Below, piece after piece: positions 1-64,000 of a stretch of 64,000 nt of DNA. Origin of the DNA: Thioalkalivibrio nitratireducens DSM 14787 (GTDB lineage Bacteria; Pseudomonadota; Gammaproteobacteria; Ectothiorhodospirales; Ectothiorhodospiraceae); assembly GCF_000321415.2 (NCBI RefSeq), contig NC_019902.2, positions 1,798,001-1,862,000 of the forward strand. The letters run 5' to 3'. The notes beneath the pieces are model-generated. The model did no database searches, was not told the DNA's origin, and saw nothing but the letters and a program-made list of their open reading frames with translations. Both the position numbers and the translations under genes were made by a program. The stretch's first letter is position 1, and each line of letters opens with the position of its first letter.

Positions 1-284
1 GTCGGAGGGAACTGGACGCGGACGGGGTGGTGGTCGACATCGCTCTGGCAGGCGCCCAGCTGGGGGCGGTGCTGGCCGGGATGAACTATCAGAACCTCGA
101 CGATCACCCCGACTTCGAAGGCCGCAACACGACCACCGAGTTCCTGGCCCGCGAGATCCATCAGCGTCTTGCCGATGCGATCCAGCGCGGCAAACTCGGC
201 CCATCCGCGTCGGGAATCGACGCCCTCTGCGTCACCCTGCACGAATCTCACGTGGCCTGGGCCAGTTTCGAAGGACCGCTTTGA
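1..284 (+). CDS. QueD/PTPS-like 6-carboxytetrahydropterin synthase family protein, 5' end outside window
   Basis: The reading frame is already open at the left edge, and only the last 93 or so residues are visible. They match the C-terminal half of the 6-pyruvoyl/6-carboxy-tetrahydropterin synthase fold: an ELDADGVVVDIA stretch, an LDDHPDF motif at the usual Asp-His position, and a terminal LHESHVAWASFEG segment with the conserved Glu. Family members act on dihydroneopterin triphosphate. QueD makes the queuosine precursor and PTPS makes tetrahydropterins. The zinc-binding histidines would lie upstream of the window, so activity cannot be checked. The stop overlaps the TTG start of the next gene by 4 bases (TTGA), so the two are probably cotranslated. 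Because it sits with a glycosyltransferase and a methyltransferase, I think a role in a modified pterin is as likely as queuosine synthesis. Confidence 0.82.
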   Translation, partial: RRELDADGVVVDIALAGAQLGAVLAGMNYQNLDDHPDFEGRNTTTEFLAREIHQRLADAIQRGKLGPSASGIDALCVTLHESHVAWASFEGPL

Positions 285-1347
285 CGCCGGCTACCTCGAC
301 CCTGCACCTGGTGGTTCCCGGCCCGCCGAATCAGCGAACCGGCGGCTACCTCTACGACGCACGCATGGCGGAAGGCCTGCGCGCGCTCGGGTGGCAGGTC
401 TTCGTTCACGGACTCGGTGGGCGTTTCCCGGGTCCGGATCCGGAGGCCGAACGTGCGCTGTCACGACTTCTCGCCGCGTTGCCCGATGGAGCGCCGGTGC
501 TGATCGACGGGCTGGCGCTCGGAGGTCTGCCCGACCCGCTGGCAGCGCACGCATCCAGGCTGCACCCGATCGCCCTGGTGCACCACCCCCTCCGTGACGA
601 AACCGGTCTGTCGCCCGCGCGCGCTGCAGAGTTGGAGTCACTCGAGCGCCGCGCCCTCGCTCACTGCCGTGGCGTGATCGTCAGCAGCCCCTACACCGCC
701 CGTCGGCTCCGGGCCTGGATACCGGACCGGATCGGTATTCGCTGCGTGCTGCCCGGTACCGCCGCGGCCATCGAGGCACCGGCCCCGGGTGCCCACGCGC
801 CCCCGCGCATCCTCTGCGTCGGAACGGTGATCCCCGCAAGGGCCAGGACCTGCTGGTGCGCGCGCTCACTGCGCTGCGCGACATCCCCTGGCACTGCGTG
901 ATTGCCGGCAGTCTGGAGAGGCACCCGGAATTTGCGCGCCAGGTACGGGAGCAGATCCGCCAGGCCGGGATCGACGACCGGGTGCACCTGGTCCGCGAAT
1001 GCACCTCGGCTCGACTCGAGTATCTGTACCACTCATCCGGTCTGTTCGTGCTGCCCTCCTGGTACGAGGGCTACGGCATGGCCTTTGCCGAGGCAATGGC
1101 TCACGGTCTGCCCGTGATCGGCACACATGGGGGCGCGATCCCGGATACCGTTCCGGCACACGCCGGAGTCCTTGTCGCCCCGGGGGATCTCGAAGCGCTG
1201 ACGCAGGCCCTTGCCGATCTCCTGCAGGATCCGTCGGCCCGCGCCCGTCTCGGCCAGGGGGCGCGGCGCCATGCCCGCACGCTGCCCGACTGGCCGGAGG
1301 TCGCGCAACGCCTCGCGTCGGCGATCCGGGAGCTGGCGGGACCATGA
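281..1347 (+). pseudogene. GT4-family glycosyltransferase, interrupted by a -1 frameshift
   Basis: Two adjacent frames together make one complete GT4 (GT-B) glycosyltransferase. The N-terminal frame starts at TTG 281 and carries the donor-independent half (LHLVVPGPPNQRTGGYLYD, with the usual GG loop). The C-terminal frame carries WHCVIAGSLERHPEF and the nucleotide-sugar motif EGYGMAFAEAMAHGLPVIG, followed by a conserved helix up to the stop at 1345-1347. Continuity breaks at the C run at 832-835. One extra C would read VIPRKGQDLLVRALTAL and restore the expected GT4 linker. The frame is therefore lost by a one-base deletion in a homopolymer, which is either a recent mutation or a sequencing error. 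The stop overlaps the methyltransferase start (ATGA). Such enzymes move a sugar from UDP- or GDP-sugar to an acceptor. The acceptor here is unknown but may be a pterin, given the neighbours. Confidence 0.8.
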
Positions 1348-2153
1348 GCAGCCGGTTCGAGGCGGACTGGCTGTCGCTGCGCGAACCCGCCGATCGACGC
1401 GCACGGTCGGCCAGATTGGTCGAGGGGTTCCGGGCCTGGAGTCGGGGCCGCGACCCCCTCCACGTCGTCGATCTCGGAGCGGGCACCGGCGCCAACCTGC
1501 GCTTTCTGGCCCCGCAGCTGCCGGTGCGACAATACTGGACGCTGATCGACCACGATCCTGCGCTGCTCGCGCGGGTGCATATCCCGGACCGAGGACCGAC
1601 CGTGCGCAGCGTTTGCGCCGACCTGCGCCAGTGGCGCGGCGTACTGGGCGAATCCCGGCTCCCGGACCTCGTCACCGCCGCCGCGCTATTGGATCTCGTG
1701 GGCGCGTCCTGGCTCGACGATCTGGTTCAGAGCTGCCGCGAAATGGGCGCGGCCGCCCTGTTCGCACTCAGCTACGACGGACGCCTGTGGGGGGCGCCGC
1801 CCGACCCCGACGACCGCGCCGTGAGGCGGGCGGTGAACGCCCACCAGCAGCGTGACAAGGGTCTGGGCCCCGCGCTGGGTCCCCGCGCCGCGGCGTGTGC
1901 CGCCGCAGGTTTCAGGGCCGCCGGATTTCGGGTTCTGATCGCGCGAAGCCCCTGGCATCTCGGCAGCGAGAGCGAAGAACTGGCCACCACGCTGATTCGC
2001 GGCTGGCTGGCGGCCGCCTGCGAGCAGGTTCCTGCCGATCGCGAACGCTACCGTGCATGGGCGCAGCGGCGGGAACGCGACATCCGCTCCGGACGCGTTC
2101 GGTTCTGCGTCGGCCACCTGGATCTGCTGGCGCTGCCATCGGTCGCTCCCTGA
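1344..2153 (+). CDS. class I SAM-dependent methyltransferase
   Basis: This 269-residue protein has the Rossmann-type SAM-binding motif I at about residues 41-49 (VVDLGAGTG), followed by an acidic LIDHDPALL strand end expected for motif II. The middle contains LVTAAALLDLVGASWLDDL, typical of small-molecule methyltransferases. The start ATG at 1344 lies in an ATGA overlap with the glycosyltransferase stop, so no separate ribosome site is needed. The last part is rich in Arg and Trp and shows no extra domain. Substrate cannot be read from sequence. Because it is third in a run with a QueD-like enzyme and a glycosyltransferase, it may methylate the product of that pathway. The gene converges with a RibD-like gene 78 bases further on. 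Confidence 0.8.
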   Translation: MSSRFEADWLSLREPADRRARSARLVEGFRAWSRGRDPLHVVDLGAGTGANLRFLAPQLPVRQYWTLIDHDPALLARVHIPDRGPTVRSVCADLRQWRGVLGESRLPDLVTAAALLDLVGASWLDDLVQSCREMGAAALFALSYDGRLWGAPPDPDDRAVRRAVNAHQQRDKGLGPALGPRAAACAAAGFRAAGFRVLIARSPWHLGSESEELATTLIRGWLAAACEQVPADRERYRAWAQRRERDIRSGRVRFCVGHLDLLALPSVAP

Positions 2154-2231
2154 CCCCGCCGAGGCTGCCTGGATACCGGGATCGCGCCCGTACGCGGGTC
2201 TTCCGCCGAGCCCTGGCGGACGCCGGCGCGG

Positions 2232-3029
2232 TCACGGGCGCAGGTCGAGGTCGAACAGCATGTCATTGCCGAGCGGGAAATAACGGCAGCGAGGACGTAG
2301 TGCCTGGTCCAGGCGGTCCACCGGGGGCAGGGTCAGAGAAGCGCGCCCCGAACCCAGCACCACCGGCGCCACGGTTACATGCAGCCGGTCGAGCACGCCG
2401 GCGGCGAGAAACCGCGAAACCGTGATGCCTCCGCCCTCGATCAAGACCCGCGGCAACCCGCGCTCTGCCAGCAGCCGCAGGATGTCCGCCGGCGCGAACC
2501 CGTCCTCTTCCCGTTCCTCCAGCGCGACCGTCTCCACCGACGGCGGTGCCGGCACCGACGGAGCGCGCCGAGCACTGCGCAACCACAGCGTCCGGGCTTC
2601 GGCATTCCGGAACACTCGGGCGCGGGGATCCACACGACCCGAGGGATCCAGAATCACCCGCACCGGGCTTGGTCCCACCACCTTGCGCACGGTCAGCAGC
2701 GGATCGTCGGCAGCGATCGTTCCGGCACCGACGACCACCGCGTCCACGAGTGCGCGCAGGCGGTGCAGGTGGCGGATGTCCTCGGGCCCGGTCACGTACC
2801 GGGAATGCCCGGTGCGGGTCGCGATATAGCCATCCAGGGTCTGCCCCAGCTGCGCGATTGCCAGCGTCTCGCAGGACGCGAGCGGAAGATAGATCTGCCA
2901 GAGCGACTCGATCCCGGATTGAGATCCGGCACCCGCGGGAGACACATTGCCGGACTTCGCCCCCGTGCGCCCGGGAACCCGGTCCAGGATCGCGCGCCAG
3001 GCGGCATCCTCGGGCGACCCCGGGCTCAT
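2232..3029 (-). CDS. stand-alone RibD C-terminal (pyrimidine reductase) domain protein
   Basis: A 265-residue protein with the dihydrofolate-reductase-like RibD_C fold. GQTLDGYIA (about 62-70) and GAGTIAADDPLLTVR (101-115) form the NADPH and substrate site, LIEGGG (196-201) is the glycine-rich cofactor loop, and APVVLGSGR (221-229) is near the end. Bacterial RibD normally has an N-terminal zinc deaminase, which is absent here. Instead there is a short extension of about 50 residues starting MSPGSPEDAAWRAIL. Stand-alone forms include the archaeal and fungal reductases that reduce the ribosyl chain of a diaminopyrimidine. It lies 73 bases after a creatininase-family gene. Its start has only a weak ribosome site. 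It may act on a GTP-derived pyrimidine outside normal riboflavin synthesis. A degraded RibD seems less likely because the fold is complete. Confidence 0.85.
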   Translation of the reverse strand: MSPGSPEDAAWRAILDRVPGRTGAKSGNVSPAGAGSQSGIESLWQIYLPLASCETLAIAQLGQTLDGYIATRTGHSRYVTGPEDIRHLHRLRALVDAVVVGAGTIAADDPLLTVRKVVGPSPVRVILDPSGRVDPRARVFRNAEARTLWLRSARRAPSVPAPPSVETVALEEREEDGFAPADILRLLAERGLPRVLIEGGGITVSRFLAAGVLDRLHVTVAPVVLGSGRASLTLPPVDRLDQALRPRCRYFPLGNDMLFDLDLRP

Positions 3030-3102
3030 CCGGGCCTACCGGTGGCCAAACCCGGACGCACGCCCCGGCGCCCCTCCTCTTGGTCCGAAGCAACGCGCGC
3101 GT

Positions 3103-3957
3103 TCATGCGACCGGCGGGCGCAGTGCCCCGAGCGGGAACGCCCGGGTCTCACGAATCACGCGTGCAATCGCGTCGCCGTAGTACGCGACGAGACGTGCGC
3201 CCAGCGCTGTGTCCGCCAGGCTCGCATCGCCGACCACACCCGATACGTGCAGATCCCGCGCCATCCAGGCGAACGAAGCCCGCCCCTCCGGACCCAGCAG
3301 TGCGAACTCGTGCTCGAGCCGCTGCCCGAGCGATCCGGTGTCCGGGCCGCCTTCGGCACGCACCGAATCGGGTGCGAGATGCAGCATCATCGCGGTCTCG
3401 ATGGCCCCGCCGTGCCACCCGTGCTGCAACTCGGTCGCGGGCAGACCGATGCCGTCCGGGTGCCCGAGTCGGAAGTAGCTGCACTTGACCACCAGCAGGC
3501 CATGGTCGCGCCGCAACCGAAGCGCCGCGAGATCCATGACCTGGGTATTGCCCCCATGGCTGTTGCAGAGGAGCAGCCGGCGTACCCCGCTCCGCGCTAC
3601 GGCTGCACCGTACTGCTCGATCACTGCCAGCGCAGTCTCCGGTTCGAGGCTCAGCGTTCCGGGAAAGCCGTCGTGTTCCATGCTGGTGCCGACCGCCAAC
3701 GGCGGCAGCACCCAGACCGCCACGTCGTCGCCGAGTGCGACCGCCGCGGTATCCAGCAGCCCGAGCCCGATTTCGAGATCGGTCGACAGGGGCAGTTGCG
3801 GCCCATGCTGCTCGATCGCCGCCAGCGGCAGGATCAAGACGGGATCCTGCGTCACAGCCGCGGCGATTTCGGGGCTGGTCATCTGCTGCCAGAGCGGAAA
3901 TCCGGTCGGCGTCATCAGCGCATGGTTCGTCTGCGATGCCGCGATGTCAAGCGCCAT
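3103..3957 (-). CDS. creatininase-family amidohydrolase
   Basis: From ATG 3957 the protein has 284 residues. It shows the metal site of the creatininase fold: AAIEQHGPQLPLSTD (about 46-60, supplying Glu, His and Asp), CNSHGGNTQV (131-140) and HGWHGGAIETAMML (179-192, with the conserved His and Glu). Family members include creatinine amidohydrolase, the mycofactocin peptidase MftE, and ArfB, the archaeal deformylase of the GTP-derived formamidopyrimidine in riboflavin and F420 synthesis. ATG 3957 overlaps the FkbM stop by 11 bases. An internal ATG at 3915 would remove the overlap, and neither has a clear ribosome site. The frame stays open much further upstream, but that part has no family similarity. 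Next to a RibD-type reductase, an ArfB-like deformylase role is the most attractive guess, though not proven. Confidence 0.87.
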   Translation of the reverse strand: MALDIAASQTNHALMTPTGFPLWQQMTSPEIAAAVTQDPVLILPLAAIEQHGPQLPLSTDLEIGLGLLDTAAVALGDDVAVWVLPPLAVGTSMEHDGFPGTLSLEPETALAVIEQYGAAVARSGVRRLLLCNSHGGNTQVMDLAALRLRRDHGLLVVKCSYFRLGHPDGIGLPATELQHGWHGGAIETAMMLHLAPDSVRAEGGPDTGSLGQRLEHEFALLGPEGRASFAWMARDLHVSGVVGDASLADTALGARLVAYYGDAIARVIRETRAFPLGALRPPVA

Positions 3958-4732
3958 GCCCGGGCCAACTGCCGGCACGTGCGGGTTGCAGCCGCGCATA
4001 CAGGTCTCCGGACGCGATACCCCCTGCGCCCGCTTCCAGCCAGGCTGCCAGCGCGTCCGGTGGCCGCCACCCGCGAAACAGGAATTCGCGCCGCTCGCCG
4101 GGGATTGCGTTGAACGCATAAGGGCCGAGTTCGGCGAGGCGGCGCACACTGTCCCGGGCGACCTCGAGTGCACCGGACACGAACTCCAGCGAAAGCGCGG
4201 GCAACGGCCGGCTGAGACCGGCCAGCACCTCCGCCTCGAAGCCTTCGACATCGAGCTTGCAGAAATCCGGTACCCCGTACTCCCGGATCAAGGCGTCGAG
4301 AGTGGTGACCTCGACGGAGACAGTCCGGTCCCAGGCCACACGACGGAACGAGCGGTTGCGACGGCTGAGCCCTTCCTGCCAGTCAGCCGAAAGCGTCGAC
4401 ACCGTCGGATGCAGGCGGCTGATCGCGAGCCGCGCCTGCCCGGCAGCACGTCCCACCGCTTGCGGGCGAACCACGACCGACGGGTGTGACCCCACGAGAC
4501 GCCGCAGCCAGCGCTCGAGCTGCGGCTGCGGCTCGAGCGCGACGACGCGGGCCCCGAGGTCCGCAAAGGCCCGGGTGCGGTCGCCCAGATGGGCGCCGAT
4601 GTCGAAGACCAGACCGCCCGCGGGGACGAACGGTTGGTAGAGACGGCGCAGCGATCGCTGCCGGCCCGGACGCCAGTAGATCACCAGCGAGCGGAGGATG
4701 CCGAACCCGGTCTGCCAGTCGTGCCGCGCCAT
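3947..4732 (-). CDS. FkbM-family methyltransferase
   Basis: A 261-residue SAM-dependent methyltransferase of the FkbM type. Motif I is LVFDIGAHLGDRT at about 41-53, the acidic residue that binds the ribose is in VVALEPQP (63-70), and the family hallmark CKLDVEGFEAEVLAG is at 158-172. FkbM enzymes O-methylate sugars, macrolides and lipids. The start ATG at 4732 is chosen because the long upstream open frame runs into galU on the same strand and shows no similarity. It lies 53 bases after the galU stop and overlaps the creatininase gene. Position between galU and the creatininase gene suggests that a sugar-bearing product is methylated, but surface polysaccharide modification is an equal possibility. 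Confidence 0.87.
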   Translation of the reverse strand: MARHDWQTGFGILRSLVIYWRPGRQRSLRRLYQPFVPAGGLVFDIGAHLGDRTRAFADLGARVVALEPQPQLERWLRRLVGSHPSVVVRPQAVGRAAGQARLAISRLHPTVSTLSADWQEGLSRRNRSFRRVAWDRTVSVEVTTLDALIREYGVPDFCKLDVEGFEAEVLAGLSRPLPALSLEFVSGALEVARDSVRRLAELGPYAFNAIPGERREFLFRGWRPPDALAAWLEAGAGGIASGDLYARLQPARAGSWPGHGA

Positions 4733-4785
4733 GTTGGCCGGGAAAATCCCCTGGTTGCGCGCCGCGGACGTCCGACGGTGCGAGG

Positions 4786-5673
4786 TCAGGCTCTTCTTGC
4801 GTCCAGATAGGCCTTGAAATCTTCGCTCAACTCCGGGTGCTGGAGGGCGAATTCGACGGTCGCCTGCAGATACCCCAGCTTGCTTCCGCAATCGAAACGC
4901 CTGCCCGAGAATTCGAAGGCGGTGACACGCTCTTGCTCCAGCAGGCGGGCAATCGCGTCGGTCAGTTGGATCTCGCCTCCCGCTCCGGGCTCCTGCGCCT
5001 TCAGCAACTCGAAAATGCGGGGCGTCAGCACGTAGCGGCCCACGACGGCCATGCTGGAGGGAGCGTCCTCGGGCCGGGGTTTCTCGACGATCCCCTTCAC
5101 GTCCCACAGGCCCGGGGTATCGGTCGCCACCGGGTCGATCACGCCGTACTTGCCGGTGTCCTGCCGCGGCACCTCCTCCACCCCCAGCACGCTGCACTGG
5201 GTGTCGTTGAACTGCTCGACCATCTGCGCCAGCGCACCGCCCCGCTCGCTTTCAATCAGGTCGTCGGCGAGGATCACCGCAAAGGGTTCGTGTTGCACGA
5301 TCGGCCGGGCGCAGCCGACCGCGTGGCCGAGGCCGAGGGCATCCGCCTGCCGAACATATACGCAGGTCACCTCGGGCGGGAGGATGTTTCGAACCAGTTC
5401 CAGCATCCGGGTCTTGCCCCGCTGTTCCAGTTCGCTTTCGAGTTCGTAGGCCTTGTCGAAATGATCCGGAATCGAGCGCTTGTTGCGTCCAGTCACGAAC
5501 ACCAGTGTCTCGATTCCCGCCGCGACCGCCTCTTCCGCTGCATACTGGATCAAGGGCTTGTCGACGATCGGCAGCATCTCTTTCGGATTCGCCTTGGTCG
5601 CCGGCAGGAAGCGCGTGCCCATCCCTGCGACGGGAAAAACCGCCATGCGAATACGCTGCTCATTCTTCGTCAT
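4786..5673 (-). CDS. galU: UTP-glucose-1-phosphate uridylyltransferase
   Basis: A 295-residue nucleotidyltransferase that makes UDP-glucose from UTP and glucose 1-phosphate in the cytoplasm. The signature [19 protein letters not shown] spans about 14-32, with the catalytic Lys and Arg. It continues with [33 protein letters not shown] and the C-terminal [15 protein letters not shown]. Length and motifs match bacterial GalU throughout. UDP-glucose feeds glycosyltransferases and the UDP-sugar dehydrogenases, so it can supply the GT4 enzyme at the left end. It may head an operon with FkbM, the creatininase and the RibD-like gene, since gaps are small and all lie on one strand. Confidence 0.96.
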
Positions 5674-5700
5674 TCTGTCTCCGCGCGGTTGTCCGGTGCA

Positions 5701-5728
5701 GGCCGGGGCCTCCGCGGAGACCCCGGCC
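5701..5728 (-). terminator. strong hairpin between comEA and galU, possible terminator
   Basis: GGCCGGGG (5701-5708) and CCCCGGCC (5721-5728) form a perfect 8-bp stem around a 12-base loop. It starts 11 bases after the comEA stop on the minus strand. No T tract follows, so factor-independent termination would be weak. It could instead stabilise the comEA mRNA end. Confidence 0.4.
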
Positions 5729-5738
5729 CGCCGAGGGC

Positions 5739-5999
5739 CTAGTCCAGCTGGATCCGATCCAGATTCATCTCCACCGTGCGCTCGCCGATCCCGCTCACCC
5801 GGGTGAGTTCCTGGACCGAACGGAACGGTCCATTCTCTTCCCGGTCGGCGACGATCGCCTGCGCCTTGGCCGGCCCGATGTTGGTGAGCTGGGATAACTC
5901 CTCAACCGAGGCCGTGTTCGGGTTTACCGGACCGGAGGCCCAGGCTACCGGCAGACAGAAAAACAGCAGGATCAGAACAGCGGCAAAGCTCTTCTTCAT
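5739..5999 (-). CDS. comEA: ComEA-like helix-hairpin-helix DNA-binding protein
   Basis: An 86-residue protein: a signal peptide ([23 protein letters not shown], with Lys-Lys then a hydrophobic core), then a double helix-hairpin-helix region. [22 protein letters not shown] is the first half and [16 protein letters not shown] the second. ComEA proteins bind incoming double-stranded DNA in the periplasm during natural transformation. The frame extends nine codons further upstream, but a GGAGG seven bases before ATG 5999 fixes the start there. The protein has the short form common in gammaproteobacteria, without a membrane anchor. comEC is also present at 21.8-24.1 kb, so two uptake parts lie in one window. 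A hairpin follows the gene. Confidence 0.9.
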
Positions 6000-6322
6000 G
6001 GGTACAACCTCCATGTCATGGTTCAAACGGTCGGTGCCGATCCAGGCACCACGGTTATCCTAACCGGCGCAGCGCTCGGCCACCACCCCCGAAACCGAAA
6101 GAAACGTGGACGCGTGGGGCGAAAGGGGCCGAAGGCCGTCATCCACCGTTCCCTCGCCGGGTTCACCGCGGCCGCTGCGCTCTTCCGCATGGATATGGAT
6201 TGCATCGCAACCATCTGTGCCAAGGGGCTGTTTTCTGGCGCGAATATGGGCCAATCCCGAAGACTTCGGGGACGCGATGCAATCCATGGGGGTTACGGGA
6301 AAGCGCCGGTCGCGCGGCCGGT
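6000..6322. other. gap between pyrF and comEA with one intergenic repeat copy
   Basis: No gene is supported here. Positions 6112-6150 hold a copy of the dispersed element listed below (core GGCCGAAGGCCGTCATCC). A degenerate opposite half (GCTGCGCTCTTCCGC) follows near 6175-6190. The comEA ribosome site is at the left edge. No clear promoter was found. Confidence 0.6.
6112..6150 (+). repeat. R1 dispersed palindromic repeat, copy 1
   Basis: The core GGGGCCGAAGGCCGTCATCC matches copies near 40.6, 40.75, 56.3 and 61.5 kb. GGCCGAAGGCC is self-complementary, so the RNA can fold. It lies only in intergenic DNA, like REP/BIME elements. Confidence 0.7.
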
Positions 6323-7063
6323 TCAGCCCCCGGAAGCCGTCTCAATCTCGGCGAGCAGGTGGGCGGCGGCCTGCGCCGGGTCCGGCGCCCGGGTGATCGG
6401 GCGCCCCACCACGAGATGCGAGGCCCCGGCGCGGATCGCGGCTGCCGGCGTCGAAATTCGCTTCTGGTCGTCGACGCCGGCACCGGCGGGCCGGATTCCT
6501 GGCGTCACCAGGCACGGCGCCGGGCCGAGGGTCCGGCGCAGCCGCTCGGCCTCCAGAGCCGAGCAGACCAGCCCGTCGAGACCGCCCTGCGCGATCGCCA
6601 GATCCGCGAGCAGCATGACCTGTTCGTCGGGGCTGCGGTCGACCCCGACCGACTGCAGCGTGGCGGCATCGGTCGCGGTCAGCACCGTCACCGCGATCAA
6701 GCGGCTCTGTGGGGAGACCGCACGCACCGCGTCCGCCGCGGTGCGCATCATCTCCAGCCCACCCCCGGCATGCACGTTAAGCATCCAGACGCCGAGCCGC
6801 GCGGCAGCCCGGCAGGCGGCACCCACCGTATTCGGAATGTCGTGGAATTTCAGGTCGAGGAACACCCGGAAGCCCATTTCCTGCAGGCGTTCCACCAACG
6901 CGGGCCCTTCGGCGACGAACAGCTCAAAGCCGACCTTGACCGCGCAGTGACGGGAATCCAGCCGACCCGCCAGATCCACCGCGGCGCGGGCGTCGGGAAA
7001 ATCCAGCGCCACGATGAGCCTCGGATCCGATGGTTGCGATACGTTCTGCATGCGTTCAGTCAT
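6323..7063 (-). CDS. pyrF: orotidine 5'-phosphate decarboxylase
   Basis: A 246-residue TIM-barrel enzyme that converts OMP to UMP, the last step of de novo pyrimidine synthesis. [10 protein letters not shown] (about 16-25) holds the first catalytic Asp, VKVGFELF (42-49) the Lys, and the hallmark [13 protein letters not shown] (68-80) the Asp-Lys-Asp tetrad. [15 protein letters not shown] and TPGIRPAGA make up the phosphate-binding end. The gene overlaps the end of lapB by 4 bases, so translation is probably coupled. Its place after lapB at the end of the rpsA-ihfB-lapB run is the standard gammaproteobacterial order. Confidence 0.97.
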
Positions 7064-8268
7064 GGTGTCTTGAAAGTCTGGTTCGGCGGCTGGTCAAGGT
7101 CGAGGTCGATGCCGCGCAGTGTGTCCCAGCGTCGGCAACTCGGGCATTGCCATACATGTGCCCGCCCCTGGTAGCCACAGTTGGTGCACTGGTACAGCGG
7201 CTGGCTGCGCAACTGCTCCATCAATGCCTTCTCGAATGCTGCGAACTCGCTGCTGTAGGTGTGCACCGCGGGAAGGATCTTCATCCAGCGCACCGCCTCG
7301 AGCAGACCGGAAGTCGGCACCGGACGTTGGGCCAGGATGCGGTGCAGCTGGGTCAGCGCCTCTTCAAGGCGGTTGGTGCGTCGATACAGGCGCATCAGCG
7401 CGATGCTGGCTACCGTGATCTTGTGCGTGCTCGCCAGCGCCTGCAGGGTGTCCTCGAGGCTGGCGGTCGCCCCCGGCAGCCCCGAATTCAGGTACAGGCG
7501 TTCCAGCTTCGGCACCACCAGCGTGGCCAGCGCCGGAGTCCGCTCGATGGCCTCGCGCCCCAGCCGGATCGACAGCGCGACATCACCGTTCCGCTCTGCG
7601 ACTTCCGCGCGCAACAGCAGGGCCCGCGACAAGCCGGGGCAAAGCCCCAGCGCACGATCGACGTGCGACAGCGCACGGTCCGGTCGATCCTGCTCGAGTT
7701 CGAGCAACGCGAGTTCGCATTCGTAGTGGGCGATGCGCAGCCCCTCGGACGCGACCCCGTGCGCCTTCAGCCGCAGGCCGGTCTCCACCGCATGGACCCA
7801 GTCGCGCTGCGTCTCGTACACGCTACGCAGGCCTTCCAGCGCCGGCACACCCATCGACGGGGAATCCACGAGTTCCCGGAACACGGCCTCGGCCCGATCC
7901 AGCACGCCGGCTAGAAGAAAGTCGCGCCCCATTTCGAAAGTTGCACGTGCCCGCTGCACATCCGTAAGCGTCGGACGCGCTGCGAGATTCTGGTGGATAC
8001 GGATCGCCCGATCCACCTCGCCACGGCGCCGGAACAGGCGGCCGAGGATCAGGTGGGTCTCGAAGGTCTCGTGGTCGATCTCGACCACTTCGATGAACGC
8101 CTGCAGCGCACGATCCGTCTGGTCGTCCAGCAGGTAGCGCACACCTTCCAGGTAGCGATCGACCGGCGGCTCCCGCCCGGCGCTCGACCGCGGCGACGAA
8201 TAGCGCGCGGCCGCCCACCCGCTCGCAGCCGCGACGGGCAACAACAGCAGAAGCCAGTGCACGCTCAT
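7060..8268 (-). CDS. lapB: lipopolysaccharide assembly protein B (TPR protein)
   Basis: A 402-residue protein with one N-terminal membrane helix (about 3-22), then a chain of tetratricopeptide repeats facing the cytoplasm. It ends in a rubredoxin-like zinc knuckle ([18 protein letters not shown]). LapB (YciM) tunes LPS synthesis by guiding LpxC to FtsH proteolysis. Length, anchor, repeats and metal tail all match. The gene ends 4 bases into pyrF and starts just after ihfB. The four cysteines are intact, which matters because the metal site is needed in E. coli. Confidence 0.94.
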
Positions 8269-8275
8269 GCGCGCA

Positions 8276-8575
8276 TCACGGGTCCGACTCCACGAAGGCC
8301 TGGTTTACACGTTCCCGCAGTTCCTTGCCCGGCTTGAAATGCGGGACATATTTGCCCGCGAGCGCCACACCCTTGCCGGTCTTGGGATTGCGGCCGATCC
8401 GCGGGGGACGGAAATGCAGCGAGAAGCTGCCGAAACCGCGGATCTCCACCCGGTCGCCATGGGCCAGGGCCTGGCTCATTCGCTCGAGCACCGCCTTGAC
8501 GCAGAGTTCGACGTCCTTGGCGGGCAGGTGGGGAGTCTTTTCCGCGAGCCGTTCGATCAACTCCGACTTGGTCAT
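8276..8575 (-). CDS. ihfB: integration host factor subunit beta
   Basis: A 99-residue DNA-bending protein of the HU/IHF family. [13 protein letters not shown] begins the helical body. The beta arm [21 protein letters not shown] carries the Pro that intercalates at the kink and the KTGKGV turn of IHF-beta. The ATG at 8575 is chosen from a GGGGGGAG site 5 bases upstream; the frame upstream of it shows no family similarity. IHF-beta pairs with IHF-alpha, encoded elsewhere. The gene sits between rpsA and lapB, as is usual in the class. Confidence 0.96.
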
Positions 8576-8758
8576 TCCACTCCCCCCTTGCAGTGTTCTT
8601 CGTTTTTCGGAAGGGCTCGTAGCGCTGCCCCCGCCGGTCAGATGCCGGCTTGCCGATGTCCGGTCGTGCTTTTCTGCACCCACCCGCGGCCGGGCCCCGG
8701 CCACGCCGCCTCTGGCGCACAAGACACCGAAGGCGGCGAACCCGGCGGCCGGATGGGG

Positions 8759-8792
8759 CGCTCCGGGGCATTGGCCGCAGCCCCCCGGAGCG
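8759..8792 (-). terminator. hairpin after rpsA, possible terminator or processing site
   Basis: CGCTCCGGGG (8759-8768) pairs perfectly with CCCCGGAGCG (8783-8792), giving a 10-bp GC stem with a 14-base loop. It begins 15 bases after the rpsA stop on the minus strand. There is no T run, so partial termination between rpsA and ihfB is an inference. Confidence 0.5.
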
Positions 8793-8806
8793 AGCGCCGA
8801 CCGGGG

Positions 8807-10480
8807 TCAGTCGCTCTTGCCGCCGCCCATCTTTTCCTTCAGCAGCGCACCCAGCGAGGTGGTGGCGGTCGAACTCGAGTAGTCCTGCATGATCTCGGCC
8901 TCTTCCTGGACGTCCTTGGCCTTGATCGATAGGCTGATGGCTCGGGTCTTCTTGTCCACGCCCATGAACTTGGCCTCGATCTTGTCGCCGACGTTCAGCA
9001 CCGTGCGTGCATCCTCGACGCGGTCCCGCGAGATGTCGGCAGCACGCAGGATGCCGTCGATGCCGTCGGCCAGTTCGACCACCGCGGCCTTGGCGTCGAC
9101 CTCCTTCACCACACCCGAAACGATGCTGCCCTTCGCGTGCTCGGCGACGAAGCTCGAGAACGGGTCACGATCCAGCTGCTTCAGGCCCAGCGAGATGCGC
9201 TCGCGCTCCGGGTCGACGGACAGCACCACGGCCTCGACCTCGTCGCCCTTCTTGAAGTTGCGGATCGCCTCTTCACCCGGCTGCTGCCACGACAGGTCGG
9301 ACAGGTGGATCAGGCCGTCGATGCCGCCGTCCAGGCCGACGAACACGCCGAAGTCGGTGATCGACTTGATCGTGCCACGGACTTTCTCGCCGCGGTTGTG
9401 ATTGGCAGCGAAGTCATCCCACGGGTTCGCCTGGCACTGCTTCATGCCCAGCGAAATGCGGCGGCGCTCCTCGTCCAGGTCGAGAATCATCACCTCGACC
9501 TCGTCGCCGATCGCCACGGCCTTGCCCGGGTTCACATTCTTGTTGGTCCAGTCCATTTCGGAGACGTGCACCAGGCCTTCGACACCATCCTCGATCTCGA
9601 CGAAGCAGCCGTAGTCGGTGATGTTCGTCACGCGGCCGAAGATGCGGGTTCCGGTCGGGTAACGGCGAGCGATGTTCTCCCACGGATCCTCGCCGAGCTG
9701 CTTCAGGCCCAGCGAGACACGCATGCGCTCGCGGTCGAATTTCAGCACCTTCACATCGACCTCGTCGCCGATGTTGACCACGTCCGACGGATGCTTGACC
9801 CGTTTCCAGGCCATGTCGGTGATGTGCAGCAGGCCGTCGATACCGCCCAGGTCCAGGAATGCGCCGTAGTCGGTCAGGTTCTTGACGATACCCTTGACGA
9901 CGATGCCTTCCTGCAGGTTCTTCAGCAGCTCCTCGCGCTCGGCGCTGTATTCCTGCTCGACCACCGCGCGACGGGACACGACCACGTTGTTGCGACGGCG
10001 GTCGAGCTTGATCAGCTTGAACTCCAGCTCCTTGCCTTCCAGGTACGCGGTGTCGCGCACCGGGCGCACGTCGACGAGCGAACCGGGGAGGAACGCGCGG
10101 ATGTCGCCGAGTTCGACGGTATACCCGCCTTTGACCTTGCCGGAGATCTGGCCCACGACGTACTTCTCTTCCTCCATCGCGTGTTCCAGGCGATCCCAGG
10201 CTTTCGCGCGCTTGGCCTTCTCACGCGACATGCGGGTTTCGCCGAAGCCGTCTTCTGGGGTCTCCAGCGCGACCTCGACCACGTCACCGACCATGACCTC
10301 GAGTTCCCCGCGCTCGTTCATGAACTGCTCGGTGGGGATCACGCCTTCGGACTTCAGACCGGCGTTGACGAGGACGACGTCGGGCCCGACATCGATGACG
10401 GTGGCACTGAGGATCGCACCCGGCTGCATCTGGGTGTAGGCCATGCTCTCTTCGAGCAGTTGCGCAAAACTTTCGGTCAT
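8807..10480 (-). CDS. rpsA: 30S ribosomal protein S1
   Basis: A 557-residue protein with six S1 RNA-binding domains in a row. The first two, at about 20-170, are divergent and bind the ribosome. The last four contain repeated [26 protein letters not shown] motifs. S1 brings structured mRNAs to the 30S subunit. The start [12 protein letters not shown] at 10480 is chosen over the ORF start at 10549, because only this point matches known S1 N-termini. The length equals that of E. coli S1. The gene follows cmk at a 100-base gap, the typical order. Confidence 0.98.
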
Positions 10481-10580
10481 GGATTTGTTGAACCTGTGAT
10501 TGGAACGGTCTGCAGCGGGATGCCACAGCCGGGCTTGGATTGAACACACCCCGCACCTGCGGGAACGGATACTGCCTGGT

Positions 10581-11270
10581 CTACTGCATGTCTGCGGCGC
10601 GCAGCACCTGCTGCAGGCGCTCCCGGATCATGGAAACCACCGTCTCGATGCCGATATCGGTGCAATCTAGGATCCAGGCGTCCGCCGCCGGCTTCAGGGG
10701 CGCGGTGGCACGCTCGGAGTCCCGGCGGTCCCGCACCTCCATTTCTTCCTGAAGGGCGCGAAGGTTAGCACTAAGTCCTTGTTCCATCAACTGCTTGTAA
10801 CGCCTTCTCGCGCGCTCTTCCGCGCTGGCGTGCAAAAAGACCTTGAGGGTCGCTTCGGGGAACACGACGGTGCCCATATCGCGGCCGTCCGCGACCAGGC
10901 CAGGAGGGCGGGCAAACGCCCGCTGGCGCGCCAGCAGCGCGGTCCGGACCTTCGGCAGCGCGGCCACGACCGAGGCATCCGCACCCGCGGTCTCGGAACG
11001 CAGGTGCTCGTCGACGCACTCGCCGTCGAGCCAGGTCTGGACCAGTTCGCCGGTGTCGGGCACCACGAACCGGGCATTGAGTCCTTCCGCAACTTCCGCA
11101 AGTTGTATGTCATTTGCAAGGTCGATCCCACGGTTGCGGGCCGCGAGGCCAACCAGCCGGTACAGCGCGCCGCTGTCCAGCAGGTGCCAGCCGAGTTCGC
11201 GCGCCAGACGCTTGCTGACCGTTCCCTTGCCCGAGCCGCCGGGCCCGTCGATGGTCAGAACCGGGATCAT
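10581..11270 (-). CDS. cmk: cytidylate kinase
   Basis: A 229-residue P-loop kinase that phosphorylates CMP and dCMP. The Walker A motif [10 protein letters not shown] lies at about 8-17. The CMP-specific insert spans the middle, [15 protein letters not shown] precedes the lid, and [12 protein letters not shown] is the lid helix. The ATG at 11270 overlaps the aroA stop as ATGA, which fixes the start well. The open frame further upstream is the aroA shadow. It is followed by rpsA, as in most gammaproteobacteria. Confidence 0.97.
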
Positions 11271-12574
11271 GCCGCGGTGATCGCCAGGCCTGCCCCGCGT
11301 GCCCGTTCGGGGAAGCCCGGGAACGAGGTGGCGACGTTTGCACAGTCGTGCACCACGATGGGCCCGGTCGCCCGCAGCGCGGCCATCGCGAACGACATCG
11401 CGATACGGTGATCCCCGTGGCTCTGGATGGCACCGGCGCCGAGCATTTCCCGGCCCTGGATGCGGATCCCGTCGGGCCGCACCTCGCATTCCACGCCGAG
11501 CGTGGCCAGGCCGTCGGCCATCACCTGGATGCGATCGCTCTCCTTGACCCGCAGTTCGCTCGCGCCGGTCAGCCTTGTTTCGCCCTCGGCGCAGGCTGCG
11601 GCAACGAATAGCGCCGGGAACTCGTCGATCGCCAGCGGCACCAGTTCCTCGGGAATCGCGATACCCCGCAGCGGCGCCCAGCGCACGTGCAGGTCGGCCA
11701 CCGGCTCGCCGCCGATTTCCCGCCGGTCCAGCACCTCGATCGACGCACCCATCAGGCGCAGGATATCGATCACGCCGGTCCGCGTCGGATTCACGCCCAC
11801 GTGCTGCAGGAGCATGTCCGACCCCTGGGCGATGCTCGCACCGACGAGGAAGAACGCGGCCGAGGAGATGTCGGCAGGGACATCGACCGCGCAGGCGCTC
11901 AATCGCCCTCCGCTGGTCACGCAGGCGGTGCGGTCGTCCTGGCGCACTTCGTAGCCGAAGCCTGCGAGCATCCGCTCGGTGTGGTCCCGAGTCGGCGCGG
12001 GTTCGGTCACGCAGGTTTCGCCCTCGCTCCAGAGCCCGGCCAGCAGCACGGCCGATTTGACCTGGGCGCTGGCCACCTCGAGCGTGTGATGTTCGCCATG
12101 CAGACGCTGGCCACCGTGTACCCGCAATGGCGGCGTGCCCTGCTCGCTGGTGTCGATCCGGGCTCCCATGGTGGTCAGCGGCGCGGTCACACGACGCATC
12201 GGGCGGCGGGTCAGCGAGGCATCGCCCACCAATTCGGTGTCGAAGGACTGCCCGGCGAGCACGCCGCAGAGCAGGCGCATCGCGGTGCCCGAATTGCCCA
12301 TGTCCAGGGGAGCCGACGGCGCGCTAAGCCCATGAAGGCCCACGCCGTCGATGATCACCGTGTTCGGTTCCGGTCGTTCGATCGGCACACCCATCGCCTG
12401 GAACGCGGCGAGCGTGGCCAGGCAGTCCTCGCCGTCGAGGAAGCCCTTGACCGTGGTGCGACCCTCGGCCAGCGCACCGAGCATGATCGAGCGGTGAGAG
12501 ATGGATTTGTCGCCCGGAACGCGCAGGCTGCCGCGCAGGGATCCTCCGGGGGCGAGGTGGAAGGTCGATGTCAT
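11267..12574 (-). CDS. aroA: 3-phosphoshikimate 1-carboxyvinyltransferase (EPSP synthase)
   Basis: A 435-residue enzyme of the shikimate pathway that joins shikimate 3-phosphate and PEP. PGDKSISHRS (about 20-29) and DMGNSGTAMRLL (91-102) are the signature loops. LTGASELRVKESDRI and GDHRIAMSFA mark the C-terminal active-site half. The GDKSISHR form is closer to class II enzymes than to the E. coli-type GDKSVSNR, an inference from motif alone. It overlaps cmk by 4 bases and follows tyrA after only 4 bases, so the run is one transcription unit. Confidence 0.97.
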   Translation of the reverse strand: MTSTFHLAPGGSLRGSLRVPGDKSISHRSIMLGALAEGRTTVKGFLDGEDCLATLAAFQAMGVPIERPEPNTVIIDGVGLHGLSAPSAPLDMGNSGTAMRLLCGVLAGQSFDTELVGDASLTRRPMRRVTAPLTTMGARIDTSEQGTPPLRVHGGQRLHGEHHTLEVASAQVKSAVLLAGLWSEGETCVTEPAPTRDHTERMLAGFGYEVRQDDRTACVTSGGRLSACAVDVPADISSAAFFLVGASIAQGSDMLLQHVGVNPTRTGVIDILRLMGASIEVLDRREIGGEPVADLHVRWAPLRGIAIPEELVPLAIDEFPALFVAAACAEGETRLTGASELRVKESDRIQVMADGLATLGVECEVRPDGIRIQGREMLGAGAIQSHGDHRIAMSFAMAALRATGPIVVHDCANVATSFPGFPERARGAGLAITAA

Positions 12575-12578
12575 GGGA

Positions 12579-13460
12579 TCACTGGTCCAGTTGTACTTGC
12601 ATGTTCTCGCTGAAACGGTCGCGCGCCTGTTTCGCGAACGCGAAACGCGCCTCGAGGTTGCGTGCGTCGCCCCGTACGATCACTTCGCGCAGGCTGTCCA
12701 GGTCGCGCTGGAAGCGCTCGAGCACCTCGAGGATTGCGTCCCGGTTGGCCACGCAGATGTCGCGCCAGACCACCGGGTCGCTGGACGCGATCCGCGTGAA
12801 ATCGCGGAACCCGCCGGCGGCGTAGTGAAAAATCTCGTCGCTCTCGCTCAGTCGCGCCAGCGACTCCACCAGCGCGAAGGCCAACACATGTGGCAGGTGG
12901 CTGGTCGCGGCCAGCACGTGATCGTGATGCCCCGGGGTCATGAATTCGACCCGGGCACCGGCCGCGCGCCACATCGCTCCGATGCGGTCCGCTGCGATCG
13001 GGTTGGTCTCGTCCGCCGGGGTCAGGATCACCAGCCGCCCGCGGAACAGTTCGGGGAACGCGGCCGCGACGCCGCTCTTCTCGGTCCCTGCAATCGGGTG
13101 CCCGGCAACGAAATTGCGCGGCAACTGCCCGAACCCGGAACGCACCGCGTCGATCACCGCCTGCTTGCTGCTGCCCACGTCGGTCAGCAGCGCGTCCTTC
13201 GGCCAGTGTCCGGCCAGCGCGGCGGCCAGGCCCTGCATCGACCCCAGGGGGACCGCGAGCACGCCCACCTCGGCGTCGCGGCAGGCCTCGACCGGGTCGG
13301 TCGTCCAGCGGTCGATCACGCCGAGGCGCTGCGCCTCCTCCAGGTTCTCCGGGTTGCGGGAACAGCCGACGACCTCGCCCACGGCCCCGGCCTCGCGCAA
13401 TGCCAGCGCCAGCGACCCTCCGATTAGGCCGACACCGAAGATGACCAGGCGCTGGATCAT
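12579..13460 (-). CDS. tyrA: prephenate dehydrogenase
   Basis: A 293-residue dehydrogenase that makes 4-hydroxyphenylpyruvate, or arogenate derivatives, for tyrosine. FGVGLIGGSLALAL (about 8-21) is the NAD site. GHPIAGTEKSGV holds the catalytic His region, HHDHVLAATSHLPH the second His motif and FRDFTRIASSDP the substrate-binding Arg region. It has no chorismate mutase or ACT domain, the compact form found in pseudomonads and relatives. The ATG at 13460 overlaps the hisC stop (ATGA). The much longer open frame upstream is the antisense-free shadow of hisC. Confidence 0.95.
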   Translation of the reverse strand: MIQRLVIFGVGLIGGSLALALREAGAVGEVVGCSRNPENLEEAQRLGVIDRWTTDPVEACRDAEVGVLAVPLGSMQGLAAALAGHWPKDALLTDVGSSKQAVIDAVRSGFGQLPRNFVAGHPIAGTEKSGVAAAFPELFRGRLVILTPADETNPIAADRIGAMWRAAGARVEFMTPGHHDHVLAATSHLPHVLAFALVESLARLSESDEIFHYAAGGFRDFTRIASSDPVVWRDICVANRDAILEVLERFQRDLDSLREVIVRGDARNLEARFAFAKQARDRFSENMQVQLDQ

Positions 13461-14584
13461 GCCGCCGCCAGCACCGCGTCCAGCGCCTGCAGAAAACGCG
13501 CATTCTCCTCGGCCCGGCCCACGGTCACCCGCAACTGCGTCGGCAAGCCGTAGTTGACCACCGGACGCACGATCACGCCCTGGCGCAGCAGGCGCTCGTA
13601 GACCGGACCGGGCGGCTGGCGCACATCGAAGGTGAGGAAGTTGCCGACCGACGGGATGAAATCCAGGCCGCGTTCGCGCAGCCCGGCCTCGAGCTGGCGC
13701 AGGCCCTCCCGGTTGACCCGTGCGCTCCGTTCCACGTGACCCGGATCCCCGAGCGCGGCGAGGCCGGCAGCCTGTGCCAGCGTATTCACGTTGAATGGCT
13801 GGCGTACGCGATTCAGCAGCTCGGCGACGGGCTCGGACGACACCGAGTACCCGAGGCGCAGACCGGCCAGGCCGTGGATCTTGGAAAAGGTGCGGGTCAC
13901 GATCAGATTCGGGAAACGCGCCACCCACTGGGTCGTGTCCGGGTAGTCGGCCACCTCGACGTATTCCGCGTAGGCCTCGTCGACCACCACCAGCGTCTGT
14001 GCCGGAACGCCAGCGACGAAGGCTTCGAGTTCGGCACCCCCGACCCAAGTGCCGGTGGGATTGTTCGGGTTGGCAATGAATACCACCCGGGTGGACTCGT
14101 CCACCAGCGCTGCCATTGCGCCCAGGTCATGGCCGAAGGGCTGGTCCGCGCCCGCGGGCAATGCCTCGGCGACGCGCGCATCGGCGGAAACCGCCTGCAC
14201 CACCAGCGGGTAGACGGCAAACGCATGGCGCGAGAACACCGCGCTGCGTCCCGGGGCCAGCCAGGCCCTGGCGACCAGTTCCAGGATCTCGTTCGATCCG
14301 TTGCCCAGGGTGATCTGTGCCGGGGACGCCCGGTGGCGATCCGCCAGGGCCTGCTTCAGCGCGAAACCATTGCCGTCGGGATAGATGTGCACGCCCCCAA
14401 GCGCCGCCTGCATCGCCGCGACGGCCTTCGGGCTCGGACCCAGCGGATTCTCGTTCGACGCGAGCTTCACCGCTTCACGGATGCCCAGTTCGCGCTCGAG
14501 AGTTTCCACCGGCTTGCCGGGCTCGTAGGGACGGAGCGCCTGCACGCCCGCGACAGCCAACGAAGAAAAATCAGTCATCGTCAT
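13457..14584 (-). CDS. hisC: histidinol-phosphate aminotransferase
   Basis: A class II PLP aminotransferase of 375 residues. Motifs are KLASNENPLGPSPKAV (substrate), FIANPNNPTGT, VVVDEAYAEYVE (the PLP-binding Asp and Tyr), and TRTFSKIHGLAGLRLGY (the Schiff-base Lys). Here it lies between pheA and tyrA. In this supraoperon the enzyme often acts on aromatic keto acids too, as with Pseudomonas HisC2, so a Tyr/Phe role is likely in addition to His. ATGs at 14584 and 14578 are both possible. A GGGG sits 4 bases before the first. Confidence 0.93.
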   Translation of the reverse strand: MTMTDFSSLAVAGVQALRPYEPGKPVETLERELGIREAVKLASNENPLGPSPKAVAAMQAALGGVHIYPDGNGFALKQALADRHRASPAQITLGNGSNEILELVARAWLAPGRSAVFSRHAFAVYPLVVQAVSADARVAEALPAGADQPFGHDLGAMAALVDESTRVVFIANPNNPTGTWVGGAELEAFVAGVPAQTLVVVDEAYAEYVEVADYPDTTQWVARFPNLIVTRTFSKIHGLAGLRLGYSVSSEPVAELLNRVRQPFNVNTLAQAAGLAALGDPGHVERSARVNREGLRQLEAGLRERGLDFIPSVGNFLTFDVRQPPGPVYERLLRQGVIVRPVVNYGLPTQLRVTVGRAEENARFLQALDAVLAAA

Positions 14585-14654
14585 CGTGCCCCAGGGTTCG
14601 GAAAGGGTTTCGAAGGCATCCCCGCATATCGGCCATCCGCTCGCCGTCCATGCC

Positions 14655-15737
14655 TCAGGTCGCCGCCTGGGGGTAGCTTCCCAGGATCTTGAGCATTTCG
14701 GCGCTTTCCCGCAGTTCCTCGAGGCATGCGGCAATCGCCGGATCCTGCTGGTGTCCGATCAGGTCGAGGAAGAACACGTACTCCCAGTTCACGCAGCGCG
14801 AGGGCCGGGATTCGATCCGGGTCAGGCTGATCCCGGCCTCGGCGATGGGTTTCAGCAGGCGGAACAGCGAGCCCGGACGGTTGGCGGTACTGAGCATGAT
14901 CGAGGTGCGGTCGCGCCCAGTTGGATCGGTCTCGATCCTTCCGATCACCAGGAATCGGGTCGTGTTGTCGCCCCGATCCTCGATGTTGCGCGCCAGGATC
15001 TCCAGTCCGTAGCGCTCGGCCGCGACCTCGCTGGCGATCACGGCGGCGCCCGGCACACCGGCCGCGTCGTCTGCCGCGCGCGCGTTGCTCGGTGCATGGC
15101 GGCGCTCGACGCCGGGCAATCGTCGGTCCAGCCACTGCCGGCACTGGGCCAGGGCCTGCGGATGCGCCATCACCAGCCGGACATCCTCCAGGCGCGCACT
15201 CGAGGACAACAGGTGGTGCTGCACCGGCAGCACCACCTCGCCGCAGATCAACACAGGCGATTCCAGGAAACAGTCGACCGTGTGCGACACCACCCCTTCG
15301 GTGCTGTTCTCGATCGGCACGACCCCGAACTGCACCCGTCCCGACGCCACCTCGCGGAACACCGAATCGATCGACGCCAGCGGCAGCAGGGTCGCGGCAT
15401 GGCCGAAATGCTTGCGGGTCGCCAGGTGCGTGAACGTCCCCTCCGGCCCCAGGTAGGCGACCTGCAGCGGCTGCTCCAGCGCCAGGCACTCGGACATGAT
15501 TTCGCGGAACAGCCGAACCACCGCATCGCCCGGCAACGGCCCGGGATTGCGTTCGCGCACCTGGCGCAGGATCACCGCCTCGCGTTCCGGCCGGTAGAAT
15601 ACGGGATTCCCCTGGCCGCGCTTGACCGCGGCAACGTCCTCGGCGCACCGGGCCCGCTCGTTCAGCAGGCGCAGCAGATCCGCATCGATCCAGTCGATGC
15701 GTTCCCGCACTCGCTCGAGTTCGTCGGAACCGCTCAC
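14655..15737 (-). CDS. pheA: bifunctional chorismate mutase/prephenate dehydratase
   Basis: A 360-residue P-protein for phenylalanine synthesis. The AroQ chorismate mutase helix bundle covers about 1-85 (RIDWIDADLLRLLNERA). The dehydratase domain starts at VAYLGPEGTFTHLA (93-106) and includes PIENSTEGVVSHTVDCF (141-157). A C-terminal ACT domain with ESRPSRCVNWEYVFFLDL binds phenylalanine for feedback. The ACT ESRP motif is intact, so feedback control is expected. It follows serA with a 1-base stop/start overlap and precedes hisC by 70 bases. Confidence 0.97.
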   Translation of the reverse strand: MSGSDELERVRERIDWIDADLLRLLNERARCAEDVAAVKRGQGNPVFYRPEREAVILRQVRERNPGPLPGDAVVRLFREIMSECLALEQPLQVAYLGPEGTFTHLATRKHFGHAATLLPLASIDSVFREVASGRVQFGVVPIENSTEGVVSHTVDCFLESPVLICGEVVLPVQHHLLSSSARLEDVRLVMAHPQALAQCRQWLDRRLPGVERRHAPSNARAADDAAGVPGAAVIASEVAAERYGLEILARNIEDRGDNTTRFLVIGRIETDPTGRDRTSIMLSTANRPGSLFRLLKPIAEAGISLTRIESRPSRCVNWEYVFFLDLIGHQQDPAIAACLEELRESAEMLKILGSYPQAAT

Positions 15738-16900
15738 TAGAGGATCCGGAAGCGCAGCACTCCGTCGATGCCGGCAATCGCCTCTGCGGTCGCGGCGTCG
15801 ACCGCCCCTTCGACGTCGAGCAGCGTGTACGCCAAGTTGCCGCGGGACTCGTTCACCAGGTGGACGATATTCACCCCGTTCTGACCCAGCACATGCGAGA
15901 TCTGACCGACCCGGTCCGGCAGGTTCCGGTTCACGATCGCAAGCCGGGAATCGCCCTTGCGTTCCAGGCTGAGCGCCGGCAGGTTCACCGAATTCACCAC
16001 GTTGCCGTGCTCAAGGTAGTCGCGGAGCTGATCGGCGATCATCACCGCGCAGTTCTCCTCGGATTCGACCGTGGAGGCCCCGAGGTGCGGCAATGTTATT
16101 ACCCGCGGGTGCCGGATCAGCGCGGGGGTCGGGAAATCGCTGACATAGGCATGCACGCGGCCTGCGTCCAGCGCCGCGCCGAGCGCAGTATCGTCGACGA
16201 TGCCGTCGCGCGCCAGGTTGATCACGATCGCACCGGGTTTCAACGAGCGAATGCGGGTCGCGTCCAGGATATTGCGGGTCTGGTCGTTGAGCGGTACGTG
16301 AAAGGTGATCACGTCGGCCTGGCTGACGACTGCGTCGACGCTGCGCGCGCGCTCGACGTCGGACGCCAGGCGCCAGGCGCTCTCGACCGTAATCTTCGGA
16401 TCGTAGCCGATCACGTGCATGCCCAACCCGCGTGCGGCGTTCGCGATCTTCACGCCGATCGCGCCCAGACCGATGACCCCGAGGGTGCGTCCCGGGAGTT
16501 CGAATCCGACGAAACGTTTCTTGCCGTCCTCGACCCGCTTCTCGAAATCTGGCAGATCGCCGTCGAGTCCGCGCAGGTATTCCGCCGCCGGGATCAGGTT
16601 GCGGGCCGCCAGCAGCAAGCCGCCGATCACCAGTTCCTTGACCGCATTGGCATTGGCTCCCGGGGCGTTGAATACCGCAACGCCGCGTTCGGACAGGAGA
16701 TCGACCGGGATATTGTTCACGCCGCTGCCGGCGCGGCCGACCGCCACCACCGAATCCGGAATCGGGGTTTCGTGCAGATTGTGCGAGCGCAGCATGAACG
16801 CGTCGGGGTCCGGCAGGCTGGACGCGACCTCGTAGGTTTCCCGGGGATACCGCTCGAGACCGCGGATGGCGATGTTGTTGAACGTCTGGATCCGGTACAT
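15737..16900 (-). CDS. serA: D-3-phosphoglycerate dehydrogenase with ACT domain
   Basis: A 387-residue D-isomer 2-hydroxyacid dehydrogenase, the first step of serine synthesis. VGRAGSGVNNI is the substrate-binding region, LGVIGLGAIGVKIANAA the NAD site, NLARDGIVDD the second half, and LPHLGASTVESEENCA the catalytic His segment. The last 70 or so residues form an ACT domain, probably a serine sensor. ATG 16900 is chosen because of GGGGGGAG just upstream; ATG 16921 would overlap serC. The gene sits between serC and pheA, so two serine enzymes are adjacent. Confidence 0.93.
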   Translation of the reverse strand: MYRIQTFNNIAIRGLERYPRETYEVASSLPDPDAFMLRSHNLHETPIPDSVVAVGRAGSGVNNIPVDLLSERGVAVFNAPGANANAVKELVIGGLLLAARNLIPAAEYLRGLDGDLPDFEKRVEDGKKRFVGFELPGRTLGVIGLGAIGVKIANAARGLGMHVIGYDPKITVESAWRLASDVERARSVDAVVSQADVITFHVPLNDQTRNILDATRIRSLKPGAIVINLARDGIVDDTALGAALDAGRVHAYVSDFPTPALIRHPRVITLPHLGASTVESEENCAVMIADQLRDYLEHGNVVNSVNLPALSLERKGDSRLAIVNRNLPDRVGQISHVLGQNGVNIVHLVNESRGNLAYTLLDVEGAVDAATAEAIAGIDGVLRFRIL

Positions 16901-16913
16901 GTTCTCCCCCCGC

Positions 16914-17996
16914 TCAGGCATGTCGCTGCTCGAAGTCCGCCATGAACTCGATCAGCGCATCCACCGCCGCCTCGGACACCGCGTTGTAGATGCTTGCACG
17001 CATGCCGCCGACCGACCGATGGCCCTTCAGGCCGGAAAGTCCGGCCTCTTCCGCTTGCTTCAGAAAGCTGCCGTCCAGCGCATCGTCGGCCAGAATGAAC
17101 GGGACATTCATCCACGACCGCGCCGAGGGTTCGACCGGGTTGCGGTAGAACTCGGAGTTGTCGACGAAATGGTACAGCTTACGCGCCTTGCGCTCGTTGA
17201 CCTGGGCCATTCCGGCCAGCCCCCCCTGCTCCATCAGCCACTCGAACACCAGGCCCGCCAGGTACCAGGCAAAGGTCGGCGGCGTGTTGTACATCGAGTC
17301 GTTCTTGACCTGCAGCGCATAGTCGAGCACCGCCGGAACCCCGGCCGACTTGCGCTCCATCAGATCCCTGCGCACGATCACGACCGTCAGGCCCGCAGGG
17401 CCGATGTTCTTCTGGGCACCCGCGTAGATCACCCCGTAGCGGGCGACGTCGATCGGCCGCGACAGGATGGTCGAGGACATGTCCGCGACCAGCGGCACAT
17501 CGCCGGTCTCGGGCACGAAATGGAATTCGACACCGCCGATCGTCTCGTTCGGCGTGTAATGGACGTAGGCCGCGCCCGGGTCCAGCTTCCAGGTCGACGA
17601 ATCCGGGATCGACGCATAGCCGTGACTCTGACTGCTGGCAACGATGTTCACCGGGCCGTACTTCTGGGCCTCCTTGATCGCCTTGCCCGACCACGCGCCA
17701 GTGTCAAGGTAATCCATCGCCTGGCCACCCGGCTGCAGGTTCAGCGGCACTGCCGCGAACTGCCCGGTCGCGCCACCCTGCAGAAACAGCACTGCATAGT
17801 CGTCCGGGACATTCAGCAGCGCACGCAGATCCCGTTCCGCCTTCTCCGCAACCTCCATGAAAATCTTGCCACGATGGCTCATCTCCATCACGGACATACC
17901 GGCACCGCGGAAATCGGCGCACTCGGCCTGGGCGCGCTGCAGCACGCTCTCGGGCAGGGCCGCGGGTCCGGCGCTGAAATTGAATACTCGACTCAT
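16914..17996 (-). CDS. serC: phosphoserine aminotransferase
   Basis: A 360-residue PLP enzyme that makes 3-phosphoserine and also acts in pyridoxal phosphate synthesis. [12 protein letters not shown] is the classic N-terminus. [16 protein letters not shown] holds the PLP Lys, and [16 protein letters not shown] precedes it. The C-terminal [17 protein letters not shown] is the substrate Arg-His region. The start overlaps the gyrA stop by 4 bases. The gyrA-serC order is conserved in gammaproteobacteria. Confidence 0.97.
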
Positions 17997-20605
17997 TCTG
18001 CTTCTCCATTGTCGGTCTCGGGCGGTGCCTCGGCACCGAGCTCCGTGTCGTCATCCGCCTCTTCGGGGTCATCCTCGCCCTGCAGCCGTTCCACGCGCGC
18101 GAGTTCCACGAGTTTCTCGTCCTCGCTCAGGCGGATCAGGCGTACGCCCTGCGTGTTGCGCCCGATCAGCGGGATCTGCGCGACCGGTGTGCGCACGAGC
18201 GTCCCGGCATCGGTGATCAGCATCACTTCCTGATCGTCGAGCACGCGCGCGGCCCCCACCAGCATGCCGTTGCGCCCGGCGCACTGGATCGCGATGACCC
18301 CCTGTCCCCCGCGCCGGTGGACCGGGAATTCATCGAACCCGGTTCGTTTTCCATACCCGAACTCGCTCGCGAACAGCGCAGAACCCTCGCCGACGATCAG
18401 CAGCGCGATCACACGGTGCGTCTCGTCCATGCGGATCCCGCGCACACCGCAGGCCACACGCCCCATCGCACGCACGTCGGTCTCGGGGAACCGCACCGCC
18501 TTGCCGGCAGAGGTCACCAGCATCACTTCCTGATCGCCGTCGGTCAGCGCGACGTCGACCAGGCGGTCCCCGTCGCGCAGATCGACCGCGATGATGCCGG
18601 CGGTCCGCGGGCGGGAAAAGTCGGTCAGTGGCGTCTTCTTGACCGTTCCGCCCGCAGTCACCATGAACACGAACCGGTCCTCGGCGTAGCCGCGTACGGG
18701 CAGGATCGCATTGATGCGTTCGTCCTGTTCCAGCGGCAGCAGATTCACGATCGGCTTGCCGCGCGCGGCCCGGCTCCCCTGCGGCAACTCGTAGACCTTG
18801 ATCCAGTAGACCCGGCCGCGGCTGGAGAAGCAGAGGATGGTGTCGTGCGTATTCGCCACCAGCACGCGATCGATGAAATCCTCTTCGCGGAAGCTGGTCG
18901 CGGCCTTGCCGCGACCGCCGCGGCGCTGCGCACGGTAGGCGGTCAGCGGCTGGTACTTGACGTAACCGGCGTGCGACAGGGTAACCACCACGTCCTCTTC
19001 CCCGATCAGGTCCGCCAGGGTCAGGTTCGCATGGGCTTCCCGGATCTCGCTGCGGCGGATATCGCCGTACTGCTCCCGGACCGCCAGCAGTTCGTTGCGG
19101 ATCTCCTCCTGCAGGCGCTCGCCGGAACCGAGGATGTCCAGCAGGTCGTCGATCAGTTCCAGCAGCTGGCGGTATTCGTCGAGGATCTTCTCCTGTTCGA
19201 GGCCGGTCAGCCGGTGCAGACGCAGGTCGAGGATCGCCTGCGCCTGGGCCTCGGACAGGCGGTAGCCGTCCTCACCCGGACCGAACTCGGCCGCCAGCTC
19301 CTCGGGACGCGATGCATGTGCGCCCGCGCGCTCGAGCATGGTCGTCACCATGCCCGGCGGCCAGGCGCGCCCCAGCAGACCGGCCTTGGCCTCGGCAGGG
19401 TTCGGCGCGGCCTTGATCAACGCGATGATCTCGTCGATGTTGGCCAGCGCAACCGCAAGCCCCTCGAGGATGTGCGCACGCTCCCGGGCCTTGCGCAGGT
19501 CGAAGATCGTCCTGCGGGTTACGACCTCGCGGCGGTGGCGCAGGAAAGCTTCGAGGATCTGGCGCAGGTCGAGCAGCCGTGGCTGGCCGTCGACCAGCGC
19601 GACCATGTTGATGCCGAACACGTTCTGCATCTGAGTGTGCATGAACAGGTGGTTCAGCACCACTTCGGGCACCTCGCCGCGCCTGAGTTCGATCACGATG
19701 CGCATGCCGTCCTTGTCGGACTCGTCGCGCAGTTCGCTGATCCCCTCGATCCGGCGTTCCTTCACCAGTTCCGCGATCTTCTCGATCAGCCGGGCCTTGT
19801 TCACTTGGTAGGGCAGTTCGCTGACGATGATCGCCTCGCGCTGCCCCCCCTCGAGCGGCTCGGTGTGGGTGCGGGCACGGATGTAGACGCGGCCGCGGCC
19901 GGTTCGGTAGGCGTCGCGGATCCCGTCGACACCGTTGATGATCGCGGCAGTGGGAAAATCGGGGCCCGGAAGGTGTTCCATCAGCCCGTCGACGCCGATC
20001 TCCGGATCGTCGATCAGTGCCACACAGGCGTCGATCACCTCGCCGAGGTTGTGCGGCGGCACGTTGGTCGCCATGCCCACCGCGATCCCCGCCGAGCCGT
20101 TGACCAGCAGGTGCGGAAACTTGCTCGGCAACACCGACGGTTCGCGCTCGGAACCGTCGTAGTTGTCGACAAAGTCGACCGTCTCCTTGTCGATGTCGGC
20201 CAGCAGTTCCTGGGCGATGCGCGCCATGCGCACTTCGGTGTAACGCATCGCCGCGGGGGCGTCGCCGTCCACCGAGCCGAAGTTGCCCTGGCCGTCGATC
20301 AGCATATAGCGCACCGAGAACGGCTGCGCCATGCGCACGATCGCGTCGTAGACCGCGGAATCACCGTGCGGGTGATATTTGCCGATCACGTCGCCGACCA
20401 CGCGCGCCGACTTCTTGTACGGCTTGTTGTACTCGTTGCCGAGTTCGCGCATCGCGTACAGCACGCGGCGGTGTACCGGCTTCAGACCGTCGCGGACATC
20501 CGGCAGCGCCCGACCCACGATTACGCTCATCGCATAGTCGAGGTAGGACTGCTGCATCTCGTCCTCGAGGTTGACCGGGAAGATTTCCTTGGCGAATTCA
20601 GCCAT
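17993..20605 (-). CDS. gyrA: DNA gyrase subunit A
   Basis: An 870-residue type II topoisomerase subunit that cuts and rejoins DNA. The N-terminus has [22 protein letters not shown], and the catalytic Tyr lies in [10 protein letters not shown]. The quinolone-resistance region reads [17 protein letters not shown], with Ser and Asp at the two main resistance sites, so it is wild type there. A QRRGGRG GyrA-box is followed by six beta-pinwheel repeats. The acidic tail ends in Glu-rich residues. An extended -10 promoter lies about 30 bases upstream of the ATG. Confidence 0.98.
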
Positions 20606-20641
20606 CGGCGCGCGGAGGGCTCCGGGGATAGTAAACGCGCA

Positions 20642-20650
20642 ATTCTACCA
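20642..20650 (-). promoter_or_regulatory. candidate gyrA promoter (extended -10)
   Basis: On the minus strand the bases read TGGTAGAAT, a TGn extension joined to a 5/6 match to TATAAT. The predicted transcript starts about 30 bases before the gyrA ATG. No good -35 is visible, which is allowed for extended -10 promoters. Confidence 0.4.
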
Positions 20651-20685
20651 TAGCGGGGGGCACACGGCGCGCACCGCCGTGGGAA

Positions 20686-21750
20686 TCATCGCGACGCGAT
20701 CCCCTCCCGCAGTGCAACCAGCCGCTCCCGATCCGGCCGCTGCACCACGCCGTGCTCGGTCACGATCGCATCGATCAGTCTTGCCGGGGTCACATCGAAG
20801 GCCGGATTCCAGCCCCGGGATCCGGGGGGCGCAATGGCTCGGCCGGCCAATTCCAGCACCTCGGATTCCGGACGCATCTCGATCGGGATCCCGGAACCCT
20901 CCGAGGTGTCGAAGTCGATGGTGCTGACCGGCGCCGCCACCATGAAACGCACGCCGTGTTCGCGGGCCAGCAGCGCCAGCCCGTAGGTTCCGATCTTGTT
21001 GGCGGTATCACCGTTCGCGGCGATCCGGTCGGCACCCACGATCACCCAGCCCACCTGCCCCAAACGCAGCAGGCTGGCGGCCGCGCCCTCACAGAGCAGG
21101 TGCACCGGAATGCCGTCGTGCAGCAGTTCCCAGGCGGTCAACCGAGCCCCCTGCAGCCAAGGGCGAGTCTCGTCGGCAAACACCTCGCGGATCCGGCCCT
21201 GTGCCCAGGCGGAGCGGATAACCCCGAGCGCGGTCCCGAAACCGCCGGTCGCCAGCGACCCGGTGTTGCAGTGGGTAAGCACCGCGCGTCCCGGTTCGAT
21301 CAGCTCCGCGCCGGCTGCCCCGAGGCGACGGTTGGCCGCGATGTCCGCCGCCAGCATCCGCTCCGCCTCGGCCAGCGCCCGGGCGTGGGCCTCACCGGCC
21401 GACGGGCACGATGCCAGTACCTCCCGCATCCGATCGAGTGCCCAGAACAGGTTGACTGCGGTCGGGCGCGAGGCTGCCAGTTGCGCGATTGCCTGCTCTA
21501 CCTGCCCCCGCCAGTCCGCCCGCCCGCTTCCAGCGGCCGCACCGCAGGCCAGCACCACGCCGAATGCCGCGGTGATGCCGATGGCCGGCGCCCCACGCAC
21601 GACCATATCCCGGATGGCCGCCGCCACGCCGGCGGCATCCACATAGCGGTTCTCGTGTGTCTCGCCGGGGAGCAGGCGCTGATCGAGCAGGTAGAGCGCC
21701 CCGTCGCCGTAGCGGATCGGGCGGATGGTATCGGGCAGCGTATCGATCAT
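20686..21750 (-). CDS. mtnA: methylthioribose-1-phosphate isomerase
   Basis: A 354-residue isomerase of the methionine salvage pathway, in the eIF2B-like fold. [20 protein letters not shown] is the N-terminus and [15 protein letters not shown] the phosphate site. [18 protein letters not shown] carries the catalytic Cys, and [21 protein letters not shown] the catalytic Asp. Two starts are possible, ATG 21750 and ATG 21759; neither has a strong ribosome site. No other salvage gene is next to it, so partners must lie elsewhere. It precedes gyrA by 80 bases. Confidence 0.95.
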
Positions 21751-21797
21751 CGTGCCCATTCTACATGGCCGACTCAATGGCCGGATGGCTCCCACCG

Positions 21798-24131
21798 TTA
21801 CCGGCGCAACCGGTCACCGGGATCGGGACAATGGTCGGGGAGCAGTTGCAGCGGCGGCACCGGCGGCTGCCAGAACCGGGGTCGTTCGGCACGGCTGCCC
21901 GGACTCAGACGAATGCCGTCAGGCCCCGCCTCCAGCCAGAGCATCCCCCGCTCGGCGCTATCCAGCAAAGGCACGCAGCCCTGCCGCAGCCGCTCGGTCA
22001 CGTCGGGGGACGGATGCTCGAAGCGGTTGTCGAAACCGCGGCTGACCCAGGCGGCGCGCGGTGCGGCGGCCTCCAGCAGACCCCGCCCGAGAACGCCGCG
22101 GGCGCCGTGATGAGGAACCAGCAGCAGGTCGGTCGCCAGCGCTTCCCGCTCGGCACGCACCAGCACGCTCTCGCCCAATCCCTCCAGGTCTCCGGTCAGC
22201 AGCAGCCGCCCCCCGGGACCGCGTACCGACAGCACACAGGAGGCCGCGTTGCCGTCGTCCCAGAAGGCCGGCGGATGCAGCGTCTGGAACTGCACGCCGT
22301 CCCACTCCCAGGCAAGACCGGCTTCGCAGGCCTCCTCGCCTTCGTGCAGGTCCGGGCGCCGGCTGAGGACCTTCCCGACGGGCATCGCTTCCACCACCGC
22401 CGCCACCCCGCCGCGATGATCCCGATGCTCGTGACTGACCAGGATACGGTCGACGCGGCGCACTCCCAGGCGCCGTAATGCCGGCAGTACGATGGATTCC
22501 CCGGAGTCGAAGCCGCCTTCCCAGGCCGGACCCGCGTCGTACAGCACTACGTGGCGGCGCGTCTGCACGATCACGGCCAGCCCCTGCCCGACGTCGAGCA
22601 GTTCGGCACGGAACACACCTTCGTCGAGCCGTGGCGCCGGGGGCAGCACCAGCGGCAGCCAGGCCAACAGGATCCAGGGAGCGAGCACGCGCAGGCGGGG
22701 CAACAGCAGTAGCACGACACCGGCACCGGCCAACACGGCCGCAAATGCGCGCACACCGGTTTGGGACACCGCCCCCGGAACCCGCAGCATCCATTCGAGC
22801 ACCTGCAGCAACAGGAAGAGGCAGCCGTCTGCCCACCACAGCAGTGGGCTGCCGAGTGCCGGCGAGACCAGCGCGAGTCCGGCGCCCGCAAGCAGCGTCG
22901 GCAACACCAGCAGCCCGACCACCGGGACCGCTATCAGGTTGGCCGCCGGGGCGATCCAGGCCCCGAGCTGGAACCAGGCGAGACTCAGCGGCAGCAGCGC
23001 GAGCGCCAGCAATACCTGCAGACCGAGCCAGCCGGACAGGCCCGGTCGGCCCACGCGCCCCTGCACCAGCAGCAGAATCACCGCCACCGCGCCGAACGAG
23101 AACCAGAACCCGGGCGCGAGCACGTTCGGCGGGTGAATCGCGATTACCACCAACAGCGCCGCGGCATAGACGCGCCACGACAGCGGGTCGCGGCCGGCGA
23201 CGATCGCCGCGGTGACCATCAGCAACATAATCAGCGCGCGCTGTGTCGGAATGCTGAAGCCGGCCAGCCCCGCGTACATCGAGGCCGCGACGACGGCCGC
23301 GACGGCGGTAAACAGCCCCATCGAGACCCGCCGCCACAGCCCGGCCAGCCGTCGCCAGAGCACACGTGCGATCAGCACCGCGAACCCCGCGACCAGCCCC
23401 ACATGCAGGCCGGAGATCGCCATCAGATGGTTGGTCCCGGTATGCAGGAACAGGCGCCACTCGTCGTCCTCCATGGCCCCGCGCTCGCCGATCACCAGCG
23501 CCTGCATCACCCCCGGGTGCCGAGCCCCGGGGTAGGCGGCCTGCATCGCGTCCCGGACCGTCTCCCGGGCCCGGTGCAACGTCGACGACACGAGCGCGGT
23601 GTGCGCGCGTCCCTCGTGAATCACCCCGCCGCGTACGCTCGCCAGGCCGTGGATGCCCTCGCGGTAGAGCCAGGTGCCGTAGTCGAAACCGGAAGGATTG
23701 TGCAGCCCCCGCGGCGGCCGGATCCGGAGCGTGACGCTGAGCCGGTCTCCGGCCCGGAGTTCGGGCTCGGCCGGAAACTGCGTTACCCGCAGCCTTTGCG
23801 CGCGGAACTCCTGCGGCCCGGCATGCACCCGGTCGATGCGCAGCACGAACCGCGAGCGTTCGCGGGAATGATCCGGAAGGCCGTGGATCTGACCGGACAC
23901 GGTGACCTCGGCACCGGCCATCTCCCAGGGCACCGCCCGGTCGAGCCACGCCTGGCCGTGGATCGCGGCCAACACGGCTCCGAGCAACAGCCCGGCGGGC
24001 AGCTGCAGACGGGCCCAGAACAGCAGCGCCAGTGACGGCACCAGCAGGGCCGCCCAGGGCCAGTCGGGCAGCAACGCGAACCGATGCACCGCAACCGCCC
24101 CACCGAGTACCCCGAACGCCAGTAGGATCAT
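21798..24131 (-). CDS. comEC: DNA internalization-related competence protein ComEC/Rec2
   Basis: A 777-residue inner-membrane protein that passes single-stranded DNA into the cytoplasm. Order of parts: N-terminal DUF4131 with membrane helices (about 1-190), a competence domain of many hydrophobic helices (to about 500), and a C-terminal metallo-beta-lactamase domain with HEHRDHRGG and GDLEGLGE. The start at ATG 24131 is set by [18 protein letters not shown], as the upstream part is Arg-rich noise. With comEA at 5.7 kb this points to natural competence. It is divergent from a DUF2062 gene. Confidence 0.95.
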
Positions 24132-24244
24132 GGTTCCATCCGACCGGCAACGGCAATATGATCGGATGCGGCGGGCCCACGGGCCGCCCGCCGGCCTCCC
24201 GGCCGGCCGCACCCACCCCCGCGCCCGGCGGCGTGCAGCGAACG

Positions 24245-24865
24245 ATGGCGAAGAAACTGATCAAGAAGTGGTTCCCGGCCTACGAGTCGGTCCGGGCCCA
24301 CCGTGCGCTGGGGTTGCTGGGGCCACGCCTGCGCGCAGCGGATCTGTGGCATCTGAACCGGCGCTCCGTCGCGGGTGCGTTTGCCGTGGGGCTGTTCGTC
24401 GCGTTCCTACCGATACCCCTGCAGATGCTGCTCGCCGCCACGATCGCGATCGTGGTGCGGGTCAACCTGCCGATATCGGTGCTGCTGGTCTGGGTGTCCA
24501 ATCCCCTGACCATGCCGCCGATCTTTTATACAGCCTACACCATCGGCCGCTGGATTCTCGACGAGCCGCGGCGTTCGTTCCAGGTCGAAATGTCGCTGGA
24601 GTGGTTTGCCGGGGATCTCCTGACAATTTGGAAGCCACTGCTGACCGGCAGCCTGCTGCTCGCCGTGGCCGCATCGCTGACCGGCTACATCGTGATTCGG
24701 CTGCTCTGGTGGTTCAGCGTCGTCGAACGGCTGAAACTTCGGCGCGCACGGCTGCACCGGCGCCTGGTTCACAGCCAGCAGAACCCCTACGCAAGGGACC
24801 GGAGGCCTGCGGCCGATCGCGACATCCGCGACAACGCGCCCGGAAGAAACGGCCCACCGGGCTGA
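24245..24865 (+). CDS. DUF2062 membrane protein
   Basis: A 206-residue protein that starts MAKKLIKKWFPAYESVRAHR, a basic N-terminus, then three or so hydrophobic helices (AGAFAVGLFVAFLPIPLQMLLAATIAIVV as the longest). The conserved NLPISVLLVWVSNPLTMPPIFY is the family core. It ends in an Arg-rich cytoplasmic tail. DUF2062 proteins are inner-membrane proteins of unknown role. A TATGAT at 24157-24162 might be its -10. It faces comEC and converges with lolD. Confidence 0.9.
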   Translation: MAKKLIKKWFPAYESVRAHRALGLLGPRLRAADLWHLNRRSVAGAFAVGLFVAFLPIPLQMLLAATIAIVVRVNLPISVLLVWVSNPLTMPPIFYTAYTIGRWILDEPRRSFQVEMSLEWFAGDLLTIWKPLLTGSLLLAVAASLTGYIVIRLLWWFSVVERLKLRRARLHRRLVHSQQNPYARDRRPAADRDIRDNAPGRNGPPG

Positions 24866-24886
24866 AGTGCAAGCGCGCTCCGGCCG

Positions 24887-25594
24887 TCAGTCGCCTGCGC
24901 CCTGCAACTGCCCATCCGTCAGATGCAGCGTCCGGTCCATGCGTGCGGCCAGCGCAGGATCGTGCGTGACGAGCACCAGCGCAGTTCCGGTCTCCCGATT
25001 CATCGCCTGCAGCAGCGTGAAAACCTTCCCGGCCCGGTCTCGATCCAGGTTGCCGGTGGGCTCATCGGCGAGGATCACCGCCGGCCGGGTGACCATCGCA
25101 CGCGCAATCGCCACGCGCTGACGCTCCCCGCCCGAGAGCTCCGACGGCTTGTGCCGTTCCCGCTCGGACAGATCCACCTTGTCCAGCCACCCGGCTGCTT
25201 CCGCCTGCGCCCGCCGGGTGCTGAGCCCGCGGATCATCAGCGGGATCGCCACGTTCTCGAGTGCGGTGAATTCCGGTAGCAGATGGTGGAACTGGTAGAC
25301 GAAGCCCAGGTGCCGGTTGCGCATCACGCCGCGCCGGGTGTCGCTCATCGCCGACCAGTCCTCGCCATGAATCGATACCCCTCCCCCGGTCGGCAAGTCG
25401 AGCCCGCCGAGCAGCTGCAGCAGCGTGCTCTTTCCGGAACCGGAGGCCCCGACCACCGCGATCTGATCGCCACGACGGATCTCGAGATCGATCTTCTTCA
25501 GAACCGACACATCGAGGCTGCCCTCGCGGAAACGCCGCTCCAGCCCTCGCGCTTCCAGTACGACTGCGTCTGCCGCCGCGTTTCCGTCACTCAT
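24887..25594 (-). CDS. lolD: lipoprotein-releasing system ATP-binding protein
   Basis: A 235-residue ABC ATPase that powers release of outer-membrane lipoproteins from the inner membrane. Walker A is [11 protein letters not shown]. The LolD-type [21 protein letters not shown] is the Q-loop segment. [14 protein letters not shown] is the signature and [12 protein letters not shown]alker B. The Q-loop HHLLPEF wording is typical of LolD rather than of MacB. It overlaps the permease gene by 8 bases and is therefore cotranscribed. Confidence 0.95.
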
Positions 25595-26837
25595 AACGCA
25601 GCGCCTCCGCGGGGCGGGTGCGGGCTGCGCGCCACGCCGGGAACAGCGTGGCCAGCAGCGTCAGCACAAACGCCAGGACACTGATTCGAATCACATCTTG
25701 CATTCGAAGTTCACTGGGTAGATCACTGATATAATAGACATCCGCAGCCAGGAACTGGGTGCCGGTGATCCGCTCGATCAGCGGCACGACCACGTCGATG
25801 TTCAGCGCCAGGCTGACACCGCCGATCACGCCGAGCACGATGCCCACCAGCCCGATCACCGCACCCTGCACGATGAACACCAGCATCACGCTCAGCGGCT
25901 TCAGCCCAAGCGTGCGCAGGATCGCGATGTCCGACTGCTTGTCGGTGACCAGCATCACCAGCGTCGAGACGATATTGAATGCCGCCACCGCAACGATGAG
26001 CGACAGGATGATGAACATCACGACCTTCTCCATCTGGATCGCGCGGAATAGGTTGGCATGCTGCTGAGTCCAGTCCCCCACCCGGAACATCCCCTCCAGC
26101 GACCGCGCGATATCGCGGCTGACCACACCCGCCTGCATCAGGTCGGTCAGGTGCAGACGCAGCCCGGTGACACCCTCTCCGGTCTGGAACATCGCCCGCG
26201 CATCGTCGAGGTGAATGAATGCCGTCCCGCGATCGAACTCGTACATCCCGACCTCGAACAGGCCGACCACCTCGAAGCGGCGCATGCGCGGCAATACCCC
26301 GGCAGGGGTGACCGCGGCCTGCGGCGCCATCAGCACGACCCGGTCGCCGATCCGGACCCCCAGCTGCGCAGCCAGTTCCAGTCCCAGCACGATCCGGAAC
26401 TCGCCGGACTCGAGATCCTCCAGTTCACCGCGGATCATGTGCTCGCCGATGCGCGCCACCCGCCGTTCCAGCGCGGGCTCGATGCCCCGGATCAGCGCAC
26501 CGGAAATATTGCCGAAAGCGCTCAGCATCGCTTCGCCCGAGACATAGGGTGCGGCGGCCAGCACCCGCGGGTCGGCGCCCTCCACCTGCTCCCGGACAGC
26601 TTCCCATTCCCGTAGGGAACCGTCGAGCGCCTGGATCGTCGCATGCGAGGCCATGCCCAGAATGCGCTCGCGCAGTTCGCGCTCGAAGCCGTTCATCACC
26701 GACAGCACGGTGATCAGCGCGGTCACACCCAGCACGAGGCCGACCATCGAGACCACGGAAATGAATGAAATGAAATGGTTGCGGCGCTTTGCCCGCGTGT
26801 AGCGAAGGCCGATGGCAACGGGAAGGGGCTTGAACAT
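25587..26837 (-). CDS. lipoprotein-releasing ABC transporter permease, LolC/LolE family
   Basis: A 415-residue permease. An N-terminal helix (about 24-45, [23 protein letters not shown]) is followed by a large periplasmic domain (to about 265), then three helices at the C-terminus. [14 protein letters not shown] is the LolC/E hallmark at the start, and [14 protein letters not shown] comes next. Only one permease gene lies next to lolD, while E. coli has two. The ATG at 26837 follows a rather poor ribosome site; the upstream frame is noise. It could be a LolF-like homodimer, which is inference. Confidence 0.93.
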
Positions 26838-26974
26838 CGGCAAATCATGCCAGAGGGCCGGCAGCGCGCCTACCGCGCCCGCCGGGAATCGACCGCCCGC
26901 GGCAGCCGGCGAAGCAGCATGACGGGCGCACTCACCCCTGAAACCGGATGCTGGCAGCCCGTCGGATTGAGGTA

Positions 26975-26995
26975 CCCATATCAAGCCGATATGGG
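26975..26995. repeat. perfect 8-bp inverted repeat
   Basis: CCCATATC (26975-26982), five-base loop AAGCC, then GATATGGG (26988-26995). It lies just inside the left end of the MITE-like element and is AT-richer than the surroundings. It could be a protein site or a hairpin. Confidence 0.6.
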
Positions 26996-27082
26996 AGACC
27001 TGACGGCAGCATTACACAGTTTCGACGCACACAGCGAGCCTGCACGACGAGAACTCAGAAAAAATGCACCGCCATTCCCACC

Positions 27083-27149
27083 GGGGCAGCGGGGCAGCGG
27101 GGCAGCGGGGCAGCGGGGCAGCGGGGCAGCGGGGCAGCGGGGCAGCGGG
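27083..27149. repeat. eight perfect copies of GGGGCAGC
   Basis: The octamer GGGGCAGC is repeated eight times without any change from 27083 to 27146, with a partial ninth GGG. Perfect identity suggests recent slippage expansion and a copy number that may vary between strains. It lies inside the MITE-like element, about 65 bases before the start of a small gene. Confidence 0.95.
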
Positions 27150-27170
27150 AACAGCCTAACTCCGACAGGC

Positions 27171-27179
27171 TGCTAGAAT
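27171..27179 (+). promoter_or_regulatory. candidate extended -10 promoter for the agu operon
   Basis: TGCTAGAAT combines TGn with a 5/6 match to TATAAT. Its first six bases belong to the end of the MITE-like element. A transcript would start about 25 bases before ATG 27211. No -35 match is visible. Confidence 0.35.
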
Positions 27180-27210
27180 CCGCATAGACCGTTGCACGAG
27201 GAATGCACCG

Positions 27211-27543
27211 ATGCCTGGAAGAATCCAGTGGGGCCTGCCGACCGCCTTCTCGCCGGGTCTGCTGTGGTCAGCGCCCGCACCGGCGTTCGCAGAGTCCGTG
27301 CAGATAGAGTCCGGCACGCGCGACGTCAGCCGGCAACTCAACTTGCCCCGGCGCGGGGAACACCGCGAGACCGTAATCTCCCGGCATGGGGAACCGCTGC
27401 GGCAACTGGGCCCCGTGGGCGCCAGCACACGCGCACAGCCATACATCTCGCGCTGGGATTACAAGGGCTTCTCAGTCGTGTTCGAGGGATCTCTCGTGCT
27501 GCACAGCGTCGTGCACGAGCCGAACTGCCCGCTGGCGCCGTGA
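27211..27543 (+). CDS. small exported protein of unknown function
   Basis: A 110-residue protein with a likely signal peptide (about 1-27, ending PAPAFAES). The mature part holds EHRETVISRHGEPLRQLGPVG, then ISRWDYKGFSVVFEGSLVLHSVV. This GEP-x-GPVG-W-Y-F-VVFE pattern reminds me of small conserved gammaproteobacterial proteins with a SmpA/OmlA-like fold, but I do not know a function. AGGA lies 8 bases before the ATG. Its stop overlaps the likely GTG start of aguA (GTGA), so it is translated with the polyamine genes. A role in the same pathway is not implied. Confidence 0.75.
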   Translation: MPGRIQWGLPTAFSPGLLWSAPAPAFAESVQIESGTRDVSRQLNLPRRGEHRETVISRHGEPLRQLGPVGASTRAQPYISRWDYKGFSVVFEGSLVLHSVVHEPNCPLAP

Positions 27544-28589
27544 CCGGATCGCCCGTGGCCCGGCGGCTTCCGGCAGAGTGGGAGCCCCAGAGCGGAGTCC
27601 AGCTGACCTGGCCGCATCCCGGCACCGACTGGGCACCGCGCCTTGCGGCCGTGGAACCGGTGTTCGCAGCGATCGGCGCGAGCATCGCGCGCCACGAGTC
27701 GCTGCTGGTCGTGTGCCAGGACGCCGACCACCGGGCGCAGGTGCTGGCGCAACTCGCACACGCTGGTGCCGACCTGGACCGCGTGCAGCTGGGCATCGCC
27801 CCGGCCGACGACACCTGGGCGCGCGACCACGGCCCGATCACCGTGTTGCAGGACGACGGGCCGATCCTGCTCGACTTCACCTTCAACGGCTGGGGCGGCA
27901 AGTTCGAGGCCGGGCACGACAATCTGCTGACGCGCAACCTCGCGGCGCAGGGACGCTTCGGCACGGTGCCGGTGGAAGCGGTGGACCTGGTGCTCGAGGG
28001 CGGCAGCATCGAGTCCGACGGGGCCGGAACGGTGCTGACGACGAGCCGCTGCCTGCTCGAACCCAACCGTAATCCGGGCCTGTCGCGGGCGGAACTCGAG
28101 GCGCAGCTCGGCCAACACCTGGGTGCCATCCGCGTGCTTTGGCTGGAGCACGGCGGTCTGGAAGGCGACGACACCGACGGCCACATCGACACCCTGGCGC
28201 GCTTCTGCGATCCGGAGACGATCGCGTTCGTCGTGTGCACCGACCGCAACGACCCTCATTACCGGGATCTGGCCGCGATGGCCGGCGAACTCGAGAATCT
28301 TCGTCAGGTATCGGGCGAGCCGTATCGCCTGCTGCCGCTGCCGCTGCCAGCCCCGATCGTCGAGGACGGCCATCGCTACGCGGCCACCTACGCCAACTTC
28401 CTGATCATCAACGAAACCGTACTGGTTCCGGTCTACGGCGACCCGGCCGACGACATCGCCCTCGAAACCATCGCGGCCGCGTTTCCAGGCCGCAGCGTGG
28501 TCGGCATCGACTGCCGCGAGATCATCCGCCAGGGCGGCAGCCTGCACTGCCTGACGATGCAGTTTCCGCAGGGTATCTTGCCGGCCTGA
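27540..28589 (+). CDS. aguA: agmatine deiminase
   Basis: A 349-residue guanidine deiminase of the PPAD fold that turns agmatine into N-carbamoylputrescine. RLPAEWEPQSGVQLTWPHPGTDW is the N-terminus. DTWARDHGP carries the catalytic Asp region, LEGGSIESDG the Glu, DGHIDTLARF the His and GGSLHCLTMQ the Cys nucleophile near the end. GTG 27540 overlaps the previous stop and is preferred; GTG 27555 is possible. aguB follows after 24 bases, completing the route to putrescine. Confidence 0.96.
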   Translation: MTGSPVARRLPAEWEPQSGVQLTWPHPGTDWAPRLAAVEPVFAAIGASIARHESLLVVCQDADHRAQVLAQLAHAGADLDRVQLGIAPADDTWARDHGPITVLQDDGPILLDFTFNGWGGKFEAGHDNLLTRNLAAQGRFGTVPVEAVDLVLEGGSIESDGAGTVLTTSRCLLEPNRNPGLSRAELEAQLGQHLGAIRVLWLEHGGLEGDDTDGHIDTLARFCDPETIAFVVCTDRNDPHYRDLAAMAGELENLRQVSGEPYRLLPLPLPAPIVEDGHRYAATYANFLIINETVLVPVYGDPADDIALETIAAAFPGRSVVGIDCREIIRQGGSLHCLTMQFPQGILPA

Positions 28590-28613
28590 GGTCGGCCAGG
28601 GAGCATTCCAAAT

Positions 28614-29489
28614 ATGCGCATCGCACTGATCCAGCACCGCAACGCCTCCGATCGGGAAGCGAATCTCGCCGAGACCCGGGCCCGCGTCGGCGAAGCCGCG
28701 CAACGGGGTGCCCGGCTGGTGGTGCTGGCCGAGCTGCACACCGGCCCCTACTTTTGCCAAGTCGAACACCCCGCGGAGTTCGATCGGGCCGAACCCCTGC
28801 CCGGCCCCTCTACCGAGGCGCTGGCGGCGATCGCCCGCGAGCATCGGGTCGTGCTGGTGGGTTCGCTGTTCGAACGCCGTGCCGCAGGGCTCTACCACAA
28901 CACCGCCGTGGTGTTCGAACGAGACGGGCAACTCGCCGGGCGCTACCGCAAGATGCACATCCCGGACGATCCCGGCTATTACGAGAAGTATTACTTCACC
29001 CCGGGCGACCTGGGTTTCCAGCCGATCGATACGTCAGCCGGGCGGCTCGGCGTGCTGGTCTGCTGGGACCAGTGGTACCCCGAGGCCGCCCGGCTGATGG
29101 CGCTGGCCGGGGCCGAGATGCTGATCTATCCGACCGCGATCGGCTGGGATCCGCACGACACCCCAGAAGAACAGGCCCGGCAGCGGGAGGCCTGGATCAC
29201 CGTGCAGCGCGGCCATGCGGTCGCCAACAACCTGCCGGTGCTGGCCTGCAACCGGGTCGGGTTCGAGCCGGATCCATCCGGGGCCGGCGCCGGAGCGGCG
29301 TTCTGGGGTTCGAGCTTCGTTACCGGCCCGCAGGGCGAGCTCCTGACCCAGGCCGACACCGAGTCGCCCGAAACGCTGCACGCCGAGATCGACCCCGGGC
29401 GTACCGAGCAGGTGCGTCGCCAGTGGCCGTTCCTGCGCGACCGGCGCATCGATGCCTACGACGGACTGCTGCGCCGGTTCTGCGACTGA
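28614..29489 (+). CDS. aguB: N-carbamoylputrescine amidase
   Basis: A 291-residue nitrilase-family enzyme that releases putrescine, CO2 and ammonia from N-carbamoylputrescine. The Glu-Lys-Cys triad is visible: VLAELHTGPYFC (Glu), YRKMHIPDDPGYYEKYYF (Lys) and VLVCWDQWYPEAARL (Cys). The DPGYYEKYYFTPGD segment is specific for this amidase class. The start follows a GGGAG site. Next to aguA the assignment is safe. The downstream DUF2892 gene follows after 63 bases and may be read through. Confidence 0.96.
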   Translation: MRIALIQHRNASDREANLAETRARVGEAAQRGARLVVLAELHTGPYFCQVEHPAEFDRAEPLPGPSTEALAAIAREHRVVLVGSLFERRAAGLYHNTAVVFERDGQLAGRYRKMHIPDDPGYYEKYYFTPGDLGFQPIDTSAGRLGVLVCWDQWYPEAARLMALAGAEMLIYPTAIGWDPHDTPEEQARQREAWITVQRGHAVANNLPVLACNRVGFEPDPSGAGAGAAFWGSSFVTGPQGELLTQADTESPETLHAEIDPGRTEQVRRQWPFLRDRRIDAYDGLLRRFCD

Positions 29490-29552
29490 GCCGATGAACC
29501 CCGGGGCCGTTGGACGATCCAACCGCTCACGAGAACCGGAGGACGCTGGACC

Positions 29553-29762
29553 ATGACCCTGACACCCACCGTGAACGTTGGCGCCATCGACCGCGGCCTG
29601 CGCATCATCGTCGGCGTGATACTGCTGTCGCTGGTATTCACCGGGCCACAGACCCTGTGGGGGCTGCTCGGCATCATCCCGCTGGCCACCGGTCTGTTCC
29701 GCTGGTGTCCCGCCTATGGCCTGCTGGGTATGAGCACCTGCAAGACCCCGAAACGCCACTAA
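29553..29762 (+). CDS. DUF2892 inner-membrane protein
   Basis: A 69-residue protein with two hydrophobic stretches (IIVGVILLSLVFTGPQ and LWGLLGIIPLATGLF) and the family ending RWCPAYGLLGMSTC. This matches the C-terminal membrane part of YgaP, without the rhodanese domain. Such proteins often go with sulfur-handling enzymes, and the Cys pair is conserved, but the role is unknown. GGAGGA precedes the ATG. A GC hairpin follows the stop. Confidence 0.9.
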   Translation: MTLTPTVNVGAIDRGLRIIVGVILLSLVFTGPQTLWGLLGIIPLATGLFRWCPAYGLLGMSTCKTPKRH

Positions 29763-29773
29763 TCCGCGCCGCG

Positions 29774-29791
29774 CCGGGGGCCTTCCCCCGG
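29774..29791 (+). terminator. GC-rich hairpin after the DUF2892 gene
   Basis: CCGGGGG (29774-29780) and CCCCCGG (29785-29791) form a 7-bp stem with loop CCTT, 12 bases after the stop. No T tract follows, so termination efficiency is uncertain. Confidence 0.4.
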
Positions 29792-29829
29792 GGCCGCGCC
29801 GCCCGCTGCGACCCACGGCGCGGCCCCGG

Positions 29830-29835
29830 TATACT
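29830..29835 (+). promoter_or_regulatory. candidate mfd -10 box
   Basis: TATACT lies 32 bases before the mfd ATG, a 5/6 match to TATAAT. The region 17 bases upstream shows no convincing -35. The same GGTATACT octamer occurs before dapD at 59944-59951. Confidence 0.35.
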
Positions 29836-29867
29836 CCACGTTTCAACCCGACCACAGTGACTGCATC

Positions 29868-32800
29868 ATGCCCGAAGCCGCCCGCGATCCACTGAACCCG
29901 GGACGCCTGCCGTCCTCGGGATTCGAGACCTGGGCGGCCCTGGGGTTCAGCTCCTCGGTGCTCGCACTCGCGCGTGCGGTCCCGGAGTTTCCACGCCCGC
30001 TTCTGGTGGTCACCGAGAGCACCGAGGCCGCCGACCAGTGGATCGCGGAATGGAACTTCTTTGCGACCGATGACAGTATCCCGATTCTGCAACTACCGGA
30101 CTGGGAGACGCTGCCGTTCGACGTCTTTTCGCCCCACGAGGACATCGTCTCCGAACGCCTGCGCACGCTGTACCGCCTGCCTGCGCTGAAGCGGGGCATC
30201 GTGGTGGTCCCGGTGGCCACGTTGATGCAGCGCCTGACGCCACGCCAGTGGCTGCTCGGCCAGTGCCTGGTGCTCACTGTCGGGCAGGGTCTCGACCGTA
30301 GCCGCCTGCGCGAGTCGCTGGCCGATGCCGGCTATCAGCCGGTACACCAGGTTCTCACGCACGGCGAGTTCGCACTGCGCGGCGAGATCATGGACGTGTT
30401 CCCGATGGGTGCGGAAGCGCCGGTGCGGGTCGAGTTTCTCGACGACGAAATCGACTCCTTGCGGCATTTCGACCCGGAGACCCAGCGCTCCACAGCAAAG
30501 ATCGAACGCCTGGAGATCCTGCCCAGCCACGAGTTTCCGATGAATCCGGAAGCAATCAAGGCCTTCCGCGGCCGCTACCGGGCCCGCTTTGCCGGAGACC
30601 CGTCGCGTCACGCAGTGTACCGGGACGTCAGCGAGGGGATTGCCTCTGCCGGGATCGAGTCCTATCTGCCGCTGTTCTTCGATGGTCTCGATACGCTGTT
30701 CGACTATTGCCCCGATTCCGGGGTCGTACAGTTCGGGGACGTCGCCGGCGCCGCGTCCCGGTTCGCGGCCGAGGTGCTGTCCCGTTACGAACAGCTCGGC
30801 CACCAGGTCGAGCGGCCGCTGCTGGCACCGGATGAACTCTACCTGGACGAGGCCGCGCTGCAGGAATCCCTGGCACGCCTCCCGGGCGTGGCCACGGGAC
30901 CGCAGCCGGCGCCCCTGCCGGCGGGACGCGGACGCAGCCTGACGTTCCGACGCGCGCCGCTGCCGGATCTGGGCATCCGCCAGGGTCGGGCGGACCCTGC
31001 CGGGCACCTGAAGGCGTTCATCGCGGAACAGCCGCGCGTGCTGCTGACCGCCGAGTCCGCGGGCCGGCGCGAGGCGCTGGCCACGCTACTCCGGGAACAG
31101 CAAGTCGCCACCATCGCCGTGGAGGACTGGCCGGGGTTCCTGGACGCCAGAGCCCCGGTGATGCTGACCGTCGCCAGCCTGTCCGAGGGCTTCCGGCTGC
31201 CCGAATCGATCGCGGTAGTGCCCGAGTCGGTGCTATTCGGCGAACGTGCCCAGCAGTCGCGGCGGCGGGCGAAGCCGACCCGTGACGCCGACGCGGTGAT
31301 CCAGAACCTCAGCGACCTGCACGCTGGAGCCCCGGTCGTGCACGAGGAGAATGGAATCGGGCGCTACCTCGGCCTGCAAACCCTGACCATTAGCGGCCAG
31401 CCCGCCGAGTTCCTCGCGCTCGAATACGCTGACGGGGCCAAGCTCTACGTTCCGGTGTCGTCGCTGCACCTGATCAGCCGCTACACCGGAGCCGACAGCG
31501 AGCACGCACCGCTGCACCGACTGGGCAGCGAACAGTGGACCCGCGCCCGGCGCAAGGCGGCGGAGAAGGCGCACGACGTCGCCGCCGAACTGCTCGAGAT
31601 CCATGCCCGCCGGGCCGCCCGTGCCGGCACTTCGTTCGTGGTCGAGACCCCCGACTACCACGCCTTCGCCGCAGCGTTTCCGTTCGAGGAGACCGCGGAC
31701 CAGGCCCAGGCGATCGACGCCGTGCTCGCGGACATGGCGGCCAGCCAACCGATGGACCGGGTCGTCTGCGGCGACGTCGGCTTCGGCAAGACCGAGGTCG
31801 CAATGCGCGCGGCCTTCGTCGCGGTGCAGAACCAACGGCAGGTCGTGGTGCTGGTCCCGACCACGCTGCTTGCCCAGCAGCATCACCAGAACTTCAGCGA
31901 CCGGTTCGCCGACTGGCCCGTGCGCGTGGAGTCGCTGTCGCGCTTCCGCAGCGCGCGCGACCAGGCCGCGGTGCTGCAGGGCCTCGCGCAGGGCCGCGTC
32001 GATATCGTGATCGGCACCCACAAGCTGCTGCAGGGCGGGCTCGACTTCCGCAACCTCGGCCTGATTATCGTCGACGAGGAACAGCGTTTCGGCGTGCGCC
32101 ACAAGGAGGCATTGAAGAAGCTGCGCGCCGAGGTCGACATGCTCACGCTGACCGCCACGCCGATCCCGCGCACGCTGAACATGGCCCTGGCCGGCCTGCG
32201 CGACCTGTCGATCATCGCCACCCCGCCGCGGGAACGCCTCGCGATCAAGACCTTCGTGCACGAATGGAACGACGCGATCATCCAGGAGGCCTGCCTGCGC
32301 GAGATGCGCCGCGGCGGCCAGGTGTATTTCCTGCACAACGAGGTCGAGACGATCGCGCGCAACGCCGAAAGGCTGCAGGAACTGCTGCCGGGGGCGCGCA
32401 TCGGTATCGCCCATGGTCAGATGCGCGAGCGCGAACTCGAACAGGTGATGCTGGACTTCTACCATCGCCGCTTCAACGTGCTCGTCTGCACCACGATCAT
32501 CGAGACCGGGATCGACGTCCCGACCGCGAACACGATCATCATGAACCGCGCGGACCGGCTGGGCCTGGCCCAGATGCACCAGCTGCGCGGACGCGTCGGC
32601 CGGTCGCACCACCGTGCCTATGCCTACCTGCTGACGCCGCCGGCCAAGGCGATGACCGCCGATGCACGCAAGCGGCTCGAAGCGATTGCATCGCTCGAGG
32701 ATCTCGGCGTTGGCTTCGCACTGGCCAGCCACGACCTGGAGATCCGGGGTGCGGGCGAACTGCTCGGTGCGGAGCAGAGCGGCCAGATCACCGAGGTCGG

Positions 32801-33338
32801 TTTCGCGCTGTACAACGACCTGCTGAACCGTGCGGTGAATGCACTGCGTTCGGGACAGATGCCGGAGCTCGAGAACGCCGGCGCCTCGGTCACCGAGGTG
32901 GAACTCGGTCTGCCCGCGCTGCTGCCCGAGGACTACGTACCGGACGTGCACACACGCCTGATCCTCTACAAGCGGCTTGCCAGCGCCTCCGACAGCGCCG
33001 CGCTGCGCGACCTCGAAATCGAACTGATCGACCGGTTCGGTCTCCTGCCAGATCCCGCGCGTGCGCTGATGGCGGCGACCCGGCTGCGCCTGAAACTGGC
33101 GTCCCTTGGGGTACGCAAGCTCGAACTCGGTCCCGCCGGGGGGCGCCTGCTGTTCGGGCCGAAACCCGAGATCGACGTCGCGGCGCTGATTCGGCTCGTC
33201 CAGTCCGATCCCCGGGCTTACCGGCTGGACGGCCAGACGGCGTTCCGTTTCAACGCCGAGATGCCGGACCTGGAGCACCGCGTACAAGCGGTGGAACGCC
33301 TGCTGAACGAGATCGCGACCGAACGCAAGGCCGCCTGA
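29868..33338 (+). CDS. mfd: transcription-repair coupling factor
   Basis: A 1156-residue ATPase that removes stalled RNA polymerase and recruits UvrA. Order: UvrB-like module (about 1-330), linker, CarD-like RNA-polymerase-interacting domain (VHEENGIGRYLGLQTLT, about 485-560), then two RecG-like helicase lobes with GDVGFGKTEVAMRAAF (Walker A), DEEQRFGVRHKE (motif II), TATPIPRTLNMAL (motif III) and QLRGRVGRS (motif VI). The C-terminal TRCF domain ends near the stop. Motifs and length are standard. csiV follows after 14 bases. Confidence 0.98.
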   Translation: MPEAARDPLNPGRLPSSGFETWAALGFSSSVLALARAVPEFPRPLLVVTESTEAADQWIAEWNFFATDDSIPILQLPDWETLPFDVFSPHEDIVSERLRTLYRLPALKRGIVVVPVATLMQRLTPRQWLLGQCLVLTVGQGLDRSRLRESLADAGYQPVHQVLTHGEFALRGEIMDVFPMGAEAPVRVEFLDDEIDSLRHFDPETQRSTAKIERLEILPSHEFPMNPEAIKAFRGRYRARFAGDPSRHAVYRDVSEGIASAGIESYLPLFFDGLDTLFDYCPDSGVVQFGDVAGAASRFAAEVLSRYEQLGHQVERPLLAPDELYLDEAALQESLARLPGVATGPQPAPLPAGRGRSLTFRRAPLPDLGIRQGRADPAGHLKAFIAEQPRVLLTAESAGRREALATLLREQQVATIAVEDWPGFLDARAPVMLTVASLSEGFRLPESIAVVPESVLFGERAQQSRRRAKPTRDADAVIQNLSDLHAGAPVVHEENGIGRYLGLQTLTISGQPAEFLALEYADGAKLYVPVSSLHLISRYTGADSEHAPLHRLGSEQWTRARRKAAEKAHDVAAELLEIHARRAARAGTSFVVETPDYHAFAAAFPFEETADQAQAIDAVLADMAASQPMDRVVCGDVGFGKTEVAMRAAFVAVQNQRQVVVLVPTTLLAQQHHQNFSDRFADWPVRVESLSRFRSARDQAAVLQGLAQGRVDIVIGTHKLLQGGLDFRNLGLIIVDEEQRFGVRHKEALKKLRAEVDMLTLTATPIPRTLNMALAGLRDLSIIATPPRERLAIKTFVHEWNDAIIQEACLREMRRGGQVYFLHNEVETIARNAERLQELLPGARIGIAHGQMRERELEQVMLDFYHRRFNVLVCTTIIETGIDVPTANTIIMNRADRLGLAQMHQLRGRVGRSHHRAYAYLLTPPAKAMTADARKRLEAIASLEDLGVGFALASHDLEIRGAGELLGAEQSGQITEVGFALYNDLLNRAVNALRSGQMPELENAGASVTEVELGLPALLPEDYVPDVHTRLILYKRLASASDSAALRDLEIELIDRFGLLPDPARALMAATRLRLKLASLGVRKLELGPAGGRLLFGPKPEIDVAALIRLVQSDPRAYRLDGQTAFRFNAEMPDLEHRVQAVERLLNEIATERKAA

Positions 33339-33352
33339 ACGAGGACCGCCCG

Positions 33353-34012
33353 ATGCCCCTGACCTCACGACGCCATTTCTGCCGCCAGTTGCTGGCACTG
33401 CCGCTATTGGCCGCGCTGCCCGCCGCCGGCCACGCCCAGGTCGGCCGGCGTTACCGCATCGAGCTCGTCATCTTCGAACACCTGGGGCCCGAGAGCCGGG
33501 CGTTCATCGAAGACGTCGCACGTCCGATGCGGGCCGACCTGTCGGGCTTCGGCATCGGCGAAGGCGCGGTGCGCCCGTCACACGCGGGCTTCGAGTTGCA
33601 TCATGTCGCCGACCGCCTCGAACGCTCCGGCCAGGGCCGGGTATTGGCGCGCCTGGCCTGGGACCAGCTGGGGCGCGACTTCCATTCGACGCCGTGGATC
33701 CGGATTCAGGAGGGGCGATACCTGGGAACCCGGGAACCGGAATCCGTGCCGGGCGAGGCGCCCACAGGGCTGTGGGCCGTGATCCCGGAGCACGAACGCT
33801 ACGAACTCGAGGGGCGTCTTCGGGTCTGGGTCGGCCGCTTCCTGCACCTGGAAACCGACCTGGCCTATCACGTGCCCCACGCCCCCGGGGATGATCCCGA
33901 CATCTACCTGGCGATCCCCGTGCGCGGAAGCCAGCGCATGAATTCCGGCGACGACCTGTTCTATCTCGATCACCCGGTGGTCGGCATCATCGCCCGGGTC
34001 ACCCGGCTCTAG
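33353..34012 (+). CDS. csiV: CsiV-family periplasmic protein
   Basis: A 219-residue secreted protein. An Arg-rich start with a hydrophobic core (about 1-28, ALPAAGHAQ cleavage) is a signal peptide. RYRIELVIFEHLGPESRAF (about 32-50) is the CsiV hallmark. The C-terminal half has RLRVWVGRFLHLETDLAYHV and SGDDLFYLDHPVVGIIARVTRL. In Vibrio, CsiV binds peptidoglycan and activates an AsmA-type protein, and in many gammaproteobacteria the gene follows mfd, as here. It is translated 14 bases after mfd, so they share an mRNA. Confidence 0.87.
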   Translation: MPLTSRRHFCRQLLALPLLAALPAAGHAQVGRRYRIELVIFEHLGPESRAFIEDVARPMRADLSGFGIGEGAVRPSHAGFELHHVADRLERSGQGRVLARLAWDQLGRDFHSTPWIRIQEGRYLGTREPESVPGEAPTGLWAVIPEHERYELEGRLRVWVGRFLHLETDLAYHVPHAPGDDPDIYLAIPVRGSQRMNSGDDLFYLDHPVVGIIARVTRL

Positions 34013-34126
34013 TCAGGTCGCAGGGCGAGTCCTACAGGCTGCTGGAACGGCCCGGCCCCACCCCGCGGTTGAAGCCGGAGTTAAAGCCGGAGTGCAGCGC
34101 GCCCGGCAGTCCCCGGCGCCGACCGG

Positions 34127-35095
34127 TCAGCGCCACTGCGGAATCGATTCCCAGCCCAGAATCCGGTCCGCGACCGCGATTCCCAGGTCGTCCAGCAGCA
34201 TCTTCCACGCCCTCTGCTTGGGCTTGAACACGACCAGCTCCTCGATGCCGATCACGTCGCGGGCGACCGACCGATCATTGCCGAGCCCGTCGATCAGCCC
34301 CAGTTCGACCGAGTCCGCCCCGGTCCAAACCAGCCCGCTGAACAGGTCGTCGTTGTTCGAAAGCCGGCCTCCCCTGCCCGTGCGGACCACATCGATGAAC
34401 TGCTGGTGGATCTGGCCGATCACACCCTCGATGTGGTCGACCTCATCCTGCTGCAGCGGCAGAAACGGATCGAGGAAGCCCTTGTTCTCGCCCGCCGTGA
34501 ACAGACGCCGTTCGACGCCCAGCCGCTCCATCAATCCCACCAGTCCGAAACTGTCGAGCCGCACGCCGATGGAACCGACGATGCTGCCCTTGTCCGCGTA
34601 GATCTCGTCGGCCGCCACTGCGATGTAGTAGGCACCGGACGCACCGATGTCCTCGATCACCGCGTACACCGGGATCGCCTCGTGCAGCTCGCGCAGGCGC
34701 AGGATTTCGTCGTGGATCATCCCGGCCTGTACCGGGCTGCCGCCGCCACTATTGATCCGCAGCATCACGGCCGCGGTCTCGTCGTCTTCGAAGGCCCTGC
34801 GCAGCGTCCGGTTGATGTCTTCCGCGTTCACCCGCGTCGCACTCGCGATCAGCCCCTCGATGTCGATGACCGCCACATGCCGGGTCGGCTCCGCATAGCG
34901 GTCCAGCCACTCGGACAGGCCCAGATCGGCACCGCGAACCAGGAACAGCAGCGCAAACAGGTAGATGAAAACGAGCAGCTTGAAGAAGATGCCCCAGCGC
35001 CGGGCCCGGCGCTGCTCGGTGACCTGCGCCTGCAGGAGTTTCTCCAGCGTCTGACGCTCCCACTGGACAGGATCTTGTGCGTTCCAGGTAGACAT
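34127..35095 (-). CDS. sppA: signal peptide peptidase SppA-type S49 peptidase
   Basis: A 322-residue membrane-anchored serine peptidase. One helix (about 38-58, FFKLLVFIYLFALLFLV) is followed by the catalytic domain. The Ser is in IGASGAYYIAVAADEIYADKGSIVGSIGV, and GENKGFLDPF contains the general-base Lys. NSGGGSPVQAG is the conserved upstream loop. This short single-domain form cuts residual signal peptides in the inner membrane. It lies 100 bases after a HAD phosphatase gene and may share its transcript. Confidence 0.93.
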   Translation of the reverse strand: MSTWNAQDPVQWERQTLEKLLQAQVTEQRRARRWGIFFKLLVFIYLFALLFLVRGADLGLSEWLDRYAEPTRHVAVIDIEGLIASATRVNAEDINRTLRRAFEDDETAAVMLRINSGGGSPVQAGMIHDEILRLRELHEAIPVYAVIEDIGASGAYYIAVAADEIYADKGSIVGSIGVRLDSFGLVGLMERLGVERRLFTAGENKGFLDPFLPLQQDEVDHIEGVIGQIHQQFIDVVRTGRGGRLSNNDDLFSGLVWTGADSVELGLIDGLGNDRSVARDVIGIEELVVFKPKQRAWKMLLDDLGIAVADRILGWESIPQWR

Positions 35096-35195
35096 GACGT
35101 TCTTCCTTCAGGAATCGAAATGGGTGACGGATCCGGGTCTGCGGGCGACCGCTTCCGGCAACAATACGGGACAGATCACGACGCCCGGGCGAAGT

Positions 35196-35879
35196 TCAGC
35201 CGCTGCCCTGTCCCACCTCCAGCAGCGGCGGGAGTTCCTCCAGGGATCCGACCAAGGCAAACGGGGCATGGCGCAGCAGGATCTCGGCGCCGTGGACGCC
35301 ATGGGTGATGCCGATGCCGGCGACACCCAACCGCCGGGCCATCTCGAGATCGTAGGAGCTGTCGCCGATCATCACCGCATCCCGGCGGTCCACACCCAGG
35401 CGATCGACCAGATAGCCCAGCATGCCCGGGTCGGGTTTCGACGGGTGTTCGTCGGCGGTGGCAGTGGCATCGAAGAACCGGCCAAGGCCCGTCTCCTTCA
35501 GCGCTTTGTCCAGCCCGCGCCGCGACTTCCCCGTGGCCACCGCGAGCAGGAAACCCCGCTCTGCGAGCTGGGCCAGTACCTGCTCGGCCCCAGGGTAGAG
35601 CGGGGTCGGAGTCGTGTCGCGCTCCAGGTAGTGCGAACGATAGGCATGGGCGAGCGCTTCCGTGAACGCGCCGTCGGTCCCCGGGTAGAGCGCCTGGGTC
35701 GCCTGCCGGACCCCGAGGCCTATGATATCGCGCAGCTGGGCCTCACTCCTTGGTTCCGCACCGATGTCGCCGATGGCCTGCCGCAGGCTGTTGACGATCC
35801 GGGCCACCGAATCCATCAGCGTGCCGTCCCAGTCGAACACGACCAGCGCCAGCGCATTCGCGTCGCTGCGCGGGATCAT
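35196..35879 (-). CDS. HAD-family phosphatase, phosphoglycolate phosphatase-like
   Basis: A 227-residue haloacid-dehalogenase hydrolase with all four motifs: FDWDGTLMDS (I, Asp nucleophile), VATGKSRRGL (II), the Lys of HPSKPDPGML (III) and MIGDSSYDLEMARRLG (IV). The helical cap after motif I is of the Gph type. The start overlaps the rluC stop by 4 bases. Members placed after rluC often are called Gph-like, and the substrate is probably a small phosphate ester. I do not assign it further. Confidence 0.9.
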   Translation of the reverse strand: MIPRSDANALALVVFDWDGTLMDSVARIVNSLRQAIGDIGAEPRSEAQLRDIIGLGVRQATQALYPGTDGAFTEALAHAYRSHYLERDTTPTPLYPGAEQVLAQLAERGFLLAVATGKSRRGLDKALKETGLGRFFDATATADEHPSKPDPGMLGYLVDRLGVDRRDAVMIGDSSYDLEMARRLGVAGIGITHGVHGAEILLRHAPFALVGSLEELPPLLEVGQGSG

Positions 35880-36835
35880 CGGTCACCGCCGGCCAGTGCA
35901 TCGAGTACCGGCTGCAGATCCCCCGGAAGGGGGGTGGAATACAGCTGGATCTCGCCCTGCCAGTCCGGAAAGCGGATCGCCTGCGCGTGCAGAAACATGC
36001 GCCGAAGGCCGGCCGCGCGCGCCCTGCGATTCGCCTCCGCGTCGCCGTAGTCGTGATCCCCGGCCACCGGATGGCCCAGCGCGCTCGCATGCACCCGGAT
36101 CTGGTGCGTCCTGCCGGTGCCGATGTTGACTTCCATCAGTGTGAAATCCCCGAACCCCTCCAGCGGGGTGAACAGACTCGTCGCGCTTCGGGCCACGTCG
36201 CCTTCCTCCTGCGCCGGGCTGCGCATTCGCCGTCGCCCCGAATCGTCGCGGCCGCGCGCAATTGGCAGGTCGCAGTGCCGGGCCCCGCCCTGCCAGCGGC
36301 CCACGAGCAGCGCCAGGTAGCGCTTTTCCACGCCACCGGCCCGCAGAGCGGAATGAAGCGCGGTCAACGCACGCCGGCTCTTGGTCAGGACCAGGCAGCC
36401 GCTGGTTTCGCGATCGAGACGGTGTCCCAGTTCCAGTGCCACCCCGGGCCGCAGTTCGCGCATCGCCTCGATCAGCCCGAACGCGAGCCCGGTGCCCCCG
36501 TGCACCGCCAGCCCGGCCGGCTTGTCCAGCACCAGGTAGTCGTCGTCTTCGAACACGACCGCCTTGCGCAGGATCCGAAGCACACCTTCCGGAATCGCGA
36601 CTGCATCCGGGCTCGGTGGGCCATGCAGTGCCGGCACGCGCACCTGGTCTCCGCCGGCCACCCTCGTTTCCACCTTCGCGCGGCGGCCGTTGATGCGGAT
36701 CGCACCCTTGCGTACCAGGCGATAGACGAGGCTCCGGGGAATACCCCGAAGGTGCCGGAGAAGAAAATTGTCGAGCCGCTGTCCCTCGGCCTGGGGGGGC
36801 ACGGACAACACGCGTGGCCCTTGCTGATGTTCCAT
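35876..36835 (-). CDS. rluC: 23S rRNA pseudouridine synthase (RluC type)
   Basis: A 319-residue enzyme that makes pseudouridines in 23S rRNA. The S4-like domain is RLDNFLLRHLRGIPRSLVYRL to about 80. The catalytic Asp is in GHRLDRETSGCLVLTKS. The C-terminal TGRTHQIRVHASALGHPVAGD motif is the RluA-family hallmark. RluC rather than RluD is chosen from its position next to rne and the HAD gene, as in E. coli and Pseudomonas. It is divergent from rne. Confidence 0.95.
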   Translation of the reverse strand: MEHQQGPRVLSVPPQAEGQRLDNFLLRHLRGIPRSLVYRLVRKGAIRINGRRAKVETRVAGGDQVRVPALHGPPSPDAVAIPEGVLRILRKAVVFEDDDYLVLDKPAGLAVHGGTGLAFGLIEAMRELRPGVALELGHRLDRETSGCLVLTKSRRALTALHSALRAGGVEKRYLALLVGRWQGGARHCDLPIARGRDDSGRRRMRSPAQEEGDVARSATSLFTPLEGFGDFTLMEVNIGTGRTHQIRVHASALGHPVAGDHDYGDAEANRRARAAGLRRMFLHAQAIRFPDWQGEIQLYSTPLPGDLQPVLDALAGGDR

Positions 36836-37457
36836 GCGTGCAGTCTACCCGTTGCCGGCGAGGCATGGTGAAAAAGCCGGATGCCGCGAGGAGTACCCCG
36901 GCGCCGGTCTGCCGGAAGGCGGCATCCGTTGCGCGCCGCCAGTCCAGTCGGTCAAGCGCCGGGGTTACCCTGGTGAGCCCGCTGCGCTTGGCCCACCCTA
37001 CGGCGCTTGGCGAATCATGGAGTATCTACCCGTGCCTCCGATACGCGCAACCCGTGGGGCGCAACGCCATGCACCGAGGGTGCGAGGATGCACCGGTGCC
37101 CGCCGACACCTACGATCTCTTGTTTTCGCTTGCCAGTCAGCGAGTTTTGCCCTAAATTGGCGTTCGGCCCGTTGCGCATGTCCTGCGCAACCGCCCCTGA
37201 ATCACCCTCCGGCAAGGCCCCTGGCCGGCCGGCCCGCGTTACAAGCGAACGTGATACCTAACCTTATAACTCAGTCCTGCCCCCCCTGGCACGTGCCTGC
37301 GAACACATGCTGACGCTGGTACTCGCCCATGCCTGGCTGCATGCCCTCCTGCCCGCAACGGGGCGGACGCGGCAGATTGCGCCAGCGCCCGGCGGCCAGC
37401 GCGTACCGCTCGTGCGGTCGTCCGCGGGGAGCGGTGACACCCAGACGAGCTCAATGA
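36836..37457. other. long divergent region between rluC and rne
   Basis: No gene is supported. The right half (37165-37457) is probably the untranslated leader of rne. The left half carries the rluC upstream region and simple GC-rich sequence. Open frames here look like chance frames. Confidence 0.6.
37130..37158 (+). promoter_or_regulatory. rne promoter
   Basis: TTGCCA (37130-37135), 17-base spacer, TAAATT (37153-37158) on the plus strand: five of six for -35 and four of six for -10 with ideal spacing. It would place the start near 37165 and give rne a leader of about 290 bases, in keeping with autoregulated RNase E genes. Confidence 0.6.
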
Positions 37458-40400
37458 ATGAAACGGATTCTCATCAACGCTACGCAGCCGGAAGAGCTGC
37501 GTGTGGCGATGGTCGACGGCCAGCGCCTCTACGACCTTGATATCGAACTGCCCTCGCGCGAACGCAAGAAGGCCAATATCTACAAAGCCCGAATCACCCG
37601 GGTCGAACCGAGTCTCGAAGCCGCGTTCGTCAACTTCGGCGCCGAGCGCCATGGCTTCCTGCCGTTCAAGGAAATCGCACGCTCGGCTGTCGGCGCCCCC
37701 GAGGATTCCGACAAGCCCATCCGCGAGTTCCTGAAGGAAGGGCTGCAGCTGCTGGTGCAGGTCGAGAAGGAGGAACGGGGCACGAAGGGTGCTGCGCTGA
37801 CGACCTACGTCAGCCTCGCCGGCCGCTACCTGGTCCTGATGCCGAACAATCCCCGCGCAGGCGGCGTTTCCCGGCGCATCGAAGGAGACGACCGCGCCGA
37901 GTTGCGTGAGGCCTTGGCCGAACTGAACATTCCCGAGGGCATGGGCGTGATCGCCCGCACCGCCGGCGTCGGCAGGACCCCGGAAGAACTGCAGTGGGAT
38001 CTCGACTACATGACGGCCCTGTGGTCGGCGATCCTGCAGGCTTCGACCGAGGCCGATGCCCCGGCGCTGATCCACCAGGAGAGCAACGTCATCATCCGGG
38101 CCCTGCGCGACCACATGCGCAATGACGTCGGTGAAGTGATCATCGATGACGAGATGGTCTACCGCCAGGCGCTCGAGTTCGTCGAGCGGGTGATGCCCAA
38201 CAGCCTGCGCAAGATCAAGCTGTATTCGGACCCGGTGCCGCTGTTCAACCGGTTCCAGGTCGAGAGCCAGATCGAGAGCGCGTTCGAGCGCCTGGTCGCC
38301 CTGCCCTCCGGCGGCGCGCTGGTGATCGACCACACCGAGGCCCTGATCTCGATCGACGTAAACTCCGCACGCGCCACGAAGGGCGGCGACATCGAGGAAA
38401 CCGCGCTCACCACGAACCTCGAGGCAGCCGAAGAAGCGGCCCGGCAACTGCGGATCCGCGACCTCGGCGGGCTGATCGTGATCGATTTCATCGACATGAC
38501 CTCGAACAAGCACCAGCGCGAGGTCGAAACCCGGCTGCGCAAGGCGCTCGAGATGGATCGGGCCCGCGTTCAGGTGGGGCGCATCAGCCGCTTCGGACTG
38601 CTCGAGATGTCGCGGCAACGGCTGCGTTCGTCGCTTGGCGAATCCAGCCACATCACCTGCCCGCGCTGCCAGGGCCATGGCCAGATCCGCAGCGTCGAAT
38701 CGCTGGCGCTCTCGATCCTGCGCCTGATCGAGGAAGAGGCGATGAAGGAGCGCACGAGCCTCGTGCTCGCGAAGGTGCCGGTGGATGTCGGCACCTTCCT
38801 CCTCAACGAGAAGCGTGAATCCCTCACCGACATCGAGGATCGCCACGACGTCGACGTGAGCATCCTTCCGGCCCCGCAACTGCTGACGCCTCATTTCGAA
38901 CTGCGCAGGGTCCGGGATGACGGACGCGACGAAGATCTGGCCGACAAGAGCTCGTTCGAAATGCTAGGGGACGACGCCGACGACGAAACCCTGCCGGAGC
39001 ACGACCGGCGCAGCCGGCCCGAGCGCCCCCTGGTCCAGGGGATCGCCCTTCCCGGCCCGGTGCCTGCCGCCGCCCCTGCTGCCGCAACGCACGAGGGCCT
39101 GCGCTCGCCTCCGACTCCGGTCGCTCAACCCGGGTTCTTTGCGCGCATCTGGAACTCGCTGTTCCCCGGGCCCCGGCACGGTGGCGAGAGCGAGCCCGCG
39201 GGCACCGGGCAGTCCGAGCCTGCGCCACGGCGCGGCGCAGGGCAACAGACCGATACGGCTGACGGCCCGGACAAGCGCCGCAGCCGGCGCTCCAGCCGCG
39301 GCCGGAAGGAGCGTACGCAAGCCGCGGAGGAAACTCCAACCCTGACCGGAAAACCGGCAGACCCCGGCACTGGCGCAGCACCGGCGTCGGTCCGCAGCGG
39401 GCGCACGCAGGATCAACCCAAGGCAGCGCAAGGTGATGAGGCCACGGGTACCCTGCCTGCGGAATCCGCGACGACCGCAGACGAGGAACGCGGGGATGCG
39501 TCCCGCAGCACCCGCAGTCGCCGCTCGCGCCGCGGCGGGCGGCGGCGCAACAAGGGGCGGAGCAACGGAGCCGAGAGCGAAAGCGCCGGGGGCACCGAGA
39601 CCGAACGACCGGCATCCGGCCGGGATACGGCCGCATCGGCGGGCGTAGAGGCAGCGGAGCCTGCTGCCACCGCCACCCGTGTACCGACCGACCTCACCCC
39701 GAAACCCGACGCACCAGCAAGACCCGACGCAACTGCGGCCGAACCTGCGAGTCAGGATTCCACCGGCGCCGGTGCGACATCGAACGCAGCATCCGAGCCT
39801 TCGCCGACCGCCGCCGAGATCCGCCAGCGCGAAGCGCGGGCCGCACTCGCACGCATGGCGGCGTCCATCCCGCCGGAAACTCCGGAGGTTCCCGCGGAAC
39901 CGAAGCGAACGCCAGCCGAAAGCACCAAGGCCACCGGGCCGGCCGAATTGCGGGCTTCTGCTCAGACGCAGGCCGGTCCATCGGATGCCGACCGCGAATC
40001 CGCCGCGGCGCCGGTTCCACCAGCGGCAGCCGATGAAGGCCGGAGCTCTCCCGTGGTCGCAGCCCCCGAGGCCGACAGCGCCGGAGCGCAGCAACGACAG
40101 CCGGAGGGGAACGCCGCCGGGCCCGAGGCAACACCGGCGCCACCCACGTCCCGCGCCCCGTCCGCGGCCGAGCAGCCTGCGGCCGACCGGGAACCCGCGG
40201 AACCGCCAGAGCCCCCCCAGCCGGAACCGCGACCATCCGCAGCCTCCACGGCAGCCGACGAACCCGCTGGCGAGGACGAGAGCACCGGGGTCGCACAGCC
40301 TCAGGAGGCCAAGCCCAAACGCCCCCGGCGCCCCCGCAAACCACGCTCCGCGAGCAAGGATGCAGCAGCCACGGACGCGGCATCCGGCGATCCGGAAAGT

Positions 40401-40607
40401 GCCTACGCCGGCACCGAAACACCTGGGGGCCCGACCGGTGCCGACGCCGGCGAGAAAACGCCCAAGCCGCGGAAACGCCGCGCCCGCGCCAAGCCGGCAG
40501 ACCCCGTATCTTCCGGCTCGGACACCGCTGGCGCCGACGACAGTGAGCCGGGCGACCCGCAGCAGCCGGCGACGAGCGAACCCAAGCCGGCCGCGAACGA
40601 CAGCTGA
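37458..40607 (+). CDS. rne: ribonuclease E
   Basis: A 1049-residue endoribonuclease that starts decay of most mRNAs and matures tRNA and 5S rRNA. The N-terminal catalytic half has an S1 domain (about 35-125), a 5'-sensor, the DNase I-like site ([15 protein letters not shown] and LIVIDFIDM, with metal Asp residues), and the zinc link [10 protein letters not shown]. The C-terminal 530 residues are of low complexity, rich in Ala, Pro, Glu and Arg, with basic [15 protein letters not shown]. That is where the degradosome and RNA-binding motifs reside. The long antisense ORFs in this part are composition artefacts. Confidence 0.96.
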
Positions 40608-40614
40608 CAAGCTT

Positions 40615-40729
40615 GGCGGAAAAGGCCGCAGCCCGTCATCCGTCATCCGGCATCGGTGGCACCGCCACCGCACCCGCCGGGGCGGAGCCAACACCGAGTG
40701 ACGGATGACGCTGCGCTGTTCGGCCCTAG
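40615..40729 (+). repeat. R1 repeat pair, copy 2
   Basis: The left half reads GGCGGAAAAGGCCGCAGCCC then GTCATCC (40615-40641). The right half, opposite in direction, is GACGGATGACGCTGCGCTGT then TCGGCCCTA (40700-40728). The two halves can pair, as in BIME elements. Confidence 0.75.
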
Positions 40730-40751
40730 TGGCCCGCCTCCGCCACGCGTA

Positions 40752-40850
40752 GCGCGGAAAAGGCCGAAGGCCGTCATCCGCCATGCACACGCTGGGGTTG
40801 CCGCGCGCCGGGGCGCTCCGAACACCGCACGGCGGATCACGCTGGGCTGA
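40752..40850 (+). repeat. R1 repeat pair, copy 3
   Basis: The left half AGCGCGGAAAAGGCCGAAGG at about 40751-40770 continues with CCGTCATCCGCC. A degenerate right half GGCGGATCACGCTGGGCTGA lies near 40830-40850. It follows copy 2 closely, forming a tandem. Confidence 0.7.
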
Positions 40851-40987
40851 TCTTCCCCGCGCGCATCCGGAATTCGTCGAGATTCTTGTGCTGACACGGC
40901 GCGGGAAGGGGCCACCAGTGCCTCAGCCCCCACGGCCTCGCGGCACGCCCCGGTGATCCGTAACCTGGGGGCCGCGTGCGCCTCAGT

Positions 40988-41470
40988 TTAGAGCCCGTGC
41001 CGATCCCGCAGGTGGGACAGCAGACCCGTCGCCGCATCCTCCACCAGGTCCATCACCTGTGTGAACCCCTGGGTTCCGCCATAGTACGGGTCTGGAACCT
41101 CGCGTTCGGCGCGTTGCGGGGCAAACTCCAGGAACCGGTGCACACGTGCCCTGGCGCCGGCGGGCTGCAGCGCAAGGGCATTGTGCAGGTTCTCCTCGTC
41201 CATCACGACGATGTAGTCGAAGTGATGAAAGTCCTCGGGAGTCAAGCGCCGGGCCCGCAGTGCCCCGAGGTCGTAACCGCGCTCGCCCGCAGCTGCCTGC
41301 GCGCGCCGATCCGGGGGTGCACCGACGTGATACCCGTGGGTACCCGCGGAATCCACCTCCACCACCGCGTCCAGGCCCGCCTTGCGCAGGCGCTCGACAA
41401 ACACCCCGTGGGCCATCGGGGAACGACAGATATTGCCCATGCACACCATCAATACGGATATCTTTTCCAA
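40988..41470 (-). CDS. low-molecular-weight protein-tyrosine-phosphatase
   Basis: A 160-residue phosphatase. The P-loop VCMGNICRSPMAHG (about 9-22) has the Cys and Arg of C-x5-R, and the general-acid loop is VPDPYYGGTQGF. These enzymes dephosphorylate tyrosines on exopolysaccharide kinases or other proteins, or act on small substrates. It lies 72 bases after purL on the same strand, though no link to purine synthesis is implied. No tyrosine kinase is in the window. Confidence 0.93.
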   Translation of the reverse strand: MEKISVLMVCMGNICRSPMAHGVFVERLRKAGLDAVVEVDSAGTHGYHVGAPPDRRAQAAAGERGYDLGALRARRLTPEDFHHFDYIVVMDEENLHNALALQPAGARARVHRFLEFAPQRAEREVPDPYYGGTQGFTQVMDLVEDAATGLLSHLRDRHGL

Positions 41471-41542
41471 AGCTTTCGGCCTCTTCTCTCCTCGACTCGA
41501 TCATCGTCCGGCGCTCTGACCGCCCGCCACGGCGGGTCTGCT

Positions 41543-44500
41543 TCAGCCGACCCAGGCCCGCGCGTTGCGGAACATCCGCAGCCACGGGCCGTCCTCGCCC
41601 CAGTTCGCCGGGTGCCACGAATGCTGCACGGTGCGGAACACCCGCTCCGGGTGCGGCATCATGATCGTGACCCGGCCATCCGCGGAGGTGAAGCCGGTGA
41701 CACCGTCCGGTGATCCATTGGGGTTCGCCGGGTAGCGCTCGGCGGGGGGGCCGTCTGCCTCCACGTAGCGCAGCGCCACCTGCCGCGTTTCCACCAGCCG
41801 CTGCAGATCCCCGCCCTTTGCGAATCGCGCGCGGCCCTCGCCGTGCGAAACCACGACCGGAAGCACCGATCCCGCCATCCCCGCCAGCAGCACCGACGGG
41901 TTTTCCGGAACCTCGACGAGCGACAGGCGCGCCTCGAACTGCTCGGACCGGTTGCGCACGAAGCGGGGCCAGTGCTCCGCACCGGGGATCAGCGGCGCGA
42001 GGTGCGAGAACATCTGGCAGCCGTTGCAGACCCCGAGCGCGAAGCTGTCGGAGCGCTCGAAAAACGCCTGGAAGCGGTTTTGCAGCGCGTCGTGAAACAG
42101 AATCGTCTTCGCCCAGCCCCCACCGGCACCGAGAACGTCGCCGTAGGAAAAACCGCCACAGGCGGCAAGCCCCTTGAACTGCGCCAGATCGTGCCGTCCG
42201 GCCAGCAGGTCGGTCATGTGCACGTCGACCGGCGTAAAGCCGGCGCGGTGGAAGGCCGCCGCCATCTCGAGCTGCCCGTTGACCCCCTGCTCGCGCAGGA
42301 TCGCGACCCGGGGCCGTGCGCCGGTCGCGATGAACGGTGCGGCGACGTCCTCGGCCGGGTCGAACGCGAGAGCGGCCTTCAGGCCACCGTCCCGGTCCAC
42401 CCGCGCGAGTTCCTCGTCCGCGCAGTCCGGCGCATCGCGCAGCCGCTGCATCTCGAAGCTCGTTTCCTGCCACTGGCGCTGCAGCGTCGCCCGGTCGCTG
42501 TCCAGCAATGTGCCGACTCCCTGCCGTACACGCACGCGGCCATCCGGATCCGGTTCGGCCACCGCGTGCAGGTGGGTGGCCAGGCTCACTGCATCGAACG
42601 CTTCCCGTACCGCGGACTCGGCTCCCGGGGCCAGCTGCACCACCGCGCCGAGTTCCTCGTTGAACAGCCAGCCGATCGGTTCGACGCCCTCCGGAACCTG
42701 CACCTCGAGACCGCAGCGCCCGGCAAACGCCATCTCCAGCAGCGTCACGATCAGCCCTCCGTCCGACCGGTCGTGATAGGCGGTAATCCGCCCTTCGCGT
42801 TGCAGCCGCCGGATCGCGCTGACGAACCCCCGCAGGCGCTCGGGGCTGACCAGGTCGGGCGGCACGTCGCCGACCTCGCCCTGCACCTGCGCGAGTGCCG
42901 AGCCGCCGAGGCGCGCGTTCCCTTCGCCCAGATCGATCAACCACAGCGGGCCATCCGACGCAGCGTCCGGCACTGGAGTCAGCGTGCGCCGCACATCCCG
43001 TACCGGCGCGAAGCCGGAAACGATCAGCGACACCGGTGCTAGCATCTCGCGCGGCTTGCCGTGCTGCTCCCAGACTGTGCGCATCGAAAGCGAGTCCTTG
43101 CCCACCGGAATGCTGATCCCCAGCCGTGGGCACAGTTCCTCGCCCACCGCGCGCACGGTATCGAACAGCGCCGCGTCCTCGCCGGGCACGCCGGCGGCCG
43201 CCATCCAGTTCGCGGAAAGCCGCATTTCCGCAGTATCGGTGATATCGGCAGCGGCCAGATTCGTGATCACCTCGCCCACCGCCATGCGCCCCGAAGCGGG
43301 AGCGGAGAGGATCGCGAGCGGTGTCCGCTCGCCCATCGCCATCGCCTCGCCGGTAAAACCCTCGAAATCGGTCAGTGTGACTGCGCAGTCCGCCACCGGT
43401 ACCTGCCACGGACCCACCATCTGGTCACGCGCGGTCAGACCACCGACCGAGCGGTCGCCGATCGTGATCAGGAAATGCTTCGCCGCCACCGCTGGCAGCC
43501 GCAACACGCGCGCGAGCGCCCGGTCCAGGTCGAGCGCACCGGGATCGAACGGCGAACCCCGCCCGGGAAGGCGCCGGTCGCTGCGGTGCATGCGCGGAGT
43601 CCGGCCGAGTAGCACCGCCATCGGCAGGTCCACCGTCGGAACTCCCAGCAGGCGGTCGTCCACCCGTAGGTGAGCTGCCTCCGTGGCCTCACCGACCACC
43701 GCGACCGGCGCCCGTTCGCGTTCCGCGATCGTCCGAAAGGCCGGTAGCCGTTCCGGCGCGATCGCGAGCACATAGCGCTCCTGGGCCTCGTTGCACCAGA
43801 TCTCCAGCGGCGACAGCCCGGGTTCTGCAGACGGCACCTCGCGCAGCTCGATATGCCCCCCGCGGCCCGCGTCGTCGAGAATCTCGGGGATCGCATTGGA
43901 CAGGCCCCCGGCCCCGACGTCGTGAATCGACAGGATCGGGTTTTCCGGGCCCATCGCGGTGCAGCGGTCGATCACCTCCTGACAGCGGCGCTCCATCTCC
44001 GGATTGCCACGCTGCACCGACGCAAAATCCAGTTGCTCCGCACTGGCCCCGCTCGCCACCGACGATGCGGCTCCGCCGCCAAGCCCGATCAGCATCGCCG
44101 GCCCGCCCAGCACCACCACCGGCGTCCCTGCCGGCAGGCCTTGCTTGTGAACGTGTTCGCGCCGCAAGGATCCCATGCCGCCAGCGATCATGATCGGCTT
44201 GTGGTAGCCGAACAGCCGCCGCAAGCGGCCCTCTCCCGCCTCGGTCTCCAGCGTCCGAAAATACCCGGCCACCGCAGGACGCCCGAACTCGTTGTTGAAC
44301 GCAGCCGCCCCGATCGGCCCCTCGATCATGATCCCAAGCGCCGATTCAATCCGGCCCGGGCGGCCGTGGTCCGCCTCCCAGGGCTGCTCGAAACCGGGAA
44401 TACGCAGGTTCGACACGCTGAATCCGGTCAGTCCGGCCTTCGGCCTGGAACCGCGTCCGGTCGCTCCCTCATCGCGGATCTCGCCCCCGGACCCGGTCGC

Positions 44501-45430
44501 GGCTCCGGGAAACGGCGAGATCGCGGTTGGATGGTTATGGGTCTCGACCTTCATCAGGATCGGCAGGTCCACCTCCTGCCGCCGGTACTCGCCGCTGACA
44601 TGATCGGGCATCAGCCGCACGCCGCGGTGGCCCTCGATCACCGAGGCGTTGTCGCAGTAGGCCGAGAGCACCCCGCCAGGGCTCTCGTTGTAGGTATGGC
44701 GGATCATCCCGAACAGCGTCTGTTCCTGCGCCTCGCCGTCCAGGGTCCAGGCGGCATTGAAGATCTTGTGCCGGCAGTGCTCGGAGTTCGCCTGCGCGAA
44801 CATCATCAGCTCGGCATCGGTCGGTGCCCGCCCCATCTCGGCGTAGGCCCGTGCGAGGTACGCGGTCTCGTCGTCCGACAGCGCCAGCCCCAGCTCCCGG
44901 TTGGCGGCCTGCAGCGCCGCCTGCGGATCCGCCCCAAGATCGATGCTGCGCAGCGGACGGGGCCCCTCCTCGCTGAACAGCGCCGCTGCGGCCGCGGCGT
45001 CCGCCACCACGGTTTCCGTCATGCGGTCGTGCAGCGGTGCCCCGAGCGCGTCGACGGCCAGATCCGCCGCCGCGTCGCCGCCGATGAACCAGTGGATGCC
45101 GCGTTCGATCCGACCGATCGCGTCCTCCATGCCGGCATGCAACGCGATCTCGGTGGCCTTGGACGACCAGGGGCTGATCGTGCCCAGCCGCGGGACCACG
45201 AACAGCGAGCGCACCGCATCGAAGCCGGCACCCGCCCAGGGTTCGCCCTCGCCCAGCAGCAGATCCTCGAGCTGGGCCGTCTCTGCGGACGCCAACTGCC
45301 GTCGGGTTTCGACGAAATACACGAACCGGGCCGCCAGCTGCCACGCTCCTGGCTGCAGTGCGTCCATCAGCGCCTCGCGCTGGCGGATCCGGAACGGCGA
45401 GAACGCACTTCCACCTTCGAACACCCGCAT
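41543..45430 (-). CDS. purL: phosphoribosylformylglycinamidine synthase
   Basis: A 1295-residue single-chain FGAM synthase, the fourth step of purine synthesis. Order: N-terminal PurS-like domain (about 1-150), linker with [15 protein letters not shown], two AIR-synthase-like halves ([30 protein letters not shown]), and a C-terminal class I glutaminase with GVCNGCQMF (Cys), [15 protein letters not shown] and PHPERVFR (His, Glu). The ATG at 45430 is set by GGAGTG upstream and the [14 protein letters not shown] start. The ssrA gene is divergent. Confidence 0.98.
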
Positions 45431-45533
45431 CGGGCACTCCCCTGGGCCAGAATGAGGCGCCATTGTACCCAAGGCGAAACAATTTCCGGTGGCAGGGAAC
45501 CTGAAATGGGGTAGACTGTCATACCGTTACCTA

Positions 45534-45893
45534 GGGGACGACATGGCTTCGACGTGGGTCACGAAACCTGAGGTGCATGCCGAGGCTGTAGCTGACCTCG
45601 TAAAAACGGCTGCAAACCAATAGTTGCCAACGACGACAACTACGCACTCGCCGCTTAAAACCCGGTAGGGTGCCGTCCGACTGGAGCCGCGCCTGCGCGT
45701 CCAGACCCGGGCGTCGATCTCGCAGGATCGTGGAGAAGCTTCCCGGGGCGGATCCACTAAAACTCAACCGGGATCGCTGGTGGTCTTCCCTGCCCGTCGG
45801 GTAGCCACCAGTTAAAACAAAGACGCGGATAAGCATGTAGAGCCGAGGGCGGAGGTCTTGCGGACGCGGGTTCGATTCCCGCCGTCTCCACCA
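45534..45893 (+). ncRNA. ssrA: transfer-messenger RNA (tmRNA)
   Basis: One-piece tmRNA of 360 bases. It begins GGGGACGACATGGCTTCGAC, has the resume codon GCC after ATAGTT (45626), and codes for the tag ANDDNYALAA ending in TAA at 45656-45658. It ends with a T-arm GGGTTCGATTCCC and encoded CCA at 45891-45893. The tag differs from the usual ANDENYALAA by one Glu to Asp change, with the AA C-terminus for ClpXP kept. A TAGACT at 45512-45517 may be the -10. It rescues stalled ribosomes with SmpB. Confidence 0.97.
45862..45881 (+). repeat. possible att half-site inside tmRNA T-arm
   Basis: GGACGCGGGTTCGATTCCCG at the 3' end of ssrA is repeated with one change at 47557-47576. The ends of tmRNA genes are common island insertion points. 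Confidence 0.45.
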
Positions 45894-45910
45894 ACACAGC
45901 AATGAAAACA

Positions 45911-45931
45911 GGCACCTACGGGTGCCTTTTT
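45911..45931 (+). terminator. rho-independent terminator of ssrA
   Basis: GGCACC (45911-45916), loop TACG, GGTGCC (45921-45926), then TTTTT. A compact UUCG-class stem with a T run, 17 bases after the tmRNA end. Confidence 0.9.
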
Positions 45932-46291
45932 CATTGGATTCTTACGTGTCTGCGCGGGTTCCCGCGGAAACCTGCGGACTCGGAGAACACCACCCCCACG
46001 CCCGTGTCCGCGCCATTTCACCCTCTCCCCGCCCTCTTTCTCTCCCCCTTGCGCGGAAGCCGAGAACGAAGTCCGCGAGTTCGGAACTTTTTTCTAACGC
46101 TTTTCCAATGACTTACGCGGGGACTGTTCATGCGGGTTCTTTCGCAGCATTGGGTAGCTAAGGGCATACAACCGCTGCCCGCGGGCGTGGGGGACGGTGC
46201 GCGACCCCAAACCGTCACCGTGCGCATGAGTTGGCAGGAGTCCATGAAGGCGCTGTTCGGTCCGCCAGCCAAGTCAATGCAGACGACGCGC
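45932..46291. other. gap between ssrA terminator and fic
   Basis: No gene or clear signal. Short open frames exist but none shows a ribosome site or recognisable protein. The AT content is slightly higher than in neighbouring genes. Confidence 0.5.
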
Positions 46292-47416
46292 CTACGACGG
46301 GAGATCGTTCAGTTCGTAGCTGGTACTGCGCCCACCCGCATCCGATTTCCGCAGCACACCTCGTGCAAGCAGGTCGTTGATGTCACGCAGTGCCGTGTCC
46401 GGCGAACACTTGGCAATAGCCGCCCACTTGCTGCTGGTGAGCTTGCCTTCGAACCCGTCGAGCAGCTTGTTCAGCAACTTCACCTGCCGCCCATTCAGTG
46501 GTGTGGTCGCCCAACGCTGCCAGAACCGCGTCTTGGTCAGCACGGAGTCGAGTGTGTGCTGCGCCTGATCGACGGCGCGATGGAGCGTGTCGAGGAACCA
46601 GGCAAGCCACTCGGTGACGTCCAGCGACCGTTTCTGGGTCTGCTCCAGGATGTCGTAGTAAGCCTTGCGTTCGCGCTGGATCTGCGCCGACAAACTGTAG
46701 AAGCGTTGCGGGCTACCGTCGGCGCGTGCCAGCAACAGATCACCGATGGCCCGGGCGATACGGCCATTGCCATCGTCGAACGGGTGCAGAGTGACGAACC
46801 ACAGATGGCCGAGGCCAGCTTTGAGCAGCAGCGGTTCGTTCGATGGCCCGTTCAGCCAGTCGAGGAAGCGGCTGGTTTCGGCCTCGAGGCGATCGGCGGG
46901 CGGCGCTTCGAAATGCACCCGTTGGCGACCGATGGGGCCAGACACCACCTGCATCGGACCGCTGGCATCGTCGCGCCAGCCGCCGACCTTGATCTTGGTA
47001 AGGCCGGAGTAGCCAGTGGGAAACAGCGCGGCATGCCAGCCGAACAACCGCTCACGCGACACCGGCGCATGGCAGTTGGCCGTGGCATCGAGCACCATCT
47101 CGACCACGCCTTCGACGTGTCGATCGACCGGGGCCAGGGCGCCAATATCCACGCCCAACCTGCGGGCGATGGACGAGCGCACGGATTCGACGTTGAGCTG
47201 CTCACCCTCGATCTCGCTGGTCTTGACCACGTCTTCGGTAAGCGCCGCCAGGCTGGCCTGATCGCGCAGGGCCATGCCCACGTCGGCCAGGCGGCCCATC
47301 AAGAACCCCTGGGCGCGGCTGACCTCGGCCATGGGACCGGCGAGCGTTGCCAGGTCGAAGCGCCAATTCGGCCAGTCACTGGCCTGCCAGATGTATTTAT
47401 AATCACCGCTATTCAT
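46292..47416 (-). CDS. Fic-family protein with DUF4172-type N-terminus
   Basis: A 374-residue AMP-transferase candidate. The Fic motif HPFDDGNGR is complete at about 211-219, with the catalytic His. The N-terminal inhibitory motif TSEIEG (about 66-71) places the auto-inhibitory helix before the Fic core (class II). The first part (about 5-95) is the DUF4172-like domain, and the last 60 residues (LLNKLLDGFEGKLTSSKWA, then a DNA-binding-like helix pair) look like a winged helix. Such stand-alone proteins modify host or cell targets or act as toxins, and the target is unknown. It sits just past ssrA. Confidence 0.93.
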   Translation of the reverse strand: MNSGDYKYIWQASDWPNWRFDLATLAGPMAEVSRAQGFLMGRLADVGMALRDQASLAALTEDVVKTSEIEGEQLNVESVRSSIARRLGVDIGALAPVDRHVEGVVEMVLDATANCHAPVSRERLFGWHAALFPTGYSGLTKIKVGGWRDDASGPMQVVSGPIGRQRVHFEAPPADRLEAETSRFLDWLNGPSNEPLLLKAGLGHLWFVTLHPFDDGNGRIARAIGDLLLARADGSPQRFYSLSAQIQRERKAYYDILEQTQKRSLDVTEWLAWFLDTLHRAVDQAQHTLDSVLTKTRFWQRWATTPLNGRQVKLLNKLLDGFEGKLTSSKWAAIAKCSPDTALRDINDLLARGVLRKSDAGGRSTSYELNDLPS

Positions 47417-48160
47417 GCGGAGATTATGGGCTGCATTCTCCGTACACGCAAGTCTTTCGCCGCAAAAAATGCGGAGAAAGGTGGCGCCAATCGCCGCACG
47501 ACGGGTCGCCTCATCTCGAAATGGGTCTGAATGGGTGTGCTGTTGGTCGGGGCGACGGACACGGGTTCGATTCCCGTTTCGGGATTACCACTGGCCTCGA
47601 AAAACAGACGGGTTTGAGCGGCCTTTCCGACCACCAATCAGAGCGGAAAATCTGCCCGATTGTCCGCGCAGCCGAATGGGCTTCATAGCACCCACCCCAC
47701 TTCCTTAGCGGAGCATGGGCTGGATTGGCCCGCAACCGAACCGGGCGCGATGAGCCCCTGCCACGTGGCTGTGCACGCGGAGGGGCAATGCCGCCAGCGG
47801 AGCCCTCGCCTGGACCGCAAACTGCTGCATTTGGCTCAGCAGCTACCCATGGGCATGTCAAATGCACCATCTTACCGGGTGTTCGACGCTTGCAACCCCA
47901 GCGTGACCGCCATCCGGGTTACTGGCATGGTTTCTGCTTTTGGTTCGGGGCGTTGCTGGCCGTCAGGTGGCATGCAATGGGCAAGTCATTCGCCTTGCTG
48001 TTCCCGATCATGGTGTCCCCCATCGCGGATCGTGCTCTACGGGATACCTGCCCCTGTGCCGCCTGCCAGCCCGCACCCCTGCGCGCGGAATGCTACGAGC
48101 CGCATCTCCCGCTCGCACCCAGCCGCGGCTACACAATCATCAACAAAACGGAGAACCGTT
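47417..48160. other. gap between fic and the DsrE-like gene
   Basis: No gene is supported. The only notable parts are the tmRNA-like T-arm at 47557-47576 and a weak sigma-54-like site near 47923-47938. The remainder shows nothing I recognise. Confidence 0.5.
47557..47576 (+). repeat. copy of the tmRNA T-arm, possible att half-site
   Basis: GGACACGGGTTCGATTCCCG matches 45862-45881 at 19 of 20 bases in the same orientation. Acceptor-like TCTCGAA (47514-47520) and TTCGGGA (47578-47584) flank it, but no anticodon arm is found, so it is not a whole tRNA. Confidence 0.45.
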
Positions 48161-48616
48161 ATGAAACGATCTGTTGCACTTCTTGCCCTGCTGGCTTTTT
48201 TTCTCTCTGCCTTCGCGGTAACGAATGCGCACGCCGATGACCCCCGGCAGGGGTTGTTCATCAACCTGACTACCGACGATACATGGTCAGCAAGCAAGGC
48301 CATCTACTTCGCCCACCAACGAGTACTCCAATCCGGACACGAACCCGTTGCGATCTGGCTCAACGTCCGCGGCATCTACCTGGCAGACAGGAAGCGGGCC
48401 TCCGATGTGCACGGACCAATGACGGAGAGCGGCCATTCCATCCAGGACACGATGCGGGCGTTCATCAAGGATGGAGGGCGGGTGATCGCCTGTGCCGCAT
48501 GCGCGCAGGCGGGCGGGCTCACACCGGCCGACTTCATTGAAGGCGTGGAAATGGGGAATCCCGACCTAGTACTCGGTATCCTCTTTGACCCGAACGTGAA
48601 AACCCTTACCTGGTAA
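48161..48616 (+). CDS. exported DsrE-family protein
   Basis: A 151-residue protein. MKRSVALLALLAFFLSAFAVTNAHA is a signal peptide with Ala-x-Ala cleavage. The mature part has the DsrE/DsrF-like fold: GLFINLTTDDTWSASKAIYFAHQ, GHEPVAIWLNVRGIYLAD and an active-site-like ACAACAQAGG loop with two Cys. DsrE-type proteins carry persulfide sulfur; most are cytosolic, so an exported form is unusual. GGAG lies 8 bases before the ATG. No sulfur gene is adjacent. Confidence 0.85.
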   Translation: MKRSVALLALLAFFLSAFAVTNAHADDPRQGLFINLTTDDTWSASKAIYFAHQRVLQSGHEPVAIWLNVRGIYLADRKRASDVHGPMTESGHSIQDTMRAFIKDGGRVIACAACAQAGGLTPADFIEGVEMGNPDLVLGILFDPNVKTLTW

Positions 48617-49100
48617 GACCCATTGGGCGAACCGGGCGATCGCATCGAAACGCGTCTGGACAAGCGATCGGAGAAGTACACCGGTCCACGTCTTGGTACC
48701 CTGCGCACCGGTGCCCCGGGGCATCGTCGCCGTGGTATCGCCGGCCGCCCACGGTGCCGGACTCCATACCCACCTGCTCGACGCTGGCGACGCCATGCGC
48801 ATGCGCGAAGGTTACTTAGGGGGCGGGGCCGGCGGTAGCGTCGCCTTGCTACCCGCCCCCCAGACCCCGGGCCATCGGCAGTTCGCGCGTTCGACCGGTG
48901 GGTGCGCCAGTAAGTGCCGGGCCGCCCTGCCCCAGGGGCTGCTGCGTTTGGCGCACTTTACAGCGCTGTTCCGATGCCGCCCTGCGTTGGTCGTTCGTGC
49001 AGGCCGGAGAATGCACCGGCTATGGCCGCCTGCGAAGACCGGTGGCACCATGGGCACCCATTGATCCCGCTGTCCGGCGCACTGTGGAGGCCTTCCCCGC
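48617..49100. other. gap before metK
   Basis: No gene is supported and I saw no SAM riboswitch. Open frames here have Arg-Pro-Gly rich composition typical of non-coding GC-rich DNA. GGAGG lies 13 bases before the metK ATG. Confidence 0.5.
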
Positions 49101-50279
49101 ATGACACGATCCTGGCTGTTTACCTCCGAATCGGTTTCCGACGGGCACCCGGACAAATTGGCCGACCGGATCTCGGACCAGGTGCTGGACAGCTGCCTGG
49201 AACTCGAACCCAGGGCCCGGGTGGCCTGCGAAACCCTGTTGACCGAGGGGCTCGTGGTGCTCGCCGGGGAGTTCCGGCTCGCGCGGGAGGCCGATCTCGA
49301 ACGCGTGCGGGACGAACTGGAGAGCCTGGCGAGGGACGTGCTCCGGAACACCGGCTACCATGCGGGGTTCCCCGGAATCGACCCGGACCGCTGCGAGGTG
49401 CTGGTCCGCATCCACGGGCAGTCGGTGCAGATCGCGAAGGGCGTGGATCGCGAGGGCGGCGCGCTGGGCGCGGGCGACCAGGGGCTGATGTTCGGCCATG
49501 CCTGTGACGAGACGCCCGAACGCATGCCGCTGCCGATCCAGCTGGCGCACCGGCTGATGCGGCGCCAGCGGGAGTTGCGCCGGCTTCCGGAATTCGCGTG
49601 GCTGCGTCCGGACGCCAAGTCGCAGGTATCGGTGCGGTATGCGAATGGCCGCCCGGCGCAGGTGGAAACGGTGGTGCTCTCGACCCAGCTACAGGGCGAG
49701 ATCTCCGACGCCGAGGTCGAGAGCGAGATCATCCGCCACCTGATCGAGCCGGTGATTCCCGAGTCCCTGCGTGCGCCGGAGATGCGCTGCCTGGTCAATC
49801 CCGCCGGGCGTTTCGAGATCGGCGGGCCGCAGGGCGACACCGGGCTCACCGGGCGCAAGATCATCGTCGACACCTATGGCGCGAGTTGTCCACACGGTGG
49901 CGGCGCGTTCTCGGGCAAGGATGCAAGCAAGGTCGACCGGTCGGCGGCCTACGCCGCGCGCTGGGTGGCCAAGAACCTGGTCGCCGCAGGCGCCGCAACC
50001 CGCTGCACTGTGCAGCTCGCGTATGCGATCGGGCGACCGGATCCGGTGTCGATCCGAGTCGACGGCCACGGTACGCAGCAGGTGGACGAGGATCGCCTCG
50101 AACAAGCGGTGCGGGAGGTATTCGACCTGACCCCGGCCGCGATCATCCGCGATCTGGATCTGCTCCGGCCGATCTATGCGGCGACCGCCGCCTACGGCCA
50201 TTTCGGACGCGAGGAACCCGGTTTCACCTGGGAGCAGACGAACCGGGTAGACGATCTGCGCACGGCGTTACGGCTGTAG
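49101..50279 (+). CDS. metK: S-adenosylmethionine synthase
   Basis: A 392-residue enzyme that makes SAM from methionine and ATP. FTSESVSDGHPDKLADRISD is the N-terminal ATP region. GAGDQGLMFGHA is the hallmark loop, GGGAFSGKDASKVDRSAAY the phosphate loop and AIGRPDPVSIRVDGHGT the C-terminal part. All catalytic His, Asp, Lys and Arg residues seem present. It supplies SAM to the methyltransferases in the window. The gene stands alone, with no ahcY or metF at its side. Confidence 0.97.
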   Translation: MTRSWLFTSESVSDGHPDKLADRISDQVLDSCLELEPRARVACETLLTEGLVVLAGEFRLAREADLERVRDELESLARDVLRNTGYHAGFPGIDPDRCEVLVRIHGQSVQIAKGVDREGGALGAGDQGLMFGHACDETPERMPLPIQLAHRLMRRQRELRRLPEFAWLRPDAKSQVSVRYANGRPAQVETVVLSTQLQGEISDAEVESEIIRHLIEPVIPESLRAPEMRCLVNPAGRFEIGGPQGDTGLTGRKIIVDTYGASCPHGGGAFSGKDASKVDRSAAYAARWVAKNLVAAGAATRCTVQLAYAIGRPDPVSIRVDGHGTQQVDEDRLEQAVREVFDLTPAAIIRDLDLLRPIYAATAAYGHFGREEPGFTWEQTNRVDDLRTALRL

Positions 50280-50651
50280 CCGTGCCAACCCCATGCGCGA
50301 TCGCCGGCGCTGGCAGCACCGCGCCCCCGTTAGCGTGCGCGGTCCGGCGCCATCAGATAATATCGCGACCTCAGCCCGACGCGACAGCACGCCCATTATC
50401 TTTCATCATCGGGGGTGCCGCGCGCCCGGCGGCATGACAGTTAGCGTGAAAATCCAGCCGCGGAAGAACACGAAAGTCACGGAAGATGAAATGGATCAAA
50501 TCTTTTTTCGTCTCTGTCCGTGCTTTCCGTGGGTCGGCAATATCGGCCGTCACCGCGTCGCCGGTCATGGAATGCAAGGCACGGCCGCAGGTTCCACGAT
50601 GGCCTGGCGTCAGCCGGCGCAACGCGGGGAATCAACGGCTGCCGGCCGCGC
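50280..50651. other. gap between metK and the UDP-sugar dehydrogenase gene
   Basis: No gene. It contains an R2 repeat copy (next entry) and is otherwise plain. The two flanking genes converge here, so termination is expected, but I saw no classical terminator. Confidence 0.5.
50436..50533 (+). repeat. R2 dispersed repeat, copy 1
   Basis: CCGCGGAAGAACACGAAAGT then CACGGAAGATGAAATGG and TCTGTCCGTGCTTTCCGTGG. It matches, in the opposite direction, 61340-61433. It is AT-richer than the surroundings and holds repeated CCGTG/CACGG words. Confidence 0.75.
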
Positions 50652-51983
50652 CTACAGGCGCAGATCGGTCTCGTTCGCGGGGAAGACGTATTTGAGGTCG
50701 TAGAGCACGTGCCGGGGCCTGCCGAGGGCGCGGATCCCGGAAACGCCCATCGCGTTGAACTGGCGGTGCGCCACCGCGAGCACGATGGCGTCGTACTGCC
50801 CGGGTTCGGGGCCACGGATCAGCTCGATACCATATTCGCGGCGGGCGCACTCGACGCTGGCCCAAGGGTCGCAGACGTCCACCTGCACGTCGTACTCGGC
50901 CAGTTCATGCAGGATGTCCACCACGCGAGTATTGCGCAGGTCCGGACAGTTCTCCTTGAACGTGAGCCCCATCACCAGCACCCGGCTGCCTTCCACCTGG
51001 ATACGCTTTTTGAGCATGGCCTTCACCAGCTGGCCGGCGACGTAAGCGCCCATGCCGTCGTTGATGCGCCGGCCTGCCAGGATCATCTCCGGGTGATAGC
51101 CGATCTGCTGCGCCTTGTGGGTGAGGTAGTACGGGTCGACGCCGATGCAATGGCCGCCGACCAGGCCCGGACGGAACGGCAGGAAGTTCCACTTGGTGCC
51201 GGCCGCCTGCAGCACCTCCTCGGTGTCGATACCCAGGCGGTTGAAGATCAGTGCGAGTTCGTTGATCAGCGCGATGTTCACGTCGCGCTGGGTGTTCTCG
51301 ATGACCTTCGCCGCCTCGGCCACGCGGATGCTCGACGCCTTGTGGGTGCCGGCGGTGATGATCTCGCGGTAGAGGGCGTCCACGCGCTCGGCGACTTCGG
51401 GCGTCGAGCCGCTGGTGACCTTGCGGATGGTGGTCACGCGATGCTCGCGGTCACCCGGGTTGATACGCTCGGGGCTGTAGCCGCAGTAGAAGCCGTTGTC
51501 AGCGGCCACGGTCTGTCCGGGGGGCAGTTCTGGATCGGTCCCCCTCCTCTCGGTGCTGATGTAGCGCAACCCGGAGGACCGTTCCAGGATCGGCACGCAG
51601 ACCTCCTCGGTCGCTCCCGGGTACACCGTGGACTCGTAGATCACGGTGTCACCCGGCTTCAGCACCCGGCCGATCGTCTCGCTCGCATGCATCAGCGGCG
51701 CCAGATCCGGCTGCCGGCCCGCGTCAATGGGCGTGGGTACCGTGACGATGTAGATGGTCGCCTCGCGCAACTGCCGCGGATCGGTGGTGAACTCGAGGCC
51801 GGTGGCCTGGGCCAGGTCCGCAGCCTCCACCTCTAGCGTACTGTCACGACCGGCGCGCAGTTCGGCGATTCGCTCGGCGCTCTTGTCGAAGCCGATCACC
51901 CGGCGGCGGCGCCCGAACTCCACCGCCAGCGGCAGACCGACGTAGCCGAGGCCGATCACGGCAAGCGTTTCGTTTCCGGACAT
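50652..51983 (-). CDS. nucleotide-sugar dehydrogenase, TviB/WecC-type
   Basis: A 443-residue UDP-sugar 6-dehydrogenase. [18 protein letters not shown] is the NAD site. [15 protein letters not shown], then [15 protein letters not shown] and [19 protein letters not shown] resemble the TviB (UDP-GlcNAc or UDP-GalNAc) group. [18 protein letters not shown] holds the catalytic Cys. [17 protein letters not shown] is the C-terminal UDP-binding part. It probably makes a uronic acid for a surface polysaccharide. No polysaccharide cluster is near. UDP-GlcNAc dehydrogenase is my first choice, from motif wording only. Confidence 0.92.
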
Positions 51984-52132
51984 GGTATGCGTCCCTGCGA
52001 GGCCAGTTCAGGGGCGAGAGGATACGGGATCCGCGAAAAGCGGGCCAGAGGCGACCCGGCCGCTGCCCTGCGGCCCATGCGCCGGGCGCACTGGCTGGGT
52101 GGGATCAGGCCGGCGCGGGTACGCCGGGCGGG

Positions 52133-52516
52133 TCAGTCGATCGAGAAGCTTTCGCCGCAGCCGCATTCGGCGGTCACGTTGGGGTTGTTGAATACAAGGT
52201 GCCGGGTGAGCCCCTCGGAAATGAAGTCGATCTCGGTGCCATGCACGAACTCGAAACTCTTCTTGTCGACGAAGATGTCCAGCCCGTCGGCGACATTGAA
52301 GATCAGGTCCTCGTCGCGGGGTTCGCGGGCAAGGTCGACCACGTACATCCAGCCGGAACAGCCGGTCCGCTTGACTTCGAGCCGGAAGCCGATCGCGGAT
52401 GGATCGGTTTCCATCTGTTTCAGGATATGCCGCACCGCCTTGTCGGTTGCCTTGACACGGTCGGTCTCGGGCACGTCGGCGGTGTTGTCCCGGGTTTCTA
52501 TCACCGTTGCGTTCAT
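52133..52516 (-). CDS. A-type iron-sulfur carrier (SufA/ErpA-like)
   Basis: A 127-residue HesB/IscA-like protein that carries and passes on iron-sulfur clusters. The three ligand cysteines are C53 (RTGCSG), C118 and C120 (ECGCGESF). Typical DLIFNVADGLDIFVDKKS and GTEIDFISEGL follow. The start at 52516 has AGGAG 8 bases upstream. It ends the suf cluster, 340 bases after the Rieske gene, so it may have its own promoter. SufA is favoured by the context, ErpA by the wording of the C-terminus. Confidence 0.9.
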   Translation of the reverse strand: MNATVIETRDNTADVPETDRVKATDKAVRHILKQMETDPSAIGFRLEVKRTGCSGWMYVVDLAREPRDEDLIFNVADGLDIFVDKKSFEFVHGTEIDFISEGLTRHLVFNNPNVTAECGCGESFSID

Positions 52517-52856
52517 CTGCAGGTTCTCCTGGTCATTCTTCGGCCATGCGGTTGCCGTTGGTGTTCGGTGTGTCGTTCGTTCTGCCCTGCGGCCCGTGAC
52601 CAGGTCGGTGGCGGCGCTGCCCGCGTCGTGTTCGGCACGTTGCCAATCTTCCGGCCCGCCGGCCGGCGGTGCCGTGCCCTGTCGCGCACGCTGAGCTTTG
52701 CCCGGCCTGCGGGCCGGTGTCGTGTGGTGCTGTATCGTTTGACCATACGCCCCAGCCTGCGGTTGCTCCGGGGTTGGAACCTCCGGTCGGTGCACTGTCA
52801 CCGCGTCACCCCACCCCGCACGGGCCGTCGCGCAAAGCGCTGTGCCCTTGCATGAC
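52517..52856. other. gap between the Rieske gene and the A-type carrier gene
   Basis: No gene is supported. A GC-rich stem CCGGCCCGCC/GGCCGGCGG lies around 52650. Possible promoter elements for the downstream gene are not clear. Confidence 0.5.
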
Positions 52857-53177
52857 TCAATCCCAGCGATCATCGCGCACCTGCACCACGCCTTCATGTA
52901 TCCGCACGGGAAAGGTGGTCAGGGGTTCGTAGGCCGGCGCCGTCAGTGCCGCGCCGGTGCGCAGGCAGAACTCCGCACCGTGTTGCGGGCAGGTGATCCG
53001 GTTGTCCTTTACCTCGCCTTCCGCAATCGGGTATTCCTCGTGCGAGCACAGATCCTCGATGGCGTAGTAGCTGCCGTCGATGTTGAATACCGCGATCGGC
53101 ACGTCGTCGACGTCCACGAGTTGGTGTTTTCCCGGTTCGATCTCTCCGGCAGGGGCGACGTTCACCCAATCACTCAT
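52857..53177 (-). CDS. Rieske [2Fe-2S] ferredoxin-like protein
   Basis: A 106-residue Rieske protein. The cluster ligands are C44 and H46 (LCSHEEYP) and C63 and H66 (CPQHGAEF). The rest resembles NirD-like and toluene-dioxygenase-type ferredoxins with a DGSYYAIEDLC strand. The start at 53177 is at a weak site; the frame upstream is noise. It lies 286 bases after sufT. Rieske proteins in suf clusters have been seen in several gammaproteobacteria; an electron-donor role is inference. Confidence 0.92.
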   Translation of the reverse strand: MSDWVNVAPAGEIEPGKHQLVDVDDVPIAVFNIDGSYYAIEDLCSHEEYPIAEGEVKDNRITCPQHGAEFCLRTGAALTAPAYEPLTTFPVRIHEGVVQVRDDRWD

Positions 53178-53463
53178 CGCTTGACTCCGTGTTCCAGATT
53201 CGTTGTGCTTGAAACCTGCCCGCCCGGCGCACGCCCGCGCCGCAGCCATTTTCGGGTCCATGACAGCTCCAACCCAGTGCCCCTCTCCTGCCAGCGGGTG
53301 ACGGGAGAAGGCACCTCCCCCGCAACCGTGGAAGCTTTTCTGGGAAGGGGTCGATGCACGGCCCGACCACACTGGACTCACCCTCACCCCCGGCCCCTCG
53401 GCCGAAAGCGGGAAAGGGGTGAACAGCGTCATGGAAAACGGCCGTATCTCGTCGCTTCGGGCC
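53178..53463. other. gap between sufT and the Rieske gene
   Basis: No gene. Holds CTCACCCCCGGCCCCTCGGC and AAAGCGGGAAAGGGGTGA, a word pair often seen in spacers of GC-rich proteobacteria that can pair as a stem. Confidence 0.4.
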
Positions 53464-54009
53464 TCAGAACATTCCGGTCTGCAGGCGGGCGGCTTCCGAC
53501 ATGCGCGAGGCATCCCAGGGCGGGTCGAATACGAGTTCCACCTTGGCCTCGTCGACCGTCGGGACTTCCATCACCCGCTGCCAGACGTCAGCGGCGAGTA
53601 CGTTGCCCATCCCGCATCCGGGAGCGGTCAGGGTCATGTCGATCGACACCTTGCGCCCGCCGTCGGCGTTGCGCTCGATGTCGCAGCGGTAGATCAGGCC
53701 GAGGTCGACGATGTTGATCGGGATCTCCGGATCGTAGCAGTTGCGCATCTGGTCCCAGACGAGCTTCTCGACCTTCTCGTCGGACGCGTCCTCGGGCAGT
53801 TGCGGCGGGGGCGTCGGCTCCTTGCCGAGAGCATCGGCGTCCTTCGAATCGACGCGGAACAGGCGACCCTGCGCCATCACCGTGTAGGAGCCACCAAGGG
53901 CCTGCACCAGACCCACCTCACCGCCCTCGCCCAGCAGCACGCGCTGTCCCGTGGGCACGGCCACCGCCGGGCAGTCCCGGCTCAGCTTGATCGTTTCCTG
54001 AACGTGCAT
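53464..54009 (-). CDS. sufT: SufT-type iron-sulfur cluster assembly protein (DUF59)
   Basis: A 181-residue protein. The N-terminal 80 residues contain a SufT-specific part (GQRVLLGEGGEVGLVQALGGSYTV). The C-terminal DUF59/MIP18 domain has NCYDPEIPINIVDLGLIYRCD, then MTLTAPGCGMGNVLAADV with the Cys, and ELVFDPPWDASRMSEAARL. SufT helps move iron-sulfur clusters to target proteins. It follows sufD by 76 bases, so it belongs to the operon. Confidence 0.93.
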   Translation of the reverse strand: MHVQETIKLSRDCPAVAVPTGQRVLLGEGGEVGLVQALGGSYTVMAQGRLFRVDSKDADALGKEPTPPPQLPEDASDEKVEKLVWDQMRNCYDPEIPINIVDLGLIYRCDIERNADGGRKVSIDMTLTAPGCGMGNVLAADVWQRVMEVPTVDEAKVELVFDPPWDASRMSEAARLQTGMF

Positions 54010-54085
54010 CTGCTGGTGTCCTCAATCGCTGTTCAATCGCCGGATAAACCGGATGTGTTCCCCGTAGGCGGAAGAGCGAAGCGTC

Positions 54086-55429
54086 CTACGCCGACGCGGC
54101 GGCCTCCAGCGCCATGCCACCGGGCAGGCGGGCGGCAAGGCGCGCCTCGATATTCGTGCGCACCGGCTCCAGGTCCATGCTCTCCAGCACCTCGTCGGCG
54201 AACGCGAAGACCAGCATCTCGCGCGCCTGCTCAGTACCGATTCCACGGCTGCGCAGGTAGTAGAGCGAGGTCTCGTCGAGCTGCCCGACCGTGGCACCGT
54301 GGGCGCATTTCACGTCGTCGGCGTAGATCTCGAGCTCCGGCTTGGTGTCGATCTCGGCGTTCGGCGACAGCAGCAGGTTGGCGCTGTGCTGCTGCGCGTC
54401 GGTCTTCTGCGCGCCTTGGTCGACCAATACCCGGCCCTTGAACACGCCGCGGCCGTGACCCTGGCCGATGCCGCGGTAGCGCTCGCGGCTGGTGGTGTTC
54501 GGCGACAGGTGGTGCACCCGGGTGTGGGTGTCGACGTGCTGGCGCCCGCCGGCGAGGAACAGGCCGAGCAGTTCGATCTCGGCACCCGGCTCGGTCAGGT
54601 CGACGTTCAGGTCGTGGCGCACCAGGCGGCCGCCCAGATTGACGTTGTGCGAGGTGACGCGGCTGTCGCGGCGCTGCTGAACGAATACGCTGCCAACATG
54701 GTAGGCGCCGTCGGCATGGTCCTGCAGCAGATAGTGGCGCACCCGCGCCCCGGCCTCCGCGCGCAACTCGGTCACCGTATTGGTGAAGCCGTTGGCGCCG
54801 GGCAGATCGGCATAGTGCTCGATCACCGTAGCCTCGGCGCCCTCGCCCGCCTGGATCAGCACACGGGGATGGCTCCAGATGGGGGTATCGCCGGCAGAAC
54901 CGAGCATCAGCAGGTGCAGCGGACGCTCGAGGCGGATGCCCTGCGCCAGCCGCACCAACGCGCCGTCGTTCATGAACGCGGTGTTCAGCGCCGCGAAGCT
55001 CGAGAAGCGGTCGTGCGCGAGTGTCGCCAGGAACGGCTCCAGCGGATCGGGATCGGTCGCGAGGGCCTCTCCGAGACCTTGTACCACCGCGCCTTCCGGC
55101 AGCTCGGAGAGATCCGATAGGTCGCGCCGCAGGCGCCCGTCGACGAAGACCATGCGGTAGGCATCCAGGCCCCCGAAACCCAGCGCCCGCACGGTATCGG
55201 CGGAAACCTCCGCATCACCGGCGGCGGCGACGAACGGCTTGGTTGCGATCGGGCGTACGTTGGTGTACTTCCACTCTTCCATGCGCGGATCCGGGAAACC
55301 CGCTTCGGCGAAGCGCACCGCCGCGCCGCGCCGGCGCCCGGCCAGCCACTCGGGCATACCCTCGGGGAGGACTTCCTGCAGGTGCTGGACCTGGTCGGCG
55401 TAGTGCTTGCTGAGGGCGTTCGCGCTCAT
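54086..55429 (-). CDS. sufD: Fe-S cluster assembly protein SufD
   Basis: A 447-residue scaffold partner. MEEWKYTNVRPIA is the N-terminal hallmark, and a beta-helix core follows. HVDTHTRVHHLSPNTTSRERYRGI and VKCAHGATVGQLDETSLYYLRSRGI hold the conserved His at the SufB interface. It forms the SufBC2D complex in the cytoplasm. The ATG 55429 overlaps the sufC stop (TCAT), so the two are coupled. The length is normal for E. coli-type SufD. Confidence 0.96.
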   Translation of the reverse strand: MSANALSKHYADQVQHLQEVLPEGMPEWLAGRRRGAAVRFAEAGFPDPRMEEWKYTNVRPIATKPFVAAAGDAEVSADTVRALGFGGLDAYRMVFVDGRLRRDLSDLSELPEGAVVQGLGEALATDPDPLEPFLATLAHDRFSSFAALNTAFMNDGALVRLAQGIRLERPLHLLMLGSAGDTPIWSHPRVLIQAGEGAEATVIEHYADLPGANGFTNTVTELRAEAGARVRHYLLQDHADGAYHVGSVFVQQRRDSRVTSHNVNLGGRLVRHDLNVDLTEPGAEIELLGLFLAGGRQHVDTHTRVHHLSPNTTSRERYRGIGQGHGRGVFKGRVLVDQGAQKTDAQQHSANLLLSPNAEIDTKPELEIYADDVKCAHGATVGQLDETSLYYLRSRGIGTEQAREMLVFAFADEVLESMDLEPVRTNIEARLAARLPGGMALEAAASA

Positions 55430-56175
55430 GCCGCCTCCTCGATGATGCCCTGGTAGCCGTTGCGCTCGAGTTCGTGCGCCAGCGACTTGTCGCCGGACTT
55501 GATGATGCGCCCGCCGGAGAGCACGTGCACGAAGTCGGGCTCGATGTGGCTCAGCAGGCGCTGATAGTGGGTCACCAGCACGATCGCCCGGTCCGGGGAG
55601 CGCAGCTTGTTCACGCCCTCGGAGACGACCTTCAGCGCGTCGATGTCGAGGCCGGAGTCGGTCTCGTCGAGCAGCGCGAGCTTCGGCTCGAGCACGAGCA
55701 TCTGCAGGATCTCGTTGCGCTTTTTCTCGCCGCCGGAGAAACCGACGTTCACCGCCCGGTGCAGGAAGCTCTCGTCCATCTGCATGGTCTGCAGCTTCTC
55801 GCGCACCAGCTTCAGGAACTGGAAGGTGTCGGCCTCGGGCTCGCCACGATGCTTGCGCTGCGCGTTGTAGGCCTCCTTCAACAGGTAGATGTTCTTCACG
55901 CCCGGGATCTCGACCGGGTACTGGAAGCCGAGCAGCAGGCCTTCGCGGGCACGCTCCTCGGGTTCGAGCTCGAACAGATCCTTGCCGAGGTACTCGGCGC
56001 TGCCGCCGGTGACCTCGTAGCCGTCGCGGCCGCCGAGCACCTGGCACAGCGTGCTCTTGCCCGAGCCGTTAGGGCCCATGATCGCGTGCACCTCGCCGGG
56101 CTTCACCTCGAGGTCGATGCCCTTGAGGATCGGCGTGTTGCCTACCTGGGCCTGCAGGTTGTGGATCTTCAGCAT
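55426..56175 (-). CDS. sufC: Fe-S cluster assembly ATPase SufC
   Basis: A 249-residue ABC-type ATPase. Walker A GPNGSGKST (about 34-42), FSGGEKKRNEILQM signature, LALLDETDSGLDIDAL Walker B, and the C-terminal HYQRLLSHIEPDFVHVLSGG. The KKRNE wording is specific for SufC. The start at 56175 is marked by AGGAGAA 8 bases upstream. It binds SufB and SufD and drives cluster building. Confidence 0.97.
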   Translation of the reverse strand: MLKIHNLQAQVGNTPILKGIDLEVKPGEVHAIMGPNGSGKSTLCQVLGGRDGYEVTGGSAEYLGKDLFELEPEERAREGLLLGFQYPVEIPGVKNIYLLKEAYNAQRKHRGEPEADTFQFLKLVREKLQTMQMDESFLHRAVNVGFSGGEKKRNEILQMLVLEPKLALLDETDSGLDIDALKVVSEGVNKLRSPDRAIVLVTHYQRLLSHIEPDFVHVLSGGRIIKSGDKSLAHELERNGYQGIIEEAA

Positions 56176-56257
56176 GGCGTGTTCTCCTGGGAAAAGCATT
56201 CAGGCCGTTCGGCCCCTCGGTTGAATTCTCGTGTGTGCCCGATCGCAGTCCGCATCG

Positions 56258-56292
56258 GCGGATGACGGCTTGTGGCCTGTTCCGCCCTACGC
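56258..56292 (+). repeat. R1 half, copy 4
   Basis: GGCGGATGACGGCTTGTGGC then CTGTTCCGCCCTACG matches the right-hand halves of copies 2 and 5. It lies between sufE and sufC, so it could put a stem inside the suf mRNA. Confidence 0.7.
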
Positions 56293-56316
56293 ATTGTTGG
56301 AACGCAGCTCATCGCT

Positions 56317-56736
56317 TCAGGCGGTCGCGGCGTGCTCGACCGCGAGTTCGCGCACGCGGAACAGCAGCGCCTCCATGCCGGCGCGGCGCGTCGGGCTGAG
56401 CGCGCTCTCGAGCCCCATCGGACCGAACAGGTCGTCCGGATCGGTCGCCAGCACTTCCTCCGGCGTCTTGCCCCGGAACGGCAGCAGCATCAGCGCCATC
56501 AGGCCACGAACCGTCGCCGTTTCCGCGTCGGCCTCGAACACCAGCTTCGGCGGGTTTTCGTCGTTCAGGTGCGCGATCAGCCAGGCCCGGGTGTTGCAAT
56601 CCTTGATCCGGTTGTCCTCGGTCAGTTGGTCTTCGGGCAGGTTCGGCAGGTGCCGCCCGAGATCCTCGATCAGCTTGTAGCGGTCTTCCCAGTCCGGAAG
56701 CATCTCGAAGGCTTCCATCAGTTCCTGCACGTTCAT
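56317..56736 (-). CDS. sufE: SufE-type sulfur acceptor
   Basis: A 139-residue protein. The conserved Cys is C47 in RIKDCNTRAW, the place where SufE receives persulfide sulfur from the desulfurase. MNVQELMEAFEMLPDWEDRYKLIEDLGR is the typical start, and LMALMLLPFRGKTPEEVLATD the middle. It sits between sufB and sufC, which is unusual. No SufS gene is in the window. Confidence 0.95.
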   Translation of the reverse strand: MNVQELMEAFEMLPDWEDRYKLIEDLGRHLPNLPEDQLTEDNRIKDCNTRAWLIAHLNDENPPKLVFEADAETATVRGLMALMLLPFRGKTPEEVLATDPDDLFGPMGLESALSPTRRAGMEALLFRVRELAVEHAATA

Positions 56737-56828
56737 CGGTGTTCCCGTTGTCTCTGGTTCATCGTTTGCGGGCTGGTGTCGTCCACCGCATCGGCCTATC
56801 CCCGGAACGGCGCCCAGGGGCGCAGCCG

Positions 56829-58277
<1,449 letters not shown>

Positions 58278-58311
58278 GTTCTCGCCTCGAATTGGGTCTT
58301 GGGTCGTGTGG

Positions 58312-58764
58312 TCACAGTGCCGGGGTGTGGGGCTCGCCCCAGGACACCGGTACCGGCATCGTGCCGTGCGTGAGATCGTTCAGGTTGACGACCGACAGCG
58401 CCTGGCGAAACGCCGCGTTGATGTGCGCCCAGTGCGGCCGCGTGTTGCAGTTGTGATGGATCTGGCAGTCGAGATCGTCGTTCATGCATTCGGTCAGCGC
58501 GATCGGCCCCTCGACCGCCTCGATGATCACCGCAAGATTCGTGTGCGCCGCGGGCCGAGCGAGGCGGTAGCCGCCGTTGCGGCCCTGCATGGACAGCAGC
58601 ACGCCGTGGTCTTTCAACAGCTTCAGCAACTTGATCACGGTCGGCAGCGCGATCCTGGTATTCGCGGCGAGCTGCCGCGCGGTCGCGCCCTGGCCGTCCT
58701 GCTCGCGCGCGATTTCGCAGAGCAGTACGATCGCATAGTCACTGAGCTTGCTGATGCGCAACAT
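58312..58764 (-). CDS. sufR: SUF operon Rrf2-family regulator (SufR/IscR-type)
   Basis: A 150-residue winged-helix regulator. [17 protein letters not shown] and [19 protein letters not shown] form the DNA-binding part. Three cysteines (C93, C100, C106 in [14 protein letters not shown]) likely bind a [2Fe-2S] cluster, as in IscR. It heads the operon, so feedback by cluster status is expected. The C-terminal tail after the cluster loop is short and variable. The promoter and a candidate operator lie just upstream. Confidence 0.93.
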
Positions 58765-58787
58765 CGTGATGGCCGTTCCTGGTTAAA

Positions 58788-58811
58788 CAGTACTGAATTG
58801 GTCCTATTTTA
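58788..58811 (-). promoter_or_regulatory. candidate suf promoter and operator
   Basis: On the minus strand TAAAAT (58806-58811) is a 5/6 -10 match, followed by AGGACCAATTCAGTACTG at 58788-58805. The latter may be an Rrf2-type operator overlapping the start. Upstream -35 is poor. The assignment rests on position before sufR. Confidence 0.3.
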
Positions 58812-58911
58812 CCGCAAAAAGGAGGGGCGGTGCCGCCCCAGGTGTTCGATTTCTCTTAAGCTGGGGCGCAGTCTCGCGAGTGCAACAACCCCGTTCAAGA
58901 AACACTCTGCA

Positions 58912-59778
58912 ATGCACGGAAAAACGACTTGCCGGCTGTTCGCCTATGGAACCCTGCTGCGCGGACTGGCCCGCGCGCAGGTGCTGCGCGATGCGCGCTT
59001 TCTGGGCCTGGCTTGGATTCCGGGACAACTGTTCGACCTGGGCGCCTGGCCGGGGCTGCGCCATGGCAGCGGCAGAGTAACCGGCGAGGTCTACGACGTG
59101 GACGAACCGACGCTGGCGCGGATCGACCGCATCGAAGATTACGACCCGCAGGACGCGCAGCGCTCACTGTACCTGCGCGAGCAGGTGCCGGTACAACCGC
59201 TGTCCGGCGCCTCCGGCCACCCGGCATTCACCTACGTATTCAACCGGGAACCGGATCCCGCGGGCCGGATTCGCCACGGGGACTACCGCCGCCACCTGCT
59301 GGAACAGCGGAACGGGCCGCAACCCGTCGTTGCCTACGGGTCGAACCTCAGCCGCGAGCGCATCGAACGCCGGATCGGGCCGGTGGGTTCCCGCACTGGC
59401 GGAATCTTGCCGGACTTCGAACTGCGTTTCGAGAAACATGCCGCCACCGGGGGTTCGGTGGTCGCGAATCTGCACTTCAGCGGCTCCGGTGCCTGCCGGG
59501 GCGCGTTGTGTCGGCTGAGCCATGAGCAACTCGAGGCGATGGACCGGTTCGAGGGCACGCCTGGCGACTACCTGCGCATCGGGCTGCCGTTTCGCCCGGA
59601 AGGTCGTCACGGGCTTTGGCTGGTGCACGCGTGGGTCGCCCACCCGGCCCGGGTAACCGCCGGCCTCCCCGTCCGCGAGGAGTACCTCGCCCATCTGCGC
59701 CGCGGCTACGCCGAGTTCGGCTGGCCCGACGGCCCGATCACGCGTGCCCTCCAAATCACCCGGACACCCCCCGTGTAG
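58912..59778 (+). CDS. protein with two gamma-glutamylcyclotransferase-like domains
   Basis: A 288-residue protein made of two GGCT/AIG2-like domains in tandem. The first (about 8-130) has FAYGTLLRG and the putative catalytic Glu in RIDRIEDYDP (E75). The second (about 138-285) has VVAYGSNLSRERI and DRFEGTPGDYL (E214). Single GGCT domains cyclise gamma-glutamyl amino compounds or act on glutathione-like amides. Both acidic residues and both YGS/T loops are kept, so both sites could work. It is divergent from sufR, 147 bases away. Confidence 0.85.
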   Translation: MHGKTTCRLFAYGTLLRGLARAQVLRDARFLGLAWIPGQLFDLGAWPGLRHGSGRVTGEVYDVDEPTLARIDRIEDYDPQDAQRSLYLREQVPVQPLSGASGHPAFTYVFNREPDPAGRIRHGDYRRHLLEQRNGPQPVVAYGSNLSRERIERRIGPVGSRTGGILPDFELRFEKHAATGGSVVANLHFSGSGACRGALCRLSHEQLEAMDRFEGTPGDYLRIGLPFRPEGRHGLWLVHAWVAHPARVTAGLPVREEYLAHLRRGYAEFGWPDGPITRALQITRTPPV

Positions 59779-59945
59779 CGTGTACCGCAGGCGCAAGGTG
59801 CTGGCCCATTTCCCGACGGTCCGATCCGCCGTCGCGCAAGGCTCAATGCCGTTGCGCCTCCTGTGGCGGCACGACCAACCGACGTGGGACATGGACCGCG
59901 CCCCGGTGTCGTGTGGCGCTGGGGTATTCGGGGAGCACGGTCCGG

Positions 59946-59951
59946 TATACT
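59946..59951 (+). promoter_or_regulatory. candidate dapD -10 box
   Basis: TATACT lies 49 bases before the dapD ATG. No clear -35. The preceding GG makes the same octamer as before mfd. Confidence 0.35.
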
Positions 59952-59999
59952 GCGAAAACGGAAACACCCATCAATTTCCACTAGAGGAAACCATCTCAA

Positions 60000-60827
60000 A
60001 TGAATGATTTGAAGAACATCATCGAGAGCGCCTTCGAGCGCCGTGCCGAGATCACCCCGCGCAACGTCGAGACCACCGTGAAGGACGCGGTCCGCGAAAC
60101 CATCGACCAGCTCGACCGCGGGGTCTTGCGCGTCGCCGAGAGATCCGGCCAACAGTGGATCGTGCACGAGTGGCTGAAGAAGGCGGTGCTGCTGTCGTTC
60201 CGCATCGAGGAGAACCAGTTCATCAAGGGCGGCTTCACCAACTACTACGACAAGGTGCCGTCGAAATACGCGGATACGAGCAGCCGGGACTTCCGTTCGG
60301 GCGGCGTGCGCGTGGTTCCGCCGGCAACGGCACGCAAGGGCGCGTACATCGCACCGAACGTCGTGCTCATGCCGTCTTACGTGAATATTGGTGCGTATGT
60401 TGATGAAGGAACGATGGTCGACACCTGGGCCACGGTCGGTTCCTGCGCACAGGTCGGCAAGAACGTGCACCTGTCCGGCGGTGTCGGCATCGGCGGTGTA
60501 CTGGAACCCCTGCAGGCGGCACCCACAATCATCGAGGACAACTGCTTCATCGGCGCGCGCTCGGAGATCGTCGAAGGCGTGATCGTGGAAGAAGGCGCGG
60601 TGATCTCGATGGGGGTCTACATCGGCCAGAGCACCCGCATCTACGACCGCGAGAGGGACGAGATCACGTATGGCCGGGTACCGGCCGGGGCCGTCGTCGT
60701 GTCGGGGAATCTCCCCTCGAAGGACGGCAAGTACTCGCTCTACTGTGCGGTGATCGTGAAGCGCGTGGACGAGAAGACCAAGGCCAAGGTGGGTCTGAAC
60801 GCGCTGTTGCGGGACGTGCAGGCCTGA
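60000..60827 (+). CDS. dapD: 2,3,4,5-tetrahydropyridine-2,6-dicarboxylate N-succinyltransferase
   Basis: A 275-residue hexapeptide-repeat acyltransferase in lysine and diaminopimelate synthesis. [15 protein letters not shown] is the N-terminus (helical), and the left-handed beta-helix runs from about 100 with [28 protein letters not shown] and [48 protein letters not shown] closes the core. AGAGGA lies upstream of ATG 60000. The ArsC-like gene follows after 52 bases. Confidence 0.97.
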
Positions 60828-60879
60828 TGCCCGGGCCACGACAAGCCACGGCACCCGGTGTCCTGCCGAGGCTTGGGGC

Positions 60880-61242
60880 ATGACCGCGGCAGAGCCCGTG
60901 CTCTACGGCATTTCGAACTGCGACACGGTGCGCCGGGCACGCCGGGAGCTTCGGGAGGCCGGCGTGGCCTGCCGTTTTCATGATTTTCGCAAGGATGGCC
61001 TCGACCCCGACACGCTGGACCGCTGGCTCGACGCCGTGGGCTGGGAGGCCCTGCTGAACCGCCGCGGCACGACCTGGCGGCGCCTGCCGGCCGACACGCG
61101 TGCGACCGTCGACGCAAGCGGCGCGCGGGCGTTGATGCTGGCGGAACCCACGCTGATCAAGCGCCCGGTGATCGAGCATTCGGGCCAGGTGAGCGTCGGC
61201 TGGGACGAAACCACCGCGACCGCGCTGGGCGCACGACGTTAG
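60880..61242 (+). CDS. ArsC/Spx-family protein (YffB-like)
   Basis: A 120-residue thioredoxin-fold protein. The single Cys C14 in LYGISNCDTVRRAR matches the active Cys of YffB-type reductases, and the Arg in LIKRPVIE is at the arsenate-reductase anion site. The Spx CxxC is absent. In E. coli yffB lies before dapE; here it follows dapD, so it keeps the link with the succinylase lysine pathway. Its substrate is unknown. Confidence 0.9.
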   Translation: MTAAEPVLYGISNCDTVRRARRELREAGVACRFHDFRKDGLDPDTLDRWLDAVGWEALLNRRGTTWRRLPADTRATVDASGARALMLAEPTLIKRPVIEHSGQVSVGWDETTATALGARR

Positions 61243-61280
61243 CTTCCATGGGCGACCGGGGCGCCTGGGCACTGCGAACG

Positions 61281-61316
61281 CCGTGTGGCGGATGACGCTG
61301 CGCTATTCCGCCCTAC
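61281..61316 (+). repeat. R1 right half, copy 5
   Basis: GTGTGGCGGATGACGCTGCG then CTATTCCGCCCTACC. It is paired with the left half at 61467-61509 in inverse direction. Confidence 0.75.
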
Positions 61317-61339
61317 CGGACTGCAACATGAAAAGGCGA

Positions 61340-61433
61340 GCCACTGACAGCACGGACAAACACCGGAAAAAGGGTTTGATTTGTTTCATCTTCCGTGATT
61401 TCCGTGTCCTTCCGTGGCTGTCATTTCACTCTC
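61340..61433 (-). repeat. R2 dispersed repeat, copy 2
   Basis: Complement of copy 1: CACGGACAAACACCGGAAAA ... TCTTCCGTGATTTCCGTGTC, then CTTCCGTGGCTGTCATTTCA. The whole lies between two R1 halves. Confidence 0.75.
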
Positions 61434-61466
61434 ATGGCGCACGCGGCCACCCCTGAGGATGAAAGA

Positions 61467-61509
61467 GGTGTAGGGCGAAGAGGCCGAAGGCCGTCATCCG
61501 CCATCCGGC
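61467..61509 (+). repeat. R1 left half, copy 6
   Basis: GGTGTAGGGCGAAGAGGCCG then AAGGCCGTCATCCGCCATCC. It has the same core as copies 1 and 3. Confidence 0.75.
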
Positions 61510-61557
61510 GCTTCCATGGCCTGCGGCCCAGCCCAGGGCCGCGGTTCCTGATGGCGC

Positions 61558-62004
61558 TCAGCCGTCGTTCTCGGCGAGGCGGCGTTCCTCGTCGGCCAGT
61601 CGTTCGAGGTGGATGTGTACCGGGACGTTGCCGTGCATCGCCTGGTGCACCGGGCAGTGGTTCATCATCCGGTCAAGGATGTGCCGGTCCTCGCCCGAGA
61701 GCACGGTGGCGAGACGCAGGGTCAGGTCCATGCGCGAGATCCGGCAGTGGCGGCCGTCCAGTTTCCAGTCGAGCGTCGCGATCAGCGTCTCGGGCAGATC
61801 GCGGCGTTCGAGGAATCGGCGCGCGAACTCGGTCATGCAGCAGCCAAGCGCAATGGCAAGATGTTGCACCGGGTTGTAGCCGAGCGGCTTTCCCTGGCCA
61901 GCGGAGCCGGTGGGGTCGTCGCTGCAGGGATGCAGGATCCGCACCCGTCCTTGCGTGGTCCGGCAGAGGGTCAGGCTGGCGGCATCGTCGCCGTGGTCAG
62001 TCAT
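61558..62004 (-). CDS. OsmC-family protein
   Basis: A 148-residue peroxide-reductase-like protein. Two Cys positions match the family: LGCCMTEFARRF (C55/C56) and NHCPVHQAM (C117). NPVQHLAIALGCC is the core helix and LPETLIATLDWKLDGRHCRI the edge strand. OsmC/Ohr proteins reduce organic peroxides with lipoyl-type thiols. ATG 62004 is chosen; an upstream start would add a tail with no similarity. Which OsmC subgroup this is cannot be settled from motifs. Confidence 0.88.
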   Translation of the reverse strand: MTDHGDDAASLTLCRTTQGRVRILHPCSDDPTGSAGQGKPLGYNPVQHLAIALGCCMTEFARRFLERRDLPETLIATLDWKLDGRHCRISRMDLTLRLATVLSGEDRHILDRMMNHCPVHQAMHGNVPVHIHLERLADEERRLAENDG

Positions 62005-62507
62005 CGCAGGGATCCCGGTCAGGTCTCGCTCGGGCGGGGCGAATAACACCACCCGCGTGTTGCAAAACAACTATAGGACAGTTGGAAATCCCTCAGGAAG
62101 GCGATATCTCCTTTGGGAAGTGGTTCCGGCCGCGAGAAAGGCTCGTCGCGGTTCGCTCGCACGCCCCAAAACACGATTTGCCGGGGCTGCCGGCGTCTCT
62201 ACGAGGCGCCGCGACACGAACGTCGGATCCTTTGGCGTTCTTTCCCAGCCCTCGGGCGTGAGGCACCCCGAAGGATGAAAACGGGCCACGCCAGCACAGA
62301 AAAATACCCAAGACGTTGCATTTCGGTTATTTTCCGTGTTGTCCGCGTCCTTCCGTGACTGTCATTTCACACCAAAGGTCCGGGGTGGGACCGACTGGCA
62401 GAGGAGCCCCGATCACAAGAACCTGCGATCGCAGCCGGACACCCCGATGTTGCGCCGGGAACGACGAAGCGCCCGGGCCCACAGTGCGTGAAGCGGCGGG
62501 GTTCGCT
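62005..62507. other. gap between the reductase and OsmC-like genes
   Basis: No gene. Positions 62318-62371 hold a shorter R2 copy, and the rest is plain. Short open frames have no ribosome site. Confidence 0.5.
62318..62371 (-). repeat. R2 dispersed repeat, copy 3 (short)
   Basis: ATTTCGGTTATTTTCCGTGT then GTCCGCGTCCTTCCGTGACT and GTCATTTCAC, a shorter relative of copies 1 and 2. Confidence 0.65.
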
Positions 62508-63404
62508 TCAGCGTTCGGGAATACAGTAGCGGGCGAGGATGGTGGAATCGTCGTAGGCGTGACCGTGTTCCAGCGCGCGCGCCAGCGCGGCCCGGACGCG
62601 TTCGGCCCCACTCAGGTCGAGGCCCAGGCTTGCAGCGGTGTTGGCGACGATGCCCATGTCCTTTGCATGCAGGTGTGCCATGAACCCCGGCACAAAGTCG
62701 TCGTCCAGCAGGCGCTGGCCGTGCATCTGCAATACCTTCGAGTTCGCCAGGCCGCCGAGCAGCGCCTCGCGCACACGCGCCGGATCGACGCCGGCGGCTT
62801 CGGCAAGTGCGAAGGCCTCGCCGATCGCGACCAGGGTCTCGCCCACGATCAACTGGTTGCAGGCCTTCGCGATCTGGCCGGCACCGCTGTCGCCCACGCG
62901 GGTCAGCGTGCGCCCGACCCGTTCCAGCAACGGGCCGATGCGGTCGATGTCGGCCTCGGGACCGCCGAGCATCAGCGTCAGCGTACCCTCGATCGCGCCG
63001 CGCTCACCGCCGGAAACCGGGGCATCGATGAAGGTCACGCCGGCCTCCCGGGCCTTTTCGGCAATGTGCCGGGCCCGCATCGGGTCGATCGTGCTGTGAT
63101 CGACGACGATCAGCCCGGACCGCGCGTTCGCGACGATGCCGCCCTCGTCGAGCATCAGCCCTTCCACGTCCGGGGTATCGGAAACGTTCAGGAACAGCAC
63201 GCGCACGGTACGGACCAGGCTCGCAAGGCTCTCCTCGGGCACGGCACCATCGCCCACCAGGCGCTGCGCCTGCTCGAGTCGCCGCGCCCACACGTGTACC
63301 GGAACGCCGGCGCGCAGCAGGTTGCGCACCATCGGCGCGCCCATGATGCCCAGGCCGACGTAGCCGACGGGCAGAAGATCGTCCGAAACCTTCGGGCTGG
63401 CCAT
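62508..63404 (-). CDS. 3-hydroxyisobutyrate dehydrogenase-family reductase
   Basis: A 298-residue NAD(P)-dependent beta-hydroxyacid dehydrogenase. GYVGLGIMGAPMVRNLLRAG is the cofactor site, FIDAPVSGGERGAIEGTLTLMLGG the substrate loop and GQIAKACNQLIVGETL the catalytic Lys segment. GGAGG lies 7 bases before ATG 63404, deciding the start. Members include GarR and MmsB; the exact substrate cannot be chosen. No glyoxylate or valine genes are adjacent. Confidence 0.93.
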   Translation of the reverse strand: MASPKVSDDLLPVGYVGLGIMGAPMVRNLLRAGVPVHVWARRLEQAQRLVGDGAVPEESLASLVRTVRVLFLNVSDTPDVEGLMLDEGGIVANARSGLIVVDHSTIDPMRARHIAEKAREAGVTFIDAPVSGGERGAIEGTLTLMLGGPEADIDRIGPLLERVGRTLTRVGDSGAGQIAKACNQLIVGETLVAIGEAFALAEAAGVDPARVREALLGGLANSKVLQMHGQRLLDDDFVPGFMAHLHAKDMGIVANTAASLGLDLSGAERVRAALARALEHGHAYDDSTILARYCIPER

Positions 63405-63605
63405 CGTTGCGCCTCCTGTGATGGGCTGGAGAATCATTGTACTGCCCCCATCCAGGCCCTGCAGCGCCGCGGGTGGCGGGACGCGGGCAGCATATCTAAC
63501 TGGCTACGGGTGGCAAAACCGCCTGGAGTGGTGCCGGCGTTGGGATGGTGACCGCAGCATCACGCTCGGGAGTGGGTGTCGTGCCTGCGGTGCCTGCGGC
63601 ACAAC

Positions 63606-64000
63606 CTACGAGGCGGGCGGTCGGTGGGTGGCGAGCCGCGTCAGCAGACGGCCAGCGTTGGCCGCCTGGTCCAGGATCTTCTTCCAGTCGCGCTGGCCGG
63701 CGCGGAGATGGAGACGCTGCAGGCGCGAGTGACCGGCATGCACCAAGCGCTCCTGCAGCACCGCCCACAGCAAATCGGCGTTGTAGGCTTCCGCCGGTGT
63801 ATCGACGCGCATCGGCACGATATCGCCCGGTTCCACGCCGAGATCGTCTCCGATCGCGAGTAGCGCTTCCCGGATCGAACCCGCCTTGGCCCCCGCCGGG
63901 CGTTCCAGGTCGTAGGGCGGCGACCACTCGCGCGCCGGGCTCAGCCGGTCGATGTGGCTGGCCACGATCAGCACCGGCGGAAGGCTGCGCTCCGGGTGCT
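63606..64000 (-). CDS. GTPase-type protein, cut by the right edge
   Basis: The frame is open to the end of the window, so only the last 131 residues are seen. HPERSLPPVLIVASHIDRLSPAREW contains a G-protein-like SHIDRL in place of NKxD, so this is a dynamin- or Era-like GTPase group with a variant G4. The rest is helical, with VDTPAEAYNADLLWAVLQERL. The full protein, possibly a membrane GTPase near DUF697/YcjX types, starts beyond the window. No further assignment is made. Confidence 0.6.
   Translation of the reverse strand, partial: HPERSLPPVLIVASHIDRLSPAREWSPPYDLERPAGAKAGSIREALLAIGDDLGVEPGDIVPMRVDTPAEAYNADLLWAVLQERLVHAGHSRLQRLHLRAGQRDWKKILDQAANAGRLLTRLATHRPPAS

Follow-up and report, generated by a model that had tools for sequence, protein, structure and literature searches.

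At the 5′ edge of a 64,000-nucleotide stretch of DNA from Thioalkalivibrio nitratireducens DSM 14787 (the window), a QueD-like gene and genes for a glycosyltransferase and a methyltransferase converge on a RibD-type reductase gene, raising the question of what such an assortment of enzymes might produce. A sequence-only reading had proposed a GTP-derived pteridine or pyrimidine that is glycosylated and methylated. As developed below, a cluster common to several phyla probably converts GTP to a sugar-bearing, methylated pterin-like molecule.

Gene content and layout

The annotated genes are real and their neighbourhood is strongly conserved (Table 1; start codons picked by comparison with relatives). 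The sequence-only reading described them largely correctly: all the families it named are present by Pfam, and the stop/start overlaps TTGA and ATGA can be read at 281-284 and 1344-1347. It went astray on two points. The GT4 gene is split over two open reading frames in different frames, 281-901 (N-terminal part) and 856-1347 (C-terminal part), with the break at about 835-855; because the gene is a single frame in 10 of the 10 genus and family relatives whose stretch covers it, the break reflects either a genuine lesion of this genome or an error in its sequence. Furthermore, the cluster extends 5′ of the window, where profile searches of the same genome place a CDP-alcohol phosphatidyltransferase and a BchC-like dehydrogenase immediately upstream of the PTPS gene. 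The full order is CDP-alcohol phosphatidyltransferase (minus strand), then dehydrogenase, PTPS-like, GT4 and methyltransferase (all plus), followed by the converging RibD_C reductase, creatininase-fold hydrolase and FkbM (minus). The guess that an unseen dehydrogenase lay upstream was therefore right. A GTP cyclohydrolase, also suspected there, occurs as the type II enzyme (RibA2) in the clusters of many relatives, but none was found in the cluster of this genome.

Table 1. Features of the cluster within the window
Feature	Coordinates	Strand	Remarks
PTPS-IV family protein	1..284	+	3′ two thirds; start 115 bases upstream of window base 1; Pfam PTPS
GT4 glycosyltransferase	281..1347	+	Frameshift near 835-855; Pfam match on each piece
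Class I SAM methyltransferase	1344..2153	+	Pfam Methyltransf_25
Stand-alone RibD_C-type reductase, without deaminase domain	2232..3029	-	Pfam RibD_C
Creatininase-fold amidohydrolase, candidate deformylase	3103..3915	-	Pfam Creatininase
FkbM-family methyltransferase, accessory	3947..4732	-	Pfam and NCBIfam
GalU-like nucleotidyltransferase, probably incidental neighbour	4786..5673	-	Pfam NTP_transferase

Conservation of the neighbourhood

When 299 Pseudomonadota genomes were searched for the PTPS-like gene with its neighbours disregarded, it was found in 18 of them besides this one, spanning 14 genera besides the window's own (one locus, L149, ends at a contig edge). The most constant companions are a dehydrogenase (18/18), GT4 (18/18) and a methyltransferase (18/18; 16 of the main family and 2 of another), followed by RibD_C (16/18) and RibA2 (7/18). 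These 18 genomes were kept out of the training of the ten core profiles, which drew on a genus set and on an 80-locus set. The latter consists of the best 80 of at least 559 confirmed matching stretches, two of which may share one locus, and is biased because its members were chosen as the best-scoring among the matches listed. In 20 control regions of 20 kb each, hand-picked from 7 genomes, the core profiles gave no matches except one weak CDP-alcohol-transferase match. By this comparison the clustering exceeds chance, and the conserved neighbourhood on which the sequence-only reading depended does exist. The cluster is also found in Actinomycetota, Gemmatimonadota and Acidobacteriota, frequently with its own RibA2.

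Two genes previously assigned to the pathway have been set aside. FkbM, near 17 of the 80 loci (best 80 of at least 559) and 4 of the 18, is accessory, not core. GalU, once proposed as the supplier of UDP-glucose, lies near 2 of the same best 80 (both in the window's genus), 3 of the 18 (one genus) and 1 of the 20 control regions; on these counts it is no more frequent than a housekeeping neighbour, and was dropped as incidental.

An orphan subfamily without the QueD active site

Judged by its sequence, the window's QueD-like protein is not QueD and belongs to PTPS-IV, a published orphan subfamily of COG0720 with the signature FGPAQ (cluster-node 62; PMC5445326). In our alignment the G, P, A and Q are present in 109 of 109 sequences and the F in 108, the remaining one having a gap. 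The closest solved chain is 3D7J (SCO6650), matched over the whole length (E 7.8e-63). QueD (PTPS-I) carries the motif CxxxHGH, whose Cys is catalytic and whose His residues bind zinc (PMC5041015); in PTPS-IV this Cys and one zinc His are gone in 109 of 109 sequences, Ala occupying both the Cys position and the second HGH position throughout. Gaps interrupt our alignment to the canonical copy near the catalytic Asp-His pair, and nothing firm is therefore claimed there. Against the NCBIfam QueD model the window protein scores 39.6 bits (cut-off 89.25).

Membership of the PTPS/QueD superfamily (Pfam) is what might still recommend the gene as a queuosine QueD. This explanation, or one in which the neighbours were assembled by chance, has a negligible probability in view of the missing residues and low score, a separate CxxxHGH copy elsewhere in this genome, the position of its only QueC match 1.7 Mb from the cluster, and a linkage far above that of the control regions. 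The gene thus does not belong with queuosine genes, and the QueD-type action on dihydroneopterin triphosphate once ascribed to it finds no support. Since the protein is a QueD look-alike without the QueD active site, the product is probably something undescribed so far.

A second suggestion, that PTPS-IV participates in F420 synthesis, is stated from unpublished work in PMC5041015. CofH is indeed present in all three Actinomycetota genomes tested, but no more than 3 of the 24 PTPS-IV genomes searched have a match above the cut-off (0/20 Pseudomonadota, 0/1 Gemmatimonadota), and a split match in genome G292 falls below it. We regard a role in F420 synthesis as highly improbable.

The adjacency of PTPS-IV to PF00925 and RibD_C (PF01872) has already been published (PMC5445326), and the present clusters share that signature and those neighbours: RibD_C lies in the window as well as near most of the 18 loci, and RibA2, besides its 7 occurrences there, near 47 of the 80 (best 80 of at least 559). 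In its available part that account mentions no other partners and labels PF00925 as GTP cyclohydrolase I/FolE2, whereas in the present clusters it is GTP cyclohydrolase II. Added here are the dehydrogenase, GT4, methyltransferase, CDP-alcohol transferase, flippase and creatininase; a literature search brought up no description of the larger cluster, of the deformylase connection or of what the cluster makes.

GTP cyclohydrolase II and the reductase

RibA2 passes the NCBIfam GTP cyclohydrolase II cut-off; 16 Thioalkalivibrio genomes have a full-length copy, and RibD_C adjoins it in 15 of these. As an obligatory part of the cluster RibA2 was rejected: it is missing in full-length form from this genome, and of the genus's 30 genomes a further 13 also lack it, several of these being incomplete. 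Nor is a dedicated GTP cyclohydrolase II obligatory, because two PTPS-IV genomes (G354, G357) have a single copy. Copy number gave no clear separation between 19 PTPS-IV genomes (1-3 copies, mean 2.3) and 18 others (1-3, mean 1.8).

The window RibD_C protein has 6p8c, a diamino-ribosylamino-pyrimidinone phosphate reductase, as its nearest solved chain, with 2azn also matched. It shares its domain with both the RibD reductase and the archaeal/fungal diamino-ribosylamino-pyrimidinone phosphate reductase, but unlike RibD has no deaminase domain, and it scores below every relevant cut-off (ribD_Cterm 130.8 bits against 150.15, RibD 110.1 against 156.35, archaeal reductase 105.1 against 186.45).

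Could the cluster instead supply or modify flavins, RibA2 and RibD_C boosting riboflavin synthesis while the remaining genes glycosylate or methylate the flavin? Both are riboflavin-type enzymes, and BrbF-type deformylases belong to riboflavin synthesis (PMC9478397). We consider this improbable, given that the steadiest partners are PTPS-IV, the dehydrogenase, GT4 and the methyltransferase, that RibD_C falls short of RibD in domain and score, and that this genome has a separate RibBA-type match (2,962,361) with a RibD-like match about 2 kb from it.

The deformylation Tyr and the creatininase-fold gene

In Actinomycetota loci (assigned by hand), the residue that alignment places at the deformylation Tyr position of RibA2 tracks the presence of a creatininase gene: 28 of 28 loci with Met (22) or His (6) have one and 0 of 8 with Tyr do, a single Ser-type locus without one (28/29 non-Tyr in total) appearing degenerate. 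Fisher's test gives p 2e-7 with kinship ignored; this is not independent evidence, because the RibA2 tree (63 rows reduced to 56 by removing 7 near-identical ones) yields two independent pairs, one concordant and one without difference, and the association may reflect one evolutionary event. Outside Actinomycetota, creatininase genes stand beside Tyr-type RibA2 in 17 of 26 loci (27 rows, less one for the distant GTP cyclohydrolase II of this genome itself). In the 18-genome set creatininase genes are rare (2/18); one set of creatininase counts takes in four distant homologues (L063-L066). RibD_C is absent from 26 of the 28 Met/His-type loci.

The window's creatininase-fold protein is a candidate deformylase. 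Its nearest solved chains are creatinine amidohydrolases and it scores under every NCBIfam cut-off; on the ArfB equivalog model it reaches 19.6 bits, and three other members 38.2, 33.7 and 26.7, against a cut-off of 180. The bacterial creatininase-family protein BrbF is a deformylase (PMC9478397), and the ArfA/ArfB (archaeal) and BrbF (bacterial) route pairs a formamide-releasing cyclohydrolase with a separate formamidase. The Actinomycetota arrangement, in which a cyclohydrolase without the deformylation Tyr adjoins a creatininase-fold gene, resembles this route at the level of genes. It differs in that the cyclohydrolase is of type II, not III, in the low ArfB scores, and in a context of PTPS-IV, GT4 and methyltransferase instead of riboflavin genes.

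Dehydrogenase, tailoring and envelope genes

The label of zinc-dependent alcohol dehydrogenase was rejected for the dehydrogenase: none of 108 sequences has a Cys at the usual catalytic position, which is Ser in 101, Thr in 5, Gly in 1 and a gap in 1, and the GHE motif occurs in 2. Its best NCBIfam match is the bacteriochlorophyllide dehydrogenase BchC, yet at 53.1 bits (cut-off 291.25), and no photosynthesis context was seen. GT4 and methyltransferase are fused into one protein in five loci (L058, L152, L153, L155, L156).

The CDP-alcohol phosphatidyltransferase motif DxxDGxxAR...GxxxDxxxD is intact in 87 of 87 sequences, and this genome's copy exceeds the Pfam cut-off. Among the best 80 of at least 559 and the 18-genome loci, respectively, this transferase is near 71 and 7, a flippase-like protein near 57 and 7, a sulfatase-like gene near 23 and 3, OpgH near 9 and 9, and OpgG near 6 and 3, the profiles for OpgH, OpgG, the sulfatase and the second methyltransferase having been built from loci that are themselves counted. 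The flippase-like, sulfatase-like, OpgH and OpgG profiles matched 0 of the 20 control regions.

These neighbours invite the view that the chief role of the cluster is to decorate an envelope glycolipid or periplasmic glucan, with the pteridine-like part as head group. The CDP-alcohol transferase and flippase are nevertheless missing near 11 of the 18 loci, and OpgH and OpgG each accompany fewer than half of the loci overall, which makes this unlikely, if worth entertaining. Doubtful, too, is a more elaborate proposal of a new class of envelope molecule in several phyla: a pteridine or diaminopyrimidine, derived from GTP by cyclohydrolase II and not I, that would be glycosylated, methylated, joined to phospholipid through the CDP-alcohol transferase and flipped to the outside, with transfer to periplasmic glucans as a further step in some lineages.

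A proposed pathway

We lean slightly towards a dedicated pathway from GTP through a diaminopyrimidine to a pteridine, ending in glycosylation and methylation and, in many lineages, perhaps lipid attachment; we infer the order of steps from the enzyme families. GTP would be opened by GTP cyclohydrolase II, cluster-borne in many relatives and acting in trans here. Where the cyclohydrolase halts at the formamide, the creatininase-fold protein may take off formate, and RibD_C would then reduce the diaminopyrimidine's ribosyl side chain. Further changes to the side chain, closure of the pteridine ring, or both, may fall to PTPS-IV, a T-fold protein that lacks the ordinary catalytic site, together with the BchC-like dehydrogenase. 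The product may be either a pterin or a pyrimidine. Its glycosylation and methylation would be the task of GT4 and the SAM methyltransferase, presumably acting as a pair. Coupling to lipid and outward transport may follow in many lineages, through the CDP-alcohol phosphatidyltransferase and the flippase-like protein. Of the sequence-only reading, the conserved cluster, the GTP-to-pyrimidine side and the tailoring enzymes thus survive, whereas QueD-type activity and GalU and FkbM as core members do not.

Weighing against the pathway are the lack of RibA2 in this genome's cluster and its broken GT4, as well as the scarcity, in the 18-genome set, of the CDP-alcohol transferase and flippase (7/18) and of the creatininase (2/18). 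The same holds for the genomes with a single GTP cyclohydrolase II, the Met/His-type loci that lack RibD_C, the Tyr-type loci outside Actinomycetota that have a creatininase gene, the perhaps single origin of the Tyr/creatininase pattern and the low ArfB score.

The pathway would span several phyla, probably with hundreds of genomes carrying it, Streptomyces among them; the structure of one of its proteins is already solved (SCO6650). Its core gene set is now defined, its proteins suit neither the QueD nor the zinc-dehydrogenase label, and a creatininase-fold gene is tied, in Actinomycetota, to a GTP cyclohydrolase II that lacks the deformylation Tyr. An orphan protein family thereby becomes a pathway that is testable in model organisms.

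Locus organization

Every family named in the sequence-only reading is recognized in place by Pfam, in a genome of 4,002,350 bases on a single contig, where the window spans 1,798,001-1,862,000, and the TTGA and ATGA gene overlaps are borne out by the sequence. Two amendments are needed: the GT4 glycosyltransferase frame is broken, and the cluster starts further upstream. There, a BchC-like dehydrogenase is encoded ahead of the PTPS start, as had been guessed. GT4 is a single frame in relatives covering the gene and frameshifted here, through either a lesion or a sequence error; with GT4 broken, the pathway might be inactive in this particular strain. The window also carries an ordinary tmRNA gene (tag ANDDNYALAA) and an ordinary tRNA-Pro gene.

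Features of the locus and window (L003, fetched stretch of the same genome; window position = L003 position − 12000)
Feature	Position	Strand	Remark
CDP-alcohol phosphatidyltransferase	L003 9857-10633	-	upstream of window
BchC-like dehydrogenase	L003 10789-11772	+	upstream of window
PTPS gene start	L003 11886		upstream of window base 1
GT4	window 281-1347		two ORFs, 281-901 and 856-1347; frame break near 835-855
tmRNA	window 45534-45893		
tRNA-Pro	window 47513-47586		

Gene order is identical in genus relatives with the whole locus. A flippase-like gene (LPG_synthase_TM) lies between the methyltransferase and RibD_C in eight of the nine clade-1 relatives covering that place, and is missing from there in the window's genome and one relative (L034). 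In other genus members the cluster is split, with FkbM and creatininase together and the PTPS gene elsewhere. PTPS-IV is present in 27 of 29 genus genomes searched and was not found in G019 (77% complete) and G028 (58% complete). Creatininase is present in 29/30 genomes, RibD_C above 160 bits in 27/30, and full-length RibA2 in 16/30, 15 of these 16 carrying RibA2 and RibD_C as an adjacent pair.

A PTPS-IV protein distinct from QueD

The QueD-type identity first proposed for the PTPS protein does not hold: it scores 39.6 bits as QueD, under the cut-off of 89.25. Compared with the same genome's second PTPS-family protein, which bears the CxxxHGH motif, all 109 PTPS-IV sequences have alanine in place of the motif's Cys, the catalytic residue, and of the second His of HGH, a zinc His. 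The first zinc His (108/109, with one gap), the first HGH His (109/109), and a near-terminal Glu (109/109) are kept. CxxxHGH is kept in all 12 fetched of 13 weak second PTPS matches, as in the window genome's copy, and one genome (G048) has such a copy without PTPS-IV. The sole close solved structure is 3D7J, Streptomyces coelicolor SCO6650 (profile E 7.8e-63; 1e-77 from a Streptomyces relative). SCO6650, from the 2008 work of Spoonamore and colleagues, reportedly lacks zinc, the catalytic triad, and PTPS activity, and its pocket is said to suit a pterin-like ligand.

PMC5445326 already has in print the PTPS-IV subfamily, its FGPAQ signature, and its neighbours PF01872 and PF00925, the latter called there GTP cyclohydrolase I (FolE2), whereas in Pfam it is GTP cyclohydrolase II. 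The signature is present in our protein, which is therefore PTPS-IV. Membership in a queuosine neighbourhood is contradicted by QueC, at 3,482,943, 1.7 Mb from the cluster. PMC5041015 assigns PTPS-IV to F420 synthesis on unpublished work; of the 24 PTPS-IV genomes examined for CofH, three exceed its cut-off, and these are the set's three Actinomycetota.

A conserved neighbourhood

A scan with one genome per species gave at least 559 confirmed stretches, the best 80 of which, taken as loci, come from Pseudomonadota, Actinomycetota, Gemmatimonadota, and Acidobacteriota. Independently of closeness, 299 Pseudomonadota genomes were searched, and 19 carry PTPS-IV, the window's own among them.

Loci encoding each family
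Family	Best 80	Full-length (56 of best 80)	18 other Pseudomonadota
Dehydrogenase	80	56	18
GT4	78	56	18
Methyltransferase	71	56	16
CDP-alcohol transferase	71	52	7
Flippase-like	57	45	7
RibA2	47	36	7
Creatininase	43	37	2
RibD_C	40	29	16
FkbM	17	13	4
Sulfatase-like	23		3
OpgH	9		9
OpgG	6		3

The two Pseudomonadota loci without the usual methyltransferase encode a different one beside GT4, and one of the two without RibD_C (L149) ends at a contig edge. Across 20 control regions, 13 profiles gave no match except one CDP-alcohol transferase at 35.7 bits; against these near-empty regions, linkage in the 18 loci upholds a conserved neighbourhood in related genomes. GT4 and methyltransferase are fused as one frame in L058, L152, L153, L155, and L156.

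The window's RibD_C lacks a deaminase domain and comes closest to diamino-ribosylamino-pyrimidinone phosphate reductases. BchC is the closest family of the dehydrogenase, far under its cut-off, and none of 108 dehydrogenase sequences has Cys at the usual zinc position, which makes the label "zinc-binding dehydrogenase" doubtful. By sequence reading, a small cytochrome b561-like membrane protein is encoded near RibD_C/RibA2 in five alphaproteobacterial-type loci (L157, L158, L162, L165, L166).

Cyclohydrolase and proposed deformylation

RibA2 is a GTP cyclohydrolase II by profile and, by gene order in Streptomyces loci, would be SCO6655 if the PTPS protein is SCO6650. SCO6655 reportedly yields the formamide rather than the diaminopyrimidine, owing to Met at the place of E. 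coli Tyr105 (Spoonamore's work of 2006). Across 37 Actinomycetota RibA2 loci, this residue is Met in 22, His in 6, Tyr in 8, and Ser in 1. A creatininase-fold gene accompanies all 28 Met/His-type loci, about 5-6 kb away in five and nearer in the others, and none of the eight Tyr-type or the single odd Ser-type locus. RibD_C runs opposite (2/28 Met/His-type versus 8/8 Tyr-type). This pattern fits deformylation by the creatininase-fold protein. A bacterial precedent (PMC9478397) is Sinorhizobium meliloti BrbF, annotated as a creatininase, which deformylates the same formamide compound. Two points call for caution. The RibA2 tree holds two independent pairs, one concordant and one without difference, and the change away from Tyr may go back to one or two events. 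The 26 RibA2 loci from outside Actinomycetota are all of the Tyr type, yet 17 of them, nine from Thioalkalivibrio, encode a creatininase.

The window's genome has GTP cyclohydrolase II matches at 2,962,361 and 1,274,772. The latter (L147) reads as a second, distant enzyme apart from the riboflavin-type copy, with similar partial matches in six other genus genomes. In four genomes (L063, L064, L065, and L066), a distant creatininase-family gene has on one side genes read as transport components (ATPase, permease, and substrate-binding protein) and on the other one read as glutamine-synthetase-like; this is a separate system.

Proposed pathway and envelope link

No account of the cluster's pathway or product was found among the best-ranked matches listed in a partially covered literature. 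SCO6655 is listed with S. coelicolor genes that anticorrelate with the predicted flux, the majority of which are up in stationary phase (PMC2853524), and SCO6652, by order the cluster methyltransferase, appears in a mycelial-stage comparison table (PMC3610822); both listings are weak hints on expression.

Judged by families of known chemistry, cyclohydrolase II, supplied in trans in the window's genome, would convert GTP to diamino-ribosylamino-pyrimidinone phosphate, with the creatininase-fold deformylase where required, and RibD_C, where encoded, would give the ribityl form. We infer the ring closure, step order, and product: PTPS-IV and the BchC-like dehydrogenase would change the side chain or close a pteridine, and GT4 and the methyltransferase would yield a glycosylated, methylated product.

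The catalytic motif of the CDP-alcohol transferase is intact in 87/87 sequences. This enzyme and the flippase are missing in 11 of the 18 Pseudomonadota loci, seven of which have OpgH. Sulfatase-like proteins (against Pfam, L163 over cut-off, L072 without a match), OpgH, and OpgG occur in 0/20 control regions. OpgH, a periplasmic glucan glucosyltransferase, is found in L153, L156, L157, L158, L161, L162, L164, L165, and L166, and OpgG in L152, L153, and L156. Where encoded, the CDP-alcohol transferase and flippase would produce a lipid-attached, exported form, and these neighbours suggest that the destination in some lineages may be a lipid or periplasmic glucan.
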